From NCBI GenBank assembly GCA_003245715.1, contig QKCJ01000038.1:62001-126000 (forward strand): 64,000 bases of DNA, read 5' to 3'. The notes beneath the pieces are model-generated. The model made no database searches. It saw nothing but the letters and a program-made list of their open reading frames with translations, and had not been told where the DNA came from. Source of the stretch: a bacterium. Its GTDB lineage: Bacteria > Planctomycetota > SZUA-567. Positions within the stretch are counted from its first letter, which is position 1; each line of letters opens with the position of its first letter. Positions 1 to 64,000 of this stretch are shown here, one piece after another. The position numbers were made by a program, and so were the translations under genes.

Positions 1-836
1 AGTGACATATCAGTGGTGTCGAGATAATGTCTTGCCCGGTTAACACGCAGACAATTGAGGTATTCAGTGTAATTGCAGCCGGTATAGCGCTTAAATTCAT
101 TACGCAAATGTCCCGGCGAAACATGCATTGCTTCCGCCACAGAAGTCAATTCAAGATGTTCGTTCATATGCTCAAACATAAAAAGCGAGGCCCTGTTTGT
201 CAGTAACTCTCCTGCGGAGGTTTGATTGGTTCGGGGTTTGTTTGCTGTTTGCCCTTGTTTGTTGCTCTGTTCTATTTCAGTTATATGTATCTGAAGTAAC
301 TGCTCAAGGATAACCTGAAGGCGCAAGCGTAATGACAATTGCAGGCTACTGCCTGTTAGTCTGGCTGGGGACAGATCAGTTTGCGGTATGCGTTGCCGCA
401 GCCTTGAGAGATTTTGATAATCTGTTACCAAAGCTAGAAGGTCGTTAAGGATAGACTGGTTGATATCAATACAGTTATTGCGCATCAATTCAAACGTATC
501 GCTCTTATGCAGAAAGCCGCAGAAAAGCCAGAGTACGTTTTTTTCTGAAATATTGGTATAACCATGGATCTGTCTGGGGAGGACGAGTAATCCCTTGCCC
601 GGTTGGAGTTCTATATTATTCCCAGAAACGACAGCCCTTGCTTTTTCATGAATAGGGATTACTAGAGTGTACTGGTTATGTAGGGCAAAGCCGAGTTTTA
701 TCGCTGGTCTGTTTCGCATAAAAATACGAATTGAATATGGTAGGCTCAGAGGGGCGGAATCATCACATTCATAATGAAAAGAATCCTCATTGACCAGATT
801 CTTGACCTTTTTGCAGAACGCAGATGAGAGCTGCAT
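1..836 (-). CDS. AraC-family transcriptional regulator (C-terminus cut by window edge)
   Basis: Seen by reading the reverse strand: an open frame from ATG at 836 runs off the left edge, about 278 codons. The start has an excellent ribosome site (AAAGGAGG, 4 bases before ATG). The first ~190 residues look like a cupin-type sensor (..VVSGNNIELQPGKGLLVLPRQIHGY..). The end holds an AraC helix-turn-helix pair, including VAEAMHVSPGHLRNEFKRYTG and YLNCLRVNRARHYL. AraC proteins of this shape bind a sugar and activate nearby carbohydrate genes. It is divergent from the GH63-like gene, which it may control (inference). The last few codons are missing. Confidence 0.85.
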   Translation of the reverse strand, partial: MQLSSAFCKKVKNLVNEDSFHYECDDSAPLSLPYSIRIFMRNRPAIKLGFALHNQYTLVIPIHEKARAVVSGNNIELQPGKGLLVLPRQIHGYTNISEKNVLWLFCGFLHKSDTFELMRNNCIDINQSILNDLLALVTDYQNLSRLRQRIPQTDLSPARLTGSSLQLSLRLRLQVILEQLLQIHITEIEQSNKQGQTANKPRTNQTSAGELLTNRASLFMFEHMNEHLELTSVAEAMHVSPGHLRNEFKRYTGCNYTEYLNCLRVNRARHYLDTTDMS

Positions 837-1013
837 CTTTCCTCCTTTTATGTTATTCGCTAATCTTTATTCTGTTATTATAATATCTGAAAAATATCAG
901 GTCAAGCCATTAACCTGCGCTAGGGTTAAAAATCCATGCTTTGAAGATATTTTTTATGGGCAGGCTAGGTGATATCCTACAAGCGTATAATAATTGTCCT
1001 ATATAAAGGTGTA

Positions 1014-2657
1014 ATGATGAAAGCAGAGAATTTGGAGAGTTTGCGCTGGTATAGCGGGCGTCTGATGGCTTATTCAGGTTTGGAGGGGCAGACCCGTTAT
1101 GCAACATCGCTTGTTGCGGCTACTGGAAGGAGTAATAACCTTGATATCAAGTTGCCTGAGCCGGCAAATTTGAAATTTGGACTTGTACATGAGCGCTCTG
1201 CATTTGGTGGCGATTTTTTCTGGCTTAAGGGGAAGTCGTCGACTGGCAAAGCTCTTAAGGTTAAAGGCTGTTTTGCTGATTGCCACCACTTGCTGATTAA
1301 TGATCCGGGGTGTGTGTGCAGTCTTGAGCAGCCTGAGAGCAAATACAGGTCAATACGCGCTGGGGACAATATGCTTGTGGGACTTGCTTCTGAATTTGAG
1401 CCAGCTCTTGCCGAAAAACCATTCAATGATTTGTGGGATAATTACGTCAAATGGTTTGAGGATCTTCCGTTAAAAGAAACCTGTGATAAGTTGCGGAATC
1501 ATACCCTTGCCAGAGCTGTCTGCCTGATGAAAACGCAAGTATACTCCCCGGATGAGAAGATAAAAAAACGCTGGACGACCCCCGACCGCTGGCCGCATCA
1601 GAAAATGTGGCTGTGGGATTCGGCCTTTCATGCAATTGGCTGGAGGCATCTTGATTGTTCTCTGGCGAAAGAAATACTTGAGGCTGTTCTTGATTGCGCT
1701 GATGAAGAAGGCTTTATCCCCCACATGATGAGTCCGGATTATTTTAGCACTATAACCCAACCGCCAGTACTTGCGCTTGCGGCAAATGAACTTCTTGCTT
1801 ATGGTGCAGACACTGGATGGCTTGAGAAGGTTTATCCGCCATTAGCTGCATACGTCAAGTGGGATCTTGAAAACCGTGATACAGATGGAGACGGACTGGT
1901 TGAATGGTTTATTGAAGAGGATATGAATTGCCGCAGCGGTGAAAGCGGCATGGATAATTCGACACGCTTTGATTCCGCTTTGCAACTTGGAGCTGTTGAC
2001 TTCAATTCGTTTCTATGTAATGAAAGCCGTTTGCTTGCAGAAATGGCTGGCAAGCTCGGCAAGACGGATGATGAAGAAAATTGGGGCAGAGAGTCGCAGC
2101 GGCTCAACAGTCTGATTGGCGAGAAGATGTACAACGCTGATAAGGGGTTTTACTTTGACTATGACGCACAAACGCAGAAGCAGACAGGAATAATGGCCAG
2201 CTCCGGATTTTTACCGCTACTATGCGATATCTCTGCTGAAATGGCTGGTAGCCTTGCCGATCATCTTGATAACCCCGAGACCTTCCTTACTCCCTTCCCG
2301 ATAGCAAGTATTGTTGAATCTGCTGGAAAGCATTCAACCGATATGTGGCGCGGTCCAAGCTGGATCTGTATCAACTGGCTGGTTTCTGAAGGATTGAGAA
2401 AGCACGGATTTGCGAAACAGGCTAATAAATTAGTGAAAAAAACAATAGAAGAAATTGAGCGCTGGTTTTATAATTATGGTGTGTTTTTTGAGTATTATGA
2501 TGATGAAGGTAATTGCCCTCCGCCCAGACTGATGCGTAAGGGCAAGGTCGCAGAGGAGTATGACCCGGAGCCGCACCCACATCAGGCAATCAAGGATTTC
2601 GGCTGGAGTGCGACGCTGTATCTTGATCTTGTCACGCGTTATGGCGGCGATGTTTAA
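1014..2657 (+). CDS. GH63/trehalase-like (alpha/alpha)6-barrel glycosidase
   Basis: About 547 residues. Start chosen at ATG 1014 (or the adjacent ATG 1017), after AAAGG at 1005-1009; an upstream in-frame ATG at 969 has no ribosome site. Family signatures seen: WPHQKMWLWDSAFHA near residues 190-203, DTDGDGLVEW near 290, GMDNSTRFD near 312, DMWRGPSWICINW near 442 and a C-terminal PHPHQAIKDFGWSATLYLDL. These match the GH63/GH37 clan that inverts alpha-glucosidic bonds. The Asp of GMDNS and the Glu of FFEYYD are candidate catalytic residues (inference). No signal peptide is visible, so it probably acts inside the cell on imported oligosaccharides. It heads a run with the pseudopilin-like and CBM-glycosidase genes. 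Substrate not determinable from sequence alone. Confidence 0.75.
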   Translation: MMKAENLESLRWYSGRLMAYSGLEGQTRYATSLVAATGRSNNLDIKLPEPANLKFGLVHERSAFGGDFFWLKGKSSTGKALKVKGCFADCHHLLINDPGCVCSLEQPESKYRSIRAGDNMLVGLASEFEPALAEKPFNDLWDNYVKWFEDLPLKETCDKLRNHTLARAVCLMKTQVYSPDEKIKKRWTTPDRWPHQKMWLWDSAFHAIGWRHLDCSLAKEILEAVLDCADEEGFIPHMMSPDYFSTITQPPVLALAANELLAYGADTGWLEKVYPPLAAYVKWDLENRDTDGDGLVEWFIEEDMNCRSGESGMDNSTRFDSALQLGAVDFNSFLCNESRLLAEMAGKLGKTDDEENWGRESQRLNSLIGEKMYNADKGFYFDYDAQTQKQTGIMASSGFLPLLCDISAEMAGSLADHLDNPETFLTPFPIASIVESAGKHSTDMWRGPSWICINWLVSEGLRKHGFAKQANKLVKKTIEEIERWFYNYGVFFEYYDDEGNCPPPRLMRKGKVAEEYDPEPHPHQAIKDFGWSATLYLDLVTRYGGDV

Positions 2658-2686
2658 TTGTGGATCATAATAAGCAGGAGAGAGAA

Positions 2687-3430
2687 ATGAATGCACAACT
2701 TACCGCTAATAATATCAGATCTGACGGTGTGCGCTTCACGCTAATAGAGATGCTGGTAGTTATAGCGATAATCAGTATCCTGGCCTCAATGCTTGCTCCT
2801 GCCTTGCAGAATGCGCTCAATTCGGCAAAAAGTGTTCAGTGCATGAATAATCTCAAACAGCAGAATATTGCCATTAATATGTATGATAATGATCTTGGTG
2901 AACGTCCTTATGCGTTGAAACTGGGGACTGTTGCTGAAGCTGGTTGGCCGGCCAATATCAATGCCAAATGGTATGCACTGCTTTACAAAAACGGTTATCT
3001 CGAAGTGACTGGGGCTTTGACTGCGCAGGGCGCTGATGGCAGAAATTGTGATATTTTGCTCTGCCCGACACAACCTGGCCCGATTGAAACATCATATGTA
3101 ATGAACGTCGCCTATTTCAATATGCTCGGTATAGCCTATGGCTCAAGTTATCTTGATTGGGCCAAGACACCATGTAAGGCGTCTCGCATTCCGTCTCCGT
3201 CAAAAAGAGCATATATTTTGGATGGTAGGGGTGGTGTGTATTCCGTAAGCTTTAAATATAATATGAACTATCCGCATGGCATGAGCAGTATGTATGTTAC
3301 TGAAGCCAATTATCAGTCCGCGCCCTATGATCTGGTTACAAATGCTCTTTATCTTGATGGGCATTCCTCCTCGCTTTCTTTTGCTGAATTTAGTTCTGAC
3401 TCACGCACCATCTGCGGCTGGGACAAGTAA
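2687..3430 (+). CDS. Prepilin-type N-terminal signal protein (pseudopilin-like)
   Basis: 247 residues from ATG 2687, preceded by GGAG six bases upstream; a GTG at 2660 is possible but lacks this site. Residues ~14-40 contain FTLIEMLVVIAII, the type IV prepilin/type II pseudopilin cleavage and methylation helix with the conserved Glu at +5. The rest is a periplasmic domain with four or five cysteines (CMNN, CDILLCP, CKAS) and a late YLDGHSSSL segment, like the H-X9-DG tail common in PVC pseudopilin paralogues. Such proteins are numerous in Lentisphaerota and Planctomycetota, often beside glycan enzymes; their role is unproven. It lies 29 bases after the GH63-like gene and ahead of a secreted glycosidase, so co-transcription is likely. 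Confidence 0.85.
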   Translation: MNAQLTANNIRSDGVRFTLIEMLVVIAIISILASMLAPALQNALNSAKSVQCMNNLKQQNIAINMYDNDLGERPYALKLGTVAEAGWPANINAKWYALLYKNGYLEVTGALTAQGADGRNCDILLCPTQPGPIETSYVMNVAYFNMLGIAYGSSYLDWAKTPCKASRIPSPSKRAYILDGRGGVYSVSFKYNMNYPHGMSSMYVTEANYQSAPYDLVTNALYLDGHSSSLSFAEFSSDSRTICGWDK

Positions 3431-3474
3431 TAAATCTGAATTGTTTGAGTATAATCTGGTGTGAAAGGTTACTT

Positions 3475-6400
3475 ATGAAAAAAATACCCGTATTTTTTGT
3501 GGTTGCGTTGATTGCTTTTGGTGCGATAGCGCAGGAGAGAGAGCACGCTGCTGAATATTATTTAGTTCCTCAGGCTGAAAGGGGCGTTGTCTGGATCAAG
3601 GATATCAAAAATAAGAAGGTTGTAACTGGTATTTCGGTACAGCCTAAATCATCCTTCAGCGATTTAAAATATAAACTTGAAAACGACGTTATTGAAATTG
3701 ACACAAGAGACCTGATTAAGAATAACCCTAAAGCAGTTGTTTGCCTAAGGTACAACGCCATCACTTACTCGCAAAGCGATAATCTTAAAAAATGTTTTGT
3801 GCAGGTTAAGGCTGGTTCTACGCCGGCAAATACAAAGCTGCGTTTGTTCTTCGAGGGGGCAACAGGCAAAGATAACAAACATTATTGGAAAGCAAAAAAC
3901 ATTGCGCTTCCGGCAGATCCTGCTGTTGTGCGGTTCGAGCAGAATCTCCCAAAGGATTTGGCCTCTCTTCATATTCGCTGCGATTTATTAAGCTCTGGTG
4001 TGTATAAGCTGTCAGATTTTTCGTTTGGTGTCTGTGAAGAATCTGTGATTGATGAAAGCAAAAACCAGATAATTAATGGTGGGGCGGAAGCAGGTTTTTA
4101 TAATACAGCGCTGATTGGCAAGGATGTTTTGGTGAAACCTGCAGAAGGTGTTTCATATGATGGGCGGGGGCGTAGCTTTGATAAGTTTTGCACTTTGGAA
4201 ATAGATTCGACAACTAAACATTCCGGGAAGAGTTCATTTAAGTTCGTCTCTGAAAAAGGGAGCGTTGGCTCATTTGTATTTAATTCGTTAAAATTTTTGG
4301 TGGGCAAGCCAGCCTGTTTTTCTGTTTGGATAAAAGCGGAGAAACCCAAAACGAAAGTATCGCTTACCCTGTATTTGTCATCGGGTATTGCCTATGTAAA
4401 AGAAGTTACAGCTGACACTGACTGGAAGCAGTATGTTTTAATGATCCCAACGTGGGGGGATAACGCTCCTAGCGTAACGAAAATTAATGATGTTGTCGGT
4501 AGCTCAGGAGCCTTGTATGGCGAGGTGATGCCAAGGATAAGTGCAAAGTCAACAATTTGGATAGACGATGCGGGTTTTTGCCTTGGCCGCGATCCTTATA
4601 GCCTGAATGCAAAACCATCAGTTATTGCATCCGCAAAACTTGATAATGACAGTAGCGTATATGATAGTGGCGCGAAGGTTGCAGCAGATTTCAAATTGTA
4701 TTCACCTGTTGATAAAGAAGTAAAGGTTTCATGGCGGCTTAAAGATTATGACGGCAAGACCGTAATGTCTAAAGAACTGCCTGAAATTAAACTGCAGGGC
4801 GGCAAAGATATTGCCTGGCATACAGACTTAATGCCTCCGGCTGGTTTGAGGGGTGCGCTTAACTGGTGTTTTAATATTGATGGGCAAGCGTATAATTTTT
4901 ACCTTGGTATTAATCCTGAAACTTTGAAACAGAATAAAAAACTGGGCATCAACTTTATGTCCCGGCAGAATACTGACATGGCGATTAAGCTTCTCAAAAA
5001 ATTCAGGTTCGGCAGTGTGCGCTTATGGTCGGCTTTTCGAGAACTTCCTTATCAAGGATTTACGGATGTTAAGGATTTCCATGACAATAACTTCTATGTG
5101 ATGATGTGCCTTAGTAATAGTGTCGTTGCGCCAAGATATTTTGTTCCGGTGGATTTTACCGAATATAAAAAATTGCTTAAAGAGCAGGCTGTTAAGGCCA
5201 AGGGATTGGTTGATTCTTATGAAATGCTTAATGAGCCTAATATCTGGACTGGCAGGGTGAGAAATCCTGATCCGGCAAAATATCAGGAAATGACCCCGAG
5301 GGCTAACGCGATGTTTATTGAAGCGTCAGCTTCGGTGCTGAAAAACGTTGATGATAAAGTAAAAATTGCCGGTCCGACAACCTGCCACACAGATATTGTC
5401 TGGACGGAGAATGTGCTGGCGGCAGGAGCTGCGAAAGATCTTGATATAATCTCTGAGCATCCTTATCGTGAAATCCCTGAACTGCCTGATTATGAAGAAG
5501 ACCTTGACCGTTTGAAAAATACGGCTGCAAGGTATGGCAATAAATTCAGTTTTGTTGCTTCTGAAGCCGGTGCGGTTGCGGTATCACATCCGGCTAACAA
5601 CCTGATTGATAATTCGATGCGTGACCAGATCTGGTACAATACACGAATGATGATTATCGGCTGGGCAAACGGTGTTGATAAGTACTATCATTTTTCAATG
5701 ACCCTTGACGATTTTGGGACTTCCTGGTGTATGTCAAAGCTTGGCAATCCTAATAATAATTGCCAGTCATTTCCAATGCCGGTAATGTATGCTCTGTCTT
5801 TTGCTTCAGATATTCTTGATGATTACAAACCGGAAGCACGAGTTAAAATCGGAATAAATCGCAGGGCATATGTTTTCTCCAAAGATGATGAGCGTGTGGT
5901 TGCTCTCTGGAAGTGGAACGGCGATGAGGAGAAAATGTATTTCAAGCCGGAACTGTCGGATAAAATTCAAGCCTATGATGTAATGGGTACTCCTATCCCT
6001 GCGAACAACATTATGCTCAATAAATTCCCGGTATATTTGCGCACAAATCTCTCCTTTAAGCAGATTGAGGAAAGTCTTATTAGTGCTCTTGCACAACCAG
6101 AGGGAGAATTGTTTGTTCCGGAGTTGATCATTACCGGTGCCAAAGAATTTAAAATTAATCTTAAAAACCGTACAGGTAAACCTCTTGAAGCGGAGATTAT
6201 TTCCTTAGGTAAAAACATCACAAAAAGCAGTGCTGATGGATACGTTAATATTGCGCCGGAAAGTTTTGCTTCTTTCACCTTTAATACGGTATCTGTTATT
6301 TCAACTTCTGAGCATCCGGCTAAATTTGAAGTTCGGACTAAAGGCAATAAAGTACAGAAAATAGATTACAATCTTCGCGCGTTGCTGGTTACGCGGCGAG

Positions 6401-7041
6401 TTAATGATATCATTATTGATGGCAAAACCGCTGATTGGAATGATTATCCAGAGCTGATGGTTCTGACAAACAAAAATGCCGTAAAACTTAAAGGCTGGGA
6501 CAAAAAGGAAGATAAGCTTACGGCCAAACTGAAAATGGCGTGGGACGATGATTATCTTTATCTGGCGTTTATAACCAATAAACCTGAATATGTGGCAAAC
6601 AATATTGCGCCTGGAGGAATGTGGAAGTTTGACAGTATCCAGATTGCCTTTGATCCACTGAAAAATGCTGCGGCAAATCAGCTTGGTTATCAGGATGACG
6701 ATTACGAATTTTCTGCCGGAGTATTTAATGACAAGCCGCTGGTATTCATGCATCGCTCTGCTGCTGCCACGTATGATAGTGTGAATAAGCCAGCGGGTAT
6801 TGTTGAAAGTGTTAAGTCTGCAGTCAGAACCGATGAAAATGGCAACACGGTTTATGAGTTGGCTTTCCCAAAATTACTGGTCAGCCCGTTCCGTCTTGAG
6901 GCTGGTTCGAGCATGCGCTTCAATCTGTTACTGAATATAAATAATGGAAAACAGCGCGTAGGTTGGCTGGAGCTGACCCCGGGGATCGGCTCAGCCCCGA
7001 AGAAGCCAGGAGCGTTTATGGGGCTGGTGCTGATTAAATAA
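3475..7041 (+). CDS. Secreted multidomain glycoside hydrolase with CBM-like domains
   Basis: 1188 residues from ATG 3475 (AAAGG seven bases upstream; an earlier ATG at 3445 would spoil the signal peptide). MKKIPVFFVVALIAFGAIAQ is a clear signal peptide. Residues ~200-370 resemble a galactose-binding CBM fold (GGAEAGF..SGKSSFKF). A TIM-barrel, clan GH-A-like region spans ~490-780, with YEMLNEPN near 581-588 (acid/base Glu in NEP) and FVASEAG near 697 (possible nucleophile). The last ~210 residues, from IIIDGKTADWNDYPEL, look like a CBM9/DOMON-type sugar-binding module. It probably degrades a polysaccharide outside the inner membrane. The exact GH family is not recognised. A strong terminator follows. 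Confidence 0.7.
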   Translation: MKKIPVFFVVALIAFGAIAQEREHAAEYYLVPQAERGVVWIKDIKNKKVVTGISVQPKSSFSDLKYKLENDVIEIDTRDLIKNNPKAVVCLRYNAITYSQSDNLKKCFVQVKAGSTPANTKLRLFFEGATGKDNKHYWKAKNIALPADPAVVRFEQNLPKDLASLHIRCDLLSSGVYKLSDFSFGVCEESVIDESKNQIINGGAEAGFYNTALIGKDVLVKPAEGVSYDGRGRSFDKFCTLEIDSTTKHSGKSSFKFVSEKGSVGSFVFNSLKFLVGKPACFSVWIKAEKPKTKVSLTLYLSSGIAYVKEVTADTDWKQYVLMIPTWGDNAPSVTKINDVVGSSGALYGEVMPRISAKSTIWIDDAGFCLGRDPYSLNAKPSVIASAKLDNDSSVYDSGAKVAADFKLYSPVDKEVKVSWRLKDYDGKTVMSKELPEIKLQGGKDIAWHTDLMPPAGLRGALNWCFNIDGQAYNFYLGINPETLKQNKKLGINFMSRQNTDMAIKLLKKFRFGSVRLWSAFRELPYQGFTDVKDFHDNNFYVMMCLSNSVVAPRYFVPVDFTEYKKLLKEQAVKAKGLVDSYEMLNEPNIWTGRVRNPDPAKYQEMTPRANAMFIEASASVLKNVDDKVKIAGPTTCHTDIVWTENVLAAGAAKDLDIISEHPYREIPELPDYEEDLDRLKNTAARYGNKFSFVASEAGAVAVSHPANNLIDNSMRDQIWYNTRMMIIGWANGVDKYYHFSMTLDDFGTSWCMSKLGNPNNNCQSFPMPVMYALSFASDILDDYKPEARVKIGINRRAYVFSKDDERVVALWKWNGDEEKMYFKPELSDKIQAYDVMGTPIPANNIMLNKFPVYLRTNLSFKQIEESLISALAQPEGELFVPELIITGAKEFKINLKNRTGKPLEAEIISLGKNITKSSADGYVNIAPESFASFTFNTVSVISTSEHPAKFEVRTKGNKVQKIDYNLRALLVTRRVNDIIIDGKTADWNDYPELMVLTNKNAVKLKGWDKKEDKLTAKLKMAWDDDYLYLAFITNKPEYVANNIAPGGMWKFDSIQIAFDPLKNAAANQLGYQDDDYEFSAGVFNDKPLVFMHRSAAATYDSVNKPAGIVESVKSAVRTDENGNTVYELAFPKLLVSPFRLEAGSSMRFNLLLNINNGKQRVGWLELTPGIGSAPKKPGAFMGLVLIK

Positions 7042-7083
7042 ATACTTGTTTTGGCATAGCTAAAACTATTTCTAAAATAAGCG

Positions 7084-7120
7084 AGCCGCAGGTATTTATA
7101 AACCTGCGGCTTTTTTTTTT
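7084..7120 (+). terminator. Rho-independent terminator after the glycosidase gene
   Basis: AGCCGCAGGT pairs with ACCTGCGGCT around an 8-base loop and is followed by a run of ten T. It ends the AraC-divergent glycan run and separates it from the convergent ppk gene. Confidence 0.92.
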
Positions 7121-7146
7121 AACGTTGAACATTTTTGGCGTTAAGA

Positions 7147-9285
7147 TCACACCGATGATTTAGCCACAAACATACCTTCCGCAGTGCGGCTGCGGTTTTG
7201 GGTTTTATTGCAGGCTTTGTTGTAAATAAATTCCTGACTGCGCAGTTGTTTGGCTTTCTTCTCAGGCATCTCAACGCGTTTATAAGAGCCGTCCTCCTGC
7301 ATTTGCCATGCCTTGACATTGTCAGAAAATCCTGCATCAAGGTTTTCAATTGCCTGCTTTTTGCAGATCGGGTCAATGATCGGGAACATTAATTCAAGAC
7401 GCATGTCGAAGTTTCGTTCCATCCAGTCAGCACTGGCCAGATAAACTTCTTCGTTGCCACCATTGTTGAAATAGAAGATACGTGGGTGTTCGAGGTACCT
7501 GTCGAGAATACTGAATACGCGGATATTTTCAGAAAGATTTTTGACTCCTGCGCGCAGACGGCAAAGTCCTCTGACGAGAAGGTCAATTTTTACGCCTTTG
7601 CATGAAGCGGCATAGAGAGCCTTGATTACATCCGGGTCGACAAGCGAATTCATCTTGGCGCGGATGCGGCCGGGTGATTCCGGAGTGTGAACCTCCATCT
7701 CGCGCTTTATCATTGTAAGGATGGTTTTACGAAGTCTTGTCGGCGCCATAGTCAGGCAATTCCAGCGCGGTGGCAGGGAGTAGCCTGTAATCACGTTAAA
7801 GAAACCGGATACGTCCTGCCCGATTTCCGGGCGGGTAGTAAAGAGTCCGAGGTCTGTATAAAGCTTGGCTGTTTTGTCGTTATAATTTCCCGTTCCAAGG
7901 TGGACATAGCGCCGGATGCCGTCTTTTTCCTTGCGGACAACAAGGAGTACTTTGCTGTGGGTCTTGTAGCCGACTACACCATAAATTACGTGCGCCCCGG
8001 CTGAATCAAGGGCTTTCGCCCAGCCGATATTGGCCGCTTCATCAAATCTGGCGCGAAGCTCAACAAGCGCGGTGACCTGCTTTCCGGTCTGTGCGGCATG
8101 GATAAGGGCCTGAACCAGCGGGCTTGCACCTGATACGCGGTAAAGGGTTATCTTGATTGCCAGAACATCAGGATCGTTTGAAGCTTTGCGGACCAGCTCA
8201 ACAACGGGATCAAATTTCTGGTAAGGCAGGCTCAGAAGATTATCGCTTTTTCGCATAACCTCGAAGATGTCACCGGAAGATAATTTCGGGTGGTCTTGCG
8301 CCGGCCATGGTTTCTCAATCAGATCAGGCCGGTCAACCTGTCCAATGAAGCCGAAGAAGCTTGATAATTCCAGAAGCCAGGGCAGACGAAAAATCTGCCT
8401 CTGATCGTTTACGCCAAGTTTTGTGCGCAGATAGGAGAGAATTTCTTCCGGCATGTCATCAGAGATTTCAAGGGTAATCGGATCACCCCAGCGCCGGCTG
8501 CGCACCGCTTCGTCAATTGCCCCAAGCAGATCGTCCGCAGATTCGTCATCAACAACCATCTCCGCGTCGCGCAGCAGCCTGAAGGCATACGCCCCTTCAA
8601 TCTCATAACCGCCCAACAGGTTCTTTGAATAAAGCCTGATGATGTCATCAAGCGCCGCCATTCTGACCTTTGAGTCGTTTGATGGCAATGTTATAAAACG
8701 GTGCATTGAGGTAGGCATCTGGACAAGCACAGTATCTGTTTTGTTGAAAAACATCTTGCCCTGCTCAACTGGCGCCACCCTGAAGAGCAGGTAAACCTTG
8801 CCACTGGCAAGAAGCGGGAACGGGTGTCCGGGATCTACCGCCATAGGGGTGATCGCCGGGGCGATATTTCCCTCATAGAAAGAGCTGAGAAACTCCTTGT
8901 CATCAGTTGTGAAGTCTGACGGGCGTACAAGTGAAATATTGTTTTCAGACAGCTGGGGCAGAACTTCATTGAAAAGGCAGTCATACTGTCGTTTGACCAT
9001 TGCATGTTTCTTCTCGGCCATACCTTCAAGTACCTGATCAGGAGAAAGCCCGGCCACATCGGTAGCGTGAACCCCCTCGCGTTTCAGGCGGATCATATTG
9101 GCAATTCGGACGGTTGTGAATTCATCCAGATTTGATGAGACAATGGCGATAAATTTAAGTCTGTCAAGAACCGGAACCTGCGAGTTTTCTGCTTCAGCCA
9201 GAACCCGGAAGTTGAAATCCAACCAGCTCAGTTCACGGTTGAGAAAGTTCTGCGGGGCGCCAAAATCATGATCTTCTTTGCTCAT
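7147..9285 (-). CDS. ppk1: Polyphosphate kinase 1
   Basis: 712 residues from ATG 9285; the open frame extends further but MSKEDHDF..NRELSWLDFNFRVL is the normal N-terminus. PPK1 makes polyphosphate from ATP, reversibly, at the membrane. Seen: NRELSWLDFN at the N-terminus, KTHSKVLLV with the likely phospho-accepting His near 443, LGTGNYN just after, and HPRIFYFNNGG..YLASADWMERN with the second active-site His near 601. The spacing matches E. coli His435/His592. It starts 4 bases after the stop of the exopolyphosphatase gene, so synthesis and breakdown enzymes are translated from one message. Confidence 0.96.
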   Translation of the reverse strand: MSKEDHDFGAPQNFLNRELSWLDFNFRVLAEAENSQVPVLDRLKFIAIVSSNLDEFTTVRIANMIRLKREGVHATDVAGLSPDQVLEGMAEKKHAMVKRQYDCLFNEVLPQLSENNISLVRPSDFTTDDKEFLSSFYEGNIAPAITPMAVDPGHPFPLLASGKVYLLFRVAPVEQGKMFFNKTDTVLVQMPTSMHRFITLPSNDSKVRMAALDDIIRLYSKNLLGGYEIEGAYAFRLLRDAEMVVDDESADDLLGAIDEAVRSRRWGDPITLEISDDMPEEILSYLRTKLGVNDQRQIFRLPWLLELSSFFGFIGQVDRPDLIEKPWPAQDHPKLSSGDIFEVMRKSDNLLSLPYQKFDPVVELVRKASNDPDVLAIKITLYRVSGASPLVQALIHAAQTGKQVTALVELRARFDEAANIGWAKALDSAGAHVIYGVVGYKTHSKVLLVVRKEKDGIRRYVHLGTGNYNDKTAKLYTDLGLFTTRPEIGQDVSGFFNVITGYSLPPRWNCLTMAPTRLRKTILTMIKREMEVHTPESPGRIRAKMNSLVDPDVIKALYAASCKGVKIDLLVRGLCRLRAGVKNLSENIRVFSILDRYLEHPRIFYFNNGGNEEVYLASADWMERNFDMRLELMFPIIDPICKKQAIENLDAGFSDNVKAWQMQEDGSYKRVEMPEKKAKQLRSQEFIYNKACNKTQNRSRTAEGMFVAKSSV

Positions 9286-9289
9286 TTTG

Positions 9290-10852
9290 TTATTGTTTCC
9301 TTGCCAGTTCGATATCAAGCCCTGTGATCTCGCAGAGTAATGAGCCTTTTGAGCGCATCGCCACACGTTCTACAATCAGGTCTGTCTTGCCATCTATTGT
9401 TATAAGAATTGATTTTTCATTAATATCCGCTTTAAGGTTGCGGATTACCTGAAGGTGCGGACGGTCAAGTGCGTCAGCAACTCTCAATATCGCCGCGAGC
9501 TTGCTTACCCTGAGGCGGTCAGAGAGCGGCAGACGGGCAAAATCCTGATGAGTCAGGTTCGGCAGAGCTTTACGGTGATAACGGGCGATCATCGCCACCA
9601 GCGAGCGCTCCTCACGGTTGAGGCCGACAATCTCCGACCATTCAATCAGGTACTGCGAATGCTTGTGGTGCGCCTCGTCACTGATAAACATGCCAACATC
9701 ATGCAGGATGCCTGCCACTTCAAGGTATAGCCTGTCCTTGCCTGAGAGGTCAAGGTAATCAGCCAGATAGTCATAAAGTGCGACCGACATCTGCGCAACA
9801 GCTATCGAGTGTGATTCATCGTAACCAAAACGCGCAGCAAGGCCGCGTGCTGACTGAATAACCTGTTCACTGAACTCAAGCAGCGGGTTCTGCCCCCATG
9901 CCCGCATCCGCAGGTCATATAATACCGAGGTCATCAGTTCAAGTTCGGCGATATAAAAGCACTTTGGCTTGATGGTTTTGAATAATCTCTCAAGTGTCGC
10001 CAGCGCAGGCATGAACAATTCCACTTCCGCCTGCGTAAAGCCAAACATCAGGGCAATGTCTTCATTGTTTGATTTGCGCTCCACCATACTGATTACCGAG
10101 GCGAATGCTTCCATCGGTACCTTCAGCCCGCCTTCAATGGCTTCTACCCCGTCAATATCAGCCAGAACCTTTTCAACCAGCGAGTTTGAGATAACGCAAT
10201 TGGAGATCGTATAATCCCGGAAGTGATTGAGAGTCGAGCTGACAACATTACGGATCACACTCTCCTGCAGCATCTGCCGGTCGCCATATCTGGTAAGGTT
10301 CTGAAACAGGCGCAGTGTTCCCAGACGGCGGTTGTTGGCAAGAACTATGTCCTCACCCTTGAGTAGCAGTGTTTCAGTCGAGCCGCCTCCCAGATCAACA
10401 AATAAAGTATAACCATTTGCTTCTGAAAGATTAAGCTCAAGAAACGGCAGCAACACCTGACAGGTCAGGCGACTTTCTTCAACCGCATCAATAACCGAGA
10501 TATTTATGCCTGATTCATGGCGGATACGGTCTACAACCAGATCACAGTTCTCGGCTTCGCGCATCGCACTGGTCGCAACAGCCAGTTCTTCGGCCTGATA
10601 GGTCTTGATAACTCCTGAAAATTTACACATTATCGAGCAGAGCGCCCGGAGGACTTCTGGGGTGATATAGCCGCGGTTAAAGGTATCTCGACCAACCGCA
10701 ACCGGATGAACCAGTTCTTCAAGTACGGTCATTTTGCCATCAAGCGACATCTCGGCAACACAAAGTCTTGCAGAAGTTGAACCTATATCAATAGCGGCAA
10801 TCTGTTTAGGTTTGCGGAAACGCTTGTTTTTTTTGGCTTTTTTGGTGGTCAA
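9290..10852 (-). CDS. ppx: Exopolyphosphatase / pppGpp phosphohydrolase (Ppx/GppA) with HD domain
   Basis: 520 residues. The N-terminal ~300 are the ASKHA-type Ppx/GppA fold (AAIDIGSTSARL, VDLGGGSTE phosphate loops). The C-terminal ~200 form an HD-type domain with LHDVGMFISDEAHHKHS near residue 382. It removes terminal phosphates from polyphosphate, and possibly from pppGpp. The start is TTG at 10852 with GGGAG about 7 bases upstream; the next in-frame ATG is 34 codons in and would lose the first phosphate loop. Oddly, an ATG-TAA minimal frame sits immediately before the TTG. Coupled to ppk1 downstream. Confidence 0.93.
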   Translation of the reverse strand: MTTKKAKKNKRFRKPKQIAAIDIGSTSARLCVAEMSLDGKMTVLEELVHPVAVGRDTFNRGYITPEVLRALCSIMCKFSGVIKTYQAEELAVATSAMREAENCDLVVDRIRHESGINISVIDAVEESRLTCQVLLPFLELNLSEANGYTLFVDLGGGSTETLLLKGEDIVLANNRRLGTLRLFQNLTRYGDRQMLQESVIRNVVSSTLNHFRDYTISNCVISNSLVEKVLADIDGVEAIEGGLKVPMEAFASVISMVERKSNNEDIALMFGFTQAEVELFMPALATLERLFKTIKPKCFYIAELELMTSVLYDLRMRAWGQNPLLEFSEQVIQSARGLAARFGYDESHSIAVAQMSVALYDYLADYLDLSGKDRLYLEVAGILHDVGMFISDEAHHKHSQYLIEWSEIVGLNREERSLVAMIARYHRKALPNLTHQDFARLPLSDRLRVSKLAAILRVADALDRPHLQVIRNLKADINEKSILITIDGKTDLIVERVAMRSKGSLLCEITGLDIELARKQ

Positions 10853-11046
10853 TTACATCTCCCTGCAAATTATACTTGAACAATCTATCATAGCAGCCTT
10901 TCATTATCAGTCAAGCATAACCGTAAACACAAACAATAATTTAACATTATTCGCCGTAAAGCCGATAATAGACATGAAACCAGATCCGGGCAGGTAAGCG
11001 GCAGGGGAAGACTTTTGCCGGTCTTGCAGTTTAAACAGGAATGTAT

Positions 11047-12054
11047 ATGTATTTGAAAAGTATTATTATTGCCGCGTCACTGGCTGTAAGTATTGCGTCA
11101 TTTGCGCTACTCACGCCAAATATCCAGAATAAGCAGGAAGCCGAGATTTGGAAACCGGGAATAGAGTATATGACCGTCTTTTCCGAGCCGGTCTGGTTGC
11201 GGATAAACCGGCAGCAACAGGTGCTTCTGATGGAGGGAGATGGAAGTCAGGTAAATTCTGTGACTGTTGATGGCAAGGATATCGAAAAATCACCGGATAG
11301 TCCTGTGCCGTCAGAGGATGCGGGGTATCTTGCTATTCTGAAGCTTATGCGGGAGGGTAAAATTGAGACTGCCCAGAACGCTTTAAAGGAATTTCTGGTC
11401 GATCATCCAGACCACCCAGACGCGTGGCGGCAGCTTGGCGATTGCCGTTATAACCTTGGAATGGTTCGCGAAGCTCTTGATGCTTACCGCATCGCATTGC
11501 GCAAGGATAGCCGGAATTATCTCGCCGAGCGGGGACGTGGGATAGCTGCGCTTTATCTCGGCTATGAGTCTTACAGTAAAGGTGACACCAAGCTTGCCCA
11601 TACGTATTTTCAGACCTCACTCAACAGTCTGCATTCCTGCCTTAGCGCCAATAAAGATGATAAACTTGCCCGGTATGGTCAGGCACTTGCAGCAGAAGGC
11701 GCCAGCCGCAAGCTTTATGAGATCGCCCGGAAGGCTCTTGGTGGCGAGAATCATGAGCAAGCTAAAGATATTATAAGAAACTGTCTTGATATAATTGACG
11801 TAGCGGCGCAGGCTTCACGTGAGAGAATGCAGCAGAAACCCGAAGACAGTGAGGCGCGGATGCTCTATGGTTGCCTGATGATGCGTCGGGCCAAGGTTCT
11901 GCAGCCTTTCGGACACCAGAAAGAAGCGCTTGATAATATCAAGTCTGCGCTCGAAGCATTTCAGCCTGTAGCCCTGAGTAAGGATAAAAAATCCCAGATA
12001 GCGCAGGGGCAGGTAAGTATCTGTCGCGACCTGATGAAAGCCTGGAAAGAATAA
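11047..12054 (+). CDS. TPR-repeat protein with N-terminal membrane anchor
   Basis: 335 residues. Start set at ATG 11047, six bases after AGGA; an ATG at 11041 abuts AGGA and is less likely. Residues 3-24 (LKSIIIAASLAVSIASFALL) form a signal anchor. TPR-like helices follow, clearest near residues 95-170 (AQNALKEFLVDHPDHPDAWRQLGDCRYNLGMVREALDAYRIAL). It probably serves as a periplasm-facing scaffold. It is transcribed alone, divergent from ppx; no partner can be named from context. Confidence 0.8.
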   Translation: MYLKSIIIAASLAVSIASFALLTPNIQNKQEAEIWKPGIEYMTVFSEPVWLRINRQQQVLLMEGDGSQVNSVTVDGKDIEKSPDSPVPSEDAGYLAILKLMREGKIETAQNALKEFLVDHPDHPDAWRQLGDCRYNLGMVREALDAYRIALRKDSRNYLAERGRGIAALYLGYESYSKGDTKLAHTYFQTSLNSLHSCLSANKDDKLARYGQALAAEGASRKLYEIARKALGGENHEQAKDIIRNCLDIIDVAAQASRERMQQKPEDSEARMLYGCLMMRRAKVLQPFGHQKEALDNIKSALEAFQPVALSKDKKSQIAQGQVSICRDLMKAWKE

Positions 12055-12091
12055 AATACTTCTCTGCTGCGAAATCAAATAATCTATAACA

Positions 12092-12124
12092 TTAAAAAAA
12101 CGCGGCCCTGTTATGGGCTGCGTT
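12092..12124 (-). terminator. Terminator for the GNAT/HPr transcript
   Basis: Read on the minus strand, AACGCAGCCC pairs with GGGCCGCGTT (one G-U pair) around a 6-base loop and runs into seven T. On the plus strand the same hairpin may help end the TPR gene but has no T run. Confidence 0.8.
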
Positions 12125-12162
12125 GTTAATAATAAGCGATACTTCGCAGTTGTCAGAGGCAG

Positions 12163-12612
12163 TTATATTCTAAGAACAGAGATAAACTCGCCCTTGTCAT
12201 TTTCCTGCCCCGTTTCGGTGAACTGGTTTTTCTCAAAAAAGTTGACCGCCTCAGTCAGCTTGCGGTCAAGCTTGACTAGAAAATGCGTGATCTGATTTGC
12301 CTTGGCAAAGCTGATAAGTTTCTGCAGCATCAGACTGCCGATTCCCGCCCGCCGCCATGAAGACGCCACACACATCGCCCTTAGTTCCCTGATCTGCGCC
12401 TTGCCACTTATTTCGCGCAGTGCCACTGCGGCAACAACTGAGCCCTGAATTTCCACCACCCACAACTTATCCGTTGCCGGATTGACATTGTAATACTCCG
12501 CGGCCTTATTTTTTTCAAAAAGTCCAAGCATTATTGATTCAATAAGCTCTCTTGCCAGAAGTTCCCTGCCCGGAATATCTGCCTCAATAAATACCAGCGG
12601 ATTTTCTGCCAT
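12163..12612 (-). CDS. GNAT-family N-acetyltransferase
   Basis: 149 residues from ATG 12612, starting two bases after the HPr stop codon, so the two are translationally coupled; a TTG at 12630 would overlap HPr. The acetyl-CoA binding motif A is visible (LRAMCVASSWRRAGIGSLMLQKLISFAK), with the Q/RxxGxG/A pattern as RRAGIG. The substrate cannot be inferred from sequence. The pairing with HPr could be chance or point to regulation of carbon metabolism. Confidence 0.85.
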   Translation of the reverse strand: MAENPLVFIEADIPGRELLARELIESIMLGLFEKNKAAEYYNVNPATDKLWVVEIQGSVVAAVALREISGKAQIRELRAMCVASSWRRAGIGSLMLQKLISFAKANQITHFLVKLDRKLTEAVNFFEKNQFTETGQENDKGEFISVLRI

Positions 12613-12613
12613 C

Positions 12614-12889
12614 CTATTCAATTCCTCCAAAGCTGCTGTTGATTAAATCGCTCAGCGCCTTAACCGCTTCAACTTCGTCTTCCCCGTCGCCGCTGACGGT
12701 GAGCTTTGTCCCCTTCAAAGCCCCAAGCGTCATCAGCATCATGATGTTCTTGCCATCAACACTCGCCCCGCCCACAAGATTAACCTTGATAACTGATTTA
12801 TAATCATTTGCCATCTTGGCAAAGGCTGTGCTTGGCCTGACATGAAAACCGTATTTATTCAAAATTTCCAGCTCTGAACTCTCTGTCAT
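12614..12889 (-). CDS. HPr-like PTS phosphocarrier protein
   Basis: 91 residues, the normal HPr size. The phosphorylation site is intact: GFHVRPS with His16. The region around the Bacillus Ser46 equivalent reads GKNIMMLMTLGA, so the HprK-regulated serine is Asn48 here. HPr carries phosphate from enzyme I to EIIA proteins; the serine is the regulatory site in systems with HPr kinase. No enzyme I or sugar permease lies nearby; an EIIA-like gene is at 45968. This suggests a regulatory PTS rather than sugar uptake (inference). Promoter expected in 12890-13041, where no gene is seen. Confidence 0.93.
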   Translation of the reverse strand: MTESSELEILNKYGFHVRPSTAFAKMANDYKSVIKVNLVGGASVDGKNIMMLMTLGALKGTKLTVSGDGEDEVEAVKALSDLINSSFGGIE

Positions 12890-13041
12890 CTTTGCTCCGC
12901 AATCAAATAACGGGTGAAAATAATTATTTCTCTGTTTCTACCGCAGATAAAAACCATAAGTTCTTGTACCGTAGAGGATACACATAGACGATTCGGGTGC
13001 AAATAGATTTTACGACAAAAGTTGAATAAATATATCAGGCT

Positions 13042-15576
13042 TTATGCAAAGAGGCAGAGTCTGCGGTTGACAATTTCAAGTAGGATCAGGAACAATGCCA
13101 GTATCAGCAGGGCAGGGCGGAGGTTATAGCTGCCGGTAGTAATTCTGCTGGCGCTTTCTGCAATATCATCAAAGCTGATAAAGCTGCCGCCGCCGGTATT
13201 CTCAGCGATCTGTTTGAGGAAGCTTTCTCCCTGATTTGAGTGCTGATGGGAGAATTCCGCAGAATATGAAGTACTTACAGGCGGGGCTTTGATGAGGCCC
13301 TCGCCTTCGATATCAATGACGGGCAGATAATGACCGGTTTTTTCAATCTCGATACTGGCGTAAGCGGTTGTCGGTGATTTCCATTTAAGCTCGGAGGAGA
13401 AGGTTTGGCGGTCAGGGCCGATGAAATTGCATTTAATATTTTTGCCGCGCATCTGTTTGGCCTGTTTTTCTGAAAGTTCAATTTCCACATTCGCCAGACC
13501 GTTTTTAATATTTGAGTACGCTTTGATATCGGCATGACGGGTATCACCGGCCAGTTTTCTGATTAGCGAAATAATGACCTCAGGCGCTTTATCCCATTTC
13601 GGGAAATCACCGGAGAACTCACCATCAGCTTCAAAGGTCAGCGCCGCAGTGCTGTATTTGCCGTTGTAGCGGTAGGCTATCAGCGGCGATTTGAATTCAT
13701 CATCAACAATCGCATAAGCCGTTGCCCCTTCGCGTAGAGAAGTGAAATTATAGCCGCCGACAGTCAGGTCTGGGATTTTGTCGATTGGTGCAAGTTCGCT
13801 CAGGCTTGGCAGGGGGGATATTTTTGTCGGCTCTGCCACAAATGAACGCTGCGAGGCGCGGATTACTTCCTGGGTGAAAATCTGCGGCAGGTTGTTTATG
13901 TCATTTGAGAAAATCGCTTCAGAGCCGCTGGCCTTGGCCAGCTCCCGCAGGAACTTCGCATCAGAATCAGCCGGTGTGCCCATTGCAATAACCGACATGG
14001 ATATTTTTTGTTTTCTGTACATCTGCGCAAGTTTGATGCAGCCGCCCTGCATCTCGGAGTCAGCCGCGTCTGCAAAGAGAATGATGTGTTTGGTCGGCAG
14101 CATGCTCTTTTCGAGTTCCTTCCCGCAGGCTGTCAGCGCCTGTCTTACGTAAATACCGCCCCCCATTGACTGAATGCGCATGACCGTATCAATCAGCTTC
14201 TGCGTATTATCAGCTCTGCTTAAGGGGACAAGTATATGTGCCGACGTATCAACCGGGATAACCGAGATCTGATCGAAGGGTGAAAGCAGGTTGATTGATT
14301 CGGCGGTGGCGATATTAACCAGATCAATCTTGGACTTGCCATTACCTGCCGGAGCCATCATTGAGCCTGAGCGGTCCATTGCTATTGCCAGGGCGATTGC
14401 GCCGCGCTTGGTTACTTCCTGCAGCTCCATGCTGACTGGCAGCAACTTGTCAACCGGGGAATGATGATACCCGCCAAGGGCAAAGCTGTTGGCCCCGCCT
14501 GTTATCAGCAAGGAGCATAGGCCATTTCTGATGCTGTCTGCCAACGCAACGGTACTTTTGTACGGGCTTTTAGTGAGGGGGGTATTTTCAAGTATTATCA
14601 CCTTATATGGCGAGTATTCCGCCGGTGCTGCCGGAAGCTGTTCGGGTGTTATCTGGTCAAATTTTATCGCAGACGCTTTCAGGGCTTTAGCAATAATCCC
14701 TGCTTCTTTCGACGGGGTGACAAGCATGACTTTATGGATACCCTTAACCTGCAGCAGCGCGGTTGATGAGTTATTATTTTTCAGGTTTTCATTTTCGGCA
14801 GACACTTCAAGGCGGTACTCGATCATCCCTTCTTCCTGCGCGGTGTCTCTAGCAAAGAATACATTCTCTCCGGGAGAGAGCTTGACCTCGGCAGAAGAGA
14901 TAACGGAATTGTTTCGCATGATTTTATAGGTGGCAGTCTGGGCCGCCTGAGAGTAGATGCTAAAACGTACCGGCCAGGCAGAAAGTGGTGAAACCTGCGC
15001 CGGCAGCACAATCTCTCCGGCGGCAATGTCATTACTTATTCCGCTTGATGAATCCTTGATCCATACCGGCATTCCTTTAAGCGATGATAGTACCTCAGGC
15101 GAGAGGGGGCTTTTGCCGGTATAGTTGCCGTCACTTATTAAAAGTACGGCGCTTTTTCTTTTAGGATCACGCATCTGTGAGGCAAGTGTCAGGGCTTGTG
15201 CAATATTACTTCCGTTGGCGTCGCTGTCTGCGGCGAGAGCCTGGGCTGAGTTGAGATTTTTGCTGATAGATGCTTTGCGGTCAAAGTCAATAACGGCGTA
15301 ACGGTTCTGCGGGCCGTTATCTGAAATTAAAGGAATCAGCTCAGTGGCATTCTTCTTTGATTGCGCGCTGCATGAAGCAGAATGGTCAACCAGCGTGATT
15401 ATGTCCACTCCCGGTTCAGGCAGGCCGACATGCAGACCGCTTAGAATCAGTACCGCAATAACAAATATAATGCAGCGTAAAAAACAGCTGGTGCTTCGGC
15501 GGTTGCCAGCGATATAGCGGTAAAACAGCGGTGTCAGAAGCAGGGCCAGAAGCACCTGCGGATTATCAAAATTCAT
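13042..15576 (-). CDS. Membrane protein with two VWA-type domains (Bat-like)
   Basis: 844 residues. Membrane helices near residues 5-50 and at the C-terminus (LRPALLILALFLILLEIVNRRL). A first VWA-like segment has TLVDHSASCSA near 60, and a second has AIAMDRSGSMMAPAG near 396; both fit the MIDAS pattern DxSxS. Between them VMLVTPSKEAGIIAKAL resembles the glutamine-amidotransferase-like fold found in such proteins. Last gene of the eight-gene operon, overlapping the preceding one by 11 bases. VWA proteins of this kind work with MoxR ATPases on envelope or folding tasks; the client is unknown. Confidence 0.8.
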   Translation of the reverse strand: MNFDNPQVLLALLLTPLFYRYIAGNRRSTSCFLRCIIFVIAVLILSGLHVGLPEPGVDIITLVDHSASCSAQSKKNATELIPLISDNGPQNRYAVIDFDRKASISKNLNSAQALAADSDANGSNIAQALTLASQMRDPKRKSAVLLISDGNYTGKSPLSPEVLSSLKGMPVWIKDSSSGISNDIAAGEIVLPAQVSPLSAWPVRFSIYSQAAQTATYKIMRNNSVISSAEVKLSPGENVFFARDTAQEEGMIEYRLEVSAENENLKNNNSSTALLQVKGIHKVMLVTPSKEAGIIAKALKASAIKFDQITPEQLPAAPAEYSPYKVIILENTPLTKSPYKSTVALADSIRNGLCSLLITGGANSFALGGYHHSPVDKLLPVSMELQEVTKRGAIALAIAMDRSGSMMAPAGNGKSKIDLVNIATAESINLLSPFDQISVIPVDTSAHILVPLSRADNTQKLIDTVMRIQSMGGGIYVRQALTACGKELEKSMLPTKHIILFADAADSEMQGGCIKLAQMYRKQKISMSVIAMGTPADSDAKFLRELAKASGSEAIFSNDINNLPQIFTQEVIRASQRSFVAEPTKISPLPSLSELAPIDKIPDLTVGGYNFTSLREGATAYAIVDDEFKSPLIAYRYNGKYSTAALTFEADGEFSGDFPKWDKAPEVIISLIRKLAGDTRHADIKAYSNIKNGLANVEIELSEKQAKQMRGKNIKCNFIGPDRQTFSSELKWKSPTTAYASIEIEKTGHYLPVIDIEGEGLIKAPPVSTSYSAEFSHQHSNQGESFLKQIAENTGGGSFISFDDIAESASRITTGSYNLRPALLILALFLILLEIVNRRLCLFA

Positions 15577-17284
15577 CTTTATCCTTGCGCCAGTTATAAG
15601 CCAGCAAAATCAGGGCGATTAATAAAGGTAGGTAATACAGATTTGTATATACCTTGCGGGTGTCATTTTGCTCGTTGCCTGGTTTGGTGTTAATGGTTTT
15701 AGCGGAAAGCTTGCCGGTGTCTGATTCCTGAGCATATAGAGGTAGTAGCGAAAAAGCTGCTATTGTTTGATTGTTAGAGTAAAGTTCGTACAGTCCGGAT
15801 ATTTCAGGAAGCTCAAGCCCTGAATCAATAAATTGTATCTCGCCCTTTTTCGGCTCAATTTTTCTGAAGGATAATTTTTCGTCACCGTTTTTGCGGTATG
15901 AAAAAGAGGAGGTGGGTGCAAGGTTGAGATCATGCAGTCCATGGCGCAGAGACTTGGCATATTCTGTGATGTTACTTATCAGCGCTGGCCAAGCCGGAGT
16001 TGAAGGGAGTGAGCTTTTTCCGGCATCAAGATTAAATGTGAACAAGCTCTCAGTCTTCTGTTCCAGCAGCACCGTCCGGTCGCTGGAAATAAGAACCGGT
16101 GAAGCAGATTTCAGCTTGCTGTCAGGAGCAGTCCAGTACGCGCTTGCCGGATCGACATCACGGCAGATCGGTGAATTAAGATCGACAATAAAAGGAGCGG
16201 CGAATGTGAGCGGAGAGTTATCCGGAGGGATGAGAAGAGTCAGCAATCTTCCGCGCTGCGCCGGAGCTTTTGTAACAAGTATGTCCGGATGTTCAGTGCT
16301 CTCAACTGCACCGGCAGCTTTGAAGGAAAGGCTGTAATACTTGCTGCCCGAAATTGACTCGGAGAAAAATGTTATCGGCTTAAGGTTTGACGGAGCAATC
16401 CATGCAACAGAGTCTTCACTTATGGAATCTTCTCTGGCTGATATCTTTATCTTTAACGGTCTTGGTGATTTATCAAGGTTGAGGGAGATGTTCTCTGTTG
16501 CTTGTGCCTTCATATTCAGTTTTTTTGTAGTGATCTCATTTTCGTCAGAACTGAAAGATATGGATACGGCCTGAGCGGTTGCCGAGTAATTGCATACCTG
16601 TAAGGTTATGTCGCGGGTATTGTCTTTGTTCTGCACCCAGATACCGGTGAAGGCGATATTGGGTTTGTTGCCGGCCAGAATATGTTCTGTATGCGATATC
16701 TCCTGCGGGATAGTCAGTAACTGTTTCTGGTCGGATATGGTGATGATATCAATGCTTTGCCCGTAGAGGTTCTGGGCCAGTTTGGTGGCAGCGTTGAAAT
16801 CAGCTTTAAGCGCATATGGGTTGTAGCTTGTAAGCAATTCTGAAAATTCCGCCGGTGAAGTCTCGGGGGTAATGACACTTCTGGCGCCGCTTCCGGCAAG
16901 CAGGACAGCATATGACCTGTCACTGTCTGAGATGATATCAAGGACGGCCTTTCTTGCTTTTTCGTGGTTGTTTTCCGCGCGCATGGAAAAGCTGTTGTCA
17001 AGTATTATCACCTGCAGGTTTTTTGACGGGTGCAGGATTGCCGGAGCCGCCAGAGCCAAAGCCAGAAAAATAATCGCCAGAAGATCAAAGATAAAACTGC
17101 GGTTCATGCGCGGCTTTTGCACCTTGCGCCCGCCTTTAATACTGGTCTGGCTTTTGCCCCAGAGAAATAAACCAGATATCATTTCAGGTTTGTAGCGCTG
17201 GTAGAAGAGATAGGCCGCAATTACAATCAGCAGGCAACCGAGCGCCAGAAGGCCGTAAGGGTTGAGCAGGGAAAGATAATTCAT
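15566..17284 (-). CDS. BatA-like protein: aerotolerance N-terminal domain plus VWA
   Basis: 572 residues. N-terminal pair of membrane segments (YGLLALGCLLIVIAAYLFY, and FIFDLLAIIFLALALAAPAIL near 65-85) followed by VIILDNSFSMRAEN near 91, a VWA metal site. A further membrane helix near the end (YYLPLLIALILLAYNWRK) leaves the large middle part outside. This order matches the BatA/aerotolerance-regulator N-terminal family. The start overlaps the DUF58 stop by four bases (ATGA), a sign of translational coupling. Confidence 0.8.
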   Translation of the reverse strand: MNYLSLLNPYGLLALGCLLIVIAAYLFYQRYKPEMISGLFLWGKSQTSIKGGRKVQKPRMNRSFIFDLLAIIFLALALAAPAILHPSKNLQVIILDNSFSMRAENNHEKARKAVLDIISDSDRSYAVLLAGSGARSVITPETSPAEFSELLTSYNPYALKADFNAATKLAQNLYGQSIDIITISDQKQLLTIPQEISHTEHILAGNKPNIAFTGIWVQNKDNTRDITLQVCNYSATAQAVSISFSSDENEITTKKLNMKAQATENISLNLDKSPRPLKIKISAREDSISEDSVAWIAPSNLKPITFFSESISGSKYYSLSFKAAGAVESTEHPDILVTKAPAQRGRLLTLLIPPDNSPLTFAAPFIVDLNSPICRDVDPASAYWTAPDSKLKSASPVLISSDRTVLLEQKTESLFTFNLDAGKSSLPSTPAWPALISNITEYAKSLRHGLHDLNLAPTSSFSYRKNGDEKLSFRKIEPKKGEIQFIDSGLELPEISGLYELYSNNQTIAAFSLLPLYAQESDTGKLSAKTINTKPGNEQNDTRKVYTNLYYLPLLIALILLAYNWRKDKDEF

Positions 17285-18135
17285 GCTATTGCCACGACCT
17301 CCTGCATTAATAGTGCGTTTATGATTTCATTGGCGGAGTCAGTTGTAAAAGCCTTGTCTGGTGTAATCAGCTCAGCCAGACGGCCGCCGCAGCGGAATGA
17401 GGTCTCGGCGATATGTGCCTGATGTTTATCAAGACGTTGGCGGTATGCCTCAATTAATGAATGATTGATTCTCAGGTCAGAACGTTCTGATGGGTTCTCG
17501 CAGTTAGTCAGCCGATAGCCGCCAAAGAGTTCGGGCGATTTTTCGCTTTTGGAGAGAAGCATCAGATTGCACGTTGCGGCAGAACCTGCGCAATGAGTCT
17601 GCAGGCAGTGATCGAGTTTTTCTTCAAACAGAAAGTCGCTGATAACAAAACGCAAAGAGTTATTGATGAGTGGCTGATGGGTTGAGAAATCTTCATTGTC
17701 ATCAAAATTTAAGCGCAGCAGTTCTTCTTCAAAGGCGCCGCCGGTAAAGCGTTTTTTGCCGCAAACCAGAACCGGGCGGCTCTCGGTGTTGCGTAATGTT
17801 CCGGCAAGAAAAGCCAACAGGAAAATGGCTCCCTGCTCTTTTGCCGGGTGCAAAGACATGCTGCTGCTGAGATCGACAATTATTTCCACCAGCGGCGATA
17901 CTTCCTCCCGGTAAAGCTTGAGCATCATTGAACCGTTTCTGGCGTAAGCCCGCCAGTCGATCCGGCGCAGGTCATCACCGGGCTGGTATTCCCTGAAATC
18001 ATGAAAGTCAATTGAGCTGCCAGAGCCAGAACCGGTATAGACCCCAGCCCGGCCGCGGGCCTGTCTGGCTGGCGGGGGCAGGCAATAGCTTTTGGCAAGG
18101 CTGCTGGCCAGATTTATTATCTCAGTTCTCTGCAT
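17281..18135 (-). CDS. DUF58 domain protein
   Basis: 284 residues. Contains the family hallmark DFHDFREYQPGDDLRRIDWRA near residues 43-62, followed by VEIIVDLSSSMSLHP, a VWA-like metal site. DUF58 proteins are usually encoded directly beside MoxR and VWA genes and are thought to be adaptors. Here it lies between the ABC permease (14-base overlap) and the BatA-like gene. Soluble, no membrane helix seen. Confidence 0.9.
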   Translation of the reverse strand: MQRTEIINLASSLAKSYCLPPPARQARGRAGVYTGSGSGSSIDFHDFREYQPGDDLRRIDWRAYARNGSMMLKLYREEVSPLVEIIVDLSSSMSLHPAKEQGAIFLLAFLAGTLRNTESRPVLVCGKKRFTGGAFEEELLRLNFDDNEDFSTHQPLINNSLRFVISDFLFEEKLDHCLQTHCAGSAATCNLMLLSKSEKSPELFGGYRLTNCENPSERSDLRINHSLIEAYRQRLDKHQAHIAETSFRCGGRLAELITPDKAFTTDSANEIINALLMQEVVAIA

Positions 18136-19678
18136 CGGTCAGCTCTTTGGACTGTTTCTGTGTGAAATTGATTTCGTTATATTCACGGAATATTTCCCGT
18201 CCTTCCTGCCATTTGATATAGGCGAAGATCAAACCGAAAATACAGGCCACCCCGGCAATCAGTATGTTGGCAAGCAGAAGCCAGTGTCCTAAATCGCTGA
18301 CGCCTGCAGACTGGAATACGGAAGTCACAGGGCTGAGGGCGATGATTGTCCAGTACGGAAGATCGAAGTTGGGTTTGTGCCAGCCGGAAATGATAATTGC
18401 GCACATGGCTACGATCTCTGTCAGGAGATTGTAGACAATGATCGTTGTGGCCGGGCTGATTTTTGAGTGTTTCTTCGGGAAGAACCACTTGGCCAGTGTT
18501 TCATGAGCGACCAGACCGCAACCAGTCAGGTTGAAAAAACTGAGGTTGAGGCAGATGATCTTGTAGAATAAACTGTTGTGTGGGTACAACAAAAGGCAGA
18601 TTGTGATAGTGGTCGTGAATACGAAGTTTGCCAGAAGGCTCAGAGCCATCAGGCGTTTGACTGACGGGAACATCAGAAGCTGCCACAAGCCATGCCGCGA
18701 GATTTTTACTTTGCGTTGTGGCGGTATGCGATCTGAGGTGTTTGAAATAAAGATCAGGCCGATATTAAAGATCCCGGAGGATATAACGGCCATTATCGCC
18801 AGAAACTCCCAAGTTGATGCCGATCCTGAAATCCGGCCCATGTAATCCAGAATAAAATGAAGCGGGAGATAGATCAGCAGCGGTAAAGATGAGATCGCAA
18901 GAAGGGTGCAGCGTTGAGGCGTGTCTGTGTCTTCAAAGGGAGAGCGCAGGCGATTGGCGGCAACCTGATAGGCGAAAAATGCCAATACCATAAGCCCGAG
19001 CATCACCAGCGTGCTTATAAGCCATAGTTCGTCGTTGATGATATTTGAGCGCACCAGTTCACTGGTTATTGCGGTATAGATGATAGTTGGGAAAATAGCC
19101 TTGGCCACCAGAACCAGAAGGCTGACAATGCTATTACTCATAAAGCCTTTGAAGGTTGCCAGCGTGAGTTCAACCACAGGCGCGGTTATAAGGTAGCCGA
19201 TGGTGATGAAAATGGTAAAGAAGGCGAAGTTTATGTCGATACCACCGATCAGATAACAGAAGGTCAGGGTCGGGGCGACGGTACTGATAAATAGCAGCGA
19301 GCTGCACCAGCAGCTGAAGAGCTTGCCCCTGATAAGCTTTTTCGCATTGAGGTTGGATAGCAATACCAGCTCGGTTGAATTATTCTTAAGCTCTGATTTG
19401 AACTGCCCCAATGCCTGAAAGGGCGAGAGCGCCCCGCAGATGATAATCAGCGCACACATCACCGCCTGCCACATGAACATCGACATCTCGGTGTCTTTTG
19501 AATTGGTACGTGAAAGTATGGCTGCAAACATGCCGACAGTAATCACCTGCAAGGCAAGAAATGACATGAAGGCGATAGTCAGCGTTTTGTTTTGGAGTTT
19601 GATGCGGAGGTCTTTTATAAATACCGCGTTTATCTTCCAGTCAAGGTATCTGAATGTTTTCTGCAGAGAGGCGCTCAT
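18122..19678 (-). CDS. ABC-2 type transporter permease
   Basis: 518 residues with about ten to twelve hydrophobic segments. The N-terminus (NAVFIKDLRIKLQNKTLTIAFMSFLALQVITVGMF) is typical of ABC-2/NatB-type permeases. Its start overlaps the stop of the ATPase gene by four bases, so the two make one exporter. In gliding-type (GldF/G) and related PVC operons such permeases sit with MoxR/VWA genes; the substrate is unknown. Confidence 0.85.
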   Translation of the reverse strand: MSASLQKTFRYLDWKINAVFIKDLRIKLQNKTLTIAFMSFLALQVITVGMFAAILSRTNSKDTEMSMFMWQAVMCALIIICGALSPFQALGQFKSELKNNSTELVLLSNLNAKKLIRGKLFSCWCSSLLFISTVAPTLTFCYLIGGIDINFAFFTIFITIGYLITAPVVELTLATFKGFMSNSIVSLLVLVAKAIFPTIIYTAITSELVRSNIINDELWLISTLVMLGLMVLAFFAYQVAANRLRSPFEDTDTPQRCTLLAISSLPLLIYLPLHFILDYMGRISGSASTWEFLAIMAVISSGIFNIGLIFISNTSDRIPPQRKVKISRHGLWQLLMFPSVKRLMALSLLANFVFTTTITICLLLYPHNSLFYKIICLNLSFFNLTGCGLVAHETLAKWFFPKKHSKISPATTIIVYNLLTEIVAMCAIIISGWHKPNFDLPYWTIIALSPVTSVFQSAGVSDLGHWLLLANILIAGVACIFGLIFAYIKWQEGREIFREYNEINFTQKQSKELTDAEN

Positions 19679-20637
19679 TTGTTCGTCTCCTCGTTATCTT
19701 TGGTGAAATTGATGAATGCGTCAACCAGGGAGCTGCCGGCGCTATGGTAGTCGGTAATCATGAAATCCTCTTTTATCAGGTTGCTGAGAATTTTCGCCCT
19801 GATCGTGTCATCGCCGTGATAGGTGAAAGACGCGCCGGAGTTTAATTCGGTAACGTTCTTGATCTCGGGGATCTGGCAAAGGTGTATTTGCAGTTTCTTG
19901 GTCAACTCACTGTTTGGCCTGTCAAGATGCACCTCCACACGCCGTCCCTGATCCATCTCTTCCTGAAGGCTGGCGAGATTGCCGCTGGCCTTGACCTGAC
20001 CGCGTTCGATAATTGTCACCGAGTCGCAGATTTCCGATAGCTCATGCAGGATGTGGCTTGATATCAGGATCGCCTTGTTGTTGTCAGCCAGAATGCGCAG
20101 CAGCCTGTGGATCTCAATACGCGCCTGCGGGTCAAGCCCGGCTGCCGGCTCGTCAAGAATCAGAACCTTCGGATCATTAATCAGTACCCGTGCAAGGCTG
20201 AGCCGCTGCTTCCAGCCCTTGGACAAACCATGTACCGGCCTGTAATACATCTCTTTCATTCCGGTGAATTCAACAATGTCATCAATGCGGCTCTGGCGTT
20301 TTTCCGGTGGCAGTTCATAAGCTCGCGCGTAAAAATCAAGATAGTCATCCACCATCATGTTTTTATACGAGTCAAGGTAATCGGGCATGAAGCCAAGAAC
20401 CGGGCGCACCTTGAGCGGTTCACTGATGCAGGAGATATTGTCTATCAACACGTCACCGCTGTCGGGATGCTCTAGTGTGGAGATGATGCGCATGCTGGTT
20501 GTTTTGCCGGCGCCGTTTTTCCCGATAAAACCATGTATCTCACCCGATTCAAATGAGAAGTTCACATCACGCACCGCATGTACGTCTTCGAAGGATTTAT
20601 TGAGGTTGACAACCTCTACTCTGGTTTTGTCACTCAT
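19675..20637 (-). CDS. ABC transporter ATP-binding protein
   Basis: 320 residues from ATG 20637, which has GGAGG six bases upstream. The frame stays open for over 100 codons further upstream, but that overlaps the preceding gene and is not protein-like. Seen: Walker A GKNGAGKTTSM, signature LSKGWKQRLSLARVL, Walker B VLILDEPAAGLDP and SSHILHE switch histidine. The C-terminal ~90 residues are the regulatory extension seen in ABC-2 exporters of the NatA/GldA type. Overlaps the upstream gene by 8 bases. Confidence 0.94.
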   Translation of the reverse strand: MSDKTRVEVVNLNKSFEDVHAVRDVNFSFESGEIHGFIGKNGAGKTTSMRIISTLEHPDSGDVLIDNISCISEPLKVRPVLGFMPDYLDSYKNMMVDDYLDFYARAYELPPEKRQSRIDDIVEFTGMKEMYYRPVHGLSKGWKQRLSLARVLINDPKVLILDEPAAGLDPQARIEIHRLLRILADNNKAILISSHILHELSEICDSVTIIERGQVKASGNLASLQEEMDQGRRVEVHLDRPNSELTKKLQIHLCQIPEIKNVTELNSGASFTYHGDDTIRAKILSNLIKEDFMITDYHSAGSSLVDAFINFTKDNEETNK

Positions 20638-22324
20638 TATTTTCCTCCGTGTTAAATGGGCATAAATAATAATACTTGCCTGAGTGCTTATTCCCTTCTC
20701 CGCCGCCCCGGTTAATGTAAGGCAGTCCTTCAAGCTCGGCAAAGAGGCAGCGCCGTGGCAACTGGCTACTGGTATATTTGTTGGTGAAATGCCTGAATGT
20801 ATCACGCTGTTGCGACTCAATATCGTTAATGTTTTTGGCAGGCTTGAGTGAGCCGGTCTGACCGGGCTGGATATTTTCTCCGACAAACACCTTGCCCTTG
20901 CCATTGCTGTATGTAACCTTGAGTGCGTTATGGTCAAGAGTGTTGATAACGCTGTAATTGTCACCGTCTTTAAGCAGCTCAAGCCCCATGCGGCACTCCA
21001 GTGGCCTTGCTGTCTGGATGCACGAGACTGTTCTGGCGTTGACCCATCCTCCCAGAAGTTTCAGCTGATTTCCGGTAGTGTCAGTAAAGAGCATGCTGTT
21101 TCTGTTTTCATCCTTATTGTCTGGAGCGGCAAAAGTTTTCTCCGGATATTTCAGGGGGACGGAATTCAGCGGCGAGTAAATGCCGCAGCGGCGGTAAATA
21201 CAGCCTTCCGTCGACTTGGGCAACTGCACCAGAAGTACTTCTTCCCGGTACTCCGGCGTGACTCCCTGATTGATAATAGACATGACTACAATGATGATAC
21301 AACCGGTTATGCCGATTATCGGCGTTGTGATAAAGAAGAGCAGTTTTTTCTTTTTGTGCTGCACCACAAACAAGTTAAGCGGCCCCATGATGAGAATCAT
21401 CACTCCGATAACAATTGCAATAGCAATCAGCGGCAGAGTGTTAAGTCCCTTAATCAGCTCCTTCCAGTTTGAGTAGAGATTCAGCACCTCATCATTAGAT
21501 GAATGTCTGGAATCTGACCCCAGATTTGTGTTTTTCTGTAATGTTGACAGGCTGAGGTCTTTCAAACCGCCATTTTCCATCAGCCAGACCTTGCCGAAAC
21601 CTGAACGCCACAGATTAATCTTGTTTTCTATGTTGGTGATTCTGCCTTTATCCGGTTCTTTAAAATTAAAACTGCCTGCCATCTCTTTTGCGTTACTGCC
21701 GGCAAAACAGACCGTTCCCCCCCAGAATTTGACCCAGGTTGAAATGGCGTCTTTCTGCTCCTGGGAAAATTTTGTGAAGTATTTATGGTCGATATAGATA
21801 AGCCCCGTAAGCCCGGTATAGGCGGCCCAGTTTGCCGGTAGCTGTTCTGGCGCATGGGCTTTTAGTCCGAATGATTTGTTTATCAGGTGGGTAGTGCCGG
21901 CGGCAAAATCAGAATCCTGCATAACCGCAAAAATAAGATTTGCCTCATTATCCGGCGAAAAGTATATGGTATTTGTCCGCGCACTTCCCGAACCCTCATA
22001 CAGCCGTATTGAGTGCATTTTGCTGGTTATGAAAATACTCATCGAGTACGAACAGAGATACTCCATCAGCACCCGGTTATTTCCTTTTTTGAGGAGTACG
22101 GTCTTGGTGGTGGTTTTTTTTGCACCCCAGTCATTTGAAACCAGTTGGATTTCCGCCTCAAGATCAGCGTTGCTGGTTATATTGAAAATAGCATATGAAT
22201 AGGCATTGGAACTGCTTGGAAAAGTGTACCCTTCGGTAGCATTGACAATCAGCTCAACATCCTGCGCCCGGGCGAAATTTGTGCCGAGGACGGCCAGCAG
22301 CAGCATTAAAAATTTCAGTCTCAT
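20630..22324 (-). CDS. Secreted/membrane protein of the MoxR operon, function unknown
   Basis: 564 residues. MRLKFLMLLLAVLGTNFARA is a signal peptide with a standard cleavage site. An extracytoplasmic part of ~280 residues follows, with a FAAGTTHLINKSFGLKAHAPEQLPANWAAYTGL segment that resembles the DUF4350/amidotransferase-like folds of such operons (weak). Two membrane helices lie near 300-350 (LIAIAIVIGVMILIMGPLNLFV; TTPIIGITGCIIIVVMSII). The start overlaps the MoxR stop by four bases. No enzymatic motif recognised. Confidence 0.7.
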   Translation of the reverse strand: MRLKFLMLLLAVLGTNFARAQDVELIVNATEGYTFPSSSNAYSYAIFNITSNADLEAEIQLVSNDWGAKKTTTKTVLLKKGNNRVLMEYLCSYSMSIFITSKMHSIRLYEGSGSARTNTIYFSPDNEANLIFAVMQDSDFAAGTTHLINKSFGLKAHAPEQLPANWAAYTGLTGLIYIDHKYFTKFSQEQKDAISTWVKFWGGTVCFAGSNAKEMAGSFNFKEPDKGRITNIENKINLWRSGFGKVWLMENGGLKDLSLSTLQKNTNLGSDSRHSSNDEVLNLYSNWKELIKGLNTLPLIAIAIVIGVMILIMGPLNLFVVQHKKKKLLFFITTPIIGITGCIIIVVMSIINQGVTPEYREEVLLVQLPKSTEGCIYRRCGIYSPLNSVPLKYPEKTFAAPDNKDENRNSMLFTDTTGNQLKLLGGWVNARTVSCIQTARPLECRMGLELLKDGDNYSVINTLDHNALKVTYSNGKGKVFVGENIQPGQTGSLKPAKNINDIESQQRDTFRHFTNKYTSSQLPRRCLFAELEGLPYINRGGGEGNKHSGKYYYLCPFNTEENNE

Positions 22325-23328
22325 TTTTCCTCCCCTGCAAGGCGGCGCGCCAGTGAATCAGGCTCGCTACGCTCAAGCTCATTGACACTCTTAAGCAGCT
22401 CATCAATAACCTGCTTGCTGTCAACCCCTTCAAGCTGCGCGTGGTACTCAAGCAGTATCCGGTGGCGCAGTACCGGCAGGGCAATAGCTTTCACATACTC
22501 AAAGCCGACCGTGCTGCGCCCCTCCAGAAACGCCCGGGCCTTTGCCGCAGATGCCATGGAGATCACCGCACGCGGACTTGCCCCGAACTTTAGGTATTTC
22601 CGCAGATCAGACGCGTCCTTATCTGGTCTGGTCGCAGCAACCAGCCTTGCAATGTAAGCCGCAACCGGCTGTGAAATTTTCACCTTCGCCGCTTCATTAA
22701 CCGCCTCGGTAAATTCCTCATGGCTCAAAACTTTCCCAAGCTCCGGCAGTTTCCCGCCATCAAGGTCGGTGATGATTCTTTCAAGAATATGCGCCGGTAC
22801 GTCCTCAATAACAAGTTTGAAAAGAAACCGGTCAAGCTGCGCTTCAGGCAGCGGATAAGTGCCTTCAAGCTCAATCGGGTTCTGGGTGGCAAGGACGTTA
22901 AAGGGATCAGGCAGTTTTCTGGTCTGGCCGAGAATCGTCACCTGCTTTTCCTGCATGGCCTCAAGCAGGGCAGCCTGGGTCTTTGGACTGGCGCGGTTGA
23001 TCTCATCGGCAATCACGATATTGGTGAATACCGGACCCTGATGAAACTCGAAGTCGGTATTTTTGTTTAAGATATTTGAGCCGGTGATATCAAGCGGCAT
23101 CAGGTCGGGTGTAAACTGAATGCGGCGGTATTCAAGCCCGCAGAGCATGGTAAAGGCGCGCACCATCTGTGTCTTGCCAAGGCCGGGCAGTCCTTCAAGC
23201 AGGATATGTCCGCCCGCCAGAATGCCGGTCAGAAAATTCCTGATAAGTTCCTCCTGCCCCAGGATGACTTTATTTAGCTCTTCTTCAATCCTGATAAATA
23301 CGCTGCAATTTTGTTCTGTCGCTGACAT
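22321..23328 (-). CDS. MoxR-family AAA+ ATPase
   Basis: 335 residues. Walker A GLPGLGKTQM near 42-51, Walker B VIADEINRASPKTQAALLEAMQE, sensor I LATQNPIELEGTYPLPEAQLDRFLFKL; all standard for MoxR. MoxR ATPases act as chaperones with VWA partners, such as metal insertion or complex assembly. Its start codon shares a base with the preceding stop (TAATG), and its own stop overlaps the next gene. Confidence 0.95.
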   Translation of the reverse strand: MSATEQNCSVFIRIEEELNKVILGQEELIRNFLTGILAGGHILLEGLPGLGKTQMVRAFTMLCGLEYRRIQFTPDLMPLDITGSNILNKNTDFEFHQGPVFTNIVIADEINRASPKTQAALLEAMQEKQVTILGQTRKLPDPFNVLATQNPIELEGTYPLPEAQLDRFLFKLVIEDVPAHILERIITDLDGGKLPELGKVLSHEEFTEAVNEAAKVKISQPVAAYIARLVAATRPDKDASDLRKYLKFGASPRAVISMASAAKARAFLEGRSTVGFEYVKAIALPVLRHRILLEYHAQLEGVDSKQVIDELLKSVNELERSEPDSLARRLAGEEK

Positions 23329-24683
23329 TATTTATTCTCCGCTCCTGAAAGGTTTTTAAAATAATTCTGCGCCGCTTTGGCTCTTCTTGGCCCGAGAGTG
23401 GCGGTGTCGCTTCCGGCAACGATCTTGTCATTGACAACAACGCCGCTACGGTTGATCTGGCGGAATTCATCGGGTGTGAGCTTGCCTGAAGGCGTCAGCC
23501 TTTCCTGCCCGACAGTCATCCCCGGCATAAATTCCTGACCCGGCGGAATGATTGTGCTTTTAAACCGTGCAGAACTCGGGTCAGACTTGTCGCCTACAGT
23601 TAAGGGTGATTCGCCACCCATATCGTCAGTTCCGGGAGCGCCGGATGGCTGCTGCATACCGCTGACGAGTTTGCCGTCGGCCATTTTCTGCGCTGATAGC
23701 TTGGGCAGGGATTTCAGCATCTGCTGCATGGCCAGACGCATCTGCTGCTGTGACATAAGTGACATGGATTTTCCTGCGTTGTTACAGTTCTTGCAGAAAG
23801 ACTTTTTCATCGCCTGCATCAGTTTTTTCAGCTCTGCCGAAGATAATTTATTGAGGGCGTTAGGCGGTAATTTGCTGAGAGCATTGAGGTCTTTGGCGCC
23901 GAGTTTTTTCAGCATGTCCTGCAACGCTTTCTGCATTTCCGGGGACAGTTTACTCCCCTCTTTACCTGCGAGCTTGCTGAGCATCTCTTTCATCTCGCTG
24001 GCCTGCCTGTTGTTAAGCTTGCCGTTTTTCTCCTGCTCTTTAGCCATTTCCATAAGTTTGTTGAGCGCGTCGCTTGATGACTTCATCTGCTGAAAAATAT
24101 TCTTCTCGGCATCCTTGCGTACCGCGTCAAGGCCGGTGGCTGCCGCTTCAGGGCTTTTGCGTCCGATCTGTTTGAGCTTCTCAAGCTGTTTCATCAGATC
24201 GTCGACCTTCTCTTTACCCAGGGTGTCGCTCAAGTCCTTGTTTTCCAGTTCACGCTTGAGCGAATTTACCTTTTGATTAACGCCTTCGCCTGAACTGTCT
24301 TGCGTGCTGAGAACCGATACCGGCACAGCCAATGACCCGGCAAAAAAAGCCAGCGGAATGACAACCGCCTTTAGAAATGGCATCAAAGAAATTCCTGGTT
24401 TTACCGTGAAGTCATCAATCTCACCTGAGATAATCCGCCCCCCCGCCTGATTATGCAGATCAAGCCAGGCCGCGAGATATTCTTTACTGTAGAAATGTTT
24501 GAGGCAGAGTAGAAACGTCACGAAAAAGGGCAGGACTAATGACAGAAGAGTGTATTTTTCAGGCAGCTCTGTATAATTTGCTTTGCAGATGATATTGACC
24601 AGACCCACCGCGCAAAACCAGACGATAAAAGATATCCGTAGCTTGTCCAGATAGAGAGATAGGTTTAAAGTCCATGTACTCAT
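23328..24683 (-). CDS. Membrane-anchored coiled-coil protein heading the MoxR operon
   Basis: 451 residues. Membrane helices near residues 14-34, 45-63 and 106-124. The remainder is a long helical, Lys/Met/Gln/Leu-rich stretch (about 130-330) with repeated motifs such as MLSKLAG, ALQDMLKKLG and LSKLPPNAL, plus a lone CxxC (FCKNC). The C-terminal region is Pro/Gly-rich and polar. Resembles DUF4175-like proteins that begin such operons (tentative). Promoter expected just upstream, in 24684-24780. Confidence 0.65.
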   Translation of the reverse strand: MSTWTLNLSLYLDKLRISFIVWFCAVGLVNIICKANYTELPEKYTLLSLVLPFFVTFLLCLKHFYSKEYLAAWLDLHNQAGGRIISGEIDDFTVKPGISLMPFLKAVVIPLAFFAGSLAVPVSVLSTQDSSGEGVNQKVNSLKRELENKDLSDTLGKEKVDDLMKQLEKLKQIGRKSPEAAATGLDAVRKDAEKNIFQQMKSSSDALNKLMEMAKEQEKNGKLNNRQASEMKEMLSKLAGKEGSKLSPEMQKALQDMLKKLGAKDLNALSKLPPNALNKLSSAELKKLMQAMKKSFCKNCNNAGKSMSLMSQQQMRLAMQQMLKSLPKLSAQKMADGKLVSGMQQPSGAPGTDDMGGESPLTVGDKSDPSSARFKSTIIPPGQEFMPGMTVGQERLTPSGKLTPDEFRQINRSGVVVNDKIVAGSDTATLGPRRAKAAQNYFKNLSGAENK

Positions 24684-24833
24684 TATTAATGCCCTGAAAA
24701 AATAATATTATTATGATATATAATATGACAGGTAATTGAAAGAAGTTTTTGCCGCGGTGATGCCTGACTTTGGTTAAGCTATTTGATATTATGCGGTTAT
24801 AAATTGGCAGGTTTTAAAACGAGTGTGTCAGGG

Positions 24834-24864
24834 ATAAAAAATCCCCGGCAGTAATTTGCCGGGG
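24834..24864 (-). terminator. Terminator of the sugar-acid operon
   Basis: On the minus strand CCCCGGCA, 6-base loop, TGCCGGGG, then ATTTTTTAT. It lies 27 bases after the stop of the enolase-family gene. Confidence 0.9.
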
Positions 24865-24890
24865 AGTAAATAACTGGTGCTGTATATTTT

Positions 24891-26081
24891 TTAGAGGCCG
24901 CCGACAATCGGGTACCAGTCAGGGCGATAGGGGTCTGCGTGGAAACGTGCGTAGTAATCCCCTTTCTCTTCAAAGTAGCGCTCGTATTTCTCCATCTTCT
25001 CTTCGTCAAGTTCAACGCCAAGTCCCGGCCCTTCAGGAACTTTAATGCAGCCATTTTCATATTTCATCAGGCCGCCCTTGATGATGTCATCCTTGAGGTA
25101 GTGATAGTGCGCGTCACCGGCAACTGACATTTGCGGAATTGTACTTGCAGTGTGCAGCATTCCGGCAAGCTCAATGCCAAACTCCGCGCCACTGTGCATG
25201 GCAACGCCAAGGCCGAAGGTGCTGCAGACAGCTGCGAGGTCTTTAACGCCTTTAGGCCCTTCCCAGTAGTGCAGGTCGGTAAGGACGATATCGACTGAGC
25301 CGAGTTTTATAGCCGGGCCGAGGTCGTCGAATTTGTTCGGGTACATGTTTGTGGCAATCGGAATACGCACAGCCTTGCGCACCGCCGCATTACCTTCAAG
25401 TCCCCATGACGGGTCTTCAAAATATTCAAGATCAAGATCTTCAAGGCGTTTGCCGATACGGGTGGCAGTCGGAACAGACCAGACACCGTTAGGGTCAATA
25501 CGCAGGCCGAAGTCAGGGCCAAGACGGTCACGGCAAAGCTCAAGAACGCGCGCTTCTTCACCCGGGTCCATAACACCGGCTTTAAGCTTCATCGCGTTGA
25601 CGCCGAGTGTTTCATGCAGCTCCTGACACCAGTCGGCCATATCTTCCGCACAGGTGTCATGCCCGCCCTGCGGACGGTCGTAACGCCAGAAGAGGTAGGC
25701 AATCATCGGTATTTCCTTACGGACTGAGCCGCCCAGCAGATCACTTACCGAGCGTCCTGTAGCCTTGCCCTGTATATCAAGACAGGCCATCTCAATAGCG
25801 CCGTAAAGGCGTGAGTTTGAGAGGTAGTAGATACTGCGCAGGACTTTGAGTTTAATTGTTTCAAGGTGGAACGGATCAAGGCCGACGATTCTTGGCTTTA
25901 GTTTGAGAAGCGCGCCGCGCTGATCTCCGCCGCCAACCTCGCCAAGACCGACAATGCCCTCGTCAGTGATAAGTTCAAGAACCGTACGCATCAGGTAGCC
26001 AGGATGCACGCCGGTATTGTGGCGCAGCATACAGGTCATTGGGATAGCAACCGTACGAACCCTCATGTCGACAATTTTCAT
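24891..26081 (-). CDS. Enolase-superfamily sugar-acid dehydratase (glucarate dehydratase-like)
   Basis: 396 residues with AAGGA eight bases before ATG. Motifs in order: MKLKAG near 165-168 (catalytic KxK), LRIDPNGVW, YFEDPS and ATNMYPN (metal ligands), TDLHYWEG, then AMHSGAEFGIELA with His near 295. The KxK, DPN, EDP, TNM, HS set matches the glucarate dehydratase subgroup, which abstracts the alpha-proton of an aldarate or aldonate to give a 2-keto-3-deoxy acid. With the neighbouring SDR, lactonase-like and RraA-like genes it would be the dehydration step. L-rhamnonate is an alternative substrate given the divergent rhamnosidase gene. Confidence 0.85.
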   Translation of the reverse strand: MKIVDMRVRTVAIPMTCMLRHNTGVHPGYLMRTVLELITDEGIVGLGEVGGGDQRGALLKLKPRIVGLDPFHLETIKLKVLRSIYYLSNSRLYGAIEMACLDIQGKATGRSVSDLLGGSVRKEIPMIAYLFWRYDRPQGGHDTCAEDMADWCQELHETLGVNAMKLKAGVMDPGEEARVLELCRDRLGPDFGLRIDPNGVWSVPTATRIGKRLEDLDLEYFEDPSWGLEGNAAVRKAVRIPIATNMYPNKFDDLGPAIKLGSVDIVLTDLHYWEGPKGVKDLAAVCSTFGLGVAMHSGAEFGIELAGMLHTASTIPQMSVAGDAHYHYLKDDIIKGGLMKYENGCIKVPEGPGLGVELDEEKMEKYERYFEEKGDYYARFHADPYRPDWYPIVGGL

Positions 26082-26120
26082 TTTACTAATCCTTTATGTT
26101 TTAATAAAAAATAGATCTTG

Positions 26121-26879
26121 TTATTTTAGATGCATACCGCCGGTGACAGGGATGTCTGAACCGGTGATATAACGACCTGCCTCAGAGCAGAGGACAAGCG
26201 ACAGCCCCGCGCAGTCTTCAACCCCGCCTAAAATTCCTGATGGTACGAGCGAGACAATATGTTTGCGGTACTCCTCATCGGCGAGCGCGTCTTTATTGCG
26301 GTCGGTGCAGATAACTCCGGGTGCGAGGTTGTTGACAGTCACGCCGTCCGGGGCATACTTTTTCGCGCAACCCATAACGATATTAACCATTGCGGATTTA
26401 GTCGAGGAATATACCGGCAGACGTGGAGATGGTGTAAACTGATTGACGCTGCCGATAGTCAGGATGCGCCCCCAGTGCTTCTTCTGCATGCCGGGAAGAA
26501 AGCCCTTGATAAGCTCAAAGGTAGAGCGGACGTTGACATTATACTGGCGTTCAAATTCCTCAGAAGTGAAATCCTCAAGCTCCTGATATGCTTGCACAGA
26601 AGCGTTCAGTACCAGTATGTCGCAGCTTCCGACAGTCTTTATAAGCGCTGCAACCTCCTCCTCAGAGCCAAGGTCAGCCGCAACCCCTTCAGCCTCCCCA
26701 CCAGCAGCTTTGATTTCATTTACCGTCTCTTCAAGCTGATCGTTTAAGCGTGTTCCGTGAATAAAAACTTTCGCTCCGGCCGAGGCCAGAATATCAGCAA
26801 TACCTTTACCGATACCACGGCTTGAGCCGGTGACCAGCGCAGTCTTGCCGCTGAGGTCAAACAACTTCATTATATCCAT
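26121..26879 (-). CDS. SDR-family NAD(P)-dependent oxidoreductase
   Basis: 252 residues. TGSSRGIG nucleotide motif near residues 17-24, LVLNASVQ in place of NNAG, and catalytic YSSTK, so classical short-chain dehydrogenase. Ribosome site AAGGAG lies five bases before ATG 26879, and its start shares a base with the stop of the MBL-fold gene. Probably oxidises a sugar or sugar acid in the pathway encoded here (inference). The next gene follows after about 40 bases. Confidence 0.92.
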   Translation of the reverse strand: MDIMKLFDLSGKTALVTGSSRGIGKGIADILASAGAKVFIHGTRLNDQLEETVNEIKAAGGEAEGVAADLGSEEEVAALIKTVGSCDILVLNASVQAYQELEDFTSEEFERQYNVNVRSTFELIKGFLPGMQKKHWGRILTIGSVNQFTPSPRLPVYSSTKSAMVNIVMGCAKKYAPDGVTVNNLAPGVICTDRNKDALADEEYRKHIVSLVPSGILGGVEDCAGLSLVLCSEAGRYITGSDIPVTGGMHLK

Positions 26880-27691
26880 TATAACTCCTTAACCAGTTGC
26901 AGGCTGATAGCGGTATTAACCTGCGGGATTATCGCGTTGCAGTCTGCCTTGACAAAATAATCCGTATCAGGCATCTGAGGAATATCATTAAGTGCAAACA
27001 TTCCGTAGTGGCAGGGCACTAACAGGTCTGCCTTTAATTTGTGATATAATTCAACCGATTCCTCAAGCGTCAGGTTGCCCTTGAAGCCGGTCTCGGCGCG
27101 CTTCCGGTCACGGCCGTTAATCGGCAGAACCAGAATTTTAGTATAACCCGCAGGAATATGTTTGCCAATTATTATCTCCTGATCCTGATAAGGCATCGTG
27201 TCACCGGCATAGAAAATAGCCGTTTTTGCTGCATCAGCAATGACCAGATAACTAAGACAAAGATACTCGCCTCTTTCATCCTGTTCAAGCTTTTCATGGG
27301 CGGCCGGCACCGGTATGAGTCTCAGGTTGTTACCAAGAGCATACTCCTTCTCTGAGCTGACAGTTATAAAACGTGACTTCTGATCGGCGAAGAATTCTTC
27401 AACCAATCTTTCGCAGTCAGCAGGAGCATAGAATTTCGCCTTGCTGCTGGCGCTGGCAACCGGGCCGATAGTCTCAGGATCAAAGTGATCGATATGACCG
27501 TGGGTGATCAGATAGTGGCTGATTTTTGTCAGAGTTTCCGGCTCTACCGGAATCGGCATCATTCGGGTATGGTCAAGCCGGCTTTTTTTCTGGCAATAAT
27601 CGGAGAGGTACAGATCGCAGGCAACCTGTACTCCTCCGGCATTAAGTATAAATCCACTCTGACCAAGCCATGTTAATTCTAGTTCAGACAT
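26879..27691 (-). CDS. MBL-fold metal-dependent hydrolase, UlaG-like
   Basis: 270 residues from ATG 27691 (MSELELTWLGQSGF, the usual UlaG-like N-terminus); the frame is open 25 codons further but unconserved in look. The metal motif is THGHIDHFDPE (HxHxDH), with PAAHEK, FYAGDT and VPCHYGMF as later ligands. UlaG-type enzymes open sugar-acid lactones, so a lactonase role before the dehydratase is plausible. Translationally coupled to the SDR gene. A 190-base leader without a gene separates it from the RraA-like gene. Confidence 0.85.
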   Translation of the reverse strand: MSELELTWLGQSGFILNAGGVQVACDLYLSDYCQKKSRLDHTRMMPIPVEPETLTKISHYLITHGHIDHFDPETIGPVASASSKAKFYAPADCERLVEEFFADQKSRFITVSSEKEYALGNNLRLIPVPAAHEKLEQDERGEYLCLSYLVIADAAKTAIFYAGDTMPYQDQEIIIGKHIPAGYTKILVLPINGRDRKRAETGFKGNLTLEESVELYHKLKADLLVPCHYGMFALNDIPQMPDTDYFVKADCNAIIPQVNTAISLQLVKEL

Positions 27692-27845
27692 TTTTTCTGG
27701 CCTTTTTTCTATTAGGCAGATATTAATAACAGGGGCTAGAAAGTATCTATTACAGCACAACCCCACGCATTAAAATATACATTAATAATTGCGGCGCCGT
27801 CAAACAAAGTATTTGTCTTGCTTGCAGAAATGTAATCCAAAATAC

Positions 27846-27883
27846 CATGCTTGTCAAACCAGCGATCAAACGCGCCGCGTTTG
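27846..27883 (-). repeat. Short hairpin repeat, copy A
   Basis: Plus-strand pattern GCTTG(N7)AGCGATCAAACGC-GCC-GCGTTTG. The last 17 bases (27867-27883) form a 7-bp stem with a 3-base loop, immediately after the stop codon of the RraA-like gene. Copy B at 28858 has the same frame with AT in place of GC on both stem arms. Confidence 0.6.
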
Positions 27884-28627
27884 TTAGAAGTAGCCGCCCT
27901 TGGCGGTGATTTCCTGAATGGTCTCACCACTGCGAACCCACTTGAAAATCTCGTCTTCGTTTCTCTCGATTTCTTCAGCGCGGATCAGAACGTCATAAGC
28001 AATTTCACGCGGAACACAGAGAACACCGTCAATGTCACCGAAGATCAGGTCACCCGGACGAACTGTAACCTTGCCGATCTTGACCGGAACCTGATAGTGG
28101 GTAATCAGACAGCGGCCAAGTGAGCCGTTACTTGTGCGGTACTTGTAGAATACCGGAAACTCCTGCTCAAGAATCTGCTTGGTGTCGCGGATGCCGCCAG
28201 CGATAACCGCGCCGCGCAAGCCCTTCTGAATAGCCGTTGCAGTCATAACGCCGCCCCAGAGTGATGCTTCTGTATCGCCACTTGTATCCCAGACAACCAG
28301 CCCCTCAGGCGTCATCTCATCAAGCATCTGAGCGCGGAAGGTCATCTCACCCTGAATCATCACATTAGGAGAACTCTTAACGGTAAAAGCAACACCGCAG
28401 ACAGTCATCTCATCACGTAGCGGCATAATGTCTGACGGGAGGTTCTGGTCAAGCATGCAACGCTCACGCAGAACGTCATTGATTGCGCCTGTATAGAGTT
28501 TTTCATAACGCTCGCAAATTTCCTTTACCGGAACCGGAAACTCATTAGTGGGGATGAACTCACGGGAACGGATAAGGTCATCAAGCTTCATCAGTTCTGC
28601 TTCTTTTTGAATTCTTTCTTCTGCCAT
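27884..28627 (-). CDS. RraA-family aldolase-like protein
   Basis: 247 residues, AAGGAAAG upstream of ATG. The RraA/HMG-aldolase core is seen: VIAGGIRDTKQI (Arg-Asp binding the oxaloacetate-like substrate) and VRPGDLIFGDIDGVLCVP (metal site). Such proteins cleave 4-hydroxy-2-ketoacids to pyruvate, or serve in other roles; true RNase E regulators are shorter (~160). Within this operon an aldolase for a 2-keto-3-deoxy acid or its oxidised form fits best (inference). Confidence 0.85.
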   Translation of the reverse strand: MAEERIQKEAELMKLDDLIRSREFIPTNEFPVPVKEICERYEKLYTGAINDVLRERCMLDQNLPSDIMPLRDEMTVCGVAFTVKSSPNVMIQGEMTFRAQMLDEMTPEGLVVWDTSGDTEASLWGGVMTATAIQKGLRGAVIAGGIRDTKQILEQEFPVFYKYRTSNGSLGRCLITHYQVPVKIGKVTVRPGDLIFGDIDGVLCVPREIAYDVLIRAEEIERNEDEIFKWVRSGETIQEITAKGGYF

Positions 28628-28961
28628 TTTTCTACTCTTTCCTTTTATTAATTTATGGAATGTAAAACCAACTGATTCTCTAAAAAATTACAAAACACCC
28701 CTCTGCAGGCTTGCCTGCTTTTTTTATGCTTTGCTTTCATCTTAGTGTGCTTAAAGACTGATCTGGCTTGCTGCCGGGGCAGCGTTTATATTCTTCAAAT
28801 AGAATCCTTAATTTATTAAGTATCTGTCAAATATTTTTTAATTTTAAACTATTATGAAGCGCTTGCGAACAAAGCGATCAAACATGCCATGTTTGCCGGG
28901 GGGGGCGGGAAGCCCCCGCGAGGTTCATTAATAAGTGTAATTCCTGTAAATTACTTCTCGT
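28628..28961. other. Intergenic region between IclR and RraA-like genes
   Basis: 334 bases without a convincing gene. It holds a CAGGC-TTGC-CTG hairpin with a T run near 28703-28727, hairpin repeat copy B, and a very G/C-rich patch (28898-28920: GGGGGC and GCCCCC arms). A minus-strand promoter for the catabolic operon is expected near 28650-28700, but no confident -35/-10 pair is visible. Confidence 0.5.
28858..28895 (-). repeat. Short hairpin repeat, copy B
   Basis: GCTTG(N7)AGCGATCAAACAT-GCC-ATGTTTG. The stem at 28879-28895 differs from copy A at two positions on each arm, and the changes keep pairing (AT/AT versus GC/GC). Confidence 0.6.
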
Positions 28962-29720
28962 TTAATAACCGGCAAGAAGCTTGGCGCAGGCTTGGGCAGC
29001 AGCAGTCAATTTCTCCGAGAGATCCTGCATCTTGTCTTCCGGGAAATCCTGGTCAAAGCCTAAAAGTGTCAGTGCCGCTTCGACATTACCTTTTTTATTC
29101 ATAACCGGCGCAGACATCGCCCGTACATTCCACCGCGTCGAACCTTCATTAAGACAGTAGCCGCATTTATTGATTTTGTTTATGCGTTGTTTTACGAGCT
29201 CCGGGTTATTCTTCTCAATAATATCAGCCTTGCAGCCTGTTGCCAGTTTCTCAATCTCTTTATCAGAACAGCCCATAACCAGCGCCGCACCTACCGAACC
29301 TTCAACCACCGGGAATTTCACACCAGTCTTGCCTGAAACTGCCAGAGGACGCGGAGACTCAGCCCGTAACACTGTAACCTGGTCATTTCCCAGCCAGATC
29401 GAGAGCTTGCAGGAGAGATCGCTAACCTTTGATAACTTATCAAGCTCAGGCTGCAACCGCTCAAACCTTCTGGCAAAATCATTGAGCTTCTCAGTAACCG
29501 AAAGCATCTTCGGCGCAAGGTCAAACAAACTCCCTTCGCAGCGCTGTATCCAGCCATGCTCAAGCAGCGTCTGCAGAATCCGGTAACAGGTGCTTTGCGG
29601 TATTCCAAGATCCTTGCATAGCTTCGCCTGACTCATGCCGGTATCGGAAACCGAAAGCGCTTCAAGTAATGAAACCGTCTTCTCTACTGCCGGAATAAGA
29701 TTTGCTTTTTGCTCAGACAT
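28962..29720 (-). CDS. IclR-family transcriptional regulator
   Basis: 252 residues from ATG 29720; a GTG two codons upstream sits too close to the AGGCGAG ribosome site. N-terminal winged helix: VSLLEALSVSDTGMSQAKLCKDLGIPQSTCYRILQTLLEHGW. C-terminal IclR effector domain with VSGKTGVKFPVVEGSVGAALVMG and CGYCLNEGSTRWNVRAMSAPV. IclR proteins sense small acids and control catabolic operons. It is the first gene of the sugar-acid run and divergent from the rhamnosidase; the palindromes in between are candidate operators. Confidence 0.93.
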   Translation of the reverse strand: MSEQKANLIPAVEKTVSLLEALSVSDTGMSQAKLCKDLGIPQSTCYRILQTLLEHGWIQRCEGSLFDLAPKMLSVTEKLNDFARRFERLQPELDKLSKVSDLSCKLSIWLGNDQVTVLRAESPRPLAVSGKTGVKFPVVEGSVGAALVMGCSDKEIEKLATGCKADIIEKNNPELVKQRINKINKCGYCLNEGSTRWNVRAMSAPVMNKKGNVEAALTLLGFDQDFPEDKMQDLSEKLTAAAQACAKLLAGY

Positions 29721-29734
29721 TTTCACTCGCCTTG

Positions 29735-29857
29735 TTCATTTATGGATGAATCTTATTCTTATTTGAATATACACCCGATATTTTCTTTGTCAATATTCAG
29801 ATAAGAATAAAAATAAAAATATTTTCAAAATATTTGACTGATTTATTCATATATGAA
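29735..29857. promoter_or_regulatory. Palindrome cluster in the iclR/rhamnosidase divergent promoter region
   Basis: Four palindromes: TTCAT-N6-ATGAA at 29735-29750, TATTC-N6-GAATA at 29754-29769, the same TATTC-N6-GAATA at 29794-29809 (centres 40 bases apart, about four helical turns) and TTCATATATGAA at 29846-29857. The two middle ones are near-identical when one is inverted (15 of 16 bases). Likely operators for the adjacent IclR regulator (inference). The remaining stretch to 30139 is AT-rich, with a possible -10 TATAAT at 30017-30022, and no gene. Confidence 0.6.
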
Positions 29858-30139
29858 CAAATCTTCTTTGAATATAATTTACGGGCCGTAATAAGTCAAG
29901 CGAAATGAGTATAATAAGCCGGATTATGGTTTTGTCATTTTTCTGTGGCGGGCAAATATCACGGATATTACAATGATATGACTGGATTATACATGGTTAT
30001 GTCTTTTTGCTTGCGGTATAATCGGGATATTGCCATATGTTGATGTATGATAGGTTCATTCATTTTATTCGCGTGGCGGTATTGCAGGGAAAATTTAGCG
30101 CTGGTTTTTCAAAAAAAATTTATATTTTAGGAAGAGAAA

Positions 30140-32605
30140 ATGACAAAGATAGGTAATACCATGGATAAAGCCGGGATTTTAACGCAGTCTGAGGGGCGTG
30201 AACTGCTGAGTAAGGCCCGATGGATCTGGCCAGAAGGATATATGTATTTATATAACCATTTTGCGCAGTTTCGTCATGATTTTGAGCTGCCCAAGGGTCT
30301 GAAGGGCATTCCCGCGCAGGCATTGTTTCATATTACTGCTGACAAGGGTTATCGTCTTTATGTAAATGGCAAGCATGTCTGCCGCGGCCCGGCGCGCGGA
30401 TATCAGTCGCACTGGCCGTTTGATACGGTTGATCTGCGCAGTTACTTGCAGGAGGGGCATAACTGGATTTCAGTTGAAGCGTATAATCCGGGGATCAGTA
30501 CCTTCGTCTATCTGCACTACACCAAGGCGGGCATGATTTGTGCTGCTGACTGGGGCAAGGTAAAGATCTCCTCAAATCTTAATGACTGGCAGATGCGCCG
30601 CAGCCCTGCCCACGAAATCCAGACAGCAAGACTCTCAATGCAGCTTGACTTTCAGGAACATTACAACGCCGCTGCGGATGACCGTAAATGGATAACCTCC
30701 GCAAAAGCCCCCAAAGGCTGGGAGCCTAAAATATTTAAATTCGGGCAGTCGATCAATAACTTCCCCTTCGGTCAGCCGCCGTATGATGATGTTGAGGAGC
30801 GCCAGATCCCGCTGCTGCGTGAAGACCTGCTTATTCCTGAGGCTGTTACCGGGCAGGGAATCGGCAAAAATGCTTCCGGGTATGAGAGCTGCAAGAATGT
30901 TTCATGGTTCTGGCTTGACCATGAGCTTGAGAGCGTGAAGAAGTGGGCGGACGGCTCTGGAATTAAAAGCAGTAAAACTTCCAAGGGTTTACAGGTGATA
31001 ATTCCTCCGGCTGCAAATGATTCATTTAATGCTGTGACTGTTGACCTTGGTCAGATTATTCCGGGGACGCTTGAGCTTGAGGTTAAGGGCGCATCAGGTT
31101 CTGAAATTATTGACCTGCAATATCACCAGTGTCTGCGCAAGGGTTATCCTGAGTATATTCAGCCCGGGCAGGCTTGCCACGCCGCATTTGCCTCGCGTTA
31201 TCGTCCGGCAAAGGGAAGCTCTTCGCATGAGTTTTTTCACGTGGTTGGTATCCGTCATATTACAGTTGTTGCGCGTGATCTGAAAAAGCCGCTCACAATA
31301 AACCTCCGCTGGCGCAGGGCGATTTATCCGTTTACCATGGAAGGTGGCTTTGAGTGTTCAGACGAGGTGCTAAACCAGATTCACGATGCCTGCCGGGTCA
31401 CACAACAGGCCTGCTCGCTTGATGCGTATGTTGACACTCCATGGCGTGAGCAGGCGCAGTGGTGGGGGGATGCGCGGGTGCAGGCGCGTAATACATTTTA
31501 TCTTGATGGTGATGCTCGACTATTAGCCCGTGGTATCCGTTCAATTGCCGGGCAGCGCGCGCCGCAGGGGCTGACCTACGGTCACGCACCGACCTGTTCT
31601 GGCTGGTGTATCCTGCCGGACTTTGCCCTTACCTGGATAATGACTATCTGGGATTATTACTGGCAGACCGGTGAAATTGATATCTTCCATGAGCAGCGTG
31701 CGCGCATTGATGAGATCCTTGAATATTTTGAGTCTCCTGCGGCGATGGGAAAAGACGGTCTGCTGATTTATGACCGCCGCTTCTGGCTCTTTGAGGATTG
31801 GGCGACATTACCTAAAGAGCATATTCCTACCTTCCTCAATTTATGGTATATCTATACCGTTGAGTATTACGCGAAGATGCTCAAGGCTGCCGGTGACAAT
31901 AAAGCTTACCGCAAGTGGTCTGACAAAATCAGCAAGCGTCGCAAGCTGGTTGAGTCAAAGCTTCTTGATAAAAAGGCAGGTCTCTTTTTTGCCGGCTATA
32001 ATGACAAGGGTAAAAAGCTCAATCCGCCGAGTGTGCATGACCAGGTTCTGGCGGTGATGACAGGACTTAATTCAAAGTCTGAAGAGAAGATGATGAATAA
32101 GAAGCTTGTTCCGTTTATTAAAGGGAAGAAAGTTACCGGAGCAGTACCGTCTGCGTTCTGGTCAACCTATTTGTTTGAGTGTCTGGGGCAGAAGGGATAC
32201 GGTGAGGAGGTTATTGATTACATAAAAAAAATGTGGACACCGATGCTGACTACCGGAACAACCTGGGAAGGTTACGACTGGGGTGAAGGTGCAAACACGA
32301 CCTGTTCACACGCCTGGAGTGCGCATCCGTGCTACCATATGGTGAATATTATTGCCGGTATAAATCAGACTGCGCCTGCCTGGAAGGAAATAAGCTGGTC
32401 GCCGGTATTTATAAAAGGCATGAGCCATGCTAGCGCCATTATCCCGACGCCGCAGGGCAAAATTATCGCCGGTTGGAAGATTGAGGACGGTAAAAAGGTA
32501 CTTAATATCACCATTCCAAAGGGTGTCAAGGTGAGTTGCGAGCTTGCAGGACTTCCCAAAACGATCAACAAAACCGGCAAGCACGAGTTCATTATTAAGG
32601 GCTGA
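30140..32605 (+). CDS. GH78-like alpha-L-rhamnosidase family protein
   Basis: 821 residues, start supported by AGGAAGAG just upstream. No signal peptide. An N-terminal jelly-roll part (LFHITADKGYRLYVNGKHVCRGPARGYQSHW, the sugar-binding N-domain of GH78) is followed by the barrel: GGFECSDEVLNQIHDACRVT near 400, SLDAYVDTPWREQAQWWGDARVQA near 430-453 (typical general-acid region), and TTGTTWEGYDWGEGANTTCSHAWSAHPCY near 715. GH78 enzymes remove terminal alpha-L-rhamnose; released sugar would feed the divergent operon. Substrate specificity is inferred from family only. Confidence 0.82.
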   Translation: MTKIGNTMDKAGILTQSEGRELLSKARWIWPEGYMYLYNHFAQFRHDFELPKGLKGIPAQALFHITADKGYRLYVNGKHVCRGPARGYQSHWPFDTVDLRSYLQEGHNWISVEAYNPGISTFVYLHYTKAGMICAADWGKVKISSNLNDWQMRRSPAHEIQTARLSMQLDFQEHYNAAADDRKWITSAKAPKGWEPKIFKFGQSINNFPFGQPPYDDVEERQIPLLREDLLIPEAVTGQGIGKNASGYESCKNVSWFWLDHELESVKKWADGSGIKSSKTSKGLQVIIPPAANDSFNAVTVDLGQIIPGTLELEVKGASGSEIIDLQYHQCLRKGYPEYIQPGQACHAAFASRYRPAKGSSSHEFFHVVGIRHITVVARDLKKPLTINLRWRRAIYPFTMEGGFECSDEVLNQIHDACRVTQQACSLDAYVDTPWREQAQWWGDARVQARNTFYLDGDARLLARGIRSIAGQRAPQGLTYGHAPTCSGWCILPDFALTWIMTIWDYYWQTGEIDIFHEQRARIDEILEYFESPAAMGKDGLLIYDRRFWLFEDWATLPKEHIPTFLNLWYIYTVEYYAKMLKAAGDNKAYRKWSDKISKRRKLVESKLLDKKAGLFFAGYNDKGKKLNPPSVHDQVLAVMTGLNSKSEEKMMNKKLVPFIKGKKVTGAVPSAFWSTYLFECLGQKGYGEEVIDYIKKMWTPMLTTGTTWEGYDWGEGANTTCSHAWSAHPCYHMVNIIAGINQTAPAWKEISWSPVFIKGMSHASAIIPTPQGKIIAGWKIEDGKKVLNITIPKGVKVSCELAGLPKTINKTGKHEFIIKG

Positions 32606-32638
32606 AAAACACCTGTACAGAATACTGTAAATTTCCGG

Positions 32639-32673
32639 TCACGGTTGCATGAAAATGCGGCCGTGATTTTTTA
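32639..32673 (+). terminator. Terminator after the rhamnosidase gene
   Basis: TCACGGTTGCAT pairs with ATGCGGCCGTGA (two G-U pairs) around GAAA, followed by TTTTTTATT. It isolates the lexA promoter from upstream reading. Confidence 0.9.
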
Positions 32674-32739
32674 TTGTCGTGAAATATACGGTAAAAATAA
32701 GGGCGAAATGAGAAGTTGAAAAAAGATTTCAGAAAAAAC

Positions 32740-32768
32740 TTGAATACTGTACAGATTTACAGTATAGT
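32740..32768 (+). promoter_or_regulatory. lexA promoter with embedded SOS box
   Basis: -35 TTGAAT (32740-32745), 17-base spacer, -10 TATAGT (32763-32768). The spacer is the SOS box TACTGT-N8-ACAGTA (32745-32764), a perfect match to the gammaproteobacterial outer consensus. LexA bound here would block its own transcription and that of recA. Expected start near 32775. Confidence 0.85.
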
Positions 32769-32796
32769 TGCCGATGTAAGGAATAAGGGATTGATG

Positions 32797-33420
32797 ATGA
32801 AGCCACTGACCAGTAAACAGCAAGAGATATTTGATTTCATTCTCGATTGTATCAAGAATGAAAACTATACCCCGACCATGCGGGAGATCGCCGAGCAGTT
32901 CGGGTTCAAGTCGGTTAATTCTGTCAATGACCATTTGACAGCAATTGAGCGGAAAGGGTATGTCTCCAGGAGGCACGGTGCCTCACGCGGGATTGTCGTC
33001 AGTGATGAGTTTTTTGACGGTACTGATTCTGAAGATGAGCCGGGGATTCCGATTTTAGGCAAGACCGCCGCCGGCGCGCCGATTACGGCGATTGAGAATG
33101 TTGAGGGGCGGCTTGAGCTGTCTGAGTTGTATGGTGAGGAGCATTTCGCTTTACGCGTTGAGGGGCAGAGTATGATTGACGCCGGTATCTGGGATGGTGA
33201 TTATGTGATTGTGCGTCAGCAGCCGAGGGTAGAGAACGGTCAGATAGCGGTAGCAGTGGTTGATGGTGAGGCGACGGTCAAGCGGATTAACCTTAAGGGC
33301 GGCGAAGTGGAGCTGATACCTGAGAATGAAAATTACCGGCCTATTCTGGTTGATCTTTCAGTGAGTGAGTTTTATATAGCCGGCAAGGTTGTCGGAGTAC
33401 ACAGGGTTATCAGATCCTGA
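32797..33420 (+). CDS. lexA: LexA SOS repressor
   Basis: 207 residues from ATG 32797, six bases after AAGGGA (ATG 32794 is equally in frame). The longer open frame upstream would cross the promoter. Winged helix: YTPTMREIAEQFGFKSVNSVNDHLTAIERKGYV. Self-cleavage site Ala92-Gly93 in KTAAGAP, catalytic Ser125 in GQSMIDAG and Lys162 in EATVKR; the 37-residue Ser-Lys spacing equals that of E. coli LexA. The recognition helix keeps the Ser-x-Asn of the E. coli protein. 68 bases ahead of recA without a terminator. Confidence 0.96.
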   Translation: MKPLTSKQQEIFDFILDCIKNENYTPTMREIAEQFGFKSVNSVNDHLTAIERKGYVSRRHGASRGIVVSDEFFDGTDSEDEPGIPILGKTAAGAPITAIENVEGRLELSELYGEEHFALRVEGQSMIDAGIWDGDYVIVRQQPRVENGQIAVAVVDGEATVKRINLKGGEVELIPENENYRPILVDLSVSEFYIAGKVVGVHRVIRS

Positions 33421-33488
33421 TATATATTTTGGTTGACGGCCTGAGTGTTGGGCGCACTGGGTTGTTGATTTTTTAAAGAGGGAAAACA

Positions 33489-34595
33489 ATGGCAAAGAAA
33501 AGAGTATCAAAAGAAGTCGGAATTGATCTTGATGAGAGCGGACGCGAGAAAGCGCTGGGGCGTACTCTTGAGGAGATCAGCAGGAAATTTGGTAACGAAG
33601 CTATCCGCAAGCTTGGTGATGATGTGGTTATTGACTGCGACGCCATCAGCACCGGCAGCCTCTCTTTGGATGCGGCGGTTGGAGTAGGTGGCGTTCCGCG
33701 CGGCAGAATAGTCGAATTTTATGGTCCTGAAAGTTCAGGTAAAACTACACTTGCGCTCCATGTTCTGGCTAACGCCCAGCGTGATGGCGGGGTTGCCGCT
33801 TTTATTGACGCCGAGCATGCGCTTGATCCGGTTTATGCGCGTAAACTTGGGGTTAACCTTGATGAAATGCTGTTGAGTCAGCCAGACAGCGGAGAGCAGG
33901 CGTTGGAGATTGCGGAGTTGCTGACCCGCTCAGGTGCGGTTGATATTATCGTTATCGACTCTGTTGCGGCGCTGACCCCTCAGGCGGAGCTTGATGGTGA
34001 AATGGGCGACTCCCACGTTGGTCTGCAGGCTCGTCTGATGAGTCAGGGACTGCGAAAACTTACTGGTATTGTTAAAAAGACCAATACAACAATTATTTTC
34101 ATTAACCAGATCCGTATGAAGATCGGAGTGATGTTCGGCTCTCCTGAAACGACTACCGGTGGTAATGCGCTGAAATTTTATTCTTCACTGCGTCTTGATA
34201 TCCGCCGTACCGGTACTATTAAAAAAGGCGAAGAACCAGTTGGTAATCAGGTCAAGGTCAAGGTTGTAAAGAATAAAGTCGCACCTCCTTTCAGAATTGC
34301 AAATTTTGATATCATGTTCAATCAGGGCATTAACTATAATGGTGAACTTATCGATCTTGGGGTTGAAAATAAATTGGTGCAAAAAAGTGGTACCTGGTTT
34401 AGTTATGGCGAAACCCGCCTCGGGCAGGGGCGGGATAACGCCGTACAATTCTTGTTGGAAAATGCGGATATTCGAGAGGAACTTAATACTGCTTTGCGCG
34501 ATATTTATTTTGGTGAATTTGCTCCTGCAGGGAATTTTGAATCTGAGTCTGAGACTGAAACCGAGGATGAAGAAAGTCCTGAAGTGGTCGCCTAG
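33489..34595 (+). CDS. recA: RecA recombinase
   Basis: 368 residues, AGAGGG ribosome site. Walker [10 protein letters not shown], Walker [11 protein letters not shown], the L1/L2 loops ([48 protein letters not shown]). The C-terminal tail is strongly acidic ([15 protein letters not shown]), as usual. It polymerises on single-stranded DNA, drives strand exchange and triggers LexA cleavage. No SOS box of its own is seen in the 68 bases upstream, so it is probably read from the lexA promoter. Confidence 0.98.
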
Positions 34596-34697
34596 GGAGT
34601 AATTCAGTAATAATAATTACAAACAAATAATGTAGCCTGCATCTCCCCCCATATCTTGGCAGGATATATTTTGCCGGCTTGCCGGTTGTTTTCCCCC

Positions 34698-34740
34698 GAA
34701 GTACCCGGACGCCCCTAAGTTTTCGGGTACTTCTTTTTTT
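34698..34740 (+). terminator. Terminator of the lexA-recA operon
   Basis: GAAGTACCCG pairs with CGGGTACTTC (10 bp) across a 16-base loop, then seven T. The interval from 34741 to the recQ stop at 34880 shows nothing else. Confidence 0.93.
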
Positions 34741-34879
34741 AAAAGGGAAGACTGGGCAGGCCGTGTTTGCAATTTGTAATAGTGAAAAAAAGAAATTGCG
34801 GGAGAGGTGTTTGATTAAAGCGTGTTAAGCCAGAGGCTAACAAGACCATATTGCAGATTGCTTACCTGAGCTGGAATGG

Positions 34880-36697
34880 CTAACTGTTACTGACAAGTTC
34901 GAGGAATTGCTGTCCGTAGCGTTTGGCTTTTGTATCTCCGACACCATTTATTTCCAAGAGTTGTCTGTTGTTGCCTGGGCGTTTGATTGACATCTCACGC
35001 AGCGTTGAGTCGTGAAAGATCATATAAGGTGCAATATTGTGCTCTTCTGAAAGGCTTTTTCGCAATGCGCGAAGTTTTTGGAAAAGCCGGCTATCTTCAG
35101 GGTTAAGTTGTTCTGTTCCTTCAGTGGCGTTCGATGATTTATTTGTATTTTTTCGCGTAAGTTTTCGAAGACGTCTGGTATGAAACGTTGTTTCGTTGCG
35201 TAGAATTTTATATGATTTCTGGTTAAGGCGAACTGCGTTAAAGCGTTCTGCATCGATATAGCAAAAACCTGCCGCAGCCAGTTGGCGGTATAGCGTTTTC
35301 CATTGCTGCTCGTCAAGTTCTGTGCCAATGCCATAGGTACTGACTTTTTCGTGGCGGAATTTTCGTATTTTGTCATTGTCGCGGCCAAGCAAAACATCGA
35401 CAAGGTGGCTTACGCCAAAGGATTCACCGGTGCGGTAAATATTTGATAAAGCTTTTTGAGCATGAATTGTTCCGTCAAATGTTTCAGGCGGCGTAATGCA
35501 GGTGTCACAGTTATTGCATTTGGTGTCTGTGTTCTGGGCAAAATAGCGCAGCAGCACTTGCCGTCTGCAGGTTGCTGTTTCGCAAAACGCCAGAAGCGCG
35601 GATAATTTTTCCCGTGATACACGTTTAAAATCCTCGCTGCCGTCGCTGGCATCGATAAATTTTTGCTGCAAAATAAGGTCTTTAAGCCCGTAAATCATCC
35701 AAGCTTCAGCCGGGTTGCCGTCACGACCGGCGCGCCCGGTCTCCTGGTAGTACGCCTCAATACTTCTGGGCAGGTTCATGTGCGCCACAAAGCGGACATC
35801 AGGTTTATCCACACCCATGCCAAAGGCGATTGTTGCCACAACAATCATTGCTTCGGAAGCCTGAAATCTGGCGAGTATTTCTGAACGCAGATCATTTTTA
35901 AGACCGGCGTGATAGGCTGCGCAGTTGTAACCTTTGCTGTGCAAGAATGATGCAAGTTCTTCAGTCTCTTTTCTGGTCGAACAGTAAATGATGCCACATT
36001 CACAGATATGGTTATTCAGGAAGGATAAAATCTGTTTGCGCGGGTTATCCCGCTCCTCAATGAGGTAGCGGATGTTGGGGCGGTCAAAGCCGCAGATAAA
36101 GATTTCCGGCTGCGACAGATCAAGCCGCTGGCAGATATCACGCTGGGTTAACGGGTCGGCGGTTGCGGTGAGGGCAATTCTCGGTATGCCGGGAAATAAC
36201 CGGGAAAGCTCGTTTAACTGTAAATATTCTGGGCGAAAATCATGCCCCCATTGGCTTACGCAGTGCGCCTCATCTATCGCGATAAGTGAAACGGACAGAT
36301 TGCTTAACAGGTTAATCGTCCCCTCCTGCATCAGCCGCTCTGGTGCGAGGTAAAGCAGGTCAAGTTCACCGGCAAGCAGGTCTTTGATAACTTTCTGGAA
36401 CTGGTTGGAGGACAGCGTTGAATTGAGAAAGGCGGCGCGGACACCGTTTTCCTGTAATGCTGTTACCTGATCTTGCATAAGCGCTATCAACGGACTGATG
36501 ACAAGTGCCGTAGAGCCAAGAGCCAGTGCCGGAATCTGAAAACACAGGGATTTGCCGCCGCCGGTAGGCATAACGACCAGACTGTCAGCACCACGGATGA
36601 CAGTTTCGATAATTTCCTGCTGGCGTCCACGGAAACCGGTATAACCAAAGACGGAGTGAAGGATTTGCTCTGGGTTTTTAGCAGTCAGCTGAGTCAT
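34880..36697 (-). CDS. recQ: ATP-dependent DNA helicase RecQ
   Basis: 605 residues. Helicase motif I MPTGGGKSLCF, motif II DEAHCVSQWGHDFRPEY, motif VI QETGRAGRDG. Zinc-binding cysteines CETATCRRQ...CNNCDTC, winged-helix RQC region (VSTYGIGTELDEQQWKTLYRQL) and a C-terminal HRDC domain (FQKLRALRKSLSEEHNIAPYMIFHDSTLREM). Unwinds DNA 3' to 5' in recombination and repair. Convergent with recA; no SOS box noticed upstream. Confidence 0.97.
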   Translation of the reverse strand: MTQLTAKNPEQILHSVFGYTGFRGRQQEIIETVIRGADSLVVMPTGGGKSLCFQIPALALGSTALVISPLIALMQDQVTALQENGVRAAFLNSTLSSNQFQKVIKDLLAGELDLLYLAPERLMQEGTINLLSNLSVSLIAIDEAHCVSQWGHDFRPEYLQLNELSRLFPGIPRIALTATADPLTQRDICQRLDLSQPEIFICGFDRPNIRYLIEERDNPRKQILSFLNNHICECGIIYCSTRKETEELASFLHSKGYNCAAYHAGLKNDLRSEILARFQASEAMIVVATIAFGMGVDKPDVRFVAHMNLPRSIEAYYQETGRAGRDGNPAEAWMIYGLKDLILQQKFIDASDGSEDFKRVSREKLSALLAFCETATCRRQVLLRYFAQNTDTKCNNCDTCITPPETFDGTIHAQKALSNIYRTGESFGVSHLVDVLLGRDNDKIRKFRHEKVSTYGIGTELDEQQWKTLYRQLAAAGFCYIDAERFNAVRLNQKSYKILRNETTFHTRRLRKLTRKNTNKSSNATEGTEQLNPEDSRLFQKLRALRKSLSEEHNIAPYMIFHDSTLREMSIKRPGNNRQLLEINGVGDTKAKRYGQQFLELVSNS

Positions 36698-36976
36698 AAT
36701 TTTATCCGGTTAAAATTGTAGCGATCAGGATGATAAAGGCAAGGCTGATTCTTTTTTGCCCGATGAGGGTATTGCGTGTTTGGAAGTTGTTAGCGGGTAC
36801 GGAATATTGCAAATAGCAACTATGTGAAAAAAACAAAAATTTAATTTGCATTATTGTCATAAAAGGTTAAATTATCCGCCAATCAGATAAGCAATATTAT
36901 CACGCATTTGTATGTGGGCAAAGACGTGACAATTTCGTTTATAAGGGATTATATCCCGTAAAATGAGGGTAAAAAG

Positions 36977-38116
36977 ATGGTTGCAGCTAAAATTCTGAAG
37001 GAACTGGCGAAAGAGCACGGTACTCCATTATTTGTGGTGGATCACTCTGAATTGCGCAAAAACCTGATGCAGTTTAATAAGTATTTACCACGGGTCCAGC
37101 CGTATTACGCAGTGAAATCAAATCCTGATCCAGAGATAATCCGTACACTTTTTAATGCGGGAGCGGCTTTTGACGTTGCTTCAATCCGCGAATTCAAAGA
37201 GGTGTACAGTAATCTAAAAGGCAAAAGTAATAAGGAAAAAAGCGACTATGTCTGGAATAAGATTATTTATGCTCACCCGATCAAAAGTGAAGAAACTCTG
37301 CGTGAGTTGAACAAATATGAGCCTCTGGTGACTTATGATAATTCGGAAGAGGTTAAGAAGATAAAGAAATTTGCGCCTGATGCGGGGCTTGTTCTGCGGG
37401 TTAAGGTGCCTAATACCGGTTCGGTGGTTGAGCTTTCATCAAAATTCGGGGCGGATTCCGGCGAGGCGGTTGAGCTGATTAAGCAGTCTTTTGATGCAGG
37501 CATGAAGGTTGAAGGACTTAGTTTTCATGTTGGTAGCCAGTGTACCAATTTTGAGAACTACGTGCAGGCACTTAATTTATGCGCGGGTATTTTCGAGGAA
37601 GCGGAACTTGCCGGTTACGAGTTGACACTGCTTGATATCGGCGGTGGCTTTCCTGCGCCTTATAATGAAGACGTTGAGCCTTTCAAGCTTCTGGCGCGCA
37701 AACTTAATGCCGAGCTTAAGCGGTTATTCCCCAAGAAAGTCGAAATTATCGCAGAGCCCGGACGCTTTATGGTTGCGACTTCCGGAACGATTGTCAGCAA
37801 GATTATCGGTAAGGCCGAGCGTGATGGCAAGAAGTGTTATTACATTAATGATGGGGTTTACCACACATATAATGGCATTATTTATGACCACTGCACATAC
37901 CCTGTGAAGTCATTTAAAAAGGGCGAGAAAGAAGTCTGCGCGGTCTTCGGGCAGACCTGTGACGCGCTTGATACGATTGGCCTTTCAGAGTTTTTACCTG
38001 ACCTGAATATCAATGATTTTGTTTACAGCGAGAATATCGGTGCCTACAGCGCAGCGGCATCGACTTGGTTCAACGGTTTTCCACCAGCCAAGATCGTTCA
38101 TATAAATCAGAAATAA
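36977..38116 (+). CDS. PLP-dependent ornithine/lysine-type decarboxylase (fold III)
   Basis: 379 residues. YYAVKSNPDPEII carries the PLP-binding Lys near residue 48. GLSFHVGSQCTNFENY, LDIGGGFPAPY and IAEPGRFMV are PLP phosphate and ring contacts. FGQTCDALDTIG provides the active-site Cys and Asp of the second subunit, which marks ornithine/lysine decarboxylases rather than diaminopimelate decarboxylase. Likely makes putrescine or cadaverine for polyamines. The gene is monocistronic; the 279-base gap to recQ is the divergent promoter region. Confidence 0.88.
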   Translation: MVAAKILKELAKEHGTPLFVVDHSELRKNLMQFNKYLPRVQPYYAVKSNPDPEIIRTLFNAGAAFDVASIREFKEVYSNLKGKSNKEKSDYVWNKIIYAHPIKSEETLRELNKYEPLVTYDNSEEVKKIKKFAPDAGLVLRVKVPNTGSVVELSSKFGADSGEAVELIKQSFDAGMKVEGLSFHVGSQCTNFENYVQALNLCAGIFEEAELAGYELTLLDIGGGFPAPYNEDVEPFKLLARKLNAELKRLFPKKVEIIAEPGRFMVATSGTIVSKIIGKAERDGKKCYYINDGVYHTYNGIIYDHCTYPVKSFKKGEKEVCAVFGQTCDALDTIGLSEFLPDLNINDFVYSENIGAYSAAASTWFNGFPPAKIVHINQK

Positions 38117-38147
38117 TAACGCAGAGCGTTTTTTGAGGATTAAAAAT

Positions 38148-38180
38148 ATAAGCCGGCCCAGCAGGACCGGCTTATTTCTT
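38148..38180 (+). terminator. Terminator-like hairpin after the decarboxylase gene
   Basis: ATAAGCCGG pairs with CCGGCTTAT around a 10-base loop, then TTCTTATTC. The T run is interrupted, so it may act in both directions between convergent genes. Confidence 0.7.
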
Positions 38181-38272
38181 ATTCAGTTGGATTAAACCAC
38201 AATGCCTGCCTGAATAAGCTCCCCCTTCTTGCGGCCTGACCCGTGCAGGGCGGGACGGCGCCTATTATATAA

Positions 38273-38782
38273 TTACTCTTTTGTGGCGGTTTCTTTCAGG
38301 ATATCTGAGTTTTTACCGAGTGCGGAAATAAAATCCAGAGCCGGTTTGGCTGAGGCGCTGAATTTGAATTCACGCTCATTTGAGGATAGCGAACTGATAT
38401 AAACGTGGATACATCCCATGGGCAGGATTTTTTCAAGCATCTGCGGCCACTCGATCACGGTTACGCAATTGTTGTCAGCAAAAAACTCGTCAAAGCCAAG
38501 AGCCTCGACATGGGTGTCATCCTCAAGGCGGTAGGCATCAATATGGTTAAGCTCAAGTCGTCCCTGATACTGGCAGTGCAAAACAAAGGTCGGGCTGGTT
38601 ATGTCTTCCCCAACCCCAAGTCCTGCTCCGAGTCCCTGAGTAAAACAGGTCTTTCCTGCACCAAGGTCGCCATCAAGAAGGAATACTTCCCCGCCACTGC
38701 AGAACGCGGCAATAGCTCTGGCGAGATCTCTGGTATTCTCCGGTGAGGTTGATATGAATGAAATATCAGATGTTTCTGGCAT
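38273..38782 (-). CDS. tsaE: tRNA threonylcarbamoyladenosine biosynthesis ATPase TsaE
   Basis: 169 residues, AGGAA seven bases before ATG. Walker A DGDLGAGKTCFTQGLG, then ITSPTFVLHCQYQG and HIDAYRLEDDTHVEALGFDEF, the TsaE signature. TsaE works with TsaB and TsaD to add t6A37 to ANN-decoding tRNAs. The C-terminal ~25 residues beyond the family core are extra and not recognised. It lies 57 bases downstream of thiL, a common pairing. Confidence 0.94.
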   Translation of the reverse strand: MPETSDISFISTSPENTRDLARAIAAFCSGGEVFLLDGDLGAGKTCFTQGLGAGLGVGEDITSPTFVLHCQYQGRLELNHIDAYRLEDDTHVEALGFDEFFADNNCVTVIEWPQMLEKILPMGCIHVYISSLSSNEREFKFSASAKPALDFISALGKNSDILKETATKE

Positions 38783-38839
38783 AAATATTCCTGAGGTATT
38801 CTCGACGGCAAAGGTTATTTGATCGAAAGTTTGAAAAAA

Positions 38840-39772
38840 TTAAAACGAATGGTCATAACCGGTTGGCGGAAGCTGGCGGACAGTCCCTTCGCGGCTGGCC
38901 ATACGCAGCCCTTGCGCGTTTTCAATCCGGCCGATGCAGGACAGTTTGGTCTTGATGCCTGACTCTTTCCAGACTTTCATTATCTCAGAGAGAGTGCCGT
39001 GGGGAACGGTTGCCAGCAGCTCAAAATCCTCGCCGTCACTGAGGGCATGAAGCATCGGTGATTTGCCTGATTTGAGTGACAATTCCCGTGCGGCATCAGA
39101 GACCGGGATTTCAGTCTCTTCAATTGTCGCGCCGAGGTTGCTGGCTGCCAGCAGGCGCGTCAGATCAAGCGCCAGACCGTCAGTTATATCCATGGCTGAG
39201 TTTACCGGAACGACCGAAAGAAGCGTCTCCATCTCCCTGAAGCGTGGGTCAAAGCGCATATGTTTTCCGAGAATTGAACCGCCTAACTCACCGGTAACAA
39301 GAATCAGATCGCCTGATTTTGCCTGATCCCTGCGGACCGCTTCTTCTCGGTAGGGAGAGCCCATTACTGTGACGTTGACATTGGTCGGGCCGTAGGCGCT
39401 GGTTGTGTCACCGCCGACAATACTCATGCCATACCGTTTAGCACCGCCGGCAATCCCTTCCATCAGTCGCATCGCCCAACGGTCACCAAGCCCTTTACGC
39501 ATGGTTAGTGCTACCAGTCCCCATTTGGGTTGGCAGCCGCTTGCAGCCAGATCGGAGAGTGCCGCCATGACAGCTTTTGTGCCGATCATCAGCGGGTCGT
39601 CTTCAGCGTTGAAGTGGGTACCTTCGACTATGGTGTCAGTGCTTACTGCCAGACGTGTGATAGCTGAAGTATCCATGATTGCGCAGTCATCAGATCCCGC
39701 GCCGGCGATAACATCCGGTGCAGTCGAGGTCAGACGTCTGCTCAACCAGTCATGAAACTCCCGCTCACTCAT
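38840..39772 (-). CDS. thiL: Thiamine-monophosphate kinase
   Basis: 310 residues, AGGA seven bases before ATG. GAGSDDCAIM, STDTIVEGTHF, ALSDLAASGCQPKWGLVAL and IVGGDTTSAYGP are the metal and nucleotide motifs of ThiL (PurM-like fold). Phosphorylates thiamine phosphate to the active diphosphate cofactor. Part of a minus-strand run purC, acyltransferase, thiL, tsaE. Confidence 0.95.
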   Translation of the reverse strand: MSEREFHDWLSRRLTSTAPDVIAGAGSDDCAIMDTSAITRLAVSTDTIVEGTHFNAEDDPLMIGTKAVMAALSDLAASGCQPKWGLVALTMRKGLGDRWAMRLMEGIAGGAKRYGMSIVGGDTTSAYGPTNVNVTVMGSPYREEAVRRDQAKSGDLILVTGELGGSILGKHMRFDPRFREMETLLSVVPVNSAMDITDGLALDLTRLLAASNLGATIEETEIPVSDAARELSLKSGKSPMLHALSDGEDFELLATVPHGTLSEIMKVWKESGIKTKLSCIGRIENAQGLRMASREGTVRQLPPTGYDHSF

Positions 39773-39827
39773 TATTATTCCTGCAAAAACTCAAACCTGA
39801 AAAATTCAAATTAAATAAATGGTAACG

Positions 39828-40766
39828 CTAAGCCTGTTTTCCCGCGCCCCGGGGGTTGGGTGTTTTCCAGCGTCGGTGCGTCCAGAGCCACTGCTCAGGC
39901 GCATCAAGTATTATGCTGGAGAGGGCGTTATTCATTTCTCTGAGGATGCGCAAGCGCTCTTCGTTCTTATCTGCGGTCTTGTCCGGAAAGATAAGGCTGC
40001 GCAGATTGGCCTTAAACTTCATCGGTTTATTGTCTATGCGCTGGATTGCTGCCGGGAAAATCGCCCCGCCGCTGCGGATAGACAAATCGGCAAGAGCAGT
40101 CACCGTACTTGCCGGCCTGCCGAGAAACGGCACCTGCAGTCCCTCATCACCGCCGTCCTGATCGACAAGAATGCCGATAGAGTCTCCGCGTTTTATGGCG
40201 CGCAGCATATTGGTGATCGCGCCCTGCTTGGTCCAGATCTTCTGTCCGGAATGCTCGCGGTAGCTGTTGACAATCCGGTTTAGCAGCGGGTTGTCGAGCG
40301 GCCTGGCAATTGACGCTGTCAGATAACCTTTGAGCGCACTTGCTGCTCCGGTAAATTCCCAGTTGCCGATATGCCCGGTAGTCATGAAGGTTCCGAGGCC
40401 GCTTTCTTTCTGCGCGGCAAGTATCGGCTCAAGTTCCGGTAGATTCCAGTCAATGTAATTATCAACGTTCTCCCGGTTGAGGGATTTGAGGCGGACTCCT
40501 TCAGCCAATAGGCAGCCGATGTGGCGGAAAAAACCGGCGCGCAATTTCTTGTATTCTCTGTCAGAGAATTTATTACCGAAAGTGGTGCGCATCTGCGCTT
40601 CCACAAAACTGCCAGGCCGGTTAGCGAGGCGTCCGAGTACCATGGCGATAACCTCGCCAAACCGTGCCGCAAGCGGCAGGGGTAAGGCCTTGAGCAGTCC
40701 GCCAAAGGTGACCATCGCGCCTGCTTCAATATAGGTTGAGGGCATCTGTAATGTCTTTTGTGACAT
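39828..40766 (-). CDS. Lipid A biosynthesis-type acyltransferase (LpxL/HtrB family)
   Basis: 312 residues from ATG 40766 (an ATG at 40745 is possible; upstream frame is less likely). TTGHIGNWEFTGAASAL carries the HxxxxE acyl-transfer motif near residue 115. GDSIGILVDQDGGDEGLQVPFLGRPASTVTALADLSIRSG is the second conserved block of this family. Adds a late acyl chain to lipid A at the inner membrane, which implies a lipopolysaccharide-bearing outer membrane. Confidence 0.92.
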   Translation of the reverse strand: MSQKTLQMPSTYIEAGAMVTFGGLLKALPLPLAARFGEVIAMVLGRLANRPGSFVEAQMRTTFGNKFSDREYKKLRAGFFRHIGCLLAEGVRLKSLNRENVDNYIDWNLPELEPILAAQKESGLGTFMTTGHIGNWEFTGAASALKGYLTASIARPLDNPLLNRIVNSYREHSGQKIWTKQGAITNMLRAIKRGDSIGILVDQDGGDEGLQVPFLGRPASTVTALADLSIRSGGAIFPAAIQRIDNKPMKFKANLRSLIFPDKTADKNEERLRILREMNNALSSIILDAPEQWLWTHRRWKTPNPRGAGKQA

Positions 40767-40829
40767 ACCCGGAAAATCTCCAACACATAACAAAGGGACA
40801 ATTTACAACAGTACGGGTTCAAATCAGAA

Positions 40830-41759
40830 TTAGTATTCCCACTTGCTGCCGGTAATTATTTCATATGCTTCAATATATTTGGCGCGGGTCTTCTCGACAA
40901 CTTCAGAAGGCAGAACAGGTGCCGGAGGATTCTTGTCCCAGCCTGTTGACTCCAGCCAGTCACGGACAAACTGCTTGTCAAATGACGGCGGGTTTGAACC
41001 GGTCTTGTATTCGCTTACCGGCCAGAAACGTGAGCTGTCTGGGGTTAGTGCCTCGTCAATAAGAATCAATTCGCCTTCGCATTCACCGAATTCAAATTTA
41101 GTGTCGGCAATGATAATGCCTTTTTCGCGGGCAAAGTCAGCGGCTTTGGTATAAAGTTTTAGGGTGATGTCGCGAACCTTCTGGGCCATATCGCTGCCGA
41201 GGATTTCAACCATCTTTTCAAATGAGATATTCTCGTCGTGATCGCCGATTTCTGCCTTTGTTGAAGGTGTGAAAATCGGCTCAGGAAGCTTGTCGGCAAG
41301 ATCAAGTCCTTCAGGAAGCTTGATGCCGCAGACTGTGCCTGATTTCTGGTATTCCTTCCAGCCGCTGCCGACAAGGTAGCCGCGGGCGATACATTCAACC
41401 GGCAGAGGCTTGGCCTTTTTGACGATCATTGTCCGCCCCTCAAGGTGGCGGCGCAGACCGTCCTGCAGATCAATACCCTCAAGCGAACCGGTGATGAGGT
41501 GGTTCTTGATGGTGTCTTTGAAGAGGTCAAACCAGAAGAAACTGATCTGGGTCAGCGCACGTCCCTTATCGGCAATCGGCGGAGCCAGAACCACGTCAAA
41601 AGCACTGATACGGTCGGTGGTAATAATCATTAATCTGTCGCCAAGGTCGTAGATATCACGAACCTTGCCGCGGTTGAGCATTTTCAATCCGGGGATGTCA
41701 GTCTCGGCCAATGCCGCCGAGAGTCTTTCGCCATTGTCTTCAAGCGTGTATTCTGCCAA
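40830..41759 (-). CDS. purC: SAICAR synthase (phosphoribosylaminoimidazole-succinocarboxamide synthase)
   Basis: 309 residues, beginning at TTG with GGAG six bases upstream (GGAGAATAAATTG). [64 protein letters not shown] and [12 protein letters not shown] are diagnostic for the long bacterial/eukaryote-like form. Joins aspartate to CAIR in purine synthesis. No other pur genes are adjacent. Confidence 0.97.
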
Positions 41760-41978
41760 TTTATTCTCCGTTATTCTGTATAAAAAAAATCAGTAAAATA
41801 TAATATGTCAGATCAAATTTTATCGCTAAATCACTTCAAGGCAATGGTAAAACGGTAATAGTTGAAATTATAAATAATCTCGCGCAAGGCGCTTTATCCG
41901 ATAAAAGTTGACAATACATCGTAAAAAAAACTTGCATTTATCCCTTTAATACGACATTTATATAAATACAATGCTCGT

Positions 41979-41995
41979 TTGGCACGCTTTTTGTA
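41979..41995 (+). promoter_or_regulatory. Sigma-54-type promoter upstream of rpoN
   Basis: TTGGCACG-N4-TTGTA: the -24 element TTGGCACG is exact, and GG (41981-41982) is ten bases from GT (41993-41994), where the consensus has GC. Transcription would start near 42006, 38 bases before rpoN. No enhancer-binding activator is encoded nearby. Confidence 0.6.
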
Positions 41996-42043
41996 TTAGC
42001 CCGATATCCGGGCTGATTAATTTACAGTTTCAGGAGTGCATCT

Positions 42044-43849
42044 ATGCCGCCGGAAATGTTCCAGTCAATGGGTCTGCAGATGGCCCAGCGTCAGGAAATG
42101 GTGATGACCCCGCAGATGATCCAGTCGATGGAACTTCTGCAGATGCCGCTATTGGAGCTTGAGCAGCGAATTCAGACCGAGCTTATTGAAAACCCCGCCC
42201 TTGAGCTTGCTGATCTTAAGACAGATCTTTTTCAGGATGGTGATCCTGATGGCGGCAGTGAGAATCAGAATGACGCGCAGGGGGATGATTTTTCGCCTGA
42301 GGCGGATGAGGGTTATGAGTTTGAGGACTTGCGCCACGCCGAATCGGTCGATTGTGACTGGAACGAGCTTTATGACGATTGTGCGCCCAAGCGCGGTTAT
42401 GATGATGACGAGGAGCGGTTTGACATCATTGCCAATGCCAAGGGGCGCAGCGAGTCTTATCCTGACCATCTTATCAACCAGCTTCATGTGGTTGATTGTG
42501 ATGAAAAGATAAGGGTACTTGCCGAGAAGATTATTTATCAGCTTGATGACAAGGGGTATCTTAATGTCAGTCTGGCTGAACTGGCGGCGAATCCTCCGCA
42601 GAATAAGGATGGCGAGGGGCTTAGTGATGAGGATCTGGAGCTGAGCCGTTTGCCGCTTGAGATGTGGGAGGACGCGCTGGAGGTGGTGCAGGGCTTGCAC
42701 CCGGCCGGCAGCGGCGCGCGGGATTTGCGTGAGTGTTTGTTATTGCAGCTTGATTACTGTGATGATCCGGCGGCGTATCTGGCGTTCGGGATTGTCGATA
42801 CCCAGCTTGAGGACCTTGCCGCCAACCGTCTGCCGCAGATAGCCAAGACCTGCAAGGTATCGCTTGAGGAGGTCAAGGATGCCGTCAGCCTTATTCATTC
42901 ATTAGACCCGCATCCTGGCTGGGGGTACTCTGGTGAGGAGACGATACCGGTTCGCCCTGATGTTATTGTTGAGCTGGTTGAGTCCAAGAGTGAAGACGCT
43001 GAGAATATCAAGGAGCGGATCTTCAAGGCCCAGCAGGAGCTGCGCCGGGTTCAGGCACAGATAACCGATGAGAAGGGCGAGTATCAGGAGCGTGCGGCCA
43101 AGGCGCGCCTGCATGAGTCCGAACTTGATATGGAGATGTTTGACCTTGAGGGGATGAAGTGGGAGATTACCCTGCCCAACGGTCCGGCGCCTGAAATTTC
43201 GGATATTTTCCTTGCCCTTTATGACAGTAGCGGCCGTGGCGAGATGGTGCGTCAGGCGATGATGAGCGATCCAGAGAAGGCTGAAGAGTTCAGGCAGATG
43301 AAAGCGTCGCTGAAGTCTTCGGGGCAGAACCGGCAGTTCCGTGAGAGGTTTATGGCCGCCAGTGATATTGTCCGGGCTGTCAAGCAGCGCGAGATTACTA
43401 TTTACCGGGTAACGCGTGAGATTGTCTCGCGGCAGAAGGATTATCTTTCAGGGCGTATCCCCGCGCCGGCTCCTCTGATGATGAAAGAGGTCGCAGAGAT
43501 TCTTGATATTGATATCGGTACAGTCAGCCGTACTGCGCGCGATAAATATATGGAGACTCCGCTTGGTCTCAAGCCGATGCGGGAGTTTTTCACCAGAGCC
43601 GTAGCCCCTGCTCCGACCGATGACAATAACAACGCCGTCGGCGCATCACCTGATGGCAGCATGAGTAATATCCAGATCAGAAACCGTATCAAGGAGATGA
43701 TCGATAACGAGGACAGGAAGTCACCGCTCAAGGACGACCAGATTCAGGTCATGCTGGAGAAAGAGGGAATTGTCATCAAACGGCGCACCGTTGCCAAGCA
43801 CCGTCTGAAGCTTGGTTATAATAATTATTCGCAGCGCCGCGAATATTAA
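42044..43849 (+). CDS. rpoN: RNA polymerase sigma-54 factor
   Basis: 601 residues, longer than the usual ~480; AGGAG seven bases before ATG. Region I (MAQRQEMVMTPQMIQSMELLQMPLLELEQ) is Gln-rich, then an acidic region II (~60-130). The core-binding region begins near 140 (YPDHLINQLHVVDCDEKIRVLAEKIIYQLDDKGYL). A charged, coiled-coil-like insert occupies about 310-368. ITIYRVTREIVSRQKDYLSG and MMKEVAEILDIDIGTVSRTARDKYMETPLG form the DNA-binding region. The RpoN box is IKRRTVAKHRLKLGY near the end. Directs transcription from -24/-12 promoters with AAA+ activators. Confidence 0.96.
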   Translation: MPPEMFQSMGLQMAQRQEMVMTPQMIQSMELLQMPLLELEQRIQTELIENPALELADLKTDLFQDGDPDGGSENQNDAQGDDFSPEADEGYEFEDLRHAESVDCDWNELYDDCAPKRGYDDDEERFDIIANAKGRSESYPDHLINQLHVVDCDEKIRVLAEKIIYQLDDKGYLNVSLAELAANPPQNKDGEGLSDEDLELSRLPLEMWEDALEVVQGLHPAGSGARDLRECLLLQLDYCDDPAAYLAFGIVDTQLEDLAANRLPQIAKTCKVSLEEVKDAVSLIHSLDPHPGWGYSGEETIPVRPDVIVELVESKSEDAENIKERIFKAQQELRRVQAQITDEKGEYQERAAKARLHESELDMEMFDLEGMKWEITLPNGPAPEISDIFLALYDSSGRGEMVRQAMMSDPEKAEEFRQMKASLKSSGQNRQFRERFMAASDIVRAVKQREITIYRVTREIVSRQKDYLSGRIPAPAPLMMKEVAEILDIDIGTVSRTARDKYMETPLGLKPMREFFTRAVAPAPTDDNNNAVGASPDGSMSNIQIRNRIKEMIDNEDRKSPLKDDQIQVMLEKEGIVIKRRTVAKHRLKLGYNNYSQRREY

Positions 43850-43936
43850 GTTAAAATGATTTTTCGGATTTGACCGGGGTTGGCAGAGATGCCTGCCCCT
43901 TAATATTTAAGTTTTATTCAGGCAGAGGATTTTGTT

Positions 43937-44719
43937 ATGGCCTCAGGAAACAGAAGAGATAAGGAACGTCTGGAGCAGGACCGGCGCGAGCGTATGGCTT
44001 ATGTCGGGGCGCTGGCGGCGGGTCTGGTGCATGAAGTGCGTACGCCACTGCATGCCATCCAGCTTAACGCGCAGCTTCTGGCGGAGGATGTGGTGAATTT
44101 GCCGCCTGAACACCGCAAGCGTTACGAACGGCGCAGCAAGCGGATATACACCGAGGTCAAGGCGTTGTCAAAAACTCTTGAGATGTTTCTCACCTTTGCC
44201 CGTCCGCCGCGGATGGAGCCTGAGCCGCTTGACATGAACCGCTTTATGCGGGAGTTGCTGGAGTTTGTACAGCCGGAGATGGATGAGGCTGATGTCAAGC
44301 TTGAGAGTAATCTTGCCAGGGATATGTATCCGGTTATCCTTGACCAGAATCAGTTTACACATGTGATGCTTAATCTTCTGCGCAACGCCCGTGAGGCTAT
44401 TGACCAGCGTCGCGAGAAAGAGAGTGATTTTGTCGAGGGCAGGATTATTGTCTCGACATTCGAGGAAGAAAAAATAATCCGCCTTGAGATAGAGGATAAT
44501 GGTATCGGTATCGAGCCTGATAATGAAGAAAAGATTTTTGAGGTCTTTTATACGACCAAGGAAAAGGGGACAGGGCTTGGGCTTGGGATTGTAAAACGTA
44601 TTATTGAGGACCACCGCGGTTCGATTCGGCTGATGCCACGCGATACGTGCGGTGCGGTCTTTGAAATTATTCTGCCGCGGGGGCATTTTCTTGAGTTTAA
44701 GGAAAATAATCAAGGGTAG
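43937..44719 (+). CDS. Soluble sensor histidine kinase (NtrB-like core)
   Basis: 260 residues. H-box GLVHEVRTPLHAIQLNAQLL near residue 32, N-box MLNLLRNAREAID, G1 DNGIGIEP, G2 KGTGLGLGIVKRIIEDHRG. No membrane helix and only ~25 residues ahead of the H-box, so there is no sensory domain in the chain. It follows rpoN by 87 bases and may pass a signal to a sigma-54 activator encoded elsewhere (inference). No response regulator is adjacent. Confidence 0.92.
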   Translation: MASGNRRDKERLEQDRRERMAYVGALAAGLVHEVRTPLHAIQLNAQLLAEDVVNLPPEHRKRYERRSKRIYTEVKALSKTLEMFLTFARPPRMEPEPLDMNRFMRELLEFVQPEMDEADVKLESNLARDMYPVILDQNQFTHVMLNLLRNAREAIDQRREKESDFVEGRIIVSTFEEEKIIRLEIEDNGIGIEPDNEEKIFEVFYTTKEKGTGLGLGIVKRIIEDHRGSIRLMPRDTCGAVFEIILPRGHFLEFKENNQG

Positions 44720-44748
44720 AATATTTGCCAAAAACATAATGAAATTCA

Positions 44749-44776
44749 GACACCCGGCCATATTCAGCCGGGTGTC
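44749..44776. terminator. Hairpin between convergent kinase and coiled-coil genes
   Basis: GACACCCGGC pairs with GCCGGGTGTC around an 8-base loop; followed on the plus strand by TTCGTGTTTGTGTT. A weakly T-rich tail, probably a terminator for the rpoN-kinase transcript. Confidence 0.7.
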
Positions 44777-44806
44777 TTCGTGTTTGTGTTGTGGGAGCAA
44801 CTGTGA

Positions 44807-45733
44807 TTATTTCTTGAAGATAAAGTCAAGTCCGCCGCTGCCGATACTGATGCCAAAACCCTTTGAACGGCTGCCCCAGTAGTAAGTATTTGACGGAGGG
44901 CGCTTGTGCGGGTCGTAATAATAACGGCGATCCGGGCTGTAACGCCTGTAAGGTGTGCGGTTGCCCCAGAGATCGACGTATACCGGATATGATTCGCGGA
45001 TAACTGTTGTTGATGTTGGCTCTACCGGTTGCGGGACAACTACGACCTCGGTCTTTTTTACTTCATTCTGCTTGGCTTCAAGTTCGGCAATCTGCTGTAA
45101 AAGCTCATCTTGTTTGGCGGCAGAGGTCTTTGCCTGAGCATCCATCTGAAGGAGTTGCAGATCAAGGCGCTTTTGCAGCAGGGCAAGCTGCTCTTCATAT
45201 TTATGAAGTTTCTGTTGCTGTAATTTCAGTTCGGTCTTGCGCTCTTCAAGGTCTTTCTCACGCTCAAGGACTATATTGGCTGCTGCTTCCTTGTCGGCCA
45301 GAACACGCTGGCGATTATTGATATCAGTTTCAAGTTCTGACAATCTGCTCTGGGATTCACGGATTGTCTGTACCAGTTGGTTGACACTCTGTTCGCGTTT
45401 TTCCAGTGACACGTCATTATAGGTGGCAGACGTGTTGAGAGATTTGATAAGCTCTTCGGTGACCAGATCCTCCGTTTCAAGCCCGGAGCCCAAGAGCTGA
45501 TTACGCAGGGCCATCAATTTTTCACTGCGCACGGAAGCATCTTTTTCCTCAAGAATTTTCAGCAGTATTTGCTTTGCCTGCTGGTCTTTAAGGTTTGAAT
45601 CCTCTGCTGTCCTCACTGCTTTAAGCTCTTGTATCTGAGTATAAAAATACGTCGATCCACCGATACCTAAAGCGGCGATTAGAACTAGCAGAAAGGTCAG
45701 GCCTTTGTGTGGTGTGGTTATAGGAGTATCCAT
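44807..45733 (-). CDS. Membrane-anchored coiled-coil protein with Tyr/Arg-rich tail
   Basis: 308 residues. One membrane helix near 13-31 (LTFLLVLIAALGIGGSTYF). A long coiled coil occupies ~35-235 (EKREQSVNQLVQTIRESQSRL, LKLQQQKLHKYEEQLALLQKRL). The C-terminal ~70 residues are rich in Tyr, Arg, Pro and Gly (RRYSPDRRYYYDPHKRPP; FGISIGSGGLDFIFKK). No enzymatic motif. Probably a periplasmic structural protein (inference). Function not recognised. Confidence 0.75.
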   Translation of the reverse strand: MDTPITTPHKGLTFLLVLIAALGIGGSTYFYTQIQELKAVRTAEDSNLKDQQAKQILLKILEEKDASVRSEKLMALRNQLLGSGLETEDLVTEELIKSLNTSATYNDVSLEKREQSVNQLVQTIRESQSRLSELETDINNRQRVLADKEAAANIVLEREKDLEERKTELKLQQQKLHKYEEQLALLQKRLDLQLLQMDAQAKTSAAKQDELLQQIAELEAKQNEVKKTEVVVVPQPVEPTSTTVIRESYPVYVDLWGNRTPYRRYSPDRRYYYDPHKRPPSNTYYWGSRSKGFGISIGSGGLDFIFKK

Positions 45734-45967
45734 TTTACGCCCCTTTCCGGATGAAAAAAAAGTGCAAATAATGGTCTAAGTCTCTAATATCTATTATCTC
45801 AGATATTTAGAATATTGCCAGAGAATTAGCCAAAACACGTTTAATATCTTTTTCAGGCCGTAGCCCCGCTATTGACTTTGCGGGTTTGCGGCATATGCTT
45901 AATCAGTGAGCATTTTTTCTTTCTCTGCAATATTAGTGTCAGCCTTTTTTGAAAAGTGACAAAAAAA

Positions 45968-46474
45968 ATGAGATTATCTCGTTACCTCAAACCGGAGAAT
46001 GTAAAACTTGGACTTGTACACGGGCATGTCGATGAGATTGACCCGGAGAAGGATCCCGCTCAGGAGCGTGCGCGCCTTAAAGATGAAGTCGTCAGCGAGT
46101 TGTGTGATCTGTTTATGACCACCGGGCAGATCCGCAACCAGTCGAAATTCCTGACTGACCTGAAGAACCGTGAGAGCGCGTCATCAACTGCGGTTGGAAT
46201 GGGGATTGCCGTTCCGCATGTGCGCAGCCTTCAGCCAAGGGCGCTTGGTATTGTCTTTGCCCGCAGTTGTGAAGGTGTCTGGTATGACGCGCCTGACGGG
46301 GAGTTGGTGCATATCTTTTTCGGCATTGCCAGCCCCTCCTACGATGATAAAAAGGCGCTGCAGTTTTATAAATGGATTGCGCAGAGTTTTCTGCAGGAAG
46401 ACTGGTTGTCGGCGGCGCTTCTGGCTGCTGAGGACGAACATGAAATAATCGGCATTCTCACCGGCTTGCACTGA
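45968..46474 (+). CDS. PTS EIIA-type protein (PtsN/fructose-like)
   Basis: 168 residues from ATG 45968; a GTG at 45956 is also possible and neither start has a strong ribosome site. The EIIA(Fru/Ntr) motif GMGIAVPHVRS places the phosphorylatable His near residue 84. Further conserved: VHIFFGIASPSYDDKKALQFYKWIAQ. It accepts phosphate from HPr. With no permease nearby, a regulatory role like EIIA(Ntr) fits, matching the closeness of rpoN, beside which ptsN is often found in proteobacteria. mnmE follows after 67 bases. Confidence 0.88.
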   Translation: MRLSRYLKPENVKLGLVHGHVDEIDPEKDPAQERARLKDEVVSELCDLFMTTGQIRNQSKFLTDLKNRESASSTAVGMGIAVPHVRSLQPRALGIVFARSCEGVWYDAPDGELVHIFFGIASPSYDDKKALQFYKWIAQSFLQEDWLSAALLAAEDEHEIIGILTGLH

Positions 46475-46541
46475 AACGAAAATGATATATAAAATAGCTT
46501 GACATTTTTAATGGGCTTGAAAAATTCTCTGACTTAAATTT

Positions 46542-47939
46542 ATGAATAACGACACTATAGCCGCTATCTGTACCCCGCCGGGAAACTCGGCAAATGGTAT
46601 TATCCGCATTTCCGGCAGCGGGGCGTTTTCGGTTATTAATAAAATATTCACTTCAGATGACGTCGCTTCCTTGAAAAATAAAAAACGTTCTTGCTTGATT
46701 GGCAAGATGTCTCTTGCTTTCAAACTTGAGGGTAGAGAGCTCACTATGCTGTCTCCTGCGATGGTTTATTTCATGCCTGCTCCGGCGAGTTACACCTGCG
46801 AGGATGTTGCTGAAATTATTCTGCCCGGTTCGCAGGCGCTGTTAAGTGCGGCGCTTAAGATGGTATGTTCTCACGGTGCGCGGATTGCCGGTGCAGGTGA
46901 GTTTACCCTGCGGGCATTTTTAAATGGCCGGATTGATCTGACCCAAGCGGAAGCGGTTGAGCGGATCATTGATGCGGAGACTGAAGCGGGCAGGCGTGAG
47001 GCGATCAAAAGAGTAGGCGGGCAGAGTGCCAGGCAACTTGCCGAGTGGCGCAGGCGTTTGCTTGAAATATCCGGGACTGTGGAGGCGGCGCTGGATTTTG
47101 CCGAGGAGGATATTGACGAGGATATCGAATTTGATCTTGCCGAAAAACTGGCGTTGCTTGCTTCTGAATGCAGCGAACTGACTGAGAAATGCGCGCGGCA
47201 TCAGCCTGAGGAGAACGGTATACGTGTAACCTTTGCCGGGCTTACCAACGCCGGCAAGAGTTCACTTCTTAATGCGCTTCTGGGTGAGGAGAAGGTGCTG
47301 GTTTCTGCCGAACGTTCAACGACCAGAGACCGGATCTCCTTCCCGCTCGAAATTGAACGCTTCCAGTTTTCGCTTGAGGATTGCCCAGGAATTGACAGCG
47401 CGGTCAATACAATTGCCGCCGCCGCAAGCGAGCATGCGCGCAACCAGTATGCCGCCAGCCCGCTGTTGTTGCTTGTCCTTGATTCAGCGCAGGCGGTTAA
47501 CGCTGAACTTAATGATTTTATCCGGCGTCTGCCAGTTTGCCGGGTGATACTGGTTTATAATAAATCTGATCTCTCTGGCGGAAAATATAATAATGCACTT
47601 CGTGACGCTCTCAGCAGCAACGCGTCACTTGTGATAACCTCGGAGGTTTCTGTAAGTGCGCTGACTGGTGATGGCGTGGAGCAGTTACGGCGGCTTTTGT
47701 TTGATGAAGCGATGGGGGATATGAGTATTGGCGGCGGTCTTCTTACCCGGCGTGAGGCGATGGAGATTGACGCGGCAGCAGGACATTGTCTGGCGGCGTG
47801 TTCGCTGATTGGTGAGGGGCTGGAACTGGCGGCGGTTGAATTACGCCTTGCTTATGAAGCTTTCTCGCGCGCCGGTGGTGAGGGGTATGCTGAAGACATA
47901 CTTGAGAATGTTTTCTCCCGCTTCTGTATCGGAAAATAA
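46542..47939 (+). CDS. mnmE: tRNA uridine-5-carboxymethylaminomethyl GTPase MnmE
   Basis: 465 residues. N-terminal folate-binding domain (MNNDTIAAICTPPGNSANGIIRISG), GAGEFTLRAFLNGRIDLTQAEAVERIIDAET, G domain with FAGLTNAGKSSLLNALLG, DCPGID and YNKSDL, and the C-terminal FCIGK with the essential Cys. With MnmG it modifies U34 of tRNAs reading split boxes. The G1 loop has NAGKSS, the expected MnmE form. Ribosome site is weak. Confidence 0.97.
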   Translation: MNNDTIAAICTPPGNSANGIIRISGSGAFSVINKIFTSDDVASLKNKKRSCLIGKMSLAFKLEGRELTMLSPAMVYFMPAPASYTCEDVAEIILPGSQALLSAALKMVCSHGARIAGAGEFTLRAFLNGRIDLTQAEAVERIIDAETEAGRREAIKRVGGQSARQLAEWRRRLLEISGTVEAALDFAEEDIDEDIEFDLAEKLALLASECSELTEKCARHQPEENGIRVTFAGLTNAGKSSLLNALLGEEKVLVSAERSTTRDRISFPLEIERFQFSLEDCPGIDSAVNTIAAAASEHARNQYAASPLLLLVLDSAQAVNAELNDFIRRLPVCRVILVYNKSDLSGGKYNNALRDALSSNASLVITSEVSVSALTGDGVEQLRRLLFDEAMGDMSIGGGLLTRREAMEIDAAAGHCLAACSLIGEGLELAAVELRLAYEAFSRAGGEGYAEDILENVFSRFCIGK

Positions 47940-47986
47940 GCTGGAATTATGCTTCCGTGTTTTAGATTATTTAGAAGCTCTTAGAC

Positions 47987-48020
47987 TGAAAAAAAGGGAA
48001 CGGCGCAGAGCCGTTCCCTT
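47987..48020 (-). terminator. Terminator of the CbiM-like gene
   Basis: On the minus strand AAGGGAACGGC, 5-base loop, GCCGTTCCCTT, then a T run. The hairpin also faces the mnmE stop on the plus strand. Confidence 0.92.
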
Positions 48021-48049
48021 GAATAATTTCTGGAGTGTTGATTTCCGCT

Positions 48050-48964
48050 TTAAACTTTGGCTGTTTCAGGCTGCGGGCGATTGATAAGCAGGGCGGCCGC
48101 GTAGCAGAAGGCGAAGGTGATGGCGACGCCGATAATACCAGCGCTGCCTGTTGACAGTGCTTCAGAAGCAAGTCCTGGCACGCTGTAATCCGGGAGGATA
48201 CCGGAAAGAAGCGGAGCGCCTTCATTGAGGAAATTATGCCTGGTTGCGACCCACTCAAGGCCGTCAGGGCTTGAACTTGCAAAGGGGCTGCAGATAAGAC
48301 CGATAAGGCCGGCAGCACCAAGAGGAGCGGCTACACGCATTGCCGGGCTGTTCTTGCTCTTGTCTGAGGCAAAGAGGAAACAGGCTACAGTTGTGATGAA
48401 GCCTTCACCGATACCGATAATCGCGTGTGTCAGAACCATTGCGCCGAATACTGTTGAGAATTCCGCGGAGTTGTCAGCCGCAAGCTCGATACTTACCGCA
48501 ACGCTTGCCAGCACCACTGAAAGCCAGGCAACCAGACCTGCTGTGATATGGCGGGTTGCTGTGTGCCTGATGTGTGACTTTAAGTATGAGTAGATGATGC
48601 CACCGAGTCCGGCACCGATAACAGACATATTAAGCAGGTTTGCACCAAGAACGCTGACCCCGCCGTCAGCAAAGACCAGGCTCTGGATCGCCACAACCGC
48701 AGCAATCGCCAGCACGCCAAAAGGGGTACCCAGAAGTGCCGCTGCAAGAACACCGCCAAGGAGGTGTCCCGAGGTTCCCTCAGCAATCGGGAAGTTCATC
48801 ATCTGGCCTGCAAAGATCAATGCCGCTACAGCGCCAAAACGTGCAGCAGTAGGCTTCTTTTCAGACTTAACAGCAAAATAAGCTGCTCCGGCTATACCCG
48901 CTACACTGATAGCCGCAGTAACCGGGCAGACATTTCCCTGGAGCATTGAATCAGGAATGTGCAT
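48050..48964 (-). CDS. cbiM: Cobalt/nickel ECF-type transporter substrate component (CbiM/NikM) with fused PDGLE domain
   Basis: 304 residues, strong AAAGGAG ribosome site. Starts MHIPDSML, whose N-terminal His is a metal ligand in NikM/CbiM. Membrane-rich, with AGQMMNFPIAEGTSGHLLGG and the family segment TPFGVLAIAAVVAIQSLVFADGG. After ~215 residues comes SPFASSSPDGLEWVA, the PDGLE motif of CbiN/NikN-type subunits, then a final membrane helix. So M and N parts are fused. No CbiQ/CbiO genes or cobalamin genes are adjacent, which is unusual. Confidence 0.9.
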   Translation of the reverse strand: MHIPDSMLQGNVCPVTAAISVAGIAGAAYFAVKSEKKPTAARFGAVAALIFAGQMMNFPIAEGTSGHLLGGVLAAALLGTPFGVLAIAAVVAIQSLVFADGGVSVLGANLLNMSVIGAGLGGIIYSYLKSHIRHTATRHITAGLVAWLSVVLASVAVSIELAADNSAEFSTVFGAMVLTHAIIGIGEGFITTVACFLFASDKSKNSPAMRVAAPLGAAGLIGLICSPFASSSPDGLEWVATRHNFLNEGAPLLSGILPDYSVPGLASEALSTGSAGIIGVAITFAFCYAAALLINRPQPETAKV

Positions 48965-49020
48965 GATTTCTCCTTTTCCTAAGTAAAAGATTATTGATAG
49001 TCGTTAATTATAATTGTAAT

Positions 49021-49054
49021 AATAAAGCCTACAATAGAAATTGCGGGCTTTATT
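49021..49054 (-). other. Hairpin between the TPR/OB gene and cbiM
   Basis: AATAAAGCC pairs with GGCTTTATT around a 16-base loop, in the 115-base gap. No T run follows on the minus strand; it could be a weak terminator or attenuator ahead of cbiM. Too short a leader for a cobalamin riboswitch. Confidence 0.4.
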
Positions 49055-49079
49055 AGAGTTTTTTTTGTCAGGCTGTTTA

Positions 49080-50714
49080 TTAGCGCGCCCAGTCCGGAAG
49101 TTTCCCCCTTGCCTTGGGAGCGGCCTGAATATCGGGCAGCTTGGGGATGTTTATTGAATCGGTTGTCGTTACCGGTTTTTGAGCCATACTGTCTTTTACC
49201 GGTTCGATAGATAACGATTTTACTTGCGGAGCTGTAGTGTTGAGGGCAACTGCCTGACTATCCTTCACCTGATCTTCAGCGCTGCTCTTGAGATCATTTT
49301 TCATCTCGTTCATCGTCGCAAAGACGTCATCAAAATTAGTCTCAACGCTCTGCGGGATGTCATTGTTCTTCTCTTTTTCAATCGTCTCACTGGCGCGTGG
49401 CTCAACTGGTATGATTGATTTTTCCTTTACCGCTTCAGCCTTGACTTCAGCTTTAACGATGCTCTTCTGGGCCGTAAGCAGGAGTGATTTTGCTTCATCA
49501 ACTTTGCCCTGCGCCAGCAGTGCTGAAGCAAGAAGTGAAGCTGCCTGTTCATTGTTGTCGTTTATTGCGAGACGCAACTGCGCTTCAGCGTTTACAAAAT
49601 CTCCGTTATTGAGAAAATTCCTGCCGCTGGCCAGATGCGGATTGTCAATGGCTGGTTGGGCTGACTGGCTGGCCTGTTTCTCTTCATTGGCGAGTTTGTC
49701 TGAGGTAATCTGCGCGAGGCGCTTTTGAGCCTGCGAATTATCCTTGTCGTTACTCAGGGCGAGGCGGATATATTTTTCGGCTTCATCAAGATTGTCGCGC
49801 TGCATCTCGATATCGGCAAGCTGGTTGAGAATCCGTGCGTCGCTGCTGCTCTTGATGCTGTTGGCTATAATAAGCTTCTCGCGTGCAAGCTCCAGCCGGT
49901 CTGTCAGCTCTGAACGCAGATAGTACTCAGCCATTTCCTGATTGAACCAGGCTGTCTTATCAAGATCCTGCCTGAATTTTCTGGCTTCCTTCATCATGGC
50001 TATTGCTGCAGCAAAATCACCGCTGCCGGCAGATCTTCTGGCTGAACTCACAAGCGCCAGTGACGGGTCAGATTTTTTCTTCACCGGTGTGGCCAGCGCG
50101 ATTGCGGTATTAAGCTCGCAGCGGATATAGTCTGGGGTAGTTTCGTTATTGATGGTCGAGAACAGGTTTGATGCCAGTGATACTTTTTTATCCTTGAGCA
50201 GTTCATGGATTTTGGCAACCTGCTGCAGGAGCTGGTCGTTCATGCGGTCATCTTCAAGCACCCGGATAGCAGTAACCTCTATCCAGGGAAGGTTGGCATA
50301 ATTACTGATAACACGTCCGCGGACAGCAATCCGGCGGTAACGGGGGAGATTGGATACAACCTGACAGAGCTGGCTGTTTTCCTTGTTAATGTACAGGCTT
50401 GGCATGACATTCAGACGGTCCTGACGGCTCCAGAGCCTGGCCTCAGGCTGCCAGACGGCGATATTGATATGCTCTTCTGCATTAAATTCGGTATTATTCT
50501 TGCGAAAAAGCTTCCCGACAGTCGCAAACCGGCATTCAAACTCGACTGTACCCTTCATATAAGTCTTCGGCTCTGAAAGAAGCTCATTTATATCAAGATT
50601 AATGATGTTGGCACTACCTTCGCTGCTGGCCCAGGTTCTGGCCTTGGCGCCGATTCCGGCAGCCAGAAAACCGAATAATGCGAGAATCAGGATGAATTTT
50701 TTAGTCTTGCCCAT
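49080..50714 (-). CDS. Secreted protein with OB-like domain and TPR repeats
   Basis: 544 residues. Signal peptide KFILILALFGFLAAGIGAKA. Residues ~35-155 (LLSEPKTYMKGTVEFECRFATVGK..YRRIAVRGRVISNYANLPWIEVTAIRVLED) look like an OB-fold, nucleic-acid or sugar binding type. TPR-like helices lie near 210-410 (ARILNQLADIEMQRDNLDEAEKYIRLALSNDKDNSQAQKRLAQI; EAQLRLAINDNNEQAASLLASALLAQGKVDEAKSLL). The tail is Lys/Glu/Pro-rich and disordered. Likely a periplasmic scaffold; function not recognised. Confidence 0.75.
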   Translation of the reverse strand: MGKTKKFILILALFGFLAAGIGAKARTWASSEGSANIINLDINELLSEPKTYMKGTVEFECRFATVGKLFRKNNTEFNAEEHINIAVWQPEARLWSRQDRLNVMPSLYINKENSQLCQVVSNLPRYRRIAVRGRVISNYANLPWIEVTAIRVLEDDRMNDQLLQQVAKIHELLKDKKVSLASNLFSTINNETTPDYIRCELNTAIALATPVKKKSDPSLALVSSARRSAGSGDFAAAIAMMKEARKFRQDLDKTAWFNQEMAEYYLRSELTDRLELAREKLIIANSIKSSSDARILNQLADIEMQRDNLDEAEKYIRLALSNDKDNSQAQKRLAQITSDKLANEEKQASQSAQPAIDNPHLASGRNFLNNGDFVNAEAQLRLAINDNNEQAASLLASALLAQGKVDEAKSLLLTAQKSIVKAEVKAEAVKEKSIIPVEPRASETIEKEKNNDIPQSVETNFDDVFATMNEMKNDLKSSAEDQVKDSQAVALNTTAPQVKSLSIEPVKDSMAQKPVTTTDSINIPKLPDIQAAPKARGKLPDWAR

Positions 50715-50864
50715 TTAACTTTCCTGTTTATACTTTCGTTTATAGAGTTTGTTTATTACTGTAAATACAGGCTTTTTGTGCTGATTAAGCCTTTGATTAC
50801 ACCGTTTATCGACCATATGGCGGGATAATCTTTAGCTTTTTCAACTTTTATCGGAGAAATTTTT

Positions 50865-51833
50865 GTGAATATTTCCATATTCCTTAAAAGCAAACAGGTT
50901 TCAGCCTGGAGTATGAGTGAAAGTCAGGCTGACATTATTCGCGAAGGTATACCGGGATCGGTTGTAACCCTTTATGGGGATAAGCAGTTATTTGTTGATT
51001 CACTTTCAGGTGCGGATGTGGTAATTGGCTGGTATCTGACGCAGGAGTGGGCAGACAGGGCGATCAAGCTTAAGATTTTAGCCACGCCGGCTGCCGGCAG
51101 GGATTATTTCTCGGTCAATCTCCCTGAGGAGGTTATTTGCATTAACGGGCGTTTTCATGGTGCGATCATGGCCGAGACGGCGCTTGGGATGATGTTAAGT
51201 CGTTGCCGCAGAATATGTTCGGTGTCTGAGCTTATGAAGTCTGGCAGAACGGCCGGGGTCTGGCCGCGTGAAATTTATGACTCTCGGGCCAGAACCTTAC
51301 GTGGCTCAAGGGTGGTTATTCTCGGTTTTGGCGCTATCGGTAAAGAAGCAGGGCTCCTCGCCAAGGCTCTGGGGGCGAATATTACCGGAGTTAACCGCAG
51401 CAATTTCAATAGGCCGGATTATTTTGATAATGATGATAAGGTTATATCTGTCAGTGAGTTAGATATGTGTCTGCCTGAGGCTGACCATTTACTTATGGTA
51501 ATGCCGGCAAGTGCCGGGAGCGATCACATCCTTGACCGTGCAAGGCTGGCGCTGCTGAAAAAAGATGCCGGGATTTATAATATCGGCAGGGGAAACGCGA
51601 TTGACGAGGCGGCGCTTGTTGAGTTCCTTCAGGATAATCCGAGCGCGGAAGCGTATCTTGATGTATTTGCGACTGAGCCGCTGGAAGAAGACTCGGTATT
51701 GCGCAGTATCAGTAACCTTTATCTGCTGCCGCACGCTTCGGCTATTGCGCCGGAGTATCTTGATCTGTTTGCCCGTGATTTCTGCGCGCAGGTCAGAGAA
51801 TTGCCGCAGTATCAGCAATTTTTCAAAGATTAA
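50865..51833 (+). CDS. D-isomer-specific 2-hydroxyacid dehydrogenase family protein
   Basis: 322 residues from GTG 50865, nine bases after GGAG. NAD-binding VVILGFGAIGKEAG (GxGxxG) near residue 150. Catalytic Arg in NIGRGNAID, Glu in ATEPLEED and His in LPHASAIAP, the order normal for this family. Reduces a 2-ketoacid or oxidises a D-2-hydroxyacid; the substrate cannot be read from sequence. Convergent with tadA. Confidence 0.92.
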   Translation: MNISIFLKSKQVSAWSMSESQADIIREGIPGSVVTLYGDKQLFVDSLSGADVVIGWYLTQEWADRAIKLKILATPAAGRDYFSVNLPEEVICINGRFHGAIMAETALGMMLSRCRRICSVSELMKSGRTAGVWPREIYDSRARTLRGSRVVILGFGAIGKEAGLLAKALGANITGVNRSNFNRPDYFDNDDKVISVSELDMCLPEADHLLMVMPASAGSDHILDRARLALLKKDAGIYNIGRGNAIDEAALVEFLQDNPSAEAYLDVFATEPLEEDSVLRSISNLYLLPHASAIAPEYLDLFARDFCAQVRELPQYQQFFKD

Positions 51834-51859
51834 TGGCGGGGCGAAAGTTTATAGAGCGG

Positions 51860-52351
51860 TTAATTGAGATTTTTCAGGTTCCTGTTTTCTTCACGGCGCA
51901 TCCTGAAGAAATCCTTGAGTATCTGTGAGCATTCCTCCTGCATTACTCCGGTAGTTATTTCGACTTTATGGTTGAGGGCCGTGCAGCCGGTAATATCAAG
52001 AATTGAGCCGCAGGCACCAGCCTTCGGGTCGTCCGCCCCGTAGACAAGACGGCCTATCCTTGCCTGCATTATCGCCCCGGCACACATCGGGCAAGGCTCA
52101 AGGGTTACGTATAATTCGCATTCATTGAGCCGCCAGCTCTCAAGTGCGGCAGCGGCTTGGGTTATGGCCAGAATTTCTGCGTGGGCGGTAGGGTCGTTAA
52201 GGCCTTCGCGCTGATTCCAGGCTTTGGCGATGAGTTTGTCCTGGTGAAATATGACGGCTCCCACCGGTGTCTCGCCCTCATCCCAGGCCTGACGGGCTGC
52301 ATTCAGCGCTATTGACATTCGCAGATTATCAGTATCAAAAGCATCATTCAT
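51860..52351 (-). CDS. tadA: tRNA-specific adenosine deaminase TadA
   Basis: 163 residues. Zinc-deaminase motifs TAHAEILAI (His ligand and catalytic Glu) and EPCPMCAGAIMQARIGRLVYG. Deaminates A34 to inosine in tRNA-Arg(ACG); that very tRNA gene lies 4 kb away at 56016. Family length normal. Guanine deaminase-type relatives are the alternative but fit less well. Confidence 0.94.
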   Translation of the reverse strand: MNDAFDTDNLRMSIALNAARQAWDEGETPVGAVIFHQDKLIAKAWNQREGLNDPTAHAEILAITQAAAALESWRLNECELYVTLEPCPMCAGAIMQARIGRLVYGADDPKAGACGSILDITGCTALNHKVEITTGVMQEECSQILKDFFRMRREENRNLKNLN

Positions 52352-52468
52352 AATATTTTCCGTTTTGTTTGTCGTGCCAGCCAGTATTTACTGTTTCCGA
52401 TTGCGCAAAAGTTCGATAAATTTATAATGTATTATAGGGTTTTGAGTTTTTAAGCAAAGACGATATTC

Positions 52469-55129
52469 ATGCCATATCTGATAAAAGTTAGATTTATCGC
52501 AATTCTTCTTCTCCTCTTTTTGCTAGAGAGCCTGGGGATCGGTTGCCTGCGTATGGCTGGTATTGACGGGGTTTGCAGCAGATGCCTGATGGCCGCGGAG
52601 GCGGATTTAACAGATTCTCCGCAGAAAAGAAGCATCAATCTCAATCCTGTACTTGAACAAAAAATCGGTATTGACGCCCCTGACGGCACCGAGAAAAGCC
52701 TGATAGAGTATTTACACCGTACGCTTTTTGGCTGTCCGTATTATTCGTTTATTCTTGTCCTCGTGGTGGTTTTGCTCTTTGTCACCGTGGCTTTACTGGT
52801 AATTATCCGCAATAAAAATATTGAACGTGACCGGCTGGCGAACGAGAATGAGATTTTTTTCAAGACGCTGGTTGATGACGCGCCTGTATTTATTGTGAAA
52901 GCTTTGCCGGATGGGACAATTACTAATTTTAATCCGGCGTTTGCGCGGTTTTTGTCTGTCAATGAGGGCGTTGAATTTAATCTTCGCGATCATCTTGAAA
53001 AAAATAATTATGAAAAATTCATCCTGCTCTTTAATACCATGACAACAACTAATCCGGTTGCGACCATTGAAATCAGTGATTCTTCGGCTGATGGCGACCA
53101 GTGTGACCTGCGTTGGGTTTTACGCGGGGTCTTTGATGATAATGGCCTGGTCTGTTATTGTCTGGGTATTGGTGAGGATATTTCAGGTATCCGCCGTGCT
53201 TACCGCGCTCTTGAAACAAATGAAAACAAATTCAGAACGGTTGCGGATTTTACTTATGACTGGGAGAGCTGGCTCTCGCCTGAGGGGGAGATACTCTATA
53301 TCAGTCCGTCTTGTGAAAGAATCTCGGGGTATACCATTGAGGATTTTCAGGCAAACCCGGATCTGTTCTCGTTACGGGTAATCCCGGCGGACAGAAATAT
53401 TTATGACCGCTATATGAGAAGTCCCGAAGAATTTCATCATATGCAGTACCGCTTCAAGCGTAAAGACCAGTCCTTTGTCTGGATTGAGCATATCAGCCGT
53501 CCTGTGCGAAGCCGCAAGAATATTCCTCTTGGCGTCAGGGTCAGTCGGCGTGATATTACCGCCAGAAAAAAAGCGGAAGATGCCCTGCGTGATAATGAAG
53601 AGATACTGCGCACGACCATGCAGTCCATCAGCGAAGGGGTTATTACCCTAAATCTCAAACGCGAAGTCATCAACATGAACTCCGCAGCGGAGAGCCTTGT
53701 TGGCTTGCATTTGTCGGAAGCCATCGGCAAGACTGTGCAGGGGGTTTTGCAGCTCTGCAAAAATTATTCCGACAAGCAGTTTCTCGAGGTCGGAACAATA
53801 ATCAAAAAACTTGTAACAACCAAGGGCGTCACCTCGGATTCTCTTAACAGTTATATCCTCAAAAGCGTTGACGGCAATAAGGTCTTTGATATCAGCATGA
53901 CCTGTTCATACCTGCAGAACTCTTATGGCGAGACTGTTGGTCTGGTTCTGGTACTTTCTGATATTACTCACAAAAATGCTCTGGAGAGCCAGCTTCGGCA
54001 TACGCAGAAGATGGAGGCCATCGGTCAGCTTGCCGGCGGGATTGCCCATGATTTCAATAATATGGTAAGCGGTATTATTGGCGCGGCTGAACTGATCCAG
54101 ATGAAAAATGACGAGGACAGCGCCAGTTATCGCCACGCCGAGACAATAATCCGGGTCGGTGAAAACGCGGCCAAGATGACCAAGCAGCTCCTGACCTTTG
54201 CCCGCAAGGATAATATAAATGCTGTTGCTGTTGAGGCAAACGGGGTTATCAATGACGCAATTGAAATGCTCTCAAGGAGTATAAGCCGTGATATAGTCCT
54301 TACCACAGATTACTGCAGTGAAAAATGCAATGTTATTGCTGACAAATCGCAGCTTGAGAATGTGGTTATAAACTTAGTCCTTAACGCACGTGATGCCATG
54401 CCTGAAGGCGGAAAGATTACTGTCACTACACGGCGCATAAAAATTGATTCGGCTTTTTGCGCGAAGGTTAAGGAAACACTCGCTGATGGTGAGTACGTTC
54501 GTATTGATGTGACGGATAATGGCATTGGTATTGAGAAGGGAATTCTTGAAAAGGTCTTTGATCCCTTCTTTACAACCAAGGATGTGGATAAAGGTACGGG
54601 CCTTGGGCTTTCTGTAACTTATGGCATTATCCGGAGTTTCTCCGGGGCTATTATCGTTGAGAGTACTGTCGGAGAGGGGACAACCTTTTCGGTCTTCATA
54701 CCATGTTGTGAACAGGAAGCGGTCAAGGAAAACATAACCTTCAAGTCTGTTTCGTTTAACAATGTAACAGTTCTGCTTGTGGATGATGAGGGATCGGTGC
54801 TCTCTACCAGTTCACAGATACTTGCCTCGCATGGTTTTAATGTGTTAAAAGCTTCTGACGGTGCTGAAGCGGTTGAAATTTTCCGCGATCACCATGAGGA
54901 TATCGATGTGGTTGTAATGGATGTTATTATGCCTGTTCTTGACGGGCAGAAGGCTTTCTATAAAATGAAAAAAATTGACCCGGGGCTGAAGGTTATACTC
55001 TCCTCAGGTTATACCAAGGAGAATAATCTGCAGGAGCTTTATGATGCTGGTGTGCTGAGCTTCCTGCGAAAACCCTATCGTCAGCAGGAGCTGCTTAATA
55101 TTTTGTCTCAGGTTCTGGGACAGGAGTAA
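52469..55129 (+). CDS. Hybrid sensor histidine kinase with PAS domains and receiver
   Basis: 886 residues. Two membrane helices (near 8-25 and 92-112) flank a short periplasmic loop with a few Cys. Three PAS-like regions follow, about 125-240, 245-370 and 375-505 ([47 protein letters not shown]). HisKA has [13 protein letters not shown] with His527. ATPase boxes are [23 protein letters not shown] and [12 protein letters not shown]. The C-terminal receiver has VDDEGSVLS and phosphoacceptor Asp818 in [12 protein letters not shown]. Likely senses an internal redox or small-molecule cue and signals by phosphorelay. Confidence 0.95.
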
Positions 55130-55148
55130 TCTTTAGAAAAGGTGGATA

Positions 55149-55940
55149 ATGGCGTTAATAACCTGTAATTATTTTTCAGATGTTCTTGGCTACATGAGCA
55201 AGATGGTCGTTGTTCTGCCTCAGGCGGCTAAAAACCGTATCGGCATGGACTGTTCAGCTGGAGCAAGCAACGGGAAATTTCCGGTTTTGTATCTTCTGCA
55301 TGGTCTATCGGATGACGAGACGGTCTGGACGCGGCGCACCTCAATTGAGCGCTATGCAACAGAGATGAATCTGGCCGTTGTCATGCCGACAACCCATAGA
55401 AGTTGGTATACCAATGCCAAATGCGGTTATAACTATTATACGCATATTGCCGAGGAAGTTCCGGAAATTGCGCGTTCTTTCTTTCCGCTCTCAGAAAAAC
55501 GCGAGGATAATTTTATTGCTGGCCTTTCCATGGGCGGTTATGGAGCCTTTAAGATTGGTCTGCGCAACCCGGAGAAGTTTGCAGCAGCAGCCAGCCTGTC
55601 AGGCGCATTGGATGTGACGTCCCTGCTTGAGTCTCTTGGTGCTGGCATTCGTGAAGAGTATGAGAGGGTCTTTGGGCCGGCAGATGGGGTTAAGGGCAGT
55701 GATAATGACCTTTTTGCGGTAACCAGGAAAGCCGCTGAAAGCGGTTTGCCCAAGCCGGCACTTTACCAGATTTGCGGCACTGAAGATTTTCTTTATAATA
55801 TGAATACCGAATACCGTGAGATGGTTGTGGATTTGGGTTTTGATTATACCTATGATGAAGCTCCCGGTAATCACAGCTGGGGATTTTGGGATGAGCATAT
55901 TAAGAAAGTCCTTTCCTGGCTTCCACTTAAAAAGAATTGA
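55149..55940 (+). CDS. Alpha/beta-hydrolase esterase (esterase D / acetyl-esterase type)
   Basis: 263 residues, starting 19 bases after the kinase. PVLYLLHGLSDDETVWTRR is the oxyanion block. Nucleophile Ser127 in AGLSMGGYGAFKIGL, Asp in CGTEDFLY and His in PGNHSWGFW complete the triad. No signal peptide. Family members cleave acetyl groups or S-formylglutathione; with glycan genes in the window, a carbohydrate esterase is plausible but unproven. Confidence 0.85.
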   Translation: MALITCNYFSDVLGYMSKMVVVLPQAAKNRIGMDCSAGASNGKFPVLYLLHGLSDDETVWTRRTSIERYATEMNLAVVMPTTHRSWYTNAKCGYNYYTHIAEEVPEIARSFFPLSEKREDNFIAGLSMGGYGAFKIGLRNPEKFAAAASLSGALDVTSLLESLGAGIREEYERVFGPADGVKGSDNDLFAVTRKAAESGLPKPALYQICGTEDFLYNMNTEYREMVVDLGFDYTYDEAPGNHSWGFWDEHIKKVLSWLPLKKN

Positions 55941-55959
55941 TAAAAAATTATTAATCCTA

Positions 55960-55987
55960 TTGCATATAGGTAAACGAGGGATATAAT
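55960..55987 (+). promoter_or_regulatory. Promoter of the tRNA-Arg gene
   Basis: -35 TTGCAT (55960-55965), 16-base spacer, perfect -10 TATAAT (55982-55987), 28 bases before the tRNA. Confidence 0.75.
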
Positions 55988-56015
55988 CACATTCTCAAAA
56001 TTAATAAAACAACGT

Positions 56016-56092
56016 GCGCCCGTGGCCTAATTGGATATGGCATCTGACTACGGATCAGAAGATTAGGGGTTCGAATCCTCTCGGGCGTGCCA
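56016..56092 (+). tRNA. tRNA-Arg (anticodon ACG)
   Basis: 77 bases with encoded CCA. Acceptor GCGCCCG pairs with CGGGCGT (G1-U72 wobble), D arm GCC-GGC, anticodon stem TCTGA/TCAGA with loop CTACGGA, and T arm AGGGG-TTCGAAT-CCTCT. The ACG anticodon would become ICG by TadA. Its 3' half is duplicated at 57914, marking an integration site. Confidence 0.96.
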
Positions 56093-56193
56093 AATATTTA
56101 AACCCGCAAGTGTCTGTCAATTCAGGACTTGCGGGTTTTTGTTTAGTGAAATTCTGGATTTTTTGTAGTAATAAAAGTTTACTCGAAATGGCA
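56045..56193 (+). repeat. Direct repeat copy 1 (tRNA 3' half plus terminator), attL-like
   Basis: Begins TGACTACGG inside the tRNA anticodon arm and runs 149 bases to AAATGGCA. It matches 57914-58062 with no gaps: the first 87 bases are identical and about 12 differences fall in the last 62. It may be attL of an integrated element, or the product of a tandem duplication. Confidence 0.85.
56100..56140 (+). terminator. Terminator of the tRNA-Arg gene
   Basis: AAACCCGCAAGT pairs with ACTTGCGGGTTT around 15 bases, with trailing T. A second copy at 57969-58009 carries one C to T change that keeps a G-U pair. Confidence 0.85.
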
Positions 56194-56234
56194 TTAAATG
56201 GTACTGCGTTGCATAGAGATGTGAGTAGTTTTGA

Positions 56235-57652
56235 CCTACGCAGTAAAGAGTAACATGGTAAACTTCGGCTTTAGGCAGCCGTTTTGAAAAATAATTAGTT
56301 GTCCCACGGGTGAACTTGCCCGTGCAAAAGCGTCACAAAAATATCCTACGTTGATATATTCGCTGTTTGATAATCTGACTATACGAAAACCAACCTGCAC
56401 TATGGCAGGTGGAATTGGCGAACACAATATTGGTCTGCATTTACGCAGCCTGATTATCTTGATCATCTTCAAGGTAATAATGCTTGAGTAGTCCTCCGAG
56501 GAACTTCCGGCACTTTACCTTGCTTGCATCAAACTTCTCGGGGTATGAAAAGTCAGGCGAGATGACTCTGTTATCCAACGATTGATGTGGCCGACAGTTG
56601 TTGTAATACTCAAGATGCTGTGCGACAATCCTATTGAGCTGCCCGAGACTAAAGCAGACAAAGCTGTTTAAACACTCACGTTTGAAGTGCGAGAAATAGC
56701 TCTCGATGTATCCGTTCTGGGCAGGGCAGCGGATGGCAGTCCTAATTACCTTGCCGTCCTTCCCCGGTGGAGAAGAAGTGTCAATGATTCTTTGGAAGAA
56801 GTCGTCAAAGCGCGGTGTATATTTACCGTCATTGTCGCGTATTAAAAAGCGCAGCTTGATCCCTTCGTCATCAAGCCAGCCAGCGACGTTGCGAGCCTGC
56901 TGCAGCAGCCATTCTTCGTCTGGATTGTACGTCGGTGGTGAAACATAAACACGACGCGAAGCGTAATGGATGAAGGCTATGCAGTATGCATCAAATCTAC
57001 CACGAAGGGTATAAATCGACTTTGATACCAGATCGCAGGAGACCATGGTTGACATGTTGCATTTAACAAAGTTTGCCCAGTTGCTGACCGGCGCGTTCTT
57101 TGTCCTGTTGGGTGGCGGTGTGATACCGTTCTCCCGACAAACCTTGAGTATGGTAGTACCGGATAGTTTTATGTTGAGCTTCATTAATTCACCAACGATT
57201 CGCAATAGTCCCCAACCAGGATTCTCCTTGACGAACCGGATGATCAGGGCTACAATCTGGTCACTAAGTTTGCGCTTGCGACCGGGTCTCTTAATCGGTT
57301 TATGGTTACGTCTGCGCCGCAGCCAGTTTTCATAGGTTCGGGGTTTGACGATCAGGATGCAGTCATCAACCTCGTGGTTCATGGTCTGTCCGATATCAAG
57401 CAGCTTCTCAATTTCTGCAGCGGTGGCGATGATGCGGGTCTTATCCAGACTTTCGAGCACGCGTAACAGGATGAAAACTTGAGCCCTGTAGAACGCTGCT
57501 CGTTTCTGTTCGACGGCTGGCAGTGAACCGATGATTTTCGTATAGATCAGGTGTTGAAGTTTTGACATTTTGCTCAGTTTCTATGTTTGAGTGATTTTTA
57601 AAGAAGTGCCGAGTAGAGAAGAAGTTAGGTATGTTGTTCTTTACTGCGTAGG
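56235..57652 (-). mobile_element. Insertion sequence with rve-type transposase
   Basis: About 1.42 kb bounded by 15-base perfect inverted repeats CCTACGCAGTAAAGA (56235-56249 and 57638-57652). One transposase gene inside. No target duplication is obvious at the ends. It lies inside the segment between the two tRNA repeats, so it may be a passenger rather than the element that used the tRNA. Confidence 0.75.
56441..57568 (-). CDS. DDE transposase, integrase (rve) core
   Basis: 375 residues. N-terminal helix-turn-helix region (RPGRKRKLSDQIVALIIRFVKENPGWGLLRIVGELMKL). Catalytic acids: Asp in MVSCDLVSK, Asp in IRDNDGKYT and Glu in NGYIESYFSHFKREC, with the usual HLEYYNNCRPHQSLD near the end. Resembles IS481/IS3-like integrase-core transposases. 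Intact and full length. Precise IS family not assigned. Confidence 0.88.
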   Translation of the reverse strand: MSKLQHLIYTKIIGSLPAVEQKRAAFYRAQVFILLRVLESLDKTRIIATAAEIEKLLDIGQTMNHEVDDCILIVKPRTYENWLRRRRNHKPIKRPGRKRKLSDQIVALIIRFVKENPGWGLLRIVGELMKLNIKLSGTTILKVCRENGITPPPNRTKNAPVSNWANFVKCNMSTMVSCDLVSKSIYTLRGRFDAYCIAFIHYASRRVYVSPPTYNPDEEWLLQQARNVAGWLDDEGIKLRFLIRDNDGKYTPRFDDFFQRIIDTSSPPGKDGKVIRTAIRCPAQNGYIESYFSHFKRECLNSFVCFSLGQLNRIVAQHLEYYNNCRPHQSLDNRVISPDFSYPEKFDASKVKCRKFLGGLLKHYYLEDDQDNQAA

Positions 57653-57913
57653 CACGAAAGAAGTGATTATAGGCGCTGCCTTAGTGAGCTCAATATTTAT
57701 GGTTAAGTTTCTGGTAGATGTTGTGGCTAAGCGAGCGACTGATAGAGTTGTCTAGCTATGACTCGTACCTAAAAAAAGATGTACGCCTTGAGTGCCTCTA
57801 AATTGCATTACCTTGCATTGTTATGCATCCTTACTGTGCAAGCAAATGACAAAGCGAGCTTTCTAAAAACCTATAATTCCTTGGTGTTAAATGACTTGTG
57901 GTTTTGTGGTGAT
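57653..57913. other. Non-coding segment between the IS and the second tRNA repeat
   Basis: 261 bases without a gene. Contains several TGCATT/TGCAT words (57800-57830), which could be arm-type integrase sites, but this is weak. Also AAATTGCATT resembles the flank 56186-56215 (AAATGGCATTAAATGG). Confidence 0.4.
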
Positions 57914-58062
57914 TGACTACGGATCAGAAGATTAGGGGTTCGAATCCTCTCGGGCGTGCCAAATATTTAAACCCGCAAGTGTCTGTCAATTCAGGACTTG
58001 TGGGTTTTTCTTTGGTAGGATTTTGGATTTTGCGTAGTAATAAAAAATTACTCTAAATGGCA
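57914..58062 (+). repeat. Direct repeat copy 2 (tRNA 3' fragment), attR-like
   Basis: Starts with 48 bases of the tRNA-Arg 3' half (57914-57961), including CCA, then the terminator. Not a functional tRNA: the 5' half is absent. Its similarity to copy 1 ends exactly at 58062, one base before the IS256-like fragment begins. Confidence 0.85.
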
Positions 58063-58181
58063 GAGAAGCAGAACAACGATGCGGCCAGACCAACTTTGGT
58101 CGGATAGCCCCCATGGGGGCTATAACCCTGGACTTTCTTTTTCTTTGTTAAATGAATTTGCGAAACTTTCTTGACACTACC
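58063..58181 (+). mobile_element. Terminal fragment of an IS256-like element
   Basis: 119 bases matching 61892-62010 in reverse orientation with a single mismatch. It contains the last codons of the transposase (KQNNDAARPTLVG, stop), the 20-base palindrome ATAGCCCCCATGGGGGCTAT (58104-58123) and the terminal sequence to CTTGACACTACC. The rest of the element is lacking here. Confidence 0.85.
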
Positions 58182-58259
58182 CGCCAAGGGGAACCGATAC
58201 GGTTGATCCATAATACAGCTTCAATAAAGAGTCGATTATTATTTGCAGTAACGCCACAA

Positions 58260-58505
58260 TCAGATTTTTTTCATGGCAACAAAGGCTATAATTTCATCAA
58301 TCTGTATCTCTCGGAGTTCGTAGCCCTTAAGATGCTTTACCTGAAAATCATGACAAGCCTTGCACGTTCTTTCCAGCCAGCTATTAATCGTTTTCCAAGA
58401 ATGACCGAGTATTCTACTAATTGCCGAAATATTAACGCCTTAGGCACACATATGACAAGCATAATTGATCTTTTCTTTTGATGCCCTGAGTCTGTGATAA
58501 GCTGA
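58260..58505 (-). pseudogene. Relic of an IS1-like transposase
   Basis: On the minus strand the frame reads AYHRLRASKEKINYACHMCA, stop, GVNISAISRILGHSWKTINS, WLERTCKACHDFQ, HLKGYELREIQIDEIIAFVA, MKKI, stop. The pattern of helix-turn-helix, then the IQIDE/L..FV segment, is that of IS1-family transposases. An internal stop and missing ends show decay. Confidence 0.6.
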
Positions 58506-58779
58506 TCCCTGATTGGAGTTAAAAGATTTGCCTCAGGCCTTATATATGTATTTGCGGCGTCTTGGAGTTGTAGTTTATACCACCGTGAGTACGGATGTTC
58601 CCTTCGTTGGCTTTATTACGAAGTAAACATTCCGGATTCATGCAATTTATTCTTGATATTCTTTGCCAGGACTGCCCTTCCCGACCCAAATAATCAAGCT
58701 TAACAGTTTATCATCATTAAGTTTAAGATCAATGGCACTACACAGAACGACAGAAGTACCCGATCATAAGTATTATAGG

Positions 58780-59125
58780 ATGAATTACTGGTTCACCAAC
58801 AATTCTTAATAAGCCACACGCCGGATTCTCCTTGATGAATCGAGCTATCAACTGTATAATCTTTTCAGGTATCCTAATCGGGTTGGGAAAGCGTATCTTG
58901 CGGCTCGGACGTTTGATGGACTCGCCTTCGTTTCAACGACACAGCCAGGTCTTATCTTGTAGACGGTTTGGCCAGCAGCATCAGTTCTGTGGCATTATGA
59001 TCTAGTAGCCGCCCTGCGCCAACAGCTGGTCGATCTCTTTCTGTGTTGCGTAGACTCGCTCGATACCTGTATCCTTGCGGTTGTATTTCAAAACCGTCTG
59101 TGAATAAAGAAGTTGCATTGGCAGT
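58780..59125 (-). pseudogene. Decayed relic of an rve-type transposase, paralogue of the IS at 56235
   Basis: Fragments in shifting frames match the intact transposase at 57568-56441. SIKRPSRKIRF and EKIIQLIARFIKENPACGLLRIVGE match KPIKRPGRKRKLSDQIVALIIRFVKENPGWGLLRIVGE; GIERVYATQKEIDQLLAQGG matches TRIIATAAEIEKLLDIGQ. Stops (…GGY, stop) and lost segments mean it is not functional. The stretch 58506-58779 shows no clear gene. Confidence 0.6.
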
Positions 59126-59217
59126 TGTTGGGAGGATAGAACGATACCTGAACAGGGCTGGTTAAGTTTCCGTTCAGGACTTTAATCTAATATTTCAATT
59201 ATCAAGAGGGGGATAAC

Positions 59218-61836
59218 TTGGATTACCAAAGTCAATTAAGCCAGATAGATGAACTTATCTGTAGTAAGGATTTGGGGAAAGCAATTTCTGCTTTGCTTAA
59301 CATTATATCACAAGCACCGGAATTGTCTGCAGCGTATGAAAAACTTGTCGAACTGTCTCTCACTACAGGACAGTTTGAGCAAGCTATTACTTATTTTGAA
59401 TTAGCACATGCTAAACTACCTTATATAAATCTAACAACTTATATTTCTATCATAAAATTTTTGATCCATTCAAAACGCATTGTTGAAGCCAAAAGGGTTT
59501 TAGTTATCGGTCTGGAACGTTATCCTCAAGATCAGCAACTTCTTAAATTGCAGGAAGAAGTTTTATTCCCAAATAAGTTCGATGTTCAATCAAATGCTCA
59601 GAAGAATGTGAAACACACTATTCAACAAGCTGCGCAGTTTTTTGAACTTGATGCAAAATTTACTCGTCTTCCTTCAAATGCCAAAATTGCTTATCTGGGA
59701 AATCTAAACGGTATTCCACTAATTGCAGAAGCGATCAAAGCATTCCGGCCTGATATTATTAATGAAATATGCATTGATATTTCTCCTAAATCGCCCTATA
59801 TTGGCAAGCCTTTTGAGCATAGTTTATTCAACATCATCGGATTGAATGCTGTCAAAAGCCAAAACAATAAAGTTGATACATATATTTCGGTTGGGAGCAC
59901 TTCTGAGCATGCCAAGGGAATGGCTGATTTTATGATACAGAATTGTGGTCTTGAAAATGAAAACATTTCAATCTTTTTGCTTCCTTCGTCAAATATCCCT
60001 GATCCTGTTACAAGCATTGATTATGATATTCTTTCGAAAACTCAATTGGGCGGTTCTGACCTCTATTTTCATTCAGTTCAGAAATTATACCCTGAGAGCA
60101 GCCCAAACTTCAATAACTATCAGGATTTTTTGCGTGATTTCTATCCACATGTTGCGTCCTCGACTTATTTTCATGCTTTCAGTAGAATCTATCAGAGCAG
60201 GGCACTTCTCGTGTTGATTCATTATGATTCTGAAAAAATATATAATAGTAATTCATCTGCGCTTAATCTTTGCAAGGATAGATGGGAGGTGCTTGATGAA
60301 GAGCATATTCAAAACATGTGGGGGGATATTGATTATTGCACCTCAGATTACGTAAAATCAATTGCAACCCTGCCAACGGCCATTAAGACCCGCAATGGAA
60401 TTGTTTTAAACGATATGGAAAATACATGGGTTACAATAAAGAATGGATACCGCACGACAACTGGCGTTCCAGAGGAACACGATAATTCAATATATTTACT
60501 GGGTAATTGCCTGGCTTATTCTCCAGGAACTGAAGATCGGCATACAATGGCCAGTTTTCTTCAGGCAAGAATAAATGAAGATCACATTCTTAGTTGCAAA
60601 TATGGGGTATATAATCGAGGGATACCTGGTATCTCTTATGATCAGGCATTATATCAGTTATACACGACAGAACTTGAAGAAAAAGATGTTGTGGTTATGC
60701 GTGTTGATAAAAATAATTTTGAAGTAATCAAAAAAGCTGCGATGAACTTTGATAATATCTTCCTGCTTGATATTGGAGATGACCTTCGGCTCATTCCTGA
60801 AAAAATGTTTTGGGATGGCTGGCACTGGACGTACCGACTGTGTTCGCAGCAGGCAGATATTCTTTATGGTTGTTTGCAATATATCTACAGGCGGATTGTT
60901 GATGGTAGCGTTTGGTTTCGTCAACCTCAACAACTCAACGATTATTGCTATAATTCACAATTGGCTGAATATTGGTTTGATTTACAGAAAAAAAATTACG
61001 AAAAAACCGATGAAGAATTACTGCAATATCTCGAAGAACTCAAAACTATTTCGCTCAAGCCTGGTATTACAGGAAGTATTGTAATGAACTGTAATCCATT
61101 TACTAAAGGCCATCGTTATCTGATAGAATATGCCTCAGGTAGGGTGGATAACCTGATTATTTTTGTGGTTGAAGAAGATAAATCATTTTTCAAATTTACG
61201 GATCGAATTGAACTTGTTAAGGACGGGACATCTGATCTTGCTAATGTCACAGTAATACCGAGCGGCAAATTTATTATTTCTTCAATAACATTTCCTGGAT
61301 ATTTCAATAAGGAAGCTCCTGATAGTTTTACAATCAATGCTGCAAGTGATTTGGAAACCTTTGGGAAATTTATTGCTCCCACTGTCAATATTACACAGCG
61401 CTTTGTTGGAGAAGAGCCCAACTGCCATATTACACGGCAGTACAATGAACAAATGCATAAATATCTTAAGCCTTTAGGCATTAATGTTATTGAAATACCT
61501 AGAGTTGAAACCGAGGGGAAAGCAATCAGCGCAACATTAGTTAGGAATTATATTCTTTATTACTATTGTTTTTGTCACTTTCTTTGCGACCAAACGCCAC
61601 AACAGCATAAAAAAACAGAATCGCTTATTTCTGAGGGTGATTTCAATGAGTTGCTAAAAATAATTCCACATCACCTATACGAGAAAGCTAAAAATGAATT
61701 AATGCATATAGACGAAAAGTTATCAGAAAGTACGGATTCCCCGGAACTATCCCAAGAAATCCTCAAACATCTCAAAGAAATAGTACCTGACTCAACGTTA
61801 CGTTTTCTCGCGGATCGTTTTTTTTCTAGTTTCTAA
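59218..61836 (+). CDS. TPR / SGNH-like / citrate-lyase-ligase-type nucleotidyltransferase fusion
   Basis: 872 residues from TTG 59218 with AGGGGG six bases upstream. TPR-like helices occupy ~1-115 (AYEKLVELSLTTGQFEQAITYFELA). A Rossmann-like part lies near 150-270 (AKIAYLGNLNGIPLIAEAIKAF). A segment at ~425-560 has YLLGNCLAYSPGTEDRHTMASFLQ, NRGIPGISYDQALYQLY and FWDGWHWTYR, which fits an SGNH-hydrolase-like fold with Cys where the nucleophile Ser is expected. Residues ~618-780 match the CitC ligase catalytic region: SIVMNCNPFTKGHRYLIEYAS (HxGH-type), VVEEDKSFF, TFPGYFNKE, RFVGEEPNC and ISATLVR (ISxTxxR). The gene is AT-richer than its neighbours and bracketed by inverted IS256 ends. Likely activates or attaches an acyl or sugar group; the substrate is unknown. 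Confidence 0.72.
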   Translation: MDYQSQLSQIDELICSKDLGKAISALLNIISQAPELSAAYEKLVELSLTTGQFEQAITYFELAHAKLPYINLTTYISIIKFLIHSKRIVEAKRVLVIGLERYPQDQQLLKLQEEVLFPNKFDVQSNAQKNVKHTIQQAAQFFELDAKFTRLPSNAKIAYLGNLNGIPLIAEAIKAFRPDIINEICIDISPKSPYIGKPFEHSLFNIIGLNAVKSQNNKVDTYISVGSTSEHAKGMADFMIQNCGLENENISIFLLPSSNIPDPVTSIDYDILSKTQLGGSDLYFHSVQKLYPESSPNFNNYQDFLRDFYPHVASSTYFHAFSRIYQSRALLVLIHYDSEKIYNSNSSALNLCKDRWEVLDEEHIQNMWGDIDYCTSDYVKSIATLPTAIKTRNGIVLNDMENTWVTIKNGYRTTTGVPEEHDNSIYLLGNCLAYSPGTEDRHTMASFLQARINEDHILSCKYGVYNRGIPGISYDQALYQLYTTELEEKDVVVMRVDKNNFEVIKKAAMNFDNIFLLDIGDDLRLIPEKMFWDGWHWTYRLCSQQADILYGCLQYIYRRIVDGSVWFRQPQQLNDYCYNSQLAEYWFDLQKKNYEKTDEELLQYLEELKTISLKPGITGSIVMNCNPFTKGHRYLIEYASGRVDNLIIFVVEEDKSFFKFTDRIELVKDGTSDLANVTVIPSGKFIISSITFPGYFNKEAPDSFTINAASDLETFGKFIAPTVNITQRFVGEEPNCHITRQYNEQMHKYLKPLGINVIEIPRVETEGKAISATLVRNYILYYYCFCHFLCDQTPQQHKKTESLISEGDFNELLKIIPHHLYEKAKNELMHIDEKLSESTDSPELSQEILKHLKEIVPDSTLRFLADRFFSSF

Positions 61837-61965
61837 TACCTGAATCCGTGAGCTTTTGCTCTAATATTGTTTGGTACTTCCGTAATTAAGCGGTAGTGTC
61901 AAGAAAGTTTCGCAAATTCATTTAACAAAGAAAAAGAAAGTCCAGGGTTATAGCCCCCATGGGGG

Positions 61966-62286
61966 CTATCCGGCCAAAGTTGGTCTGGCCGCATCGTTGT
62001 TCTGCTTCTCCTCCTTTCCGTCCTCTTCTGTATCAAATTTCAAATACCGTTTCAATCCCCACTTCGTTCCGGCAACATGCCGCAATCTTGCCGCTACAAG
62101 CATCAGAGCACTTTTATCGTCAGGGAAGTTGCCGACCACCCGTGTCATTCTTATAACCTCACGGATCACCCGCTCCAACGGATTGTTCGTTCGGATCTTC
62201 CTCCAGTGGCTGCGGGGATATTTCATGTACGTCAACGTCTCAGCCGCACTCTCCCTGACATGTTCTGCTGCCTTACCAAGTTTCAT
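61966..62286 (-). pseudogene. IS256-family transposase, C-terminal part
   Basis: 106 codons from ATG 62286: MKLGKAAEHVRESAAETLTYM, KYPRSHWRKIRTNNPLERVIREVIRMTR, VVGNFPDDKSALMLVAARLRHVAG, the standard C-terminus of mutator transposases, including the catalytic-region NNPLERVIRE. It overlaps the N-terminal part by four bases (ATGA) in another frame. In relatives these are one chain, so a one-base deletion before the ATG is the likely cause. Confidence 0.8.
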
Positions 62287-63104
62287 CGTTTGAGTTTGGC
62301 GACTACAGCAATTACTTTCTCATCCGCTGCCGCACGGTCTTCCTGCGCATGGATCGCCTTAAGCATTGCTGCAACTTCTTTAGTTTTACTCTTTGGTACA
62401 TTCTTAAGAATGTTGCGATACCAATGAACAGTGCAGCGCCGCCAGTCGGTTTCGGGGAACACTTCCGCCAGCGCCTCAACCAAGCCTAAACACTTATCAC
62501 TGGTCACCAGTTGAGGTGGCTTGAGTCCACGCTCCTTAAGGTGCTTGAGGAAATCCAGCCAGCCTTCCTTGTCTTCCTTGCAGCCTTCGACCGTACCAAG
62601 AACTTCACGGTAGCCATCCTGATCTACCCCAACAGCAATCAGTACGGCGACATTTTTCACCTCACCGCCCCAGCTGCTTTTGAACCACATCCCGTCGAGC
62701 GCAACGTATTTATATTTGCCTGTAAGTGCCCGGTTGCGCCACTGTTCAATTCGTTCATACGCCTTCTGATTGAGCTTGCTGACCGTGCTAGGGCTGACCT
62801 TCTCGCCCCACAACGCTTCGGTGATATCTTCCACTCTCCTTACCGAAACACCGGCAAGGTACATTTCAATCAACGCCTCCTCAACACTGCACTCACGGCG
62901 ACGATAACGCTCAATGATGGCGCTCTCAAAAGGCAATGACCTGAGCTTGGGAACCTGCAGCGTCACCGTGCCTGCTTTCGTCTGCAATTTCCTGTCTCGC
63001 TTGCCGCAACGGTAATCTTTGCGTTCAGCATTGCGCTCATACCGTTTTGCTCCACATAGACGGTCAGCTTCTTCAACAAGCAAGGTGTTGAGTGTTTCCT
63101 CCAC
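62283..63104 (-). pseudogene. IS256-family transposase, N-terminal part
   Basis: 273 codons from GTG 63104 (AAGGGA just upstream; a TAA blocks the frame 12 codons before). Motifs: VPKLRSLPFESAIIERYRRRE, YLAGVSVRRVEDITEALWG, the first catalytic Asp in YVALDGMWFKSSW, the second near VTSDKCLGLVEAL, and the mutator signature WRRCTVHWYRNIL. Ends KLKR, stop, at the frame break. Together with the C-part it would be about 380 residues, normal for IS256. Confidence 0.82.
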
Positions 63105-63197
63105 CGTTCCCTTGTGGCAGTACCAGGGAATGCAACCTCTTTAAGTAAAAACAAGTGATCTGAAGCCATGTAATGAGTAAAACATTTCTTCACGTAT

Positions 63198-63576
63198 ATT
63201 TGGAAATATCATACCTCCTCGATCTGACAACAGCAAGGGTTGGTTTTCGTTTAATTGCAAGTCATGTATTAATGGAAACTGGCATTCACGAAGGATTATA
63301 ACCTCGCATTTTTTACCATATCTGCTTACATGTTACTGTGAATTTTGTCAAATGTTCACAACTTTGTTCACGTAATAATATGTATTACTACAGCACAATG
63401 TCTATTATTTTTACTCAAGCATAATCTTGTACAATATTATATGCTATTTGAATAATATTAAATTCTTTAAGACTTATTAAAATGCTATATTGTTGAAAAT
63501 ATCACAACAAGAATCCACTAATTGTGACATCAAGGTGTGAAATTTATTCCAATTATCTTTTATGAGAGGAGAACAA
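63198..63576. other. AT-rich intergenic region upstream of the last gene
   Basis: 379 bases with no gene on either strand. It contains the palindrome described at 63337-63360 and long A/T stretches (63400-63500) typical of a promoter region. No clear -35/-10 pair can be chosen. Confidence 0.5.
63337..63360. promoter_or_regulatory. Palindrome TGTGAA-N12-TTCACA, possible operator
   Basis: Perfect 6-base arms with a 12-base spacer, followed by another TTCAC at 63370-63374. It resembles a regulator-binding site for the downstream secreted protein gene, 217 bases away. Regulator unknown. Confidence 0.4.
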
Positions 63577-64000
63577 ATGAAATTTATTGCAAAATTTATT
63601 GTTACGGTATTGCTGCTTTTTCTTCCTTGGGGAATTGCCAATGCGAGTGAAAACCTATTAGGTAGTAAAGATTTTTCTTCTGAGAATGGCTGGGTTGCCT
63701 GGATGCCCAAAGCTGCTAGCGAAGCTGGTTGTACATTTAAATTTGAAAATGGAAGAGTAATATTTAAATCTGTGGCAACTACAGAACAAAAGCCTTCTTT
63801 CCTTCAACTGTCAAAAGTGGTTCAGCTCGAAGCTGGAAAAAGATACAAAATTAAGTTAAGGATTAAATCTAATAAATCGGGATTAGTCCCGGTATATTAC
63901 AACATTTCAAAGCCTCCTTTTACCATTTACGCTGGTGCTAAGATTACTCTTAATGTTGGTGAGAATGATTACGATTGTGCTTTTATTGTCAAGAAAGCAA
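63577..64000 (+). CDS. Secreted carbohydrate-binding-like protein (cut by right edge)
   Basis: 141 codons visible from ATG 63577, with AGAGGAGA four bases upstream. Signal peptide KFIAKFIVTVLLLFLPWGIANA. The next ~120 residues (SENLLGSKDFSSENGWVAWMPKAAS, LQLSKVVQLEAGKRYKIKLRIKSNKSG) match a CBM4/9-type galactose-binding domain that binds glycan chains. It probably continues into a catalytic part beyond the window, as in glycosidases elsewhere here (inference). Confidence 0.8.
   Translation, partial: MKFIAKFIVTVLLLFLPWGIANASENLLGSKDFSSENGWVAWMPKAASEAGCTFKFENGRVIFKSVATTEQKPSFLQLSKVVQLEAGKRYKIKLRIKSNKSGLVPVYYNISKPPFTIYAGAKITLNVGENDYDCAFIVKKA

Follow-up and report, generated by a model that had tools for sequence, protein, structure and literature searches.

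A direct repeat of a tRNA-Arg 3′ half bordering an intact DDE insertion sequence: a probable derivative of a tRNA-integrated element

Genomic islands classically dock at tRNA genes, and insertion sequences (ISs) are usually held to reach such islands by chance. In the islands formed by tyrosine integrases, as set out in the pertinent passages of PMC8371274, the anticodon loop and its flanking stem match the canonical overlap and core, and a repeat that starts in the anticodon arm while the tRNA remains complete is the product of these enzymes. Islands lacking an integration module are also on record: part of the account in PMC3146451 concerns 15 ssrA islands of this kind in Dehalococcoides, suggested there to be cis-mobilizable elements. 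We describe a locus in a 64-kb stretch of bacterial DNA (the window) that touches on both. It resembles the tRNA-targeted tyrosine-recombinase islands in its repeated tRNA 3′ half, its intact tRNA and its site at the anticodon arm. It differs from them in that the interval is devoid of an integrase gene and consists of an IS and a tail, and in that the repeat includes the terminator and flanking sequence. With the cis-mobilizable elements it shares an interval that is flanked by att-like repeats and has no integration module, whereas its content, a DDE IS plus tail, sets it apart from the Dehalococcoides islands. The IS itself is like members of IS481 and IS3 in having a single rve transposase, terminal inverted repeats and a length of about 1.4 kb; unlike them, it lies below both NCBIfam cut-offs and its right side extends into a tRNA-bearing tail. 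An IS that carries a tRNA arm was not met with in the open-access literature, as judged by titles and the openings of abstracts. We consider it probable (roughly 0.7) that the two repeat copies are attL and attR of a tRNA-Arg integrative element that has been reduced to the IS and the attR arm, its recombinase either lost or acting in trans.

The tRNA-Arg gene, its repeat and the interval

ARAGORN assigned tRNA-Arg (acg) as the sole tRNA gene of the window, and Rfam agreed on this gene with 61.2 bits (Table 1). The 3′ part of the gene recurs downstream in a direct repeat of 149 nt, in which 137 positions are identical (92%) and 12 are mismatched. The first mismatch is at 56132, so that the first 87 nt form an identical run; the longest exact repeat met in 200 first-order Markov sequences for the same 4.5 kb is 15 nt. 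A direct repeat of a tRNA 3′ part is therefore present at both ends of the interval, as in tRNA-integrated islands. It starts within the 5′ strand of the anticodon stem, from where it spans the rest of the tRNA, the CCA and a terminator hairpin that is strong in each copy (−23.1 and −21.2 kcal/mol; z −6.9 and −6.3); a simple terminator scan did not list this hairpin. An earlier note on this DNA had proposed the tRNA gene and the 149-base repeat with its 87 identical bases, on which ARAGORN, Rfam and the alignment agree. The start in the anticodon arm and the inclusion of CCA and terminator, also proposed there, likewise hold. The distance of 1.87 kb that the same note placed between the copies is in fact the start-to-start spacing (1,869 nt); the DNA between them amounts to 1,720 nt. 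The left copy extends beyond 149 nt, in that the related contig L015 matches it to about 56208 (165 columns, 93%).

Table 1. Features of the repeat-bounded interval and its right flank (window coordinates)
Feature	Position	Strand	Remarks
Intact tRNA-Arg(ACG), CCA encoded	56016–56092	+	ARAGORN and Rfam
Repeat copy 1 (putative attL side)	56045–56193	+	Anticodon stem to CCA, terminator, flank
Spacer, about 25 nt, from repeat copy 1 to IS left end	56209–56234		L015 homology ends at about 56208 and restarts at 56232
Insertion sequence, 1,418 bp	56235–57652	−	Terminal inverted repeats 56235–56266 / 57621–57652
DDE transposase, 375 aa, intact	56441–57568	−	rve_3/rve_2 core; HTH_32 just under cut-off
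Right tail, non-coding, 261 nt, between IS and repeat copy 2	57653–57913		
Repeat copy 2 (putative attR side)	57914–58062	+	tRNA-Arg 3′ half and terminator, without the 5′ half
IS256-like (Transposase_mut) end fragment, 119 nt	58063–58181	−	99% identical to the inverse of 61892–62010
Remnant of a second rve element, broken and with stops	58793–59139	−	Closest to the first C11 copy in L009 (75%)

The absence of a tyrosine integrase from the interval had been recognized and holds; what had been missed is that the interval codes for a DDE transposase. The terminal inverted repeats of the IS are imperfect, with 26 of 32 positions identical. Among NCBIfam families the transposase is nearest to IS481 and IS3, and it falls below the cut-offs of both (79.7 bits against 224 for IS481; 64.4 bits against 160 for IS3). 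An alignment of 10 sequences, the window transposase among them, shows no variation at Asp179, Asp245, Asp247 and Glu289, and a catalytic D-D-E triad among such residues is typical of DDE enzymes. The rve core with conserved D, D and E and the terminal inverted repeats together mark the element as a DDE insertion sequence. No target-site duplication was seen by eye in the copies inspected, whose true right ends are uncertain.

The dN/dS ratio of the transposase is 0.058 against the copy in L015 (373 codons) and 0.079 against the second copy on contig C11 of the same genome (153 codons); selection therefore maintained the transposase for most of the time since the copies parted. The L015 copy no longer keeps a single open frame. 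Decay of the window transposase is ruled out by the two ratios, and judging from the sequence this gene is intact and under purifying selection. Decay of the island is thus not the whole story, given such a transposase and an interval that recurs elsewhere as a unit.

The tail is common to L015 along its full length, most weakly over 57861–57913 (74%), and two parts of it, 57653–57730 and 57759–57826, are also found in the C11 copies. It contains no convincing arm-type repeats of the sort used by integrases. The IS256-like fragment begins exactly where repeat copy 2 ends. Further along the right flank, the IS256-like (Mutator) transposase of which this fragment is an end piece is split into two frames at 61966–63104 (−). 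An 872-aa open reading frame at 59218–61836 (+), with a TTG start, matches TPR families weakly and a citrate lyase ligase C-terminal domain with 204 bits.

Related units and tRNA loci

A scan of the genome collection returned one locus, L015, in an assembly labelled Desulfobulbaceae. It aligns with window positions 56232–58060 at 89% over 1,833 columns, inclusive of the tail and the tRNA-Arg half. Its left flank differs, being taken up by the 3′ end of a different gene (ORF 5317–7161; an alpha-galactosidase by eye), and ARAGORN found no tRNA gene on its 9.1 kb. This contig (C139 of G149) encodes a prepilin-like protein and large proteins that by eye resemble glycoside hydrolases, as does contig C11 of the window's genome, and under its Desulfobulbaceae label it is possibly misbinned. 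We reject a tandem duplication because the interval and the second tRNA half are found in another assembly, and we reject a target-site duplication by a DDE enzyme, which would here be about 150 nt long, because other copies have the tRNA half but lack the corresponding tRNA to their left. Five tRNA-Arg(ACG) loci of relatives were inspected; each contains a single copy of the anticodon arm of this gene, in other gene neighbourhoods, and a syntenic empty site was not found.

Within the window's own genome, contig C11 holds two further copies of the IS, with 68% and 94% likeness at the DNA level, the latter truncated where the contig ends. Each copy continues into a tRNA-Lys 3′ half, which is decayed in the first and followed by terminator-like sequence in the second. 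The second tRNA-Lys half and its flank match the tRNA-Lys(CTT) locus on contig C10 at 98.4% over 127 nt. At C10 the full tRNA-Lys gene has a well-folding terminator and is followed by a PF00589 tyrosine integrase of 371 aa; C10 and C11 appear to hold the attL and attR of one tRNA-Lys island, its ends on separate contigs. In this genome 8 of the 34 tRNA genes are followed, no more than 2 kb past their 3′ end, by a PF00589 match, and none has such a match upstream only; islands of this type are therefore common here. These integrase-associated tRNA genes, together with the similarly long tRNA-Lys repeat, sustain the earlier assignment of the window repeat to attL and attR at a tRNA. As to the remark that the repeat exceeds usual att cores, the length is not unique in this genome, because the tRNA-Lys pair reaches 127 nt at 98%.

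Several other tRNA loci deserve mention in their own right. At about 198–100 (−) of contig C22 of G000 (L014), a lone tRNA-Arg(TCT) 3′ half with terminator-like sequence lies some 170 nt downstream of an intact tRNA-Phe gene; the full tRNA-Arg(TCT) gene is on C43. Beside integrases, the 5′ side of the anticodon arm is copied 238 nt downstream of the tRNA's own for a tRNA-Met (L124, 3917–4191), and about 240 nt downstream, by eye, for a tRNA-Lys (L100, 4714–4970). L124 also contains, at 4219–8533, a small integrative element at tRNA-Met with an integrase, a P4-family primase and a MerR/excisionase-like gene, and an rve unit adjoins this element in inverted orientation.

The genome G095 presents, within 3.8 kb of a single contig and in this order, tRNA-Arg(TCG), a tyrosine integrase (409 aa), a 221-aa gene without a Pfam or NCBIfam family match, an rve gene (354 aa) and, last, 20 nt that repeat the anticodon arm without a mismatch (L119). 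Three full-length copies from this genome were compared: L119 and L134 end in the arm, and L135 stops before it, at another left end. The 12 kb of L134 contain no tRNA gene. A pattern search of G095 that allowed one mismatch returned 11 places, the tRNA-Arg(TCG) gene itself included. Besides that gene, six places have the GGTCTTCGGAACCGG core, those of L119 and L134 among them, and five of the six match at least 48 nt of the right end of the unit. Place 818647 is preceded by tRNA-like sequence and its right-end match is of 34 nt only. Four places have a different core, two of which were inspected further.

Two units on different contigs of G020 are 89% alike from the left end to a tRNA-Arg(CCT) arm, and both end in the arm; the last 114 bp of one are present in tandem. 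ARAGORN detected no tRNA gene in the 15 kb around each of them. G020 also has two short, MITE-like derivatives of about 230 bp (L169 and L183), which look alike inside and have the tRNA-Arg(CCT) arm at one end. They retain 70 bp of the left end and, arm included, about the last 140 bp, whereas the middle is absent. One of them runs on into the full tRNA 3′ half and 31 nt of native flank. In the same genome the 3′ end and terminator of a tRNA-His gene recur 18 kb from the gene itself, an rve gene adjoining this distal copy; an open reading frame by the tRNA-His (L117:8927–9385) has no Pfam family match. Elsewhere, a tRNA-Met half (G006) and a T-arm end (G022) occupy the same side of the element, and in G104 and G133 the tRNA 3′ pieces are on the left side instead. 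In G072, G047, G120 and G045 the distant homologs have the look of plain ISs or are without a tRNA. Viral contigs yielded no relative in a search for close relatives, phages yielded none, and the 90 plasmid records were all below 60% identity.

Association of the element with tRNA arms

The extent of the association was gauged on 45 full-length rve reading frames, a subset of the known places in which better matches and multi-copy genomes were preferred. The queries were 70 distinct tRNA 3′ parts, and matches of at least 32 bits were sought up to 700 nt upstream of the transposase start. A tRNA arm was present on the right side, on the outward-pointing strand, in 7 of the 45 cases and on the other strand in none; 38 of the 45 had no right-side arm at the 32-bit threshold. 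All seven matches start no later than position six of the anticodon arm, either in the 5′ stem strand or at the first loop base. For the background, 473,134 bases from 48 loci, remote from rve genes and tRNAs, gave two matches over both strands, one of them another copy of the G095 right end; this corresponds to 0.07 expected. The seven cases represent five lineages, since in two instances a pair of copies of one element type shares a genome; the Arg and Lys types of the window's genome are counted apart. On the left side of the reading frames, four of 45 had same-strand matches (two of these being full tRNA genes) and one of 45 an other-strand match. At 2,000–2,700 nt upstream of the transposase start, one of 45 matched.

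At the level of the class, 18 matches were found in 8 of 29 genomes. Eight of the 18 have a clear tRNA-derived right end (C1, C2 and C3:351 of G020; G006; G022; C8 and two on C11 of G000). The right end is weak in two, at G019 (14 nt) and at C13 of G000 (tRNA-Gly-like, by eye). The other eight are without a tRNA right end (three in G001, G021, C3:367 of G020, C41 of G000 and two in G026, of which C262 was left uninspected). These eight and the arm-less distant homologs rule out the arm as a trait of the whole family.

Origin of the locus and its meaning

If an element integrated into tRNA-Arg(ACG), the intact tRNA would be attL and the 3′ half attR, and the crossover would have fallen in the anticodon arm. 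The element would have brought its own 3′ half and terminator, by which the tRNA stayed whole. Between the two copies lies the IS481/IS3-like element with its intact DDE transposase, joined to what would be the attR-side tail of the integrated element. The recombinase gene would most likely have been lost through a deletion that stopped at the left end of the IS, or have always been supplied in trans. The repeat, the IS, the recurrence of IS, tail and tRNA half, and the integrases at sister tRNA loci are observed; the enzyme behind the window repeat and the order of events we infer. We describe the window unit as a probable derivative of a tRNA-integrated element and not as a complete member, because the recombinase gene, present at C10 and in G095, is absent from its interior. 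The IS left end coincides, within a few bases, with the border of homology in the eight copies for which the left end is available (the window, L015, the first on C11, two in G020 and three in G095). This border fits an IS-driven deletion of the integrase side, a known process, or transposition from the left end.

Simple integration is opposed by the copies of G020 and G095, which keep the arm away from any detected tRNA gene. Because integration into tRNA genes alone fails for these scattered copies, we entertain a bolder reading with two chemistries, although only tentatively. A DDE transposon family might have taken up a tRNA-derived att site as one of its ends, its own transposase spreading the unit to ordinary sites and tyrosine integrases, adjacent or elsewhere, homing it into tRNA genes. 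It is equally conjectural that the lineages would then carry different tRNAs (Arg-ACG, Lys-CTT, Met, Arg-TCG and Arg-CCT). A further proposal, which we hold to be rather unlikely, is that the DDE transposase moves a unit with the left end of the IS at one side and the tRNA piece at the other, and that a unit with the tRNA-Arg 3′ half landed beside tRNA-Arg or recombined with it by homology. Homology does begin at the IS left end in the eight copies and in the two short G020 derivatives as well, and the right border is at or past the tRNA arm in most copies. The arm, however, is outside the IS's own right inverted repeat, the right ends hold varying lengths of tRNA (with L135 of G095 stopping short of the arm), and target-site duplications were not seen by eye. 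Moreover, DDE target duplications are much shorter than the window repeat, which far exceeds them.

Less probable again is an ordinary IS that prefers attR or tRNA 3′ ends and sits in otherwise unrelated islands. The G020 rve gene by the distant tRNA-His 3′-end copy could be cited for it, no integrase having been found there with an integrase profile whose narrowness makes such absence weak evidence; so could the left-sided tRNA 3′ pieces of G104 and G133 and the resemblance of the distant homologs to plain ISs. It is contradicted in G020 and G095, where tail and arm accompany the IS at several loci. That the arrangement is a local duplication or a misassembly seems very improbable: the genome is a draft in 63 contigs, but the IS, the tail and the tRNA-Arg half stand in the same arrangement in another assembly.

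If true, a recurrent coupling, in fixed orientation, of a DDE IS to the tRNA end of an island would be a simple route for islands to lose or borrow an integrase, and it would also scatter attachment sites round the genome. For annotators, an att-flanked interval without an integrase is not necessarily dead.

Follow-up and report, generated by a model that had tools for sequence, protein, structure and literature searches.

SGNH domains are most often hydrolases, and the SGNH-type glycan O-acetyltransferases of the AlgX and OatA/PatB kind act outside the cytoplasm, with the acyl group delivered across the membrane. HIGH domains include those that make NMP-phosphate products (PPAT, TagD). Citrate lyase ligase (CitC) uses ATP and acetate to acetylate a thiol, the prosthetic group of citrate lyase (PMC10798043), and TmcAL activates acetate to acetyl-adenylate (PMC8779196, PMC12514573). 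The SGNH and CitC-type domains are each known singly; here we describe a gene that unites them in one chain.

The gene lies in the window, the whole stretch of 64,000 nucleotides that was analysed (Table 1). Its frame is uninterrupted and opens with a TTG codon, preceded by what appears to be a strong ribosome-binding site. The preliminary description had read the product as TPRs, an SGNH-like domain with its Ser replaced by Cys and a C-terminal CitC-type domain. This three-domain architecture holds in Pfam, in profile searches and in AlphaFold/Foldseek analyses, which recovered both the SGNH fold and a C-terminal HxGH fold, and the Ser to Cys replacement is confirmed at C431. The TPR part is weak in the window copy, with sub-threshold matches at residues 39-112 (PF14559 at 24.4 bits against a cut-off of 25), and is strong in relatives L123 and L008. 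In the AlphaFold model, the region between the TPR-like helices and the SGNH domain has pLDDT values mostly of 30-50 up to about residue 310 and of 60-88 beyond; the full-length model (pTM 0.44) fixes no relative placement of the domains. No signal peptide was apparent by eye, and the protein is predicted to be cytosolic. The C-terminal tail is longer than in relatives, with about 26 Tyr/Cys/Phe-rich residues directly after ISATLVR; this insert was considered as a repeat element and rejected, as it occurs in a single copy in the genome.

Table 1. Features of the fusion gene and its surroundings (positions in the window)
Feature	Position	Strand	Basis
Left inverted copy of IS256-type end	58056..58181	+	Sequence comparison
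Shine-Dalgarno-like AAGAGGGGG	59204..59212	+	Sequence; 5 nt before TTG start
ORF, 872 aa: TPR-like helices, unassigned region, Cys-SGNH, CitC-type HIGH nucleotidyltransferase	59218..61836	+	ORF list, Pfam, AlphaFold
TPR-like helical repeats, residues 1-112	59218..59553	+	PF14559/PF13428 just under cut-off; helices in AlphaFold model
Region without Pfam match, residues 113-371	59554..60330	+	Low-confidence model
SGNH domain, about residues 372-560	60331..60897	+	Profile search, AlphaFold, Foldseek
TGC, Cys431, candidate SGNH block I nucleophile (GNC)	60508..60510	+	Alignment of relatives
Asp533-x-x-His536, SGNH block V	60814..60825	+	Alignment; His in 79/79
CitC-type HxGH nucleotidyltransferase domain, residues 618-776	61069..61545	+	PF08218 1.7e-60; Foldseek PPAT/PanC
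HxGH motif N-C-N-P-F-T-K-G-H, residues 624-632	61087..61113	+	Alignment
C-terminal tail, residues 777-872	61546..61833	+	First ~26 residues found in no relative
Right IS256-type end	61892..62017	-	97% complementary to left copy
Mutator-family (IS256-type) transposase, broken	61966..63104	-	Two ORFs, 61966-62286 and 62283-63104; PF00872 1.3e-83

A profile of 79 relatives, searched against the PDB, matched the TesA-like esterase 9otv (E 4.4e-7) and 1yzf (E 3e-5), both aligning across the SGNH catalytic blocks. The AlphaFold model of residues 372-612 had a mean pLDDT of 84.5, and its top Foldseek matches were SGNH/GDSL enzymes (a polyesterase, CgnD and TesA; best E 2.4e-4). An SGNH fold is thus present by both approaches. 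The triad reads C431, D533 and H536; the usual catalytic Ser is absent from block I, and block II (V464xN466xG468), block III (D490) and block V are all present. At the nucleophile position the 79 relatives with both domains carry Cys in 61 cases, Ser in 17 and Gly in one, the share of Cys being biased upward, since relatives were ranked by their similarity to a protein that itself has Cys. The catalytic His is kept in every one of them, and the Asp position is occupied by Asp (65), Asn (8), Glu (5) or Cys (1). When mapped on the tree of the neighboring HIGH domain, the nucleophile has undergone at least eight changes between Cys and Ser. Because this position exchanges Cys with Ser and accepts almost nothing else, next to an unchanging His, Cys431 looks like a working nucleophile. 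A Synergistaceae relative (L088:8525-11233) apparently has two SGNH modules; the aligned one has Gly at the nucleophile position (GDG) and is perhaps inactive, with a live copy next to it.

The C-terminal domain matched PF08218 (Citrate_ly_lig) at residues 619-779 with an E value of 1.7e-60, the general CTP_transf_like model reaching only 0.12. A Foldseek search with the full-length model returned the HxGH fold, with PPAT/CoaD as the nearest solved folds (E 2e-7, TMt about 0.7-0.8) and PanC also among the matches; no CitC structure turned up as a template. The window protein keeps 42 of the 45 CitC-invariant positions, as defined from five CitC controls lying in citrate-lyase operons, and for 32 of the 45 the residue is retained by 95% or more of 80 family members. 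The conserved residues match those of CitC (NPFT.GH, YF.K, RF.GEEP, T..YN, R762 and ISA..VR); N-C-N-P ahead of T.GH is constant in the fusions, partly by selection, since one of the two scan patterns required it. In the five controls a GNAT domain precedes the HIGH domain; in the fusions the GNAT half is missing and the SGNH domain occupies its position. PF05636 (HIGH_NTase1, the TmcAL family) scored 9.8 bits against a cut-off of 27 in the window protein, over residues 620-648 only, and matched 42 of 55 relatives weakly though significantly.

The preliminary description had treated the protein as a one-off fusion, which it is not. A scan of genome contigs with an SGNH+CitC alignment revealed 77 loci with both domains, 75 of them with an intact frame, so that the protein belongs to a large family with at least 75 intact relatives; the scan with the single protein as query returned none. 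Altogether 378 stretches were related, and plain CitC may account for some of them. The 77 loci hold 93 fusion-type ORFs (L040-L116 range), and several contain side-by-side paralogues. The relatives are spread over at least eight phyla, and many of them come from animal guts; represented are Bacillota, Actinomycetota, Spirochaetota, Synergistota, Pseudomonadota (Vibrio, Stenoxybacter), Campylobacterota, Bacteroidota and Riflebacteria. No relatives were found in viral contigs, and phage records contained only CitC-type matches, in three records. Searches of open-licence PMC papers found none on the fusion family (including citrate lyase ligase with SGNH) or on an SGNH cysteine-nucleophile acyltransferase. 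As far as these papers show, this widespread bacterial family has apparently gone unstudied, as has the union of the two domains with a Cys nucleophile.

The N-terminal modules vary among relatives and include CBS, ILEI, FrhB/Fer4, polysaccharide pyruvyl transferase (PS_pyruv_trans), RgpF and GT2, with direct fusions to GT2, RgpF, PS_pyruv_trans and FrhB. Glycan genes often stand beside the fusion: GT2 accounts for 9 of 87 adjacent genes and recurs in 20 loci, these being raw counts from relatives picked by similarity to the window protein. Other adjacent genes encode GT4, GT8, FkbM, PS_pyruv_trans, epimerases and radical SAM proteins, and recurrent neighbors read by eye were DegT, UDP-sugar dehydrogenase, NeuA-like and LicD. 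In the same-family genome G010, the gene is the last of a tight operon after SIS/GmhA-like, HldE-like and NTP-transferase genes, and is followed by a TIGR04372 glycosyltransferase gene. Next to the 911-aa TPR and CitC-type protein of the L008 locus (1-10018, Smac51 plasmid) lie genes for a sulfonate ABC transporter, CysC/CysD and a protein with a sulfotransferase domain; in the 911-aa protein, a permuted N-terminal SGNH domain, suggested by a visible GDS motif, was unsupported by profile or PDB sequence search.

The window copy has IS relics as its only neighbors, without glycan genes beside it, and is present once in its own genome. As had been noticed initially, the gene is AT-rich (GC 36.4%, GC3 30.6%, compared with 47.0% for the window) and lies between inverted IS ends, which prove to be of IS256 type, 126 nt each and 97% complementary; a broken mutator-family transposase adjoins one of them. 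In the HIGH-domain tree the window protein does not group with support with its same-family relatives L003 and L004, which, together with the gene composition, fits horizontal acquisition, and the acquired look of the copy is upheld by its composition and the IS256-type ends. Several further traces of mobility were observed nearby. A duplication of 149 nt (92% identity), at 56016-56193 and 57914-58062, takes in the 3' part of tRNA-Arg(acg) and the sequence downstream of it; an rve-type (IS481/IS3-like) transposase at 56441-57568 lies between the copies, and the arrangement resembles a scar left by integration or duplication. Several IS relics lie at 58200-59150. One is a second fragment resembling the integrase at 56441-57568 (71% over 76 nt); another, on the minus strand, looks like part of an IS1595-type transposase. 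Downstream of the window, a carbohydrate-degrading setting of a different kind is seen at L122:1563-8194, where ADP-ribosylglycohydrolase and GH42-like genes lie with a prepilin-type N-terminus.

We propose, at about even confidence, that the protein acts as a single-chain cytosolic ATP-dependent acyltransferase. Given its relationship to CitC and TmcAL, the HIGH domain would adenylate a small carboxylate, probably acetate, to form acyl-AMP. The acyl group would then pass to Cys431 of the SGNH domain, standing where CitC carries GNAT, to give an acyl-thioester enzyme, as the Cys/Ser exchange suggests. With help from Asp533 and His536, the acyl group would finally be handed to a sugar, a nucleotide sugar or a lipid-linked glycan, at a hydroxyl or amine group; the genome context of relatives points to this as a step that would tailor surface polysaccharides during their synthesis. 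Choice of the partner or substrate would fall to the TPRs and the other modules at the N-terminus. The order acyl-AMP, Cys431, glycan or sugar nucleotide seems the most likely on account of the chemistry of CitC, which joins acetate to a thiol at the expense of ATP, and of TmcAL, which forms acetyl-adenylate. The combined activating and acyl- or glycan-transfer enzyme put forward in the preliminary description appears clearly better supported now, on the strength of family conservation, the Cys/Ser exchange and the glycan clusters. More tentatively, and somewhat short of even confidence, the fusion may represent CoA-independent glycan acylation, in which one cytosolic protein takes free carboxylate and ATP through the Cys-SGNH domain to a sugar.

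The PF08218 match and a partial TIGR00124 match could suggest that the protein is a genuine citrate-lyase ligase to which domains have been added, a reading that is close to refuted. The score against TIGR00124 (NCBIfam full CitC) is 193.7 bits, below the cut-off of 262.1, with the GNAT half missing; in the fusions the matches to this model begin at about its position 118 and stay under the cut-off. The HIGH-domain tree sets the five CitC controls apart from all 80 fusions (SH-aLRT 95), although its CitC side consists of five rows only, one on a long branch. Moreover, the absence of citrate lyase that had been noticed in the window extends to the whole genome (91% complete), where a family-by-family search detected neither CitF nor the citrate-lyase ACP. 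Across 392 genomes of the phylum there are four strong PF08218 matches: the window protein, two same-family fusions and one protein of 356 aa, the length of CitC. The 77 related loci contain no citrate-lyase genes, and a nearby acyl carrier protein was rejected after a motif scan found no ACP-like ORF in them. The lack of ACP and citrate-lyase genes in these searches also weighs against acyl-thioester proofreading or recycling, in which the HIGH domain would, like CitC (PMC10798043), load the thiol of a separate carrier and a TesA-like SGNH thioesterase would edit it; TesA thioesterases are indeed among the nearest SGNH folds, yet we consider this scheme quite improbable.

The best rival, unlikely as we judge it, is a nucleotidyltransferase joined to a deacylase, the HIGH domain acting like PPAT and TagD, with CTP or ATP coupled to the phosphate of a sugar or polyol, and the SGNH esterase trimming acyl groups. 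The nearest solved folds agree with it on both sides, being PPAT for the HIGH domain, a class that yields NMP-phosphate products, and esterases or thioesterases for SGNH, mostly a hydrolase fold in which an active esterase is possible; some relatives also lie near sugar-nucleotide genes. However, the conserved HIGH residues match the acetate ligase CitC, and the PF08218 match far exceeds that of CTP_transf_like. The setting of the window copy, beside IS relics and away from glycan genes, likewise speaks against the acyltransferase reading, and raises the more doubtful prospect of a decaying passenger between IS elements, functionless in this genome; its single copy and the C-terminal extension missing from relatives would fit. 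Against such decay, the 872-aa frame is intact, its apparent ribosome-binding site is strong and every catalytic residue is kept.

If the acyltransferase mechanism is true, it would add a way of acylating surface glycans without CoA, account for many proteins probably mis-named citrate lyase ligase and offer a natural series of Ser/Cys swaps within an SGNH active site. Compared with CitC (PF08218/TIGR00124), the fusion has a HIGH domain with the same conserved residues and, by prediction, the same ATP and carboxylate chemistry, but it carries SGNH in place of GNAT, falls below the TIGR00124 cut-off, forms a separate branch and resides in a genome without detected citrate lyase. With TmcAL (tRNA-Met cytidine acetate ligase, PF05636) it has the NPF..GH motif region in common, whereas TmcAL has no SGNH domain and uses a tRNA acceptor, and the fusion is short of a full-length PF05636 match. 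The fold and blocks I, II, III and V are common to SGNH/GDSL hydrolases (TesA, 1yzf, 9otv; Pfam Lipase_GDSL_2), from which the family differs in its mostly Cys nucleophile, its attached acid-activating domain and its predicted cytosolic location. The SGNH fold is likewise common to the glycan O-acetyltransferases of the AlgX (a weak match, E 0.33) and OatA/PatB kind, and a role in surface-glycan acylation is proposed for the fusion too; unlike them, it is predicted to activate the acyl group within the same cytosolic chain. Compared with acetyl-CoA-dependent and membrane-relay acyltransferases, the proposed route would be self-contained and CoA-free.
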